DNA from: Hirudinaria manillensis
Lineage: Eukaryota; Annelida; Clitellata; Hirudinida; Hirudinidae
Length of the DNA stretch: 64,000 bases
Direction: 5' to 3'
NCBI GenBank assembly: GCA_034509925.1
Contig: CM067533.1
Span: 1-64,000, forward strand
The notes beneath the pieces were generated by a model. The model saw nothing but the letters and a program-made list of their open reading frames with translations, was not told the DNA's origin and searched no databases. Positions 1-64,000 of the stretch are shown in pieces; positions within the stretch are counted from its first letter, which is position 1; every line of letters starts with the position of its first letter. Position numbers and translations under genes: made by a program.

Positions 1-1212
1 TGAGTTTAATCGTATTAACGGTATTTTGCCTTGTATTTTGTCTGTTGAAGTATTCGTATTTTTGTCGCTTGATAATCCTAAGATATTTCTTAGTGGTTAT
101 CAGTGTTTTGTTCAAAACACACGTGCTTGCTTCTATTTTGCTTCGATACCATTTTATGCGTTGCAATTTAATGGTATTTCTTAGCGTAATTTTTTAATTG
201 CTTTTTTCACTTTTGTTCTTAAATTCTTTTTTATCGTGAAATACGCTTTAGAATTTTGTAGAACTTTTATATAATATATAATATATATTATATATTTCGG
301 TATAGCTTTGATACTTGTAATGCGAAGCATTTCCTGGTATTTTTTAGCATTTTAATATACCTCGCTCGTCATTCTCAAAAATCTTTAACGTTAAATACGT
401 TTTTAGATTTTTTTTGAAAAACGCACGTTATAAACTATTTTATTTTAATTTATTGTATTTTTGGTTTTTAAAAAATTTTTTTTGGGTTCCCAATAATTTT
501 TTTTACCAAATAAATAACCTTTTTCTTTGGTTTCTTCAAGGGCTGAGATTTCATCTCTTGTTGTTACACTAATTTATCGTTCATTGATGAATTCGTTGTA
601 AAACACTAAGTTAATTTAATTGCATCTTTGGTTTTAATTTTTGGGTTCCCAATAATTTTTTTACCAAATAAACAACTTATTTCTGTGGTTTTTCCAAGGG
701 CTGAGATTTCATCTCTTGTTGTTACACTAATTTATCGTTCATTGATGAATTCGTGGTAAAACTACTAAGTTAATTTGTTGTTTTGGGCGATGATTTATCA
801 TCCCTTATTAATCTAATAGTTTTTTTAAAAAAAACGTGCTTCGACGGGTAATTATTTATTAAGTGAATTTGCAATCGGTTTCGTTATTTTCTCCTTAGGT
901 TCTTTCTACGATAAACACGTTTTAAGAATTTTTTGAGAACATACGACTCTCGAATACTACTTTAATTCCAAGCTTGCTTAGCAATTCTTGGCGTTGTAGT
1001 TAAACATTCTGTCCATATCTGGCTCTTATTTTTATGGGTTCCCATTAACTTTAATGCCAGTTTATATCATCAATTGCCGATATATTGTCTCTTGATGCAT
1101 TGTTAATTTAGTTAGACTTATATTGTGTGTTTTTGACGACCACGATACATAATTTGCTAGATTGTCTACTAACAAAGAAAGTGGAAGTGCAGTTTTATTT
1201 ATATTTTCTATT
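1..1212. repeat. T-rich subtelomere-like DNA with degenerate duplications
   Basis: No gene is visible. The + strand is strongly T-rich. A block beginning with the motif TGGGTTCCCAATAA near 483 recurs near 642 (offset about 159 bp, roughly 90% identical by eye), and a more diverged GGGTTCCCATTAA lies near 1036. Short degenerate blocks resembling ACGTTTTAGAATTTTTTGA recur near 240, 400 and 915. Such imperfect local duplication next to a telomeric array is typical of subtelomeric or telomere-associated sequence. The orientation of the adjacent array places this DNA on the distal (chromosome-end) side of it. Confidence 0.6.
483..780. repeat. Imperfect tandem duplication, about 159 bp unit, two copies
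   Basis: Copy one runs from about 483 to 641 and copy two from about 642 to 780. Both contain the ordered landmarks TGGGTTCCCAATAA, TTACCAAATAAA, GGGCTGAGATTTCATCTC and TTGTTACACTAATTTATCG. They differ by scattered substitutions and short indels, so the duplication is not recent. Confidence 0.8.
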
Positions 1213-1969
1213 CTAACCCTAACCCTAACCCTAACCCTAACCCTAACCCTAACCCTAACCCTAACCCTAACCCTAACCCTAACCCTAACCCTAACCCTAA
1301 CCCTAACCCTAACCCTAACCCTAACCCTAACCCTAACCCTAACCCTAACCCTAACCCTAACCCTAACCCTAACCCTAACCCTAACCCTAACCCTAACCCT
1401 AACCCTAACCCTAACCCTAACCCTAACCCTAACCCTAACCCTAACCCTAACCCTAACCCTAACCCTAACCCTAACCCTAACCCTAACCCTAACCCTAACC
1501 CTAACCCTAACCCTAACCCTAACCCTAACCCTAACCCTAACCCTAACCCTAACCCTAACCCTAACCCTAACCCTAACCCTAACCCTAACCCTAACCCTAA
1601 CCCTAACCCTAACCCTAACCCTAACCCTAACCCTAACCCTAACCCTAACCCTAACCCTAACCCTAACCCTAACCCTAACCCTAACCCTAACCCTAACCCT
1701 AACCCTAACCCTAACCCTAACCCTAACCCTAACCCTAACCCTAACCCTAACCCTAACCCTAACCCTAACCCTAACCCTAACCCTAACCCAAACCATAACC
1801 CTAACCCTAACCCTAACCCTAACCCTAACCCTAACCCTAACCCTAACCCTAACCCTTCTGCGAAAGCGGAACGACATTTTTTTCTCCTATCTTAACCCTA
1901 ACCCTAACCCTAACCCTAACCCTAACCCTAACCCTAACCTAACCTAACCCTAACCCTAACCCTAACCCT
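1213..1969 (+). repeat. Telomeric (CCCTAA)n array, interrupted
   Basis: About 107 near-perfect CCCTAA units fill 1213-1856. A 35-bp unique spacer (1857-1891) follows, then about 13 more units to 1969, two of which are shortened to CCTAA. One degenerate patch (CCCAAACCATAACCC) lies near 1786-1800. C-rich strand 5' to 3' on + means the chromosome body should lie to the right and the end to the left, but 1.2 kb of other DNA lies to the left. The array is therefore interstitial or subtelomeric, or marks an assembly join. At under 0.8 kb it is short for a terminal telomere. Confidence 0.95.
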
Positions 1970-2121
1970 GATCACAGTTTGCCAACGCTATACAAAAGTA
2001 TTTGACGCGCAGTAACTGATCAATCGTTATTGTTCGCTATCTCCCTACTATTGTTACGCATCGATGATCATGTTAGGGCAAACTATATTGTAAGAGGAAG
2101 TAATGTCGTTTCTCGTTCGAT

Positions 2122-9554
<7,433 letters not shown>

Positions 9555-10148
9555 TAGAAACCAAGATGGATTTATGAGATCATTTAATGTAATTAACTTA
9601 CACTGTCGTAGTTATGCCATCGATACTTTTAATTTGTCCGCTTGTATAAAAAATTTCTATTGTGGGCTCAATAGATTCAATAGAGAGTTTAATGATGGCT
9701 CTGCCATTTGATAAAAACTAGTTTCAAATAAACTTTTTATAATTTATAAAGAAAGAAATGTAAAAAAACCACTAGGATTCATCTTTCGGTTGCGAATCAT
9801 CAGTTGAAGAAATAATGAATCAATTCAGCTTAATAGCAATTTTTAAATACCTCGAATTGAAATAAATACCGTTTATGTCTTGCTCTAAGGACCACAAAGT
9901 TATCTGAATCGCAATAAAATAACTTCCCTCGGTTATAAGTTTGAGGATACAATAAGCTAATGCTTGCATTATGTGTTAAGCATCTGGCTTAAAACGTTGC
10001 GCTATAGAAAAGGTATTGAAATCAGCAAAATTCAATAATTACATTAAAGGGCTTAGTCGAGTTCGTATGAGTGGAACTGAGTCTGACTGCTTGTGGAGCT
10101 GCGGCGTAACTCGTTCACAGAATTGAAATATCCAAGGAAGCGCTATCG
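9555..10148. other. Convergent intergenic spacer, RTK/septin
   Basis: This holds the 3' flanks of two convergent genes. AATAAA-like signals occur (for example near 9727 and 9862 on +). No coding sequence or repeat was seen. Confidence 0.5.
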
Positions 10149-13100
10149 TTAGCCTGAAGATTCAAGAAAATAATTGTACGTCATTAAATACTGTAAACAG
10201 ATTGACTTTGGACTTAAACATAATGATTTGCTGATCTGAATTGATATGGAAATTGGGTTTTTGTTACAGCCAGAAGTGACAAAAAGTTGATAAAGCAAAA
10301 GAGCATAACCAACTTCATTCTTGGAACGAACACTGCAATTGAGAGAAGTCATCGACCCGTGCAATTTCATCTCAGCTTGCATCTTTGATATCATGTCTTG
10401 CATTTTCTTCAGCTGCATAAAATATGATCATTGTCCTTAATAACCTGACATGATAACTTTCCACGATTTTCAATCAGATTTTTTTATAATTTGGATTGAT
10501 TATTTAATTAATTCTAGCATTTCTTGACGACCGTAAACAAACTCCCTTTCTCCTAGAAAAGTTACATAAACACAATATTTTGATAATATTTATTGTTAAA
10601 ATTATACTTTGCTTCTTGATTGCGCAATCTGCAGAAGTAGATGCTTAATACTTGCAGCCGATAACATTCTATTTTTACCTCCACCTCTTTTTCCATTAAC
10701 ATTTTTTCCTTCTCTGTCAGTTTTTCTTCTTTTATTTCGATGGACATTCTAGGATTCCTACGCAAGAAGATGGGCAGAATATTAAAAATAACTATAAATC
10801 AATAAAATGCACAAGACAACAATAAACTGATTTGGACTTTAGCGATGAGGTTCTTTTTGAAAATATGTCATCTTTTCAGACGATAAAATATAGTGACTAC
10901 TACACCCTTGTGATGTTCCAACAAAGGAAAGCGGTATTCTGGACTGAAACCAGTCGGACTAAAAACGCACGTGACTGCAAACAAACGGGAATCATTTTCA
11001 AACAGACCTCGTCTTTGGATGACCGCTTGCCTTGGCAATTTTTTCTGACCTGAAGTTTTCGTAGTGCACCTCTTGAGTCATTTCTTGCAAGTCTTGCATG
11101 TGAGCTCTTTATAGAAGAAACAATTTGCTTACGTAATGTTACATAATGTTACTATCCTTCTATTAAATAAATGGATCACTAATTAGAGGCTTGGTAAGCT
11201 ACACATTCACGAGGTAATCAATTGTTAAATAATAGAAATCACGTATATGTTGTTATTTGATCACATATTATCACGCAAAACAACATAATGATGATCACAG
11301 TAACAACGACAGTAGTAATAAAATTAAGCCGCGATAGTAAGGACATGGATAATTATAGTAGCAACAACCACAATAACAATAATATTATTATTACATGAGC
11401 ATGGTCCTCAGTTTCACAAAGTCACAATGATCCGGATTCTCCACTTCGACAACTCCCCATGGATATTGCCGTCCTCGCACCTTCTTCGATCTAATTTCCA
11501 TCACTGAATTAGATCCAACTACAGCAAAAGGCACGGAATCCTGGCAAAAAGTTAAAATAATTTTCCTAACCAAACTTATGTTTTAGCAACCTAATAATCT
11601 TATTATTCTAGATCATTACAGCGGATATTATTATTTGTATTATATTATTATATTACATTAGTATGCTATTACTATTATGTAATAGCAAATTTGGGGAAGA
11701 GTCGGGGAATAGTGCTCTCAATTCAGAAACAAAATTATGCCTGTGACCGCGTATATTTAACATTTCTATCTCGCCTACTAGAAGACATTATAGGCATAAA
11801 TATTTATAGTATAGATATTTATCGATTATTGATAGATATTTATTGATCGCAACGTATCCAATGGCCAAGCATTCCAGATGCGCTACTAATCATCACAAGG
11901 CAGAAGTTTTAGATTATGAAAGAAATAATCATTAAATATATTGCTAGAATTGTAACCTGATTATTTTTAGATTATTGAGATTAGAAATATGAGGAATGTT
12001 TATCGTTTAATGTTTGTATCTGCGGTCTGCCCTTTGAACTGGGGCCTCATCATTGTCAATACTTTTACGAAAGGTCAGACCTTCAACTGTCTGCATTGTT
12101 CCCTGTATTCTTCATCTTCGTCATCCTCGCAGGTAGGCAGAAGGTAAATAGTTATGCCATGAACTTCTATTTCATCCATTATCTTGGATAAAATCAAGAA
12201 AAATTAATTTTAATTCATCATTAAGTAAATGTAATCGGGTTAGAAATACGTTGAGTATACCCGTCTGGTAATCGTCTGGTTCGATTTTTCTCTATAAGTT
12301 TTTACTATTTACCACTTATGATTTTTTATTCCAACATTTAAAAATAATTTCATTACGTAATTCTTTGACGAATATTAATTATGACGCTTCAATGTAGTGA
12401 CATCGTTGCTTAACTTTTTGCTTCAATTTAGATATTTCACTCTTTGTTAGAGTGTCTGCCTTTGCGATGACGGGGACGATGTTGACTTTATGGTGCAAGG
12501 TTTTCATAAACTGAATATCGAGTGGTTTCAATCTGAAAATATTAACGGAATATTAGATAACATTTTCCTCGTTCAAAGAAGCATTTAAAGTCGTTGGCCA
12601 GGATTATTAAATAAGGCTTATGCAAAAGTTGAGTAAAACGAACCCATGCCCGAGAGGATTGATGAAATAGAAACAGCAGTGCACTCTCGTGTCCACGATG
12701 TGCCTCCTATTCAATCCGCTTTCGTCCTTCAGGTAATTCTCGTACTGAGTATCAATGTACTTCACGATTGTACTGAAGCTGTGTATGAAAAAATGACTGC
12801 TTTCGCACTATTTCTTCAATGGTATTATTATTAGTAGTAGTAGTATTATTAATTTTAGCAATTATTATAAAATATCTAATATATGAATAAACTAATAACC
12901 AGTTCGATGCATTTATGGGATCGGCATAGCCAGGAGTATCGACGACGGTTAGTCTCAACTTCACACCCCTCTCTTCGATTTCCACTGCTGAAGCTTCGAT
13001 GCTCACGGTTCTTTTTGCCTTTCCTGTGTCACCGTTGCGACTCGTGCGTTATAAGAATTTGCAAGTGCCAATTTTACACTCGATAACTTTATTAATAAAG

Positions 13101-15064
13101 CGATTCATTACAGTTTGTGCACTTAATGCTCATGCTTAAGCTAACACTTCCAAGATCATGGAAATTCATTATTTTAATTCTACGCAATTAACTGATTTCT
13201 AGGATCCAGGATCCTACAGTTAATAACATCTACTTATCTTAATAACTTTAACTTTCACTTTTCGCAGGCCTTTAAAATAAAAAGCTCCTCACGGGTAGAT
13301 TTAAACAAAATACGAATAAAACGACCCTATTATTATTTTACCAATTAACATCAGTTTTGCAATGTAAGAACTAACTAGAGTATGTTTTAGCAAGTTTTTA
13401 AAATACGGAGTTTGAAGATCGTGGTTGATATTTTCATAAAGTGTATTAAACTCTTCAGTCTAAAGAAGGGTATGAACAATTTAATAATTTTCAGTAATTT
13501 TCAAGCATTTCACTTCCTTAAAAAGCTTGCGCATCCTTATTTTTAGAGGCAGGCTGCCTGCGAGTGTAGATAAAGCATTAGCCATTAGGATTAGTCATTC
13601 AGTTCGCTTTAAAAAGGTGTAGTTATAAGGGCATAACGGTACTAGTACCATTTCCATTAAATTATACTATTTAACATAACAACTATAACGAAGCTTCAAA
13701 TGACGAGATATGGTTACCTAAATCGGAATAACTTTGTATCTATCTTTGCTACTAGCGTAGGTATAATTAAAAAGATGTTTAATATAATAATGATTAAGTC
13801 ACCGAAAATTAAAAATAAAAGCTGATAACCAAACGCATCTGGAATCACTCGGGTAGCGTAGAGATCAGTGAGAAAGAGGCTGTTGATCAAAGTCGATTTT
13901 CCAAGGCCTGCCTCTCCTAAATAAGTTTTGAAAAATCAGATTTGAGATGAGATTAGGATTTACTAATATTGGCAACAAAATATTATTTCAGTGAATTGTG
14001 AAAAGCCCTGAATATTTGATCATAATAAAACTACATTGCTTTTCAATTGTTATTGATATTCCTTCTCGAGCCTGAACGTAAATAATTTTTAACATTAATT
14101 TTAATAATATGTTATCATCTTCATCAATTAATAATGACTTTCACATTTTTATTAAAGGTGATAAACTCCGAGTAGCAAAATATTAACATTAACATAAAAA
14201 AAAACAACCGACAGCTTTTTAGGCACGATAAGTAATAGCGGCACATCGTAGTGATTGCCTGACCTGCAGTAAGCGTAAATTAAAATGGACAGGAAATGTC
14301 TGCACTCTGCAGGCATCTAACAGTGACTCACGAGGATGGAAATGAAAAGACGCATCAACAATGAGAAACAGAGGCAAACCGATGCAGCTTCAGAGCTGGT
14401 GTTCAGTTCCATCGGTGAAAACAATTTAATGGAGCTGAAATAATTGCATCCAGAACGTTGCTACAGACAAAATATATTACAAAGGATACTCTAAAGAGCT
14501 TTAGGCTTTTTAATAAAGTAATCTTTTGTAAGTTCTTATCTTGTTCTCGTGTATAAAATGCACACAAAATGTTCGCCCCAATCGCTCCACATGAAAAATT
14601 AGGTTATGAAACTGAAAGCAGTAATGCATAAATACAAGTATCTAGCATCATTTTTCATAGTAGCGTAAGTCAGCTTAAAGACTTTTAGACGGATATTTTT
14701 GTAGAACATTTAAAAGGTCAAAATTGAAATCGTCAGGTTTCGGTGTACCAACAGAGGAAAAGTAATGGGTTGACTCACCTACCACCATCAATGTAAACTC
14801 AAACCCTTTCTTTACCGACTTCCTATGGACTTGGTTTGGGAGGTTGGCGAACCCGACGCAGTCTCCGTTGTCTGGAAGCATTTCCTGACGTTTGTAAAAG
14901 AAACATTCCAAATGTGGAGAATCGCCATTTTTTTCGTTTTTATTTTCGTTCAGATAAATCAAAATGAAGTTCCTTCGAAGTTAAAGGATGCTAATTAATA
15001 ATGCCGACTCGTCACTTCTTGAAATAGCAAACCTTACTTGCTTTGGGTCTACAGACACCATCAT
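10149..15064 (-). CDS. Septin, SEPT2-like group
   Basis: Eleven exons, all phases consistent, give 414 aa (transcript order): 15064-15038, 14884-14779, 13916-13830, 13023-12900, 12778-12644, 12532-12415, 12182-12081, 11540-11395, 11106-11050, 10757-10679, 10412-10149. Septins are GTP-binding cytoskeletal proteins that form filaments at the cell cortex and division site. The polybasic lead ([19 protein letters not shown]) precedes the P-loop GEAGLGKST (45-53). The G3 motif is DTPGYAD near 102, G4 is AKAD near 184, the septin unique element contains [16 protein letters not shown], and a C-terminal coiled coil ([31 protein letters not shown]) follows. The family usually reads GESGLGKS and DTPGYGD; both are altered here by one residue. 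The tail after the coiled coil is longer than usual and may be spliced differently. Confidence 0.93.
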
Positions 15065-15573
15065 CAGAGCAATCACTTAAGTTTTGTTCAGTGCTGCATT
15101 TATAGGCCAGACAACCGCTAGATTAGGGCGGAGAGCCTAGATGTCGTTGTGCCATTACAATTGCAATTGTTCCGAATATCGGAGTATCACAAATCATCGA
15201 GGTCATGTTTGCCGACAATAAAAGAAACAAAGATTTTTTCGTGCTTTCCCGGCTATTACAATTCTTTTGTTGTTCAATTTGAAGAAGTCGACATTGGAAT
15301 GAAAGTAAAGTGGAAAGTGATTTATTAGTCTACGTGTTTATTGTTATACGTATACGTATTATTCCTATAGCAAATGAAGGTTAATATCTGACTTTTGACC
15401 TTCAATAATCGAACGTTAATGCGAAAGATGGTTAAATAAAATAAAGTATGCGACGCAAATTTCTCATCTGTAAAGTTTTGAATTATTGGTCAAAGGGATG
15501 CGCCTCTTACCTTTAAAAAAAAAACAAAGTAATCATAAAAGTTTCATTCTGAAGAGATTGCTGAAAATTTTGA
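15065..15573. other. Septin 5' flank
   Basis: Apart from the TATA-like box it is AT-rich, with no recognised feature. A second minus-strand frame across 15020-15115 is rich in cysteine (about six Cys in 38 codons), but the septin initiation exon explains the same bases better. Confidence 0.4.
15099..15104 (-). promoter_or_regulatory. TATA-like box upstream of septin start
   Basis: On the minus strand CTATAAATG lies 35-40 bases before the proposed ATG, which would imply a very short 5' leader. This is the only promoter-like element seen close to the start. Confidence 0.35.
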
Positions 15574-16246
15574 TTAAAAATAATCTTTTGTAAGACGTCC
15601 AGATAGGTCTACTGTCGCACGGGTATCTGGCAGGTCCAGAATCTGCACTGCAAATGCATTCTGAATAAGACGTTGCCTTTGCACAGCAATCACCTAAAAG
15701 AATGAAATGCTAATTCCTATTAAGGGATATTAGTAAAGGCGTAGACTCCACACGTTTTTTACGCACATCGTTTACAACATCCACGTTCTGCTGACACTTC
15801 GCTCCGGGGACGCGATCCTTTCGAGATTCGATCGAAGTCGACCGACGACATTTCTGCCACGTTTCCGTTACGTCAGGTAACCGACGACGCGTTTTAACGA
15901 CCAAAGTCAACCGTACGAGCTCGTTCACCGAACGTTAATGTTTTTTGTACTCGGTAGTCGTGAAAAAAAAGCTCCGACATATATATTGCAAACGTTTAAA
16001 AACTTTAAAAAACATTTGTTCAAAAAGCAATAGATAAAATGAACAATAATTGTTGCATTTAGCAACAGAGAAATTGTGATGGCAGACATTTTGAAGAATC
16101 ATTCGCGATATAATATGAACGTCTTTCGACGACACGACGAGTCGATCGTTCGGGAATGACTCGCACGTCGTGAAAGTCCACGGAAAATAAATACAAACAA
16201 CGAAATGAAGTGCGATCACATCAGACCAAGTCGTTGATAAACTCAT
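15574..16246 (-). CDS. Possible small secreted protein, unrecognised
   Basis: Three exons join in phase 0 throughout: 16246-16121, 15853-15767 and 15693-15574, giving about 110 aa. The first has a hydrophobic signal-like stretch (VIALHFVVCIYFPWTF), the middle is basic with two cysteines, and the last ends ..VDLSGRLTKDYF. The acceptor before the last exon (CATTCTTTTAG) is good, the donor GAC|GTTCAT is weak. Using GT one base-pair step away would instead read a cysteine-dense middle (GCCKRC..CCAKATSYSECIC), so the frame is not secure. The region has higher GC than the intergenic DNA around it. I recognise no family. It sits between the septin and the tandem gene pair, all on the same strand. 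Confidence 0.3.
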
Positions 16247-16554
16247 ATTCAATCGACAAGAATAATAATAATAATATCCTAGAACACATTCTCTATTTGA
16301 TAGAAATTTGGGAGACTGAAATGGCGATATCACGAAATGAGAAACATTTCTATAAATGGGTCAAAATAATAAATAATTGTAAATAATAAAGAAAATAATA
16401 AATAATTGTTGTTATTATTATTGTTATTCTAGAAACTGATAATATAAAATTTAAATAGAACCAGAAATACAAATTAGTCATTCACAATATTATCTTTGTC
16501 AAAATTTTGAAGAACGACAATAGTAGAAAAGGATAAAACGAAGCATTCTTGTAT

Positions 16555-18684
16555 TTAAACTAGTCTATGGAAGGAGTTCGAGGGAGGCATGAATCTGCCG
16601 GGAGATTGGATGGAAGCGAGATGCGTAGCACTGGTCGTTCCTCCGCAGAACGGAGCGGCAGGAGGAGAGACCACGGCGGCCGCACTCGTGGACTCTTGAT
16701 AATTTCCATCCAGATAAAGCCTTAATGGGTGAAGGATCGAAGTCACTGCAGTTCGATTCTCGGTCGAGCGAATGCCAGAGATGATTTTTGTTTCATTCAT
16801 AACAACAACAACAACAGTTTTATCACTTGGAACAAAATAAATTATCAACTATTGGATTTATTTTTGTAATTAAACAAATTTCACTTATTCTAAAGGAAAA
16901 ATGCGCCTTTTTAGTGCAAAAATAAGACAGAACATGTTAACATTTGATCGAGCAGGCGATCGACTTAGATTTAATCCTTAAGGATAATAAACAAAACTTA
17001 GATTTAATCCTTAAGGATAATAAACAAAACCGTAAAACCTGACGAAGAAGAGTTGTCTGAACGTGTCCTCAGTAGGGGGCAGCGAGTCGAAGGTCGCCTC
17101 GGGTCCGAGCATTTGGAGTTTCAAGTCCGCGGTCGTGGTCATCGGAACGGTTTCCATGCCGGCCAATGCGGCTCCTTCGACGTCGAGAAGGGAAAATGCG
17201 TTTCAACGCCCGCTTCTAACGATTATTAAATTTACGAATTCCGAGTAAAAATGAAAAAATGTGAACCAGTAATTTTGAGCCATTCGTTCATCCTCTCCAC
17301 AAGAGATTTCACTGTTTCGTAAACGGGCAATTTGGACTTTCCATCTCCGGGCAAAATTTTAACCGGAACAAAAGTCTTATAAGATATTCTAGGAGGATTG
17401 GGGGACATCTTCGTCTTGGGAATGAGAAAAAATACTCGAACGACTTTGAGGTATTGGGTTTGCCAGACGCTATGCTCGGTGAATTTGCACCTTTCTTCGA
17501 ATTGAGGATCTGCATTTATAAAAATGCATGTTGTAAAACTAAATCAATTTCAAAAATGTCAAAATAAAATCAAACTTAAATAGCGAACCTTCCTTTAATT
17601 TGATGCCTACAGTTTGGAAGTTACACAGTCTTATAAGTTGCTGCTGGGCCAGCCATCTCGAGGCCTTGTCCATGATATCTCCGAAGACTTCATAACCTCG
17701 ATTCTCACGACTTCTTTTGAGGCAGTCGGGCAAAAAATCTTGATAGCCTTAATTACGGTCATAAAAGCATAATTACATGTTGCCATATCAATTCATTATC
17801 AAATCATTATAAATTCATTATCAATTCATTACCAATTCATTATCAACTGACAAATTTTAAAGCAAAACGACGTTCAATATTTAATCGGACCGACGTTTAG
17901 CAAAAGGAGAATCGAATGAACCGACCGATGGTCTCCTGGTTGGGGTCGGAGGTCAAACACGAGAACACCCTCAATGCCCAAACGAAGGTCTTCTTCTCGA
18001 GCACGCTTTCCTCCCAGTGGGTGGCCTCCAAGCATACTAATCCTTCCCTGACCAGAAACTTCACTACCTCTATTTTAAGTATATGACCTGAGCAAGCAAT
18101 CAAAAATTGTGCCACAAATTTGACTACAATAATATGGAAATTTAATATTCTAAATCACCAAATGTTTGGGAATCTACGACAAGTTTTGCAAGGCATTAAA
18201 ATATTTTCAAAGGTTACGGAGCATAGAATAATGATACGCGTAAATATTTTACGAATTAATTCCACCCGATTCTCCGTTTAATTCTCCGACGCCCCTCCGA
18301 TCGGCACGAAAAACTTTTATCTTCAAAATCAGATATATATCAGACGGGTTACATCTGACCCAATCGCATGCTTGCCGTCGATCGGAACGTACGAATGGCA
18401 AAATGAAGCACGCTTTGCACAAACATTACGTCGGTAATCGAAGCAGGAACGATCAGAATGTAACAAAATGAAGCATTATAAACAAATATTATGACAGGTA
18501 TTATTACAGACGAAGATGACAAGAACAATTCTCACATGTTTGACTGCAAATGGTCTCATTGACCCTCCTTACAAGCTGACTGAACCTTTCTTTTGTTTGG
18601 GCTATGTGGGTCTCACACTGGATTGTCTGAACTTTGAACTGACATTTTGCAGCACTGGGAATTTTGTCAGTTACAAACCAGAGC
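16555..18684 (-). CDS. Unknown protein with repeated F-P..W-L domain, copy 1 (5' end missing)
   Basis: Six exons join with consistent phase: 18684-18573, 18067-17926, 17747-17589, 17509-17267, 17174-17031, 16745-16555. The first coding exon was not found, so the model starts mid-protein (about 330 aa seen). Two copies of one pattern are visible. Copy A has YQDFLPDCL, then DIMDKASRWLAQQQ, then CNFQTV. Copy B has YKTFVPVKIL, then SLVERMNEWLKITG, then GMETV. Each is followed about 35 residues later by a beta-like hydrophobic run (YLKVVRVFFLI; QLFFVRFYVT). The tail is rich in Ser, Pro and Ala. No signal peptide or membrane helix is evident in the visible part. The neighbour at 19135-20319 carries a third copy on the same strand, so local duplication is likely. 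I know no named family with this pattern and assign no function. Confidence 0.65.
16963..17029. repeat. 33-bp direct repeat, two perfect copies
   Basis: The unit begins CTTAGATTTAATCCTTAAGG. The two head-to-tail copies lie in an intron next to the 5' splice site of the unknown gene at 16555-18684. Confidence 0.85.
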
Positions 18685-19134
18685 CTAATAATAATGATTG
18701 AAGATAGAAATTTACAAGAAATACAATAAAGACACTATTTCACATATCAGTGCATCATGCACTTTTAATCACCCCATTAAAATTTGTATTTAAGCAAGTG
18801 ATTCACACAAACAATTTTTAAATTGTTGCAAAAACTGAACAACGTTCTTGTTTGATAATGAGCAGCAATTTAACATATAAGTTTTTTTAGGGATTAATAA
18901 AGAGTTTGAAAGTATTTAAACCAAGTGTTCTCAAACCATGACCACCTATTTGCTTCAGTTGTTTCATTTCAATGAAAAAACATGGTCATCACTATTAACA
19001 GTTAAACAAAATGAAAACTGCTCAGTGCTCATTTTAAATTGCATTTGTTAACAAATGAAGCTTAACAAAATGATATTAATTACTTCCTGCTTTATTTAAA
19101 TTAGTATCTGATTACCTTCCTTCATCTAGCACCC

Positions 19135-20319
19135 TCACCTTATGCCTCTGATGTAGGTTACTTTTGAAAACATATCTCCTTCACGGGAACACATGGTATT
19201 GTCTGAGAAAATTTCTTTGTAGTTATTGGCAAACCATGTAACAGTTTCACAACTGATCACCTCAAGACCTGGATGTTCTTCCAACCAAACGTTAACTCTA
19301 TTCATTAAATCTCTGCATGAAATTATAGAACGATCTAAATGTCAATTTCATTTCAATAGCTGACGCAACAGCTAACGTTTGAGTATCATAAAGATCTTCT
19401 TTCAGTAATCTCTTCTGAATAACTCTTGGTACAAAATCCATGTGGCCGAGTTTTTTTTCTGGAGAGAGTTTCAAACCATAGGTGAAATTCTTATCCAAAC
19501 TGGTCATGCCGATAGGCAGTGCGTTATCATAAGAAATATTCGCTGGAAATGGAGAATATGGTGGCGGAGTATCCATTGAAATTTCTTCGAGTGGAGGTGC
19601 ATTTGCCTGCACTGTACCGGCTGCCTCGGTCATATTTTCCGACTCAATGAAAACGAAATCTTCTTTTACGCGAGCTCGTACATTCCGGTGCAATTGTCCA
19701 AAGGTTGCAAATTTAATCGGGCATTCCTCACTAAATGGCAAGTCACATGGCGCACTGTTTCCCAAAATGCAAATTAACGCCAAAGTCCTGCAGCGCTGGC
19801 AGCAATATCATAAATTATGAAGATATCTGTTGCCATCAATTTTCTAAAACTATTTCAAAGATAAGAAATTTTTGTACCCAGGTGACTCCAAAACCTGTTT
19901 TGATAACATAATTCATATTGCTACACTAAAGTGTATTGATGTATTTCGAAATAACTGATAAAATTGAAATTTGCAAAGGCACAGGCGATTTGCAGAATAT
20001 CTTAATTCTGTCACAATTTAATTTTTTTTAAACAATTTCAAATGCTGGATGCTCGATCTATGATATTGCAAGGAAAAAGGTAGACAGCATACCATGAGCA
20101 TAGTGGAGTTTGTCAATTCTTAAAGTCCAACATAAAATCACATTCCAAATGACAATGCAGGACACTTTTTTGGAGATAAAATGTGGCTCTATCTGCTCTA
20201 CAATCTCGAAGATCATTGACATCTTGACTGCGCAAAGATGTTAAATCGTATTTATTATTTATAACCGTATACAATGAGACACTAAAATGGCGCATGAGTG
20301 AAATTGTTAAATATTTCAT
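19135..20319 (-). CDS. Unknown protein with F-P..W-L domain, copy 2
   Basis: Three exons (20319-20132, 19787-19377, 19312-19135) join in phase to 258 aa. The last intron is only 64 bp. The protein has a proline-rich middle (DTPPPYSPFP). A C-terminal unit follows with the order MDFVPRVIQ, DLMNRVNVWLEEHPG, ISCETV and KVTYIRGIR, which aligns with both units of the downstream neighbour 16555-18684. The first donor (AT|GTTGGA) is weak, so the N-terminus is uncertain; ATG at 20295 in the same frame is an alternative start. Role and location are unknown. Its stop lies about 450 bp before the first exon found for the neighbour, which suggests a tandem duplicate pair. Confidence 0.6.
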
Positions 20320-21979
20320 CCTCGAAACATACGGTTAAAGCGAATATCCTCGCGACCATGCCAAACTGTCTTCTTGGAGTGGTCCTCTCAGTAACTAGCA
20401 TTAACAATTAAATCACCATTTCAGAAACACCTATAAACAATTATCTTACCCCAAATACCTACTGTTAGTGAAAGTTTTATTAACTTATACTTAATGGGTG
20501 CGGGGGGGCTTAATTAATTATTTCGACAGGGTTCATTAATTTTGCATTACAAAGTCAGTTTGTCAGCAGAGGCATGCGCTTTCTAAAGGTTGATCCTTTA
20601 GTTTATTAATTTGTCGTTTGTCACTTGTTTTGCTTCATTTTAGATCAATAAATTTACTGAAAAATCTTTAAAAAAAAAAAGCACTTATTTTTATATATTT
20701 ATAAATTTTATGGTTATAAAATGTTATATGTTTAATTTGTTAAATTTAAAAAAGCAGTGAAGTTTAATTAATTATTATTGTTTATCATATTATGTAAATA
20801 ATAACGAGTTTATTGATCAAATTTACAATTTTTATGAATTACAAAAATTTAAGTTTAGGCTTTTATTTTATATTTTATTTTATTTTATTTTATATCCGAC
20901 GCTGTCGGTGGCGTCCCAATCGCTTTCTCCCTGTTGATATCTCTATGGCAACAGGACCTGTTACTATCAAATTATCGAAATTCTGGAAAGATATTCATTT
21001 TCATAAGATTGAATTAAAAATCTAACTTTAGATTAATCAATGCACATAATAATGGCTATTAGTCGAAGACTGTCGCTTTATTAAAATGTCAATGCAATGT
21101 GTTAACATTGTTGAACTGTAACCCCATTTCAGTTTAAATACTCATTTTAATATAAAATTTCGGATTTTTTATTTTATTTTTTAATTTTTACCCCTCAAAA
21201 TGCCACATTCCGTGTTACTGGAAACTATCTTATCTTCAGTAAGTTCATGTTCAAAAATGCCCTTTAGCCGTTAGTTTATGTCTGCAGTCACAGATATTTC
21301 GATAATTTGATAGTAATGTACCTTGCGCTCAAAATTCAGACATTTCAACGATGTAAAATAATGTTTCTGCACTGTAGGTGCTCTTTCGCAATCTGACTCG
21401 AAAGCGATGTCAAAGATTAACCTTGGCTGATTATTTAATCTTGTTTGTATTTTTGTTTATCTTTTAAATAATGCTCATCAGGACCGTCGTGGATGTTGCT
21501 AGTCGTTTAAACCAAACAATCGCAAGCGAACGCAGAGGTTAGTTGATTTAAAAAATACTTTGCCTCGTTGAGGCCATCTATTGCAGGTGTTCCTTAATGA
21601 CTCATCATCCGTGACTCAATTGCCGCTCTTTACCGATCATAAATTAAGAGCTAGAAATTTTAAATGCTTCTTGAAAAGAATTACAAGATATTTTCACTCT
21701 GATTTTCATGCGAATCCAAAACGCGGGGAAAGATGATGTTTTCAGCCTCATCGCAGTTTTGTTTATCACTGTAATGCCTAGCTGATGTGGGTGTAAAGCA
21801 ACAGGGAGAGAGAGAGCGGGTATTTGGAGCCAGCACGCCATATAACTTTCAAAAATACCAAACATGGAAGCTCGACGTGTTTCGACGCCTAGAAAGAAAT
21901 CTTAAAGTTCTGATATTTGACTTTTGCCAGGAAAAAAATCGGTTCAAAAATAAGCTCCTTAAATCGATAACTTGAGTAA
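20320..21979. other. Divergent intergenic region
   Basis: This separates a minus-strand gene (start near 20319) from the plus-strand C2CD2-like gene (start 21980) and so should contain two promoters. It is AT-rich with T- and A-runs, a (TTTTA)n patch near 20866-20892 and a GC-richer patch near 21480-21860. No coding family was recognised. Confidence 0.5.
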
Positions 21980-24900
21980 ATGTTGTGGATTATTCTGACA
22001 ATCCTGATAACTATCGTCGTCATCAGACTAGGCAGGCGACTATCCTGGTCTCCGGCGCACATTCTGAACCTGGAGGGATATGAGTGGCTCGACGACTGTA
22101 TCAATTGGATTCTTATTCAGTACGACTGGTCCAACTTAGGCATCCTTATCTCGGATTCCGTGCAAGAACAGTTCAAAAGACGAGCGGTAGAAAAATTCAA
22201 CAATCAGCCATTATTTAACATGCCTAGTTTGAGTGCCTTAAATCGCTTAATTAATCACTTATATTTTTTTAAATAGTGCCCTTGAAGACATAAAACATTC
22301 CTAGTTTATTTTACCAGCCACCAGGATTGACTTTGAAACTAGAGGGACTTCCTTCGTTCCTCTCGGCTACATTAGATAACAGCACTACGTCAAAATCAAG
22401 ACCTCCTTCGCATTATGAAAGGGAATTTCCTCATCTGCAAAAACAAACTGGAGAAACTATGCAGAAAACAATGGAGATGCCGAAAGTTACAACTCTTTTG
22501 AGTGGTTTAAGATCTCCATCTGCTACCAATCCCATTTCAGTGAAACGCGTCCAAACGCTTCACAAAAATTCGAGAGAAGTGGTTCGTGTGTTTTTCTCCA
22601 TTGTTTTCCAATGAAAAAGTAAACGTAAAAAATATTATTTGTATCTAAGTCTGACATTTGCGATTGTTTCTAAGATGCATTAATATTTCTTGAATATCTG
22701 GAGAATTAAAAACTCGTTCCAAGAAACGAGGCGTCGTTAGGTATTTTTAGCCACCGCTTTGCCTTTTTTCAGTCTTTTGCATGATCGCGCTCGATATAAT
22801 TTACAAGAATTATCATTATTTATAAGAATATCAACAATAATTTGTTACGTGAACAGGTCCTAGCCTTTGATGTAAAAGTTGTCAACTTGTCTCAGGAAGT
22901 TTTTATCACCTCAAGACAAACCAGCCAACTGGAGTCGAGCAGATGCAAACTCATTTTAGTCAAACTTACAGGACAGGTAGGCAGCAAAAAGGAATAATAG
23001 GAAATGCAACAAAGTCTTCGCGTAAGAAAAGAAACTGTACCCTTGAGCTGCTATATGAACAGCACAGAGGTGCTGCTACTTTCACGGAATGTTTATTTCC
23101 CTTTACTAACATTCAGTTGCGGTCAGGGCTACAATACCATCATCTGTAAAAGGTCCCGTGCCTCAAAAAAAAATTAATCCACTAAATTTTCGATTACATT
23201 AAATTTTAAACACGCTCCATTTTCATTGCATTTCTGATTCATAACTCTTTGGTTCAAATTAACTCTTTTTGTTTGAAAATGTGATTAGTTACCTAAATTC
23301 ACATAATGTATTTAAATTTTCTAAGATAAAACTACGTCTGGCGAGAGCGCCTAACGAAGACGTCATCGATGCATCGATTTGTTTTGCTGGGACTCCAAAG
23401 GCAAATATTCATATCCCGCGAAACAGTTTCCAGGTCCTTAGTGGCACTTGTCTATTTTCGACTGAAATATGATGAATTAATTTAAAAAAATCGTTTCTTT
23501 GATAGTTGCATCTAATATATTTAAAAGGAACTTCACGACAGACATTTTTAATTTTAACAGAAAGAGGAAACCATAACGACGCTGGATGCATTATTGAGGG
23601 AGAGTATCGGTGCATTTGGGGTTACGTGGCCGCTTTTAAGCACCAAGAGCCGAAAAAACGCGTCAATTTCCGATGGAAACACAGCTCTTTACTCAAACAA
23701 TCTTCAGGAAATTTTACGAAATGAGGTTCGTAAAAAACTTTGTTCCGAACGAAATAAATTTGGTTCATTTTCCATGTAATTTTCAGCCTTTGCAGGTCGT
23801 ACAGCATCATAACAGACTTAATGTTAAGATCTTGAAGGCAAATTCTCTTTACGAAACCGGTTAGAAACAATTCTCTTTTTATACGTAAGCCTGTCGAGTG
23901 CCTTTGCCGGTCTAGTTTGTGGCTATCCTCATAAATGTGATTATTTTTGTTACTTTTGACTAGTAACCTCTAGAAGATGCGCCGACTTATATTTTTATAT
24001 GTCATTTCGAACAAAGCCTAATTTATTTCCCTTTTTGAGACCGATGACTAAAATTCGTTAAGCTTTTTCTTAACACACTCAATTGAATTCTTTCCAAAAG
24101 ACTTAAAATTGGTGTTTGTAGGTATATAATCAAATAAATATATATAATATAATATATAATAATAATAATATAGAAAGAACCAAGTCAAGACGTCCCACAT
24201 TATTTGCGAGGAAATTATTTTCATGAAAAACAAAATAAACTAGACCTAAACGTTAGAGCAGGGGAATTGGCGAAACCTGCTTAAGACACTTTGTTTCTGT
24301 GGCATAAAGTTTATTTCTGGACATGTGTTTTTTTTACATAAGATGATTTGCATATATATTGTGTATATTTTAAGCAATATTTATCATCAAGGAAACCATG
24401 AAGTGTACTGCGAGGTGACTATGGATTCTCCTCCACAAACTCAGAAGACGAGTTCGGTGGCAGATTCTCCAAATCCGTTCTTTGATGAACTTCTGACCTT
24501 GTTAGCTATGTTCTTACGTTTCCTTTTAATGAAATATCATTAGACAAAAATATCGAGTTATCCATATTTATAACAAAATGGTTTTAAAGGTTTCGTGCTA
24601 AAATTTACAACTTGATCTTGAATTTTATTTTTCTTTAATTTTTGTAAATTAAAATACAAAGTAATAATTATTTTTATTGAATTTATTCATTTTCCATCGT
24701 GATAATAAACGAGTCTTTTTCATAAAGCCAGTTGGATGGAACCACGAAGAGACTTTCGTTTGAAGTTCGGGAAAGGAGTAACTCGGAAGGTGGTTGAATT
24801 ACTTTTGTAAATGTTAGGGTTATGGATAGATGGAGCAAGTGGTGTTGTGAATGGAGGAATGAATGAGTCTCTCATAGGACCACGACCCACCTGCTGCCCA

Positions 24901-27355
24901 CCCACAGACGCCCGGAACATCACGAGGGATAAAAGATCTCCCTCCTACCCTAACCCTAGTTTTGAATTATTTATGTAAATTTTTTTTTAATTATGTTGTA
25001 ACGAGATTCTTGTAAGCCTTTCTTCACTTCTTAGTCTTACCGTTGATAAATACTTCTTTGGAGGTCGGTTTATCCATAAGGATACTTTACTGTAACGTTT
25101 GACAAATTTATATATTATTTGATAAAGAAATTGCAGTGAATGTGAAAATTTATAATATATATTCTGCGATAATTTCAAAAGATGTGTTTGTATATATTGT
25201 GTGCAAATATTGAAATTCATTGGGATTTGATAAATCCAATTTTGCTTTAAATGGTTTTACTTTGTTTAAAGAAATTAGGAAGTAATTAAAAATTAATCTT
25301 GAATCATGCCATTCAAAACAAACAGCTATTTGAGATGATATCTTTTTTGTAGATGATTTAACTGATAAATTTAGTAAATTTAATAATTTGGTAAATTATT
25401 TTGATGTAAATGTTTCTCAATTAATTATTTTAATTTTTTAGCTTCCCTTGGAAGAGCAGACTTCCTCCTGAAAGATGCTTCTGAAGAACTGACAGAAAAA
25501 TGTACGAAGGTTGTCCTGCCCCTGATGTCTCAGCATCCGACAAGCCGCATGTCACTCACTGTCGAAGTTTGGAACCTACTTATTAATTATGATAATTATG
25601 ATATTAATCACTGCTCGTCACAATTAAAGTTCAATGCGAGTAGAGTATAAAAATCAAACTTTAAAATAGGTTTTACACACTGATTCTCTTATTGTATGCA
25701 TTTCATACAATAACAATTGCTCTGCTTGTTGATCTATTTTACGATTTGGGTATAATAGGGGGTATACAGACATACACCAAAATGAAAATTTTGTTGTTGT
25801 TGAATTTTATAGTTAACATATTGCAATCTTAGATCTCTGCAGCCAATTTGAATCTTTCATTGGGACATCTTGCAAAGCATGAAATTGATCAAAGGAAAGG
25901 TACTGTCGTTGTACGCACATATAGAGTATTACAAAGCTTATACCACTTTTCTTCTAATATTTTTATTGATTGTTAATTTGTACAGATGCTTTTCATTTAG
26001 TTCCAGCAACCCTGGATACAAGGACACTTCAGCCGCCGAATTCAGTTGCCAACCCTTCGATCAATGTCGAAGAATACTCGCAGAAACCGAAACAGACTTC
26101 CGATCGGGCTCTCTATCCGTCGCAATGGAGAAGCAACAACTCTCAGACGGATTCGAACCTCTCCCTGGTCCATAATTTTCATTTAAAAAATAAATTAATG
26201 GCCAAGGGTTCTGAGAATAGTCGATATTATTTTAGCAACTCTTTAGATGCATCGATTTGTGCCTTTGCAGGTGTCCCAAGCTTCACTGATGGTTAGAAAT
26301 AATTCCAACGAATCGACTGCTTCCAAGGGTGTGTTGAGGTTTCTTTAAAATGAATTTGAACAAATTTAACCTTTCCTTAAATGAGCCGCTGTGATTTCAC
26401 TGGATCAAACAGTTACGATCAGGAAATTGTATAAAAATGATCGGACGAGCGTTCGTAAAATAACGTATTTCTGTTTCGAGGTCGTTCGAAGCAAATGTCG
26501 TTGATCGACGCCGTGAAGAAGAAATTTCGTGGCAAGAGATCCAGAAGTGCGGAACCGGCAGTAAAACAGTCTGGAGACTCTTCAGTGGAAGTAAAGATTT
26601 TTTCAGACGGTATTTACCTCACTCCACCACCGAAGAGGGGTGTCACTCCAGGTGACTTACTATTGTTGAATGATGATTATAATTTAATATTAGTCTAGTT
26701 ATTTATCATGTTGCATGGACCCACCACTTTATTTAATAATTACTTTATAATCTGTATGTTAACTGCATTTTGTATGTTGCTAATATGTGCAAACAAACTG
26801 ACCAGACTTAAAAAAGATATTCATTTGTTTGCATATTTATTTGTAAAAATGATAAGGTGCTCCTGATATCCAACACAATGTTTTATTGCACGTGATTGTA
26901 TTCTGCCTGCTTTCTTTACTAAGAAACAAAATGAGTCATAAAAAAATATGGACTCAAAAAGTTTTTGTTGGTCTGTAAACTATATAGAATATTTATATAT
27001 AGAATATATTTGTGCTTTGAGTTTTATCCTGGCAAAAAAAGAATGAAAGTTGTTTTTTAAACTTCTTAACAGTTTCTTTTGTTAAAAGTTTAACTTAAAA
27101 AAAGTTAACTTCACTGCATTTTAATAATTGGAAAAATTCATCAATATGCACTCTGCTTCAGCATTCATTTTGAAGCAGTTCTTTTAATACTATCAAATAT
27201 TTGATTAAAACAGGTCATCTAGAACATTGGTCTCTTTCATCGTCACCACAAGAATCTTCACCAAATAAGAAGAGAGGCAAAATGTCCAGTTTTAAAAGCT
27301 TCTTTCGGAAGAAAAATCAAAGATCTTCTCCGAGTCGTGTTCCAGTTCAACAGAA

Positions 27356-27359
<4 letters not shown>
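21980..27359 (+). CDS. C2CD2/TMEM24-like SMP and C2 domain protein
   Basis: Fourteen phased exons give about 631 aa: 21980-22232 (or -22226), 22325-22581, 22857-22976, 23326-23433, 23561-23725, 23787-23859, 24392-24500, 24728-24789, 25442-25566, 25833-25899, 25986-26167, 26271-26328, 26481-26651, 27214-27359. An N-terminal membrane helix (MLWIILTILITIVVIRL) precedes a region matching the SMP lipid-binding fold of TMEM24 in order and spacing. A C2 domain follows (HHNRLNVKILKANSLYETG, CEVTMDSPP, NPFFDELLTF, SLGRADFLL). The Ser/Pro-rich linker and basic C-terminus (KKRGKMSSFKSFFRKK) parallel the PI(4,5)P2-binding polybasic tail of human TMEM24/C2CD2L (about 706 aa), which tethers ER to plasma membrane and carries phosphatidylinositol. 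Function is inferred from that family. The stop codon overlaps the stop of the opposing gene. Confidence 0.82.
24811..24960. repeat. Segment bounded by inverted telomere-like motifs
   Basis: Inside a C2CD2-like intron, GTTAGGGTTATGG (from about 24812) faces CCTACCCTAACCCTAG (ending about 24959). About 120 bp of GC-richer unique sequence lies between. No target-site duplication was seen. Confidence 0.5.
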
Positions 27360-33356
<5,997 letters not shown>

Positions 33357-34196
33357 GTCTTTTTTCTGTTATTTATTTACAATTTCAGGTTCACATGACG
33401 CGTAATCCCAATAATAAGGCCGAGTTGTCACATTAAAGTCTAAGTGGGTACTAGAATGTTTAGACTTAAAATGACAGATTTCTCGCTAAAATGATATTAG
33501 CAGGTTATCCTGTTTGGTCGTCCAACGTAAACGAAAGCGTTCAGTTTTGCCATTCTCAAGCCCCATCAGAGCCGAACCCACAAAAAAAGCTACGAACAAT
33601 ATCAATGCTTTGTGATTTAGTTAAATATAATCAAAATTATGATTCATTTTTGCTTTTTGTTAATCACTCATCCTCATTCCAATTTAAATATTTGAAAAAG
33701 GTACATTACCTTATCCCTGTTTAAAAAAAAAAACATATCACACTCCACGGATGTCCCCACCAAAAGTCATAAAATTTAAGAAAAGCGTGCCTTACGAACT
33801 TCTGGCACCTATGAACTTTTATGAAATTAGTTTCATTTAAACACAATGGAATAATGTTACACTTTCAGAAAATTATTTGTTAAAGCTTCCCCAAAGCTGC
33901 ATTTAAACATCTTAATATTTGTAAGTTTAAAACAAAAAACAAAACTGTGCTCTAAATTTATGAAGGTTAAAAACAAAATGTTTCAAAGAAAATCAAAGAA
34001 CAAGATAATAGCTACAAAGCACACTATGTTTACGGTGTATCACTCAAAACATTAACATCTGTTCCTTTCCTCTTTACCAAACATTTAACAGCAAAGAAAA
34101 AAGCTTTGAAAATGAGTTCAATCATTTATCTTTTCTAAAAAAAGGAACGTGTCAAGCATGCTTTTGGTATCTTGTTCAAAACAGTCAATAATTGTT
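33357..34196. other. Intergenic spacer between PPP1R37 start and TOP3A stop
   Basis: It should contain the PPP1R37 promoter and the TOP3A 3' UTR. A run of 13 A residues lies near 33722. No recognisable gene was seen. Confidence 0.5.
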
Positions 34197-37100
34197 TTAT
34201 CTATTATGTGGACATGTTTTTCTTGTATGGCCTGAAAACAAACAGTAGTAGCAGTAATGCAAAATAACTATTATTAATAATAATTTAGCAAAATAATGGA
34301 CAATAACAATACTTTGAAATATTGCCTTGAAACTCACCTTCCTCCCCACAAATACCACACTTTCTTTTCTTTTTTTGCTCAGAATTCGTGCCATTATTGC
34401 TTCTATTGTACTGACTACTACCATGAAGATGAATCGAAGCTGAGCCTAAAGGTCATTCGAATGAAAATGGAAATATTGCATTCCAGTTCAAAAAGTCTTT
34501 GAAACTCACCAGCCTGGTTTCCTAAATCTACTTCCTGATCAGACCACTGGAAAAAGTTGCATCCTTGTCCTATAGGTTTTGGACAAGAATAAAACACTCT
34601 TCCTTTGTTTGGTCCTTCTTTAATCACAGTTTTCCTAACAAAAATGGAAAGCAACTCTATTTTTTGTCATTCAATGGTAAATTTATATAACTATTATCTG
34701 CATATATATTATTTGTTTATGTAATATTTAAACTAATAACCAAGCCAGGTCAAATGACCCATGCTGTACAAGCTAGCTATACAACATCGTAAAAAAGAAT
34801 AATTCAAACCCCGACTTTTCTAGTGTTAAAAAAACATTCGATAATGTCAGTAAGTGTAAATTATGCAAGACAAATTCTTTTGAAAAATTAAATAAAGATG
34901 ACAGTTTAATACTAAACTCTTTGGCTGGTAGTTTGCAATTGCAAGAGAGTCCTTGAGAACAACCGAATCCATTGGCTCGATTCGAGGAAGACGGTCGACT
35001 GAAAAGTTTAACTCGATGACGGCACGTTCGATTAATTTTAACCATTCGGTCGACGAAAATACCTGCTTAAAAACGCGGCATCGAGATTCGGGTCGGAATC
35101 GGACCAGAGGAAGAAACCGCATTTCGAATCCGGCGGATTCGGACAACCGTAAAACTGACGTCCTTTGTTCGGTCCTTCTTTCTTGACCGTAAATATTTTT
35201 GCATCTTTGCCGCAATCGCAAACGACGTTGTTCGTGACGTCGGTTCGCGACTGCTCGCGCGACGCGGGCCGAGAAACCGGCGTTCGGATGTCTGCAAAAA
35301 AACGTCGAGATCGTGTAGAGCGACTTTTCCAACTGGAGAAATTCAATTTCCAAACCGTCGGCAGAAGAAGGCATCCGATCGCCGCGTGCGGACGAGGATC
35401 CGCAGAACGCGGATCGAGGGGGAAGAGACGGAGGCGGAGGCATGGAGGGGAGACGGGCACCGTCCGCGATTACGTTGCTCGGCAAGCATCTCGGTCGACC
35501 AGAAGAGGCCTCTAGAATAAGTTTTACATCCAAATGTTTCGAGTAGGAATTTAATGGTTGTTATTATGCAGAATATCAAACCTATATATGAATTAGCCCC
35601 AAAATACCAACATTACAAATTTATAACGAACAATAAAAAAAATAAATTAACAACGAAATTTCGTACCATCGTTCGATCTTCCACCACGACCCCCGTCGGA
35701 ACCCGAAGGCCTCGGGAATCGCGATCCGAGGATTTCTTCTATGTCGAGGTCGCAACCTCCGACGCAGGCGATCCTCTCTTCGCTTCCGAAAGACAGGGCA
35801 TTCCTGCTGAATTTGAACTTGACTTTGTGCATGGGAAAGTCATAAGATTTGCACTGTCAAAAGACAATAAGCTATATTATTTTAATATTATTTTGTTTAT
35901 GTATTCAAACTAATAATTAAGAAAATATCCTTTCGTTCGTTAGGCGACGGAAATGCAAATTAAAAATATCTAATCCGAGCAACGACCGAACGATAAAATT
36001 CTATTAAATTTAAATTAAAAAATTTAAAACATTTTCCGAAGGAAAAAATGCTAAGAGAGATAATGAATGCACAGGACGAGTGGCACGAATCGGTCGTGGC
36101 GGATAAGAAAAGCCACGGGTCGCGTTCCCTCGTGAAATTTGCACACGGGCACGTAACGCTTTCGACAAGTCGTCTCGTAACGATATCGTGTAACAAAACA
36201 TAAAATAATAATTCATCAAATCAACGCGTTCGAAACTGCCGTTGCAATATCTTACTCGAGTGCATAGTTCTTCATCAACTTTTGCTTCAATAACCGATTG
36301 AGGAAACCACATAACTGTTTTGCATCCTGGGTAACCAACACATGTCAGAAAGAGCCTGAGGAAAGTAATGTGCATTTCTTTGTTTATTCTTAAGAAATAA
36401 GTACTCACGAAACACATAAGATTCATCAAATTTGATGAGGGACCAGATAAAAGAGTTTACCGTCGTCTTTAGATTTGACGGTCCTCGCATAAATAATGCA
36501 TTTTTTGAATTCCGAGAAAAGTCATAATTGAATTTTAAAAACACTAACCTTACATTTATTTGTGATTTCTGACATTAATAATTAATAAGATATTATATCA
36601 AGCGACAAGGGCAACACAATTACAATTTGTGGGAAAAAAGGGAAATAATATAATAAATATAACATAATTTACAGTTTCGCTGAAAAAATACTCAACAAAA
36701 TCATAAAAACGATTTTTAAAAAATTTATGTACGGATTTCCGTACGTGCCCGAACGTACTCCCCGATCTCCTTACCCACCCTTTTCCGTCTCGCTTGCTCT
36801 TCACGACCACGTCCTTTCCGCACGAGGGACACTTGCAGAGCGGCCGAAGATTATTGCCGCCGATTCCTAAAGAGTCGGTAATATTAAATATATTATTTAC
36901 CATATGAAATATTTATTATATAAATTATTTGATTGTATGAATTAAGCATCGAATGGTCATAATATTATATTTAATTATTAAATTGGATTAAATATAATAT
37001 TAATATTATTATAATATAATAATGGTCATAATGTTATATTTAATAATATCTAAAATAAATAATATATTAACAATATTAAGACCATTCAATGCTTAATTCA

Positions 37101-40100
37101 TAAAATCAAATAGAGGAGTTTGGCTCCTGCAAAAGTTGCATGAGCTATACAAGCGATAAATTAATGAATATCCCAGGGAAAGGAATTATCTGTAATTAAA
37201 CACTGAATAGCCCTATACCTAACCCTAACCCTATACCTGGCATTTGAGGGGGAGCCTGAGCTTGTCCAAAATAAGGAATCATTGCATCGTCTATTTTACT
37301 GGCCTATACAAATTAAAACAATTATATTATTTATTAATTGATATTAAATCAATTACATTTCAATAAATATATTAATTGATATTAAATCACACTTAATAAT
37401 TCAAAAGTTGCAATAATTACAAGACAAAACATAAACCTGTTCATAGGCAGCCAGAAATACTGCTTTATATTTCCTTATTTGTTCAGAGAGAACAACTAAA
37501 AATACATTCAAAATTAGGGGATAAATTAAAATTTATTAAAACAAATTATCATTAATAGTCATGAATTCTACATAAATCTATGTAAACAAATGATTCAAAA
37601 TCATGGACTATAAGAAACTTAAGAAAGGCAAATGTTTATAAATTCAATTTTGAACAAACCATCTTTATCTTTTTCCCCAAGACATATTCTGCAAGTGATC
37701 ATATATATTTTAGAGAGATAAATATCAAAATAATAGCGTACTAAGCACGTAAGACTCGTCACAAAAATATCGGATCTCAACCTCTTAAGGTCGGCCTCCA
37801 ACTCGGCTCTCAGATTTGGCTTTGACATCTCAAAACCCATGGCATCATAACCTGGTTAGGCAATTAAGAGAATGAAGAATATGTATATATATATATATAT
37901 ATATATTACTGGATATATAAATTTGATTATGTTAATTATGTGTAATGAAGAATAATAATAATTTAATTATGTTAATTACGTGCAGTTGAGTCGACATCTC
38001 CGAGAGAAATGGTAAAAAAATGTGTAATAAACTATTAATCGATATTATTTTTTTCTCGATTACAAACCGCACGCATCCTCTCTACGTACCTTCGACCAGT
38101 CCCATTCCTAGTTCGCCCGGAAGGAACTTGCCGTCTTCCCTCAGACCGACGTAGTGCCTCGACTTGATGGTCTCTATGTGTTCCGCATGAGTGGCGTCCG
38201 TTCCTGTAGGATAAGGTTCGCGAACGAAACGATGCCGGGTTCTTTCGAGAATAAACTTCGTTACCTATGCCGTGTTTTTCCATCAACGCGATGAGATCCG
38301 CCTCGGTCAACAGCGAGGGAGGAGAAGTTTCGCTTTGCATCATCTGCCAAAATAAATAAATTATCGTTCGATTAAAAACATTTTAAAATCATCGACTTCA
38401 TGCTTTGATCCATTAAAGCAAAGTAAACATACTGAAATGAGTAGCATTAACATGTCATTCATAAGACAACCCTAACCCATGTCTTATGAATGAGACGTTG
38501 TTATTATCCACGAACTCGTCATAAATTGCAAGCTAAAGCCTAGCCTAAACCTCTTTCGTGATTTACTTCGAGCCAACAGAAGGAGGATTAAGAACGAAAT
38601 TTTGCGAGCATTCGAAATATTCGGAAAGTACGGCAATTCGGTTTATGATAATAACAAAAAGCTCCAAAACCTCGATGCATTCGGGCACGAACCTCTGCCC
38701 GACGGCGAAGACGGGAACGTTCTGCAAAAGAAATAACGGGATGCAATGACGAGACGTCGCGGAATAAAAATAAACGTCATCTTCACTTTGTCCGTCCATT
38801 TGTCATAAGGATACACTTCCAAGTAGTTTTTGGCCAATATCATCAAACCCGACAAGGTGAACTGCAAAAGGAAAAAACTTCGTCACGATCTCGGTCGATT
38901 GTCATTAGAAACGGTAACGTGGCCCGTCGATTTCTCCAAAAGATCGTGGCGACGGACTCGACGACCTTTTCGTTTCTCAGATCGGCCTCGACCACCGTCT
39001 CGTGACCCCGGGCGTCCTGCGAGCAACAGGCCAAGAAGTGCCTCACGATGAACTCGTATATCGTTCTCTCGTTGCCCTTTGACATTCAAAATTCATTTAA
39101 TCACAACCAAAGACCAGAAAATTGAAATTAACAAATATTACTGAAATTAACAAATATTATTGAAAGGAATGTCTGAATAATGCTTTCATGTGTAATCAGA
39201 TATTATCAGTTATTGCACCAATTCTGAAACATTTTGTTCAATTCTAAAACATTTTATTATCTATTGCAATCATCATCCTGAAGCATCATCTAGTACATAA
39301 ATAATAATAATAATAATAATAATAATATAATGAAAAAAAAATATATAAAAGGACTTCATGAGAACAATGATCATCACCTGGAGATTATCTGTATACTTGA
39401 TGGGATGAATGGGTGGATGTGCCTGGTCGGATTTGGTGCCATTCCTAGGATTTGGTCCGCTCTCCAACAATCTCTGAGCAAAATCTATCAATGATTGCCT
39501 AAATTATTACCAAATATTTATCAGATAAATAGGTAATAAAATGATTCAATGTGCTTTATTCTTAAGGCTTCATTGTTGATCTAAAACTATGAGAATTAAG
39601 CAAATCATAAAATTACAGCAGAAAACATGTTTTTTGGCCAATTAAATGATATATAGATTCAGCCATTTCCCAAACTCGTGCTCTTTTTGCTTCTCACCTC
39701 CCCATCGTCGGTCTTGGGTCTGATGACCCACAAGTGCGACGAGGTCCAGACCCTTGGGGAAAGCGTTGGTCTCCGTACGGGGATACGAAATGTAGCCCTG
39801 AGTGTAAAGTTTCTCTGCAATCCTCATCGTCTCCTTGGCACTTATCTTGAGCTTTCGAGAGGCCAGTTTTTCGAGTTCCTTCGGATCAAAATATCGTCAA
39901 TAAAATTTGCCATAGTTTAACATTGCAAAAAGTATAAAATTATTTCAATTTGAGATTTTCCAATCGTTTTAGGATGCAATAATATCGGACGTGCGATGAC
40001 ATCAAATACGCATTAATATCGGATATGCGATGATATCAAATACGCATTAATATCGGATATGCGATGATATCAAATACGCATTAATATCTTAATATATAAT

Positions 40101-43100
40101 GCGATGATATCAAATACGCATTAATATCTTAATATATAATGCAATGATATCAGATACACATTAATATCTTAATATATAATGCGATGATATCAAATACGCA
40201 TTAATATCTTAATATATAATGCGATGATATCAAATACGCATTAATATCTTAATATATAATGCGATGATATCAGATACGCATTAATATCTTAATATATAAT
40301 GCGATGATATCAGATACACATTAATATCTTAATGTATAATGCGATGACATCTGATGAACACAAAGACATCTCGTCCGACTTACGACCGTGTCCAGAGCCA
40401 CGGGTCTCCACTTTGATTTTGGCTTGCTTCTAATATCCACGATCGTCATCAAGGGATTCTACAAAACACTCTTAGACGTGATTATTCCTTTAAAGTTTTA
40501 CTGCACGATTAAATTTACATTCGTAAACGACGCGAACGCGTGGTCGGACGCGAGAATTCGTTCCGACGAATGAGGATCGTAGTTTTACGGCGACGGCCGA
40601 GAAAAGAGTGAATCGTTAAATAAATAAATTAAATGACGACAGAAAAAACTCGGGTTTAGAGCGATCATAAGGAATTTAACGAATTACTGAAAGCGAGAGA
40701 GCGCGACCGACCTCGATGCAGACCTCGTACAACGCTCTGCAGGCCTGGTAATCGAACAACCTCTGCCTGTAAAAAAAAACAAGGACATTCGATGATGACG
40801 TCGGTGACGACGGCCACGAATTTACCTCTTCCAACCGAACTTGACTTCGCCTTCCTCCGACTGACACGTTACTGAAAATAACAAGTTATTTATAAAGTTA
40901 TATAAAATAACAAGTTATTTATAAAGTTATATAAAATAACAAGTTATTTATAAAGTTATATAAAATAAAAGTTACATAAAATAATAAGTTATTTATGCCT
41001 TCTCCTGCAGGCACCTTACTCACCTCCGATCTTCCAATACGGTTCGCATACGAACGACTCCACCTGCTTGTATCTTTCCACGACGAATCCCAAAGTCGGA
41101 AACTGGCAGCTGCCGTAGCTGATCAAAAGCTCCGACAGGACGCCGGGGAAAACTTTTTGCAACCTCAGGGTCTGGAATCTCGTGAACGCTGCACCTGACG
41201 ACAATAACGAATTGCAATAAAGACGATAATGCAAGCATCATAATGTAGTTTACAACCATATATAGTTCGATGCTCTGATCATTCAAATCCCAGTTTCTTA
41301 CAAGAGTTTCCTTAACTAATTATTTTTGCGAAGATTACATTTTTATTAGATGTAATTTACATTTTATGTGAATTAATTACATTTTTCATTTTTAGTCTAT
41401 CATTTTGAGTACATCTTGCATCCTAACGGGACGCTTTAGGCGTTTCTCCGTCCGTCGCACGTCTCGTAGGCGCGGGCCCGGCACGGAAAGCCACGCTCGA
41501 CGACGTATCTCGCGACGACGTCGCAATCCAAATTCAACGATGATTTATCAAAAAGAAATTTGAGGCAAATTATATTTTCTAAAATACACTAACCTATCCT
41601 AAGATCCAGTTCTTGCCTAACATCTACTGCATCGATAACCCTCTTGTCCGGCACCCCCAGGTTGTCGACTGCTCTCGTTACGGCACTAAAAGAAATAAAT
41701 AACGTCCATGCTCTCGAAGAGTTCAAAAAAACTCTCCAGAAATAAATCGTGCCAATAGAAATATAATAAAAATATCTTTAAAAATTAAATAATAATCAAA
41801 TATTCTAAAAATAAATTATAATGAGCTTACAGCTGAGTGATCTCAGAAAAAGTTGCTCTCAAAACTCTGATGTTTGGTTTCACTGTTTTTACCAAAAAAA
41901 ATCAATAAATGTCAAAAGAAATGTTGAATGAAGTGATGTGCATATCAAATGCCATTAGACAAAGCAGATTAGTGATGATATTACATTATCATGGTGATTT
42001 CATAAATCATTAGCAACCCACCCTTTCAATAATACAATGATCTTAGAAGGCATGTTTCATAAGTTTAAAATATCAACATTTAATTCCATCACAAAATGAC
42101 AACAAAACAATCAATAAAACTCTCGTCGACATTAATATTGGTATTTTGAGCTTAACAGGATGAAATGGAACTGTTTAATAGGTCTGCCATTAGTATAAAT
42201 CAACTATCTTCCCTCGCTTAGGGCAGTTGCAATCGCTGTTTTTGTGCCTCCGCTTGCAGAAACTCCGAGCGTTTTCCAAAACCGAACGTACGACGACTGC
42301 CACTCACCTCTGGAGCACACCTGCACGATCTCGTGTCCGATATTCTCGCCCTCCCGATCGCAATCCGTCCATATAATAAGGGTGTCACAGTTCCTGATCT
42401 CCCTTTCCAAAGTTTTCTAAGAAAATGATTAAAAGAAAATGATGGTGATCATCATCATCAAGACAAATCAGAATTTCTTCACCTTAATTGGTTCCCCATC
42501 TTGTGAACAGTTCTTGTGCAGCGGTGCATCAAAAAGTACTGCAGGATTGCAAGAATTCCTGAAAATGATGCAAACATTTTAATGTTATCGAAATGTAAAA
42601 ATTAAATACGATCTTATCGACGGCACGTTTCCACAGCTGGAATCCACCTAATGCAAGGCACGTGCGTGCTCCTCGTTTGCCTATCCTAGGGCAACGTCGA
42701 AAGCGACGAGCATCTAATTCGTTTATGTTCGCGAATTACTCGGCAATCGTTTCGGCAAGAATCCGAACGAGAAGTTCACCAGCTTTTGTATTGCACGGAA
42801 AATTCGTAGTTCAGAAGGTGACCCGACACCGACGTCATCACCATGGCGACGTCCCGGTCGAAGATCCTATAAGGGAACTCGTAGATTTTGTTGTACACAG
42901 ACAGGCCTTCACGCTGAAATTATTAAATGAATAATTAATTAATTGATATTTGTTTGTAGAAACTTGACATACAAATTAAAGCAGATTGTCTAACTGCATT
43001 CATTTTAAGGTAACCTTTGTCATTAGTTTGGGGCCATTTAAATATTAATAACATTCAAAAGCTAATAAGCATATTGAATAAAATAATTGAAATAAAAATA

Positions 43101-44005
43101 TTTCCTGCGTTACATCAAATTTTCTACACCGTATAATATTAACTGACAGCTCAAGGAAATTAAGCAAAACAGACCGGACGCCAAACACGAATTTTTAAGC
43201 TGGAGGCTTAAAGATTTCAAAATAAAATAAATATTTTAAAATAAAAAAGTATTATAATAAGAAAATTACATTCAGTAATTTAGATCATCTCTGCAGCAAG
43301 GGCAAAATAAGTAAAAAATGATGTTCAGGGGGAATTACCAAAAATTCCTTTTAGTCAATAAATAATGATATTTCATTTAATCATTATGTTTTAAGTACAT
43401 TTGGAAGTAATAGAAAGAAACAAAGCATTAACTTATTTATTTCAGGTATAAAAACATGTTCTTCTTATATTTTTTAAAATATTTACCAACATTCTAATAT
43501 CAGAAAAATGAAGTCTTTTACTTGATGATGATTGGGCAATTAAAAATAGCATTGTTATATAATAAAATAACATAATAATAAATGTACATATTACATGCCA
43601 TTCTGTTATGAGTAGGCTGCAATCTATTTAATTATAGTTAAACTTTAAATTAAATACAATAATCATATTATCAATTAAAGTAGGTACTTTTCTGTATCTC
43701 CCTTTAGACATGATTTCTGCTAGCGACTTCGCAGCATCATTCTTTTCTGCCACATTAAGAATCCTATTCATATTATTTGTGAAATTCTGAGGTCCACCAC
43801 ACAAGGATCGACTTTCAAGATTCTCTCCGTTACTTGTCGAAAAAGGTAATCTGCTGGCATCGAGTTTCCATCCACTAAGATTTCGAAAGTTTACTAACAA
43901 TAAATATTTCTCCTGGAAAGACCGATTTAAATTCACGTAACCAGTCGCAAATGTTCGTAAAGTCGAGGAACGAATGGCGCTTTCGTAAAACCCTCGCAAC
44001 AACAT
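34197..44005 (-). CDS. TOP3A: DNA topoisomerase III alpha
   Basis: Thirty phased exons give 1062 aa (human about 1001). First to last: 44005-43688, 42913-42780, 42558-42483, 42416-42308, 41882-41831, 41685-41594, 41194-41024, 40871-40826, 40766-40712, 40458-40384, 39878-39698, 39484-39378, 39076-38966, 38861-38787, 38721-38656, 38343-38265, 38203-38090, 37851-37782, 37688-37660, 37495-37437, 37303-37237, 36866-36779, 36355-36256, 35853-35667, 35511-35356, 35291-35063, 34998-34918, 34634-34510, 34439-34338, 34231-34197. This type IA enzyme relaxes DNA and, with BLM-RMI, dissolves double Holliday junctions. It has an Arg/Ser-rich N-terminal extension like a mitochondrial presequence, TOPRIM VAEKND (near 85) and TDCDREGEN (near 194), the active-site Tyr near 408 in YISYPRTET, CPSCGK-type zinc sites, two GRF fingers (KKEGPNKGRQFYGC; IKEGPNKGRVFYSC) and the terminal knuckle CGICGEEGHTRKTC. 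Confidence 0.97.
37211..37238. repeat. Telomeric motif with flanking 10-bp direct repeat at a TOP3A 5' splice site
   Basis: On +, CCCTATACCT (37211-37220) and CCCTATACCT (37229-37238) flank AACCCTAA. On the transcript strand this creates two copies of AG|GTATAGGG, 18 bases apart, at the end of exon 37303-37237. Using the farther donor would add six codons in frame (GIGLGL). Confidence 0.85.
38456..38492. repeat. Perfect 13-bp hairpin with telomeric loop
   Basis: CATTCATAAGACA (38456-38468) and its exact complement TGTCTTATGAATG (38480-38492) enclose ACCCTAACCCA. It lies within a TOP3A intron (38344-38655). Confidence 0.9.
39993..40347. repeat. 40-bp minisatellite in a TOP3A intron
   Basis: Unit GCGATGATATCAAATACGCA plus TTAATATCTTAATATATAAT is repeated about seven times from about 40067. 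Shorter 34-bp variants ending CGGATAT precede it. Copies differ at few positions. There are no spacers, so this is a tandem repeat, not an interspersed array. Confidence 0.92.
40878..40971. repeat. 29-bp tandem repeat, about three copies
   Basis: The unit ATAACAAGTTATTTATAAAG plus TTATATAAA fills most of a TOP3A intron (40872-41023). Confidence 0.85.
42914..43687. other. First TOP3A intron
   Basis: This 774-bp AT-rich intron has no recognised element. It separates the presequence/first TOPRIM exon from the rest of the enzyme. Confidence 0.6.
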
Positions 44006-46748
44006 ACCCTCTAAAAATGAATTGTTATAATAACACAAGGCGCAATATGAGTAAATATTAGCATTTTTAACAAACAATTTTACCGATAAAATTATTTTTC
44101 ATTTTCTTCGATATTTTTAACTCATCAAAAATTTGGTAAAACTTAACGTCTCATAAACCACGCCACTACCGGCCGGTCCTAAGACCCCTAAAAAAGCCTT
44201 AGTTCGCTCAGCATTTAGTCAGACATTCCTTAATTATAACAATTAGTCGGGCATTCCTCAACTTCTGTAACACCGTTTTTCCCCCAACCCTGAGAGAGAT
44301 GTGCCGTTACCTCGTCAGATAAAGCGTCCCCTTCGTTTTCAAACTCGTCCTCGCCAAAATTTCAAAAGGTACCAGCTGACATCCAACGATACCCGACCCG
44401 CCCAAAATTACCACGCAAGCCTCCCAAAAATACAAGTGGCAAAACGTCCAACCCGCAAAGGCCAACGAAAGCGAAACGACCCACGAGGTTGACTTCGACG
44501 CCCGCACACGGTCGGCTCCAGGCATTGCAACTTCAGTCCGGTTTTACTCGCGCATGCAAACACGTACATTCCCCATGCCATCAACTCCAAGTTGTATTAA
44601 TCTCGTAATGTCAAAACAAACGGACGATGTCCTCTAGCAGACACAAATGGCAGCAAACTGATAATAAGAGCATCTCTATAAATAACCACAGGACGTGGAA
44701 GACCAATCTCGAGAGGTCTTCCTACGGATTAAAGAGACGCACACCGCCGCAGGCTTCGCGAGCAAGAAAAACGAGCGGCATTGACGGCCGCGGCGATCGA
44801 ACGGACGAGCCTCGACGTTTTCCTAATCTTACCGGCTTAATTATTATTGGCTATAATAAGTGACAAACAATTAAAAGTAAAAATATCATAAAGGAATAAA
44901 AAAGGCTCATAAAACCTAACCAATAACGTTCAATTAAAATACTAAACGACGAAGAAACCGTCCCCGACGGCAAATAAACGAAAAGGATTTAATTCGGAAA
45001 TGCAGAACCTCAAGCGAACTCCGCTGTTTTCGCGTCGTCCCGGAAGCGACGAACGTCGACGAAGCCCCGACGCTCGAAGCACAAACGAACGTGGAGAAGC
45101 GGGCGAGACTCTTCGGCTTCGGGGCGTCGGAGCAAAATACGGAACGAAGGTCGGGATGGCAACGACGGGCATCTCGTTTTATCTGCATCCAGGATCGGAG
45201 GAAGATTTAATCGACAAATGCTCAACAGAGAATTTGCAACGATAGTAACATCAGCAACAGTAGCAACATTAGCAACAATAGCAAAACGGCAGCAAAAGAG
45301 TTCTATAACGACAACGACTCAACAAGAAAACGACAGCAAAAGCAACAACGGCGACAAACCCAGGAGGAAAGGCAGAACTCGAATCCAACAAAACCGACGC
45401 ACGGAAGACGCAAAACACGAAACAACGACGACCAGAAATTACAAAAAACAGAAAACATCGACTCGGACGACGTACGGAGCATCGATCGACCATTTCACCC
45501 GCGACTCTGCACCACTTAAGACACGAGTGAATGAAAGAAGCATAAAAGACAAAACGACGGTCATAGAGGCACACGAGATTGAAAACCAGGACCGTCGAAC
45601 CTCGACGTTCGTCCTCGGAGCCACAGAAATCCAGTTACAACTAAACACAGACACGTTCTCTAGCCAATAAGTCACGAGACTTACAAACGTAAAACAAGAA
45701 AAATTCACGAGGACGCAAACGCCTGCGAACATCCGAGGCGTAAGAATTCCCCGCAACCGAAACGGTCGCTTCGTCCGTAAACCCAAAACGTCGACGCACG
45801 TACATCGTCCGAAACAAAACGAACGACGGTCCGCGGCACGGCAGGAACCCGTCGCGGACGACCGAACGTCGAATCGGGTCGCGGGAACCGAGCACGAGAT
45901 CGAACGAGACGCCGGCAGGGCACGAACGACTCGCGTCGTCGGAAGACGGTCGAACGTTCGTTTATCGGGTCAGGCTAATTCCAAACAAAGACTTTTCCAA
46001 AAGCGTTGCTAGGCGATGCTCTGAAATCTGAATAACAACATAATTAATTTTTATTTACAGCGATTATTAAATTAAATATTAGTTGAAGCTTAATGTTGAC
46101 AGCTATGAAAGATCGTTTTAGGGACACGACTTTTCACGGCAACGGCACGATGAAAAGCAATCGCTGGGCAAATGCTTCCACGATTAACTAATCAATCGAT
46201 CAACCACTCGAACCGACGCAAACCAAGCGGCAACGCCCGACAGATATGTTCGTCTTTTTGTTTTTTGTAGAGTCCGTTACTTCTCGCACGAAGCCCTCGT
46301 CGTCCCGACCTCCGGCAGGACTCGGGTCGGGAAGCGACCCTCGGACGAATTAAAATTCGGTCACAATTAAATACAAAGTAAAGAACGGCACGAAGAATTA
46401 AAATTCCGTCTTCGTAAACAAAGTTTCGCTACAGTCAAATCGAACGACCGCCGCCAGAGGGAAGACCGGTCGGGATGACTTTTCCGGAGTCAAAGGTGGC
46501 GATCCTCGAGGAAGACGTCGGGAAGAACGGCTCGACCGGAACGTCTCCGACGCGACTCCGGCAGATCTCGTCGTCGAGAACCGTTCGAGGATGAACACGT
46601 AATATGGCGATGATGATGAAGACAGTCACCCCAGACCAGCAAACCAAGAGGTAGATAGAATCGACGGTTCAGCTGCAGGCGACGACAGACTAAACTTTCG
46701 AACGTGTGCCCGAATCTCTCGGGAGAACGAGGGCAGAGGCGCTCGACT
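44006..46748. other. Gene-free, A/C-rich stretch between TOP3A and PIM
   Basis: It lies upstream of TOP3A and downstream of the PIM stop. From about 44280 to 46000 the + strand is markedly A and C rich and GC is higher than in nearby introns. Long open frames occur on both strands (for example 150 codons on + at 45218-45670) but are low-complexity (Thr, Lys, Gln, Asn, Arg) with no family resemblance. Part may be a long PIM 3' UTR, which would be U/G-rich in the transcript. Confidence 0.45.
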
Positions 46749-49700
46749 CTAAGACAGGAGATCCGTCGTGAACCACACGTGATCGAGGATGCCCTCCAAA
46801 GTCGGTCTCATTTTGGGATCAAAGGTCAGGCATGACTGGATGAGGGCACAGAGTTCTGTCGAAGATGCGAGTTCGCGTAAAGTTCTCGGTCGCTCGTTTC
46901 CGATCGCAATCACTCACGGGAAGAGAGCGGCCTCCTGAAAGTGACGTCCGCGGCCACGATTTGCTCGTCCTTCTCGAAGGGGACGTCGCCGCAGACCATG
47001 TCGTACAGGAGTATGCCCAGCGACCAAACGCAAGCCGATTCCGCTTCGTACCTCTTGTCGAGAATCCACTCCGGAGGACTGTACACCCTCGTACCTGCAA
47101 AAATGAATCCTTTGGTTAACTTTCTATTGGCATCCGCTATTCAATGATCGGAACGAACGATTGGAATTAATATTCTTTCAGTGCAACATTAACTCAGCTG
47201 CAGCACCTTTTCGGAAACTCTTAGATGCAAAAAGAAATTCAATAAACTCAATGAGTTCCCAAGGGCACAAAAGAGTGATTTATGTTGTTGCTTATGTTGT
47301 CATTATTTACATTGTTTATTTATATCTTCAGATGTTTAATGATAAATAACCACAAAAAAAATCTTGAACGAACTGCAATAGAAGAGGTGGCACTACGTAA
47401 CAACCAATGTAATAAATATTTAAATTATTCTATTCAATATATTGGCATGAAGATTAAAAGACATCATTTACATTTCACAAACATCCAATGAACCCATTAC
47501 AGGGTACAAGGAGATCTAACAAAGTGCCTGAGGTAGACAATGGCATCACAGAAGGGGTTCCAGACTAGACTAAACATGAAACAGATTCCAAAATAAAATG
47601 GCTATTTTTGGCAGCACTACGACCCAGATTCACAAAGTGATCCACATAAGAGTATCTGTAATTCCTATCTTCAGTAACTCAGTCATATTATGTTTCTAAT
47701 ACTACTACTTACCATTAATTTAATCATTCCTTGCAAATCATCAAATCCAGTGGCAAGATTACAATTGGCTACCAAGACAAATTAAAACATACAAAATGAG
47801 TATTTTTACCCATCCCTGCACAAAAAGAGAAAATCTGTATTAATGAATTACCATAAACAGGTCTATCTGTGATGAAAGATTCAGAAACAATTCAGGCAGC
47901 CTACATCACATTGCTATCGAGCATAAACTGCTAACTTCATTCCTGCAGTAATATAACCAGCAAAGAAACATCAACAGATGATTTGATTGTTTGTAACATC
48001 ATCATCTTGTTATTATTTCAACACAAAAATTCAACCCCAGCATTAAATAATCAGCATCACCACCACCATCAATTACAAAGAACAAATTCTTTGGCAATTT
48101 ACTCTGGTTAATAACAACAATAAAGTCAGTCTGTCCAATAAGGGATGTGATTATGATTTAGACTAATAAGACTAATAAGCCATTGTAGGAATTTAAGACT
48201 AATAATTTATATAAACAAACTAGAAATGTATACGTTCCTACATTATTAATCTAAACTCAGGTCAGATGTTCCTATTCCTAACAAAGGCTCGACAGGCACC
48301 TTCTTTAATGATCTTTAAAATTAATTTTCTTGAACAGACTGCCACAGTAAAACCACGTCAGAAACTACGAATGAACGTAAAAAATTTCCACCGACCCTCG
48401 AAGTCCGTGTAATATCCTTCCCGGTACAGCGTTCCGGATCCGAAATCGATGAGTTTGAATTCGTTCCTCTCCAGGTCGACCATGATGTTTTCGTCCTTGA
48501 TGTCCCTGTGGACGATGCCCAGCCGCTTGAGGTCGATCGCGACGGAGACGACGGGCCCGAAGACGTCGCGCGCCTCGGACTCTCCCAGGGCGCCCCTGTC
48601 GGTCAGGTAGTCGAACATGTCGCATCCCTGGACGACGAAAGTCGACGTCAAACGATCGCCCTAACGAATTCTATCAGGAAGGAAACCGTCGACGCGACGG
48701 TATCGCGAATACCTCGGAAGGTCTTTCCATTATTATGAGGTAGCTGTCCGATCTCTCGAAGTAGTCCAAAATTTCAATCACTCCTGCAGTCCCTCGTGCC
48801 ATCTGGAGCAGCTTCACTTCCATGGGCATCGATCTTCCGTCCGGAAGCTGCATTTAACGGAAGCTGCATTTAACGGCTTCAGTTGCATCGGAACGATCGA
48901 TCGGACGAACGATGCGATCGAACACGACAAAACCCAGATATCACGATAAGAAATTACATACAATAAATAAAATTATAACAGTAAGTCGAGCAAATAAATA
49001 TATTAATGTGTACGTAAAAATGACTCGTGACCTTGCAGTCAAAACGTTACATATCAAGAATTACAAAACATCATCATCAATACAACTTCCTTTCTAATGA
49101 GTTCTAACAAAGAAAACATTTTCAAAGAAAAAGCACTATTTCACAACTACACACAACTATGTGTAACTAAATGATAATGCATTGTTACAAAATGCAGTCA
49201 AAACATTGACTTTCTTCAGTCAATGATTACATTGCCTCAACGCTTACGTTGGTCCTACTTTAAATGAACAAAATGGATGAGTGACTCCTGGGATTAGGCT
49301 GAGTATTGAATATTCTATTAATCACCACAACCCTTGTAGATCTCAAAGTTAAAAAGCAGACCTCCTGATGAAATGTTTGAGCAGAAACATATTCATTCGA
49401 TGGCACTTGAAAACGTGGCCGACAAAATGGTTACGTCTTTATCCGTATTTAATATAAATTTCACAAATGTTGATAATACATCAAAATATGCATCAAAATG
49501 TAACACCATCAACATAAACAGATTTACCAGACAAAGATTCTAAATCAAACTTTTTCTGAAAACCAAATATACTTCGACAATGTACATAAAGCAAAGAAAG
49601 CAGATTTTCATATTCTCGACGTTTCCCTAATAGGCGGACGACGCACGACATGCCAAAGCACTCTTACTCGATATAATATTGTCTATCATAAACATTGCAT

Positions 49701-50292
49701 CCAAATATTAAATATTGAAAATTCTAGATTATATACTACAAATAATATAATGCTGTACATCATAAACTTTTACACTAAAAATATTTGTTACATTGAATAA
49801 GGAAGAAGAAAATAAGCAAAATAAATTGTTACCAAGCTTCTTGATGTATTACCAATGTTTAAGATGAATAATTACAGATAGATATCCAATAACATAACCA
49901 AACCCAGTTTAAATATTGTATTTGATACTATTGCACATTGCATCCCCTCAGATGTGTAAGCCAAAAAAAAGATTCTAAAATTGCATTTAAAAAGACGAGA
50001 ATAAAACTACAAAAAAAAAACAAACATTTAAAACCGAACCGAACGAGAACGTCTAGATTTTTCAAAACACGGAAACGTTTAAAATATTTTAAATTAACAA
50101 ATGTAAAAATCAGAAGCCAGGCAAGTTCAAGTTTAATGTACCGACCTTCACCACTTCAGAGACTCTGGCTTTCGAGACGTGCTTCACCGCTATCGTCTTT
50201 CCATCAGAGATCCTCCTGCCCGAATAGACGAATCCGTAGCCTCCGCTTCCGATCAATTTTTCGGCCGTGTAGTTTCCTTCTGCCAACTCCAT
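46749..50292 (-). CDS. PIM-family serine/threonine kinase
   Basis: Five exons with matching phases give 265 aa: 50292-50146, 48847-48713, 48627-48396, 47094-46918, 46855-46749. PIM kinases are constitutively active survival kinases controlled mainly by expression level. Here the glycine loop is GSGGYG (15-20), the lysine IAVK (37), the hinge IMERPSE carries the proline typical of PIM, the catalytic loop is HRDIKDEN (Asp 136), and DFGSGTLY starts at 155. [24 protein letters not shown] and the terminal helices ([14 protein letters not shown]) follow PIM closely. The chosen ATG gives a short N-terminus. A good acceptor upstream of it (50312) shows that at least one further, probably untranslated, exon exists. 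PIM1-3 are slightly longer (about 310 aa). Confidence 0.93.
47095..48395. other. PIM intron, 1.3 kb
   Basis: AT-rich with scattered trinucleotide patches (for example CACCACCACC near 48060). No gene or mobile element was recognised. Confidence 0.55.
48842..48874 (-). other. Duplicated 3' splice site of PIM exon 2
   Basis: The 16-base unit GGAAGCTGCATTTAAC occurs twice in tandem on +. On the transcript strand this gives two TGCAG acceptors 16 bases apart. Only the nearer keeps the kinase frame; the farther would shift it. Confidence 0.75.
48875..50145. other. PIM intron, 1.3 kb
   Basis: AT-rich, with A-runs near 49965 and 50010. No gene or mobile element was recognised. Confidence 0.55.
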
Positions 50293-53200
50293 GTCGAAGA
50301 CGGTTCGTCTCTTGTTCGCTAGAAAACAACATTGCACGATCTAAGCCCCAACTTGAAACCTCAAAAAGAGAAAATCCAAAATGATTCCAACCATCATTAT
50401 CATATGTTGCATTTATATAAGTAATTTCAATGATCCTAAGCCATATAACAGTCTATCTAATGTGGTCTCAAATACAAAATCCATCCTGAGAAACACTTAC
50501 TCATTTCCAACAAATGTTCAAGACAATAACAAAGATGCATACTTTTAATAATGGTAATGGTAATTCGATAATAGCAATGTAATATCATTAATAACATCAC
50601 TAGTAATAACAAATGGCTTCCACACAAGTTCGGCACAAGCCAATCAAAGAAAATCAAATTTTGTAACGGAAACAAATGATTTTTTTTATTCGTTCGCACA
50701 ATTACCTGGTCCACTCAAAAATTATCTTAATTACCAAAGTTCTACAAAGCTTTTAACTGAAGGAACAACAACGTGAATTCAAGCCATTACAAGGACAAAA
50801 CAACATTCTTGGCTAGATAACATTCTTGAGCGCAACAGGACCTTTTCTAGGAACAACAACAATAAACGTTGAAATATCTTCAAGTGGCTCTCCAAACTTT
50901 CTTTAATCTCACTCAAAACCCCACATCAACAACAACCAAAACCTCATTTGAGGCCTTATTTAGTCAGATGACCAGACTGATACAAAGACATCAAGTCACA
51001 GACAACATGCAAATTTGTTGTCGACAAAGCATCAATTCAGAAATCAGTCTAAAAATTCGTGGTTTCAATACATAGTTACAAATTAAGTTGAACGCTTCAA
51101 GCACTTTTAGAGACATTCCGGATAAGCTTATGTAGAGAGAAGATGCCAAAAATGCAGAACCATGCTGTCTAGACCACAAGGTTCGACGGCGGAAATTGCG
51201 TGCATACTAAGCCACGCTTCCACAAAAAGCATCTCAAAACTAACCATCGACATCTGGACGATGGAAATTGATTTGACAACCGATCGACCCGGTCCTCCTG
51301 ACTGGCTTAGTAGCCATGTTCAAAAGTGAAAGTTTAATTTCTTTGAAAACGACACAACGCTCCGCCAGCGACGCCCCGACAAACAAGCTTGAGGTCGAAA
51401 CTAGACATATAAAAGGAATCGGTGCAGACGAAGGGCGGAGCCTAGACGGACACGCATCTCCGCGCGGCTTATACTAAGGATAGATTGTAAACCCGCCAAA
51501 TAATCTAGATCACAATTAATATTAAACAATAACCGTTTATTTATAACGAGATAATTGTTAAAGAAGGTCAACATAAAAATTTAAGCGTTATTTTTAATTG
51601 TCACTCGTAATTTAAAACAACAACGTCTAAAAACCGAAGAACTATTTTGTGACCTCGGATTCGTACAAGTCTGGACTGTATAGTAAAGCGGTGTGTTGTT
51701 GGCGTATTGCCAAATTTTGTTTTATCCAGTCAGTGGTTGGCGCTGTGCCAAGAAATTTGACGAAAAACAAGTTCATTTTAGGTAAATTCAAATTTAAAAT
51801 TGTCATACAATTTACTTGTTATTATTTTAATGTTAATAACCTATACTAAATATTTACTAGAATGATAAAGATGAAAATTTACAAATAAATGGCCAAGTTT
51901 TTTAGTACAAGAAATGTAATGAATAATTGTTAATGATTCAAATTATAACTGAAAATAATGCACAAACATACAAAAATATTTCCACATGATGCATAACTTT
52001 TTCAGTCACAAATCATGAACTATTTGTTGGCGAAGCATTCACATCCATAATCACAAAATGATATAATCATTTCGCTAGCTAGTATATCTTAACGCTTCAG
52101 CAATGGTAATATAAGACAGGAATCTTAATGAATGGAAACAAGATCACGCGTTGCTCTTAGCAACGGCCTTGTTGACTTTTGAAAACAAATTTTGCCCATT
52201 CCCAGATTGATATGGAGAAGCTTCGACGAACAGCATTAAATTTAATAAAAATTATAAATAGGCTGTTGCATACAAAAATAGCTAATGAATAAAAAATTTT
52301 AAGGATATCAATTAAACGTAAAATAAAAAGAATTATAAAAGGAATTACAAACAGAATCATTTAAAGCAATTAATTTTAAGAGATTACGTGTTACAACCGT
52401 TGCTCATCCAAAATGAAAAGCTTCCGCCTGACATAACACCATTTGTTAAAAGATTTAATCGGCAAGAATAATAATCTAAGAAGTGGACGTCGTTATGCAC
52501 GTTCATTTTCCCGCCATTTGAGCGGGACTGCAGGACCTAATTTGAAAGGTCTTCGTACCTGGTCTAATTTTCATTCAAATTGGGGAGCTGATGAAAAGTC
52601 GCCAACAATAAATCATTTTGAAAATAAATCATTTTGAAAATAAATCATTTTGGAAATATTGGAATTTGAAATGTTGTGTAATGCTTGCCTAATGCTTGAA
52701 ATAACACGTTTTCTCGCTAAAATAATTACAATAATAATATGCACTCAGACGATATTATGTAACTACAATATAAATACTACATAATTACTAACCATTTTAA
52801 ATTATTAAATATTTCTCCGGTATGGAATGACGATGGAATTGTAATGATAGTAATATTTCCATTGCGACTAAGTGATATGAATGGCTCATCATCTCATTCA
52901 AAACCACGTGTCTTGACGTCAAACTAGGCCAACAATAGCCTTGGCTCCTAATCTACATGATATTGTAATCTCACGGATTTAGCGACGAGGAAGACGACGA
53001 GGAGGAGGAATCTCAGTGATTTTTAAAGTATAAACCAGGTTCGTTGAACATGCCCTTAAAAAGTAATTTTAATAAACATTAATGAAATATTACAAATTAT
53101 TTAAAATTTATGGCTGAAATGTTAATCCATAGGAAGATTCTGCCTCTAAACAGATATTTGTTCTCGATTGTGTCCAAAATTGAAGTTTTATTTTCTGGTC

Positions 53201-54198
53201 GATCACAAGTCTAGCTTTCAATATTATACTTTATAATTTATAATATTTATACTTATATTTATTCGTATATTTAATGCTACCATCACGATGACATTAGAAG
53301 CTATTACACTTTAATCACAACAATGGTAAATTAACACCTTAGTCAAAATTACGAACAAAATGTCATTAATTTCTTAATAATTAATAACGAACTAAATGTT
53401 ACTAAAAGATTCTTAATTAATATCTCTATTGACATTAACTGTGGTTCTGTCATCAGAAAAAATGGTTGTTTTTTTTTTATGAATATAAGTGATAACACAA
53501 ACCTTAATCACAAACAAGCAAACACGCATTTTATTACCGTCAGGGCTTTACCATCACCACATGGTGATAATACCTAATAATATCGTAATGCCTCAAATTA
53601 TATCTGTAACTTATTTTGATATCGGCGAGCGCTTAAACTAAGTTTTTTTTTAATGTTTAATTGCTAATATTTCGATGTGCAATGACGAGTGAATCTTTTT
53701 CTCTTTCCATCTTTCCAGGATGGATGGATGGATGGATGTGATTCTTTCTTCCATCGTCGAGGACAAGATGATGGGTGGCGACACTGGTGACCGAAGGCAG
53801 CAATTTCGATCAGCTGCTATGACCTTGAATGTGTATCTTTTTGGCATCGTTCCAGGAAACGAGAGTGTCGTTAATCCCTGCATTAGTTTTCAACAGGTCA
53901 TTTTCATTAACAGGTCAACAACGATTTTTCCTTATTTTCGCTGTTTGAATAGAAAGAAGATGGTCATTTGTTCGGAGAGTTATTGAAGTGAATCATCAAC
54001 GCGGAATTTCTCAGGCTTGGGTGAGCTGACGTCACAAATATGCTAATGAGAATTCTCATGAATAATTCATAAGTAATAGAATTTGAGCGATGGTTCATAG
54101 ATAATATTTTAAGGAAAGTAAATAATGCATTTTTTTATTACATTAAATGTAACTTTTATAAAATGTGCAAGTCATAAATTTTAATAAATGTTCCACGA
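50293..54198. other. PIM upstream region and gene-poor DNA
   Basis: The 5' region of PIM holds a GC-richer island at 51180-51480. TATAAAAG occurs on + at 51408-51415, facing away from PIM. A TTTTCCCGCC motif near 52504-52513 starts a short CCCGC...GCGGG inverted repeat. An 88-codon open frame at 53720-53986 (+), after a (GATG)n patch, has a donor-like CAG|GTC, but I recognise nothing in it. Otherwise AT-rich. Confidence 0.4.
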
Positions 54199-54432
54199 TC
54201 AAAGAGTCAGTTCTGATACGAGATTCACTGCGGTGAGATCTTTTGCCTTCTGCCCTAATTCCAATCGAGTCTGTTCCTCCTGGGGATATGGAACCCCAAG
54301 AACCCCAAGGATTCTGGCGACCCACGTTTGGCTCTGCAGTAAGTTTTTGTAGAGCGTTCGTTCTTTGAAACTCTCGTCTTTAAGGTTTTTACAGCTGATC
54401 TGGCATCGATGCGTTTGATTAGTACCGACCAT
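54199..54432 (-). CDS. Orphan terminal exon, unrecognised
   Basis: A 77-codon stretch follows a good acceptor (TCTATTTCAG at about 54442-54433) and ends at a stop at 54199. Its composition is that of a folded protein (CQISCKNLKDESF, QTWVARILGVLGVPYPQEEQ, LGQKAKDLTAVNLV), and GC is well above its flanks. It may be a last exon or a retrocopied fragment. No upstream exon was found before the AT-rich repeats at 54700, and I do not recognise the family. Confidence 0.4.
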   Translation of the reverse strand: MVGTNQTHRCQISCKNLKDESFKERTLYKNLLQSQTWVARILGVLGVPYPQEEQTRLELGQKAKDLTAVNLVSELTL

Positions 54433-54703
54433 CTGAAATAGATGACATTATAAAGTATCTGTCAATGATTTTGTTATTCACCATCCGTGTGAATAAAAAG
54501 AAGGAATTTGATTTGGTAACTTTAAGGCAACAAATTGAATGTCATATAAAATGGCATTTGCAGTCGAGCATTTATACTTAATTCTCAAATATTTCCTGGC
54601 GAATGAATTTTAAAAAAATTCTAAGCGAATGATTAGTAAACAACAATCTCAAACTTTATTGAAATTCAGACCAGATTTTAACTTTATGATTTAAAACTCC
54701 ATG

Positions 54704-54868
54704 ATTGAACAAAATAATATTTCAAATTAACAACTTATTGAACAAAATAATATTTCAAATTAACAACTTATTGAACAAAATAATATTTCAAATTAACAAC
54801 TTATTGAACAAAATAATATTTCAAATTAACAACTTATTGAACAAAATAATATTTCAAATTAACAACTT
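54704..54868. repeat. 33-bp tandem repeat, five perfect copies
   Basis: Unit ATTGAACAAAATAATATTTC plus AAATTAACAACTT is repeated five times without change, which indicates recent expansion. Confidence 0.95.
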
Positions 54869-56298
54869 ATTGATATCGTTTTAATTCTTTTAACGCGGGC
54901 TACTTTCGCAATAGTGGCTACAATACATATCACTATCACGTATTGAAATAAGTTGGTAATATTTTACTTATCCAGTAATTACTTATTAATACTATTAATT
55001 ATATTAATAATCATTGCAATTATATTAATTATATTGATAAGCATTTTAATATTTGAAACTCTTATGAGAATCTATGAACTGTCGAATCACTTATATATCC
55101 GAATTTACAATTTTATTCTTTAAAAATTTTAAATTTATTACTGATATCAAGATATATTATTGTTTTTAGATGCTGTTAATAGATTATGAAACTTGTGACG
55201 ATGATGTCTATTTAAGAATCGTAGTTCAATGGGGTTATGTAAATGGGCTGTTAAAGCGCCTCCGACGCTATGCATATGGCGCTATATAAATTAACTATTA
55301 TTATTATTATTATGTTAACCGAAGACCCGTCTCGATACGGGACGTTTCATAGACCCGCGGTAGCACCATTTGACCCACCATCTGCTACCATTCATCCGCC
55401 CCTCGCTACCACCCCGAGGAACTGTCAACCAGAAGACAAGAATTCTATCAATTAATCGGCAAAGTATTTTTCAATCAGGTTCTTCAGCTGTCACGCGATG
55501 TAATTTCAGGGTTAAATTGGGCCACGTGGGTGTATGTGAATAGTTATTGTTCGAAATTAAATAATAATAACAATAAATTATTATTATAAATATTAGAATA
55601 AAAATATTAAATACATTTAATCATTTATCATGACGGCGTGAACCTTTTAAATGATGCGATAATTATATTTTGTGATATATTTTTTCCTATATTTTATTGC
55701 ATAAATTTCATCGGGTAATTATTGTGAAGTATTTACCATCGCTAATATTTACTAAAATTGTCATTTTATCCGAAAAATTAAAATAAGAACACCTACCATT
55801 TTGATTTCATGAACTTCTTTTATAAATTAAGGCTTTCCACCACGTTTAGTAAGTTGTACAACTCAACATAATAATGGATGGTGAGTAATATGTTATGTTA
55901 TAATATAATAAGGCGGTATATAATTAGACGAAGCATAGCATAATATAATAAGATAATGTTATATTATAATAATGCGGTACGACACAGGGGCCCACAATAA
56001 TAAATAATTTAGATCGTTATTCAGTTACCGAAATAGTTGAATTTCTACTAATCACAGTTCGGTGATAATCAATCGGCACCAAATTACAAGCGATTACTTT
56101 TACATAATGGTTTGTAGACACGTACGTACGTAGACTCAGAAGACATGTTCGTTTTTAAGAAAGCAAACAAGGAGAAAGAATTGCCAACGACTGAAGGATT
56201 AAAAGATTAACTTTTAAGTTAAAAGTTAGTTTCCACCTTTCAAGAGACGCCAGTTGATCGATCACTAACAATTTTCTTACTAACAATAAATACCATTA
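54869..56298. other. AT-rich gene-poor DNA
   Basis: One GC-richer patch at 55320-55440 is open on + and Pro/Thr-rich. It is without splice or family support. Several short ATATAATATAAT runs occur. Confidence 0.45.
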
Positions 56299-56560
56299 AT
56301 AATATAATATAATATAATATAATATAATATAATATAATATAATATAATATAATATAATATAATATAATATAATATAATATAATATAATATAATATAATAT
56401 AATATAATATAATAATATAATATAGTATAATATAATATAATATAATATAATATAATATAATATAATATAATATAATATAATATAATATAATATAATATAA
56501 TATAATATAATATAATATAATATAATATAATATAATATAATATAATATAATATAATATAA
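56299..56560. repeat. (TAATA)n pentanucleotide microsatellite
   Basis: About 52 units of the 5-bp AT repeat, broken once near 56410-56430. A (CAA)n run (near 56601-56620) and an (AAT)n run follow. Confidence 0.95.
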
Positions 56561-56639
56561 TTATATTGTGCTGTTGATAATATTTTCTACATTATGTAAC
56601 AACAACAACAACAACAACAACAATAATAATAATAATAAT

Positions 56640-57830
56640 AATATATATTATAATAATATAACAATAATATTATATATTACCATAATGATAAAATGATCTC
56701 AAACGTCGACTAAACATTAAGAGTGATTGGCCGATGATTGACCGAGCAATTCCGAATGACGATTGGGTTGGAGAGATTGATTGGAGAGGGTTCGTGAGAT
56801 GGTGAGGTGAAGGGAGGGTGACCGAAGAATTGTTTGCCTTGCTGTTTGTACGAACCCCATCACCTCGCATTAATTCATTAACCAATTGTCGTTTTAGGCT
56901 GACTGCGCATGTCTGGCAATCATTAACTTCTGACATAATAATTGACAGAAGACATTTTACACGAGCGTGTGTTTCTTAACTCCCCAAAGCAGTGATTCGA
57001 ATGACAAATTCCATAATAATTCCATCGACACGTTTATAAATAATGTTGTGAACACCGATATTATTCTTTATTATATCACGTCATTATATTTTTATTACAA
57101 TTAATATCATAAATGCCGATATTATTTTTAATACTTTGGTATTTATGGCAATGTTGAGTTTCATTTTACATTCTCAGTTGGTCATTCTTCAAATTTCTCA
57201 TTTGGGTTTGCTTACGATTCTTTTGCGTCCGATGAATTTCCAAGATGGAATAAAGTTGGATAAGATCATTTCGATGACATTTTTTATCTTTGGTTGTGTC
57301 AAAAGATTTGTTACGATTACTTACCAATACATATTTGATCTTTGAAATGTTCAATATCTTTAAAAATAACATTATGAATAAGATATGATAAGCTTGGTTT
57401 ATTTATGTGCCATATGGCAAGCAACTATAAAACTATATGGGTTATCTGATAAGCTTAGTCCGAGTCTGGGACTAATGCTCAACTTGTGGGAATTTAATAG
57501 GCCAAATAAATGGAATCTGTTGCATATTCAAACTTTTTAATTAATGTCATTAATTTAATTTAATTTAATTTATTAGATATTTGAAGATTAAATTTGATTA
57601 AAATAAAAGTTATTTTAGGTAAATAATTGGCATTATATTATTGTCTTTCTTAAGGTAAACATTCGTATAGGATAATATTCAGAATTGTAAGACTTTTAAC
57701 GTCTTAACGAAGTAACGATACTGAGTCTATTACCGGAACGTGTCAGACATAATTACCTAACTAACAGTAACTAAGCTTAGTTTTCTTGAAGCACGAGCGT
57801 GTTCTCCATCGTCAACAACGCGATCGTTAG
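56640..57830. other. DMRT downstream flank
   Basis: AT-rich apart from 56720-56930. That part is GC-richer and open on - for 88 codons, but has no splice context or family match. Confidence 0.4.
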
Positions 57831-61668
<3,838 letters not shown>

Positions 61669-62112
61669 TTAGTCAATATTAGGAAATGATAAACGATTGC
61701 TATTGCAATTAATGTCTATCTAAACAAAACATGCTGCCGAATCATACCTGGACACTCTATAAACTAATGTGCTCTTCGATTCAGTGTCACAAGAAATTGC
61801 ACGATGTTTTGTTATTGAAGATCAACATTTCAAATTACCAATATCCCTTCTAAATATTTGTATATATTGCTGTCTATTATTTAGACGTCTTAACAATAAA
61901 TTTAACTTTAGAACAATCTCGTTTACTAGTCCTGCAGTAGCAAAATCGATTCCAGCTCGGCTTTTAGAGAATTTGTAGCTGGAGGCATAAAAGACGTTTA
62001 TAAACAGCTGCTTGTTCATGCGTGACTCTGCGACAACGTTGCAGTTCGACGCAGTTTCAAATGGAACTCTCCACCCACCTATTCAGCCATGCAAGTAACC
62101 TCGATAAATCGA

Positions 62113-62249
62113 CCAATCGAAGTTGAGACGTCACGTACCCGGCCCACTTATTGACTCTAAAGCAACCAATGAGAGCGAATGTCCTCAAGGAGAAGATCGT
62201 CTATTGGTCGTTGAAGAAGGAGATATGGAAAATAATTCACTACTATTGG
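62113..62249. promoter_or_regulatory. Four CCAAT boxes upstream of DMRT
   Basis: CCAAT lies at 62113 and 62166, and ATTGG (reverse orientation) at 62203 and 62245. Spacing is 37-53 bp. This resembles NF-Y-driven promoters and sits about 0.5 kb before the DMRT ATG, where an untranslated first exon is expected. Confidence 0.5.
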
Positions 62250-63470
62250 CTAGTGGCAAGTATTTTCGAGCGTGTGCTTCGATGGGTTTTACTTGAGATT
62301 TGATTTTCCGCTCCGCTGTCTCCCTGATTTGTTGGCATGGCCTGAATGGATGTATTTAAGTGTAGACGGATGGATTGCTGGTGAATGAATGGATGTAAGG
62401 AAAGTATTAAAAATAGAATGAAGTGATGGTCTCTTTGATTGCTCGAACTTATTATGCAACATTTGTTGGCACGATAGACGTACCTGGAACGTGATTTCAA
62501 TATTTTCTGTCCTTGTAGCCGTCTACAATTAAAAATGAAATCAAAATACAATTAGTTTGGTAGTTGAACCAAAAACTGATGTTGTTAAGCTTTTGGCAGT
62601 GAATGGAGAGTAAATTACAATGATAAATGACAATGTAAATTACTCGTTACAATAAGAAGTTGTGATGGGATGTGACCGAAGCAAGTGGTTGTGGTGGCAA
62701 GTATTAGAAGGGACTCGAGATAAGTAAGTCACAATGTGGCAAAGAATCTATGTTTGCTTGCACGCGAAAGGCGAGCAACTCTTTCGAATGAATAAATTGA
62801 ATAACAATAATAATCACGTCAGCAACAATACCTGTTGTAATACATTACACGATATCGTAATAATATCCTCCTATTGCTAATATTTAAAAGTGGTTGGAAT
62901 CAGTACAAATTAAGGTTTAAGTGATATTCCTTATAGACTCGAGTATTCTCGCTATCAACGACAATAAATGTAATGAATGTTTACAACTGCTCTACATAGT
63001 ATCATAAATTTTAAATTGTATTATATAATCCATAAGATGATAGTGATAAGCATTAAGAGCTTAGAAAAATTTCACTGGTTTAGAGCACCCACATAACCTC
63101 TTTAATCCTTCTGGTGCGTCGAGTGGTTATTCGTGGTAATCTATAATTATAATTTTATAATAGATAATTAATTTAATAATAATTCATAACTTATTATTAT
63201 CTTGTCATTGTTATCAGCGTTTATTAACATTTTATTAGCGGTCATCGTTCCAGTGTATGAAAGCTCTTCCAATTCAAGTATTTCCAAGGTATTAGGCTGC
63301 CTCCTCTTAATGTATTCAACAAATATTTATAATAATAAATAAATTAATTAATTCATTCATTCATTCATAAATAAATAACAGTGTCCCATGGCAACGTCCG
63401 TTGACAACACACCGCAATAGTACTTCACAACAACCTTAAAAACGACGCAGTGTAGCTAAATAAAGCGTCG
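62250..63470. other. DMRT upstream DNA
   Basis: AT-rich with no recognised gene. A minus-strand frame near 62243-62551 has no supporting splice or family evidence and may be part of the DMRT 5' UTR. Confidence 0.4.
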
Positions 63471-63474
63471 AAAT

Positions 63475-63660
63475 ATGACGTTGTATAATAATAAGACATA
63501 TTATTTAATAATAAGACATATTACTTAATAATAAAACATAATATTTAATAATAAGACATTTATTATTATAAACCATAATATTTAATAATGAGACATATTA
63601 TTTAATAATAATACATATTACTTAATAATAAAACATATTATTTAATAATAAGACATATTA
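63475..63660. repeat. Degenerate TAATAATAAGACATATTATT repeats
   Basis: About eight imperfect copies of a 20-22 bp unit, each carrying ACATATTA or a variant. Confidence 0.8.
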
Positions 63661-63953
63661 ATCACTTAAAGAAGTTTAATTAATTAAACAAATCTCACGC
63701 GAACGAGGGTCGGAGGGGTCTAAAGATTCATTCCTTTATTGTTTTCTGGAATTTCGAGTTGTCTTCTGGCGACATCTGCTTAGATTTAAGGCAGATGTGC
63801 TCTTTTTTGGCCGTGTTTTTTTTTCTATAAATTATTTCTTTGATTGTTTTTAATTCCGTCGTGGCGCGGGTGGCACTACGTCGCATTAGACCATTTCCTT
63901 TGCTACCGTCACAACATTAAACGAATGTCCGAGAATGAACAATCATTTGGTAC

Positions 63954-64000
63954 CTGCCATGAAATTCATGCCACCTTGTCATCCCTTCCGGTGTCCTCAA
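63954..64000 (-). CDS. Possible internal exon cut by the window edge
   Basis: The last 47 bases are open in one minus-strand frame (..TPEGMTRWHEFHG) and end at a good donor (GGCAG|GTACCA). Too short to identify. Confidence 0.25.

Follow-up and report, generated by a model that had tools for sequence, protein, structure and literature searches.

A degenerate telomere-like array overlapping a TOP3A 5' splice site in the leech Hirudinaria manillensis, most likely by coincidence

Short interstitial telomeric repeats (ITS) of mammals are explained as products of break repair in the accounts that PMC2246262 and PMC7215372 give of them. Target duplications are tabulated for 4.6% of the rodent and 16% of the primate loci (PMC2246262, Table 1), and the human list in PMC7215372, from which degenerate arrays were excluded, places 31% of the loci in introns and none in an exon. 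Judged by title and the start of the abstract, no literature joining interstitial telomeric repeats with splice sites was found. Here we analyze a 64,000-nt stretch of H. manillensis DNA (the window, taken at its full length), in which an initial annotation had noticed a telomeric motif at a 5' splice site of a minus-strand gene assigned to TOP3A.

The assignment to TOP3A was confirmed. Twenty-three exons chained by hand, and verified by script, gave a 753-aa open frame interrupted by 22 introns (59 to 774 nt), and the two exons proposed earlier on either side of the splice site (37303-37237 and 36866-36779) fit into this frame together with the 21 others. The best solved match of the product was human TOP3A (PDB 4cgy), with 1025 bits over residues 78-751, as against 401 bits for TOP3B; the homologue comparison covers these residues and the exons up to number 23 of the chain. 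Pfam detected PF01131, PF01751 and PF01396 (Topoisom_bac, Toprim and Zn_ribbon_Top1), and the product thus combines a Toprim domain, a type IA topoisomerase core and a C4 zinc ribbon with a higher score to TOP3A than to TOP3B. The part of the gene around the splice site is laid out as follows.

37237..37303, minus strand: TOP3A exon, number 21 in the chain of 23, ending in CCAG at the upstream donor D1
36867..37236, minus strand: intron of 370 nt with D1 as donor; acceptor CTTTAG/GAATCGG
36779..36866, minus strand: next TOP3A exon, where the C4 zinc ribbon starts (GIGGNNLRPLCKCPSCG...), placed by the chain, homology and Pfam

Genome searches covered 23 contigs (148,429,096 bases), among which C1 has 14,755,599 bases. 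Six type IA topoisomerase matches, retained from 10 candidates, fell at two loci, on C8 and C7. Because the matches other than TOP3A itself all lie on C7 (4 of the 6), the gene appears to be single copy at the sensitivity of this search. No second copy of the locus was seen among the 69 matches to 36701-37400 that a scoring of the best candidates gave; besides the self match, one of these fell at query 2-90 and the rest at query 289-523, a segment that corresponds to an AT-rich intron element and its surroundings, outside the array and the preceding exon. This palindromic element (window 36926-37112, in the same TOP3A intron) has 41-nt arms that are 93% complementary and several dozen partial matches in the genome among the best candidates, and it resembles a foldback or MITE family. 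Another TTAGGGTT is found in a TOP3A intron at window 38455-38493, inside the inverted repeat TCATTCATAAGACA / TGTCTTATGAATGA; the hairpin at 38430-38520 was considered as a repeat family and rejected, as the genome search returned only itself. In the same assembly, COX1, COX2 and then COX3 follow one another on C23, presumably in the order usual for annelids, and C23 COX1 reads through nine TGA codons, with AGR at serine and ATA at methionine positions, which we take to reflect the invertebrate code. A COX1 on C9 (L029, C9:3026446-3027786) scores 408.4 bits, equal to that on C23, which may reflect an assembly error or a nuclear copy of recent origin.

At the splice site, the minus strand from 37240 to 37211 reads CCAG, GTATAGGGTTAGGGTTAG and GTATAGGG, exactly as first reported, and continued to 37208 it reads CCAG GTATAGGGTTAGGGTTAG GTATAGGGCTA. 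These letters form the following feature.

37208..37237, minus strand: degenerate telomere-like array, GGTATA GGGTTA GGGTTA GGTATA GGGCTA, matching (GGGTTA)5 at 25 of 30 positions

The range originally given, 37211..37238, was right in its letters, but the array runs farther, to 37208. Its five hexamers stand in one phase from 37237, and the register is unbroken over 30 nt, across both of the segments that had been regarded as flanks. Among all 30-mers beyond window position 2000, the array is the best match to (GGGTTA)n, the runner-up (23/30) lying at 28489, and its five changes in five units sit at hexamer positions 3 and 4. It is therefore an interstitial run of TTAGGG-type hexamers, placed off the chromosome end and matching the organism's own telomere repeat, which is present near the end of the contig as a long CCCTAA tract (window 1213-1969).

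The segment distal to that terminal array, window 1-1212, is part of a unit present at 99-100% identity in at least 41 places (self included), in tandem on C18 with a spacing mostly of ~3.87 kb; further copies are on C14, and others lie less than ~55 kb from the ends of C3, C5, C7, C8, C9, C10 and C11. We class this unit as a subtelomeric satellite. Pfam searches of two ORFs of the unit (L063), including a 181-codon frame at L063:2868-3410, returned nothing, as did an Rfam search of the unit, and we take that frame to resemble the end of a Penelope-like reverse transcriptase.

The array as a whole exceeds chance. Beyond window position 2000, CCCTAACCC occurs 7 times against 0.12 expected from 100 first-order Markov shuffles (largest count, 2), the signal for AACCCTAA alone being weaker (6 against 1.8, with a largest shuffle count of 6). 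The 10-mer emphasized in the initial annotation, CCCTATACCT, has exact copies in the window only at 37211-37220 and 37229-37238, and allowing up to one mismatch gives 3 matches against 1.5 expected; because 20 of 100 shuffles reach 3, this 10-mer by itself is not rare in the window. The repeat-motif-repeat layout described earlier does exist, inasmuch as two copies of AGGTATAGGG are present, but apart from its first A both copies are parts of the array.

This arrangement leaves a probable account, in which an old degenerate array overlaps the TOP3A donor by coincidence, its two donor copies go back to in-register duplication, and any functional effect is small; we hold it with fair confidence. 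A short interstitial telomere-like array, probably old because it is degenerate, would overlap the 5' splice site by accident, and the two in-register GGTATAGGG copies would have arisen within the array by a three-hexamer slippage or unequal exchange. Since such a duplication spans three hexamers, it would both copy the donor and keep the reading frame. Splicing at D1 would yield the ordinary TOP3A linker, and the downstream D2 would be a similar but weaker donor, perhaps used at a low level, whose product would carry GIGLGL in the linker to little effect.

Arrays from elsewhere in the genome bear on the duplication step, which we infer from them and from the register. With up to one mismatch, GGTATAGGGTTAGGG was found in 140 places against 12 for a reversed control, and a 26-mer with up to three mismatches in 66 places against 0, counts that take in some places near contig ends. 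Arrays were delineated by wrap-around alignment in 450 nt around each match at 49 loci (L009-L060 minus L029-L031), which gave 49 arrays, 30 of them left once identical strings had been removed. The sample is biased, the loci having been drawn by patterns that contain such variants, and partly dependent, as it includes repeat families with common flanks (L027/L028/L054 and L038/L039); four arrays (L020 minus, L035, L048 minus and L050) are cut by the 450-nt slice. Seventeen of the 30 contained a direct repeat, exact over 10 nt or more, with non-canonical bases in it. The TOP3A array, counted at 9 nt as delineated, stands outside these 17, and L037 is the sole one among the nine other short arrays (up to 40 nt) with an internal repeat of at least 10 nt, such repeats being commoner in long arrays. 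In the other 29 arrays, 149 of 271 variant bases lie at hexamer positions 3 and 4, and of the 421 hexamers in register 10 are GGTATA. Two GGTATA arising independently among five units would be unlikely, so the pair is most simply derived by duplication inside the array. Parts of the TOP3A array recur elsewhere: 27 letters (37233..37207), with D2 and the terminal GGGCTAT among them, as an exact copy in L020 on C4, 21 letters (37237..37217) in L015 on C9, and 20 letters in L018 on C12, all with flanks unrelated to those in TOP3A. A further telomere-like array, in L038 (~1485-1525; C4:12851754), lies a few bases past a candidate donor, judged by eye, of a WSC-like exon encoded on the other strand.

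The initial annotation had instead likened the layout to target duplication around an inserted telomere repeat, in which a staggered break in the pre-existing donor CCAGGTATAGGGCTA took up TTAGGGTT and the second donor came from a 10-bp duplication of the target. Telomerase or fill-in repair may be where the array ultimately came from. The array-less state would then have been CCAGGTATAGGGCTATTC, and a clean junction would read CCAG followed directly by GTATAGGGCTATTC, with no further hexamers. The accounts in PMC2246262 and PMC7215372 lend this some plausibility, since a minority of mammalian ITS insertions show target duplications and the break sites often hold one to eight in-register bases; the repeat-motif-repeat arrangement is also there to be explained. 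It would, however, require that the old site, GGTATAGGGCTA, was already a 9-of-12 match to the telomere unit, as are only 213 of 123,976 12-mers of the window body (0.17%, both strands), and that an 8-nt insert restored the hexamer phase on both sides. The supposed flanks share the hexamer period of the insert, and GGTATA is found in other arrays that lack such flanks. Exactly abutting duplications of at least 3 nt were absent from the TOP3A array, a test that depends on the array end chosen, and from all 30 arrays, four of them cut as noted. With the register running through the repeats and no abutting duplication of this size, target-site duplication was dropped as the leading reading, and we regard such an insertion as unlikely.

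Turning to the donors themselves, the two in-frame sites 18 nt apart were found where the earlier description had put them, but two further GT donors that it had overlooked lie between them.

37231..37239, minus strand: donor D1, CAG/GTATAG, likely the main 5' splice site (U1 pairing, -7.2 kcal/mol; leave-one-out score, 6.42; ungapped linker)
37213..37221, minus strand: donor D2, TAG/GTATAG, 18 nt downstream, in-frame GIGLGL (U1 pairing, -5.6 kcal/mol; score, 4.87)
37218..37232, minus strand: two more GT donors, AGG/GTTAGG, at +7 and +13 from D1, with a frame shift to an early stop

D1 and D2 differ only at position -3, and computation makes D1 the likely stronger of the two. The score was built (leave-one-out) on the 22 remaining assigned TOP3A donors, and since those donors pair with U1 as weakly as -1.8, D2 is competent on paper, as is D1. 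The +7 and +13 sites have an in-gene score of 7.88 and a U1 pairing of -5.5; the in-gene score is a coarse one, as this small matrix places these frame-shifting sites above both D1 and D2. A protein made through these sites would stop at GIGNRRQ or GIGLGNRRQ, and one made with the intron retained would stop after GIGLGLGIGLFSV. The D1 product has a linker that aligns to human TOP3A without a gap. Translation from D2 bears out the predicted in-frame insert of six residues (GIGLGL), which falls in the linker preceding the zinc ribbon, and D2 may be a minor site that adds them. That this insert is in frame is not separate evidence for a role, because three hexamers are six codons.

The same translation raises the question of whether the motif was a coding repeat, belonging to an exon that was once longer and whose donor has since shifted upstream. 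In the exon frame GGGTTA, GGTATA and GGGCTA do spell Gly-Leu and Gly-Ile dipeptides, and a similar stretch, GIGVGIGLGLGVLVL, lies within a 189-codon open frame at C6:1015860 (L042). The frame in TOP3A nevertheless stops after GIGLGLGIGLFSV, human TOP3A has no matching extra residues, and changes at hexamer positions 3 and 4 are the commonest kind in the other arrays too (the 149 of 271 given above), which makes a coding origin very improbable. In L042 itself, the telomere-like TAGGAATAGGGTTAGGGTTAGG (L042:1499-1520; C6:1015860-1015881) reads GIGVGIGLGLG, part of a stretch resembling a membrane helix; some telomere-like matches may consist of Gly-Leu/Gly-Ile codons.

A regulatory role was also weighed, in which the array would act as a regulated tandem donor, UAGGGU being bound by hnRNP A/B-type and the GGG runs by hnRNP F/H-type proteins, so as to set the ratio of linker isoforms. 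Two UAGGGU lie between D1 and D2. In PMC1379639, UAGGGA and UAGGGU are named as high-affinity hnRNP A1 sites, and oligonucleotide tails with hnRNP A1/A2 sites inhibit a 5' splice site placed just downstream of them; PMC2423196 links poly-G elements with the choice of 5' splice site. If the leech hnRNP A/B proteins acted alike, D2 would be the donor more likely to be suppressed, and D1 would remain. UAGGGU and GGG motifs come, however, with any telomere-derived sequence, and we consider regulation of this kind distinctly doubtful, somewhat more so than an insertion. Its strongest form, a retained switch in which hnRNP A/B-type proteins with affinity for telomeric DNA or RNA as well as for UAGGGU sit between the TOP3A donors, we find barely credible; were it true, the linker isoform ratio of TOP3A in leeches would respond to telomere state.

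An RNA quadruplex at the splice site, suggested on account of the G-runs, is weakly supported. The array is unusually G-rich for the window: its G4Hunter value is 1.30, against 1.71 for (GGGTTA)n, and only 21 of 20,658 sampled 27-mers of the window reach an absolute value of 1.30. A canonical quadruplex, which needs four GGG runs joined by short loops, is, on the other hand, beyond what it offers, namely three GGG runs plus GG pairs, and ViennaRNA with quadruplexes allowed gave the same fold as without them at 34, 75 and 180 nt. We therefore set aside a canonical quadruplex, which is absent from these minimum-energy folds; a two-layer quadruplex might form.

How much coincidence the preferred account, an old array lying by accident across the donor, asks for can be gauged roughly. 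The first 100 places listed in a search for GGNNTAGGGTTAGGNNTAGGG were all on C1, reaching 14,747,994, and among these listed matches 16 array clusters were counted by eye in the C1 interior, outside the terminal arrays (~1.1 per Mb). If arrays average 100 nt, probably an overestimate for this class, then with a gene number of 18,106 (taken from the figure stated in PMC10087013) and an assumed eight introns per gene, ~16 donors genome-wide are expected to lie inside such arrays by chance, or fewer if the arrays are shorter. With that expectation, the TOP3A case needs no special cause. TOP3A has a role in recombination that is linked to telomeres, and this link is not needed to explain an array at its donor. 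Many such arrays exist in this genome, some of which are expected at splice sites by chance, and we conclude that chance most likely accounts for the overlap with the TOP3A donor, which would have little or no function. At most, the locus would illustrate how an in-frame copy of a splice donor can come from duplication in a worn telomere-like array, the hexamer length preserving the reading frame.

Compared with the systems described, the TOP3A array resembles the mammalian short ITS treated in PMC2246262 and PMC7215372 in being a short TTAGGG-type array at a non-terminal site. It differs from them in reaching a splice donor and in its strong degeneracy (five changes in five units). The tandem alternative 5' splice sites covered in PMC2423196 are like D1 and D2 in being two similar, close GT donors, the downstream one of which lengthens the exon. 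Extensions of 3-6 nt are those that its abstract marks as unusually often alternatively spliced, whereas the candidate TOP3A pair is 18 nt apart and in frame. Human TOP3A (PDB 4cgy) shares with the leech protein the Toprim domain, the type IA core, the C4 zinc ribbon and, if D1 is used, a linker of equal length, to which use of D2 would add six residues.
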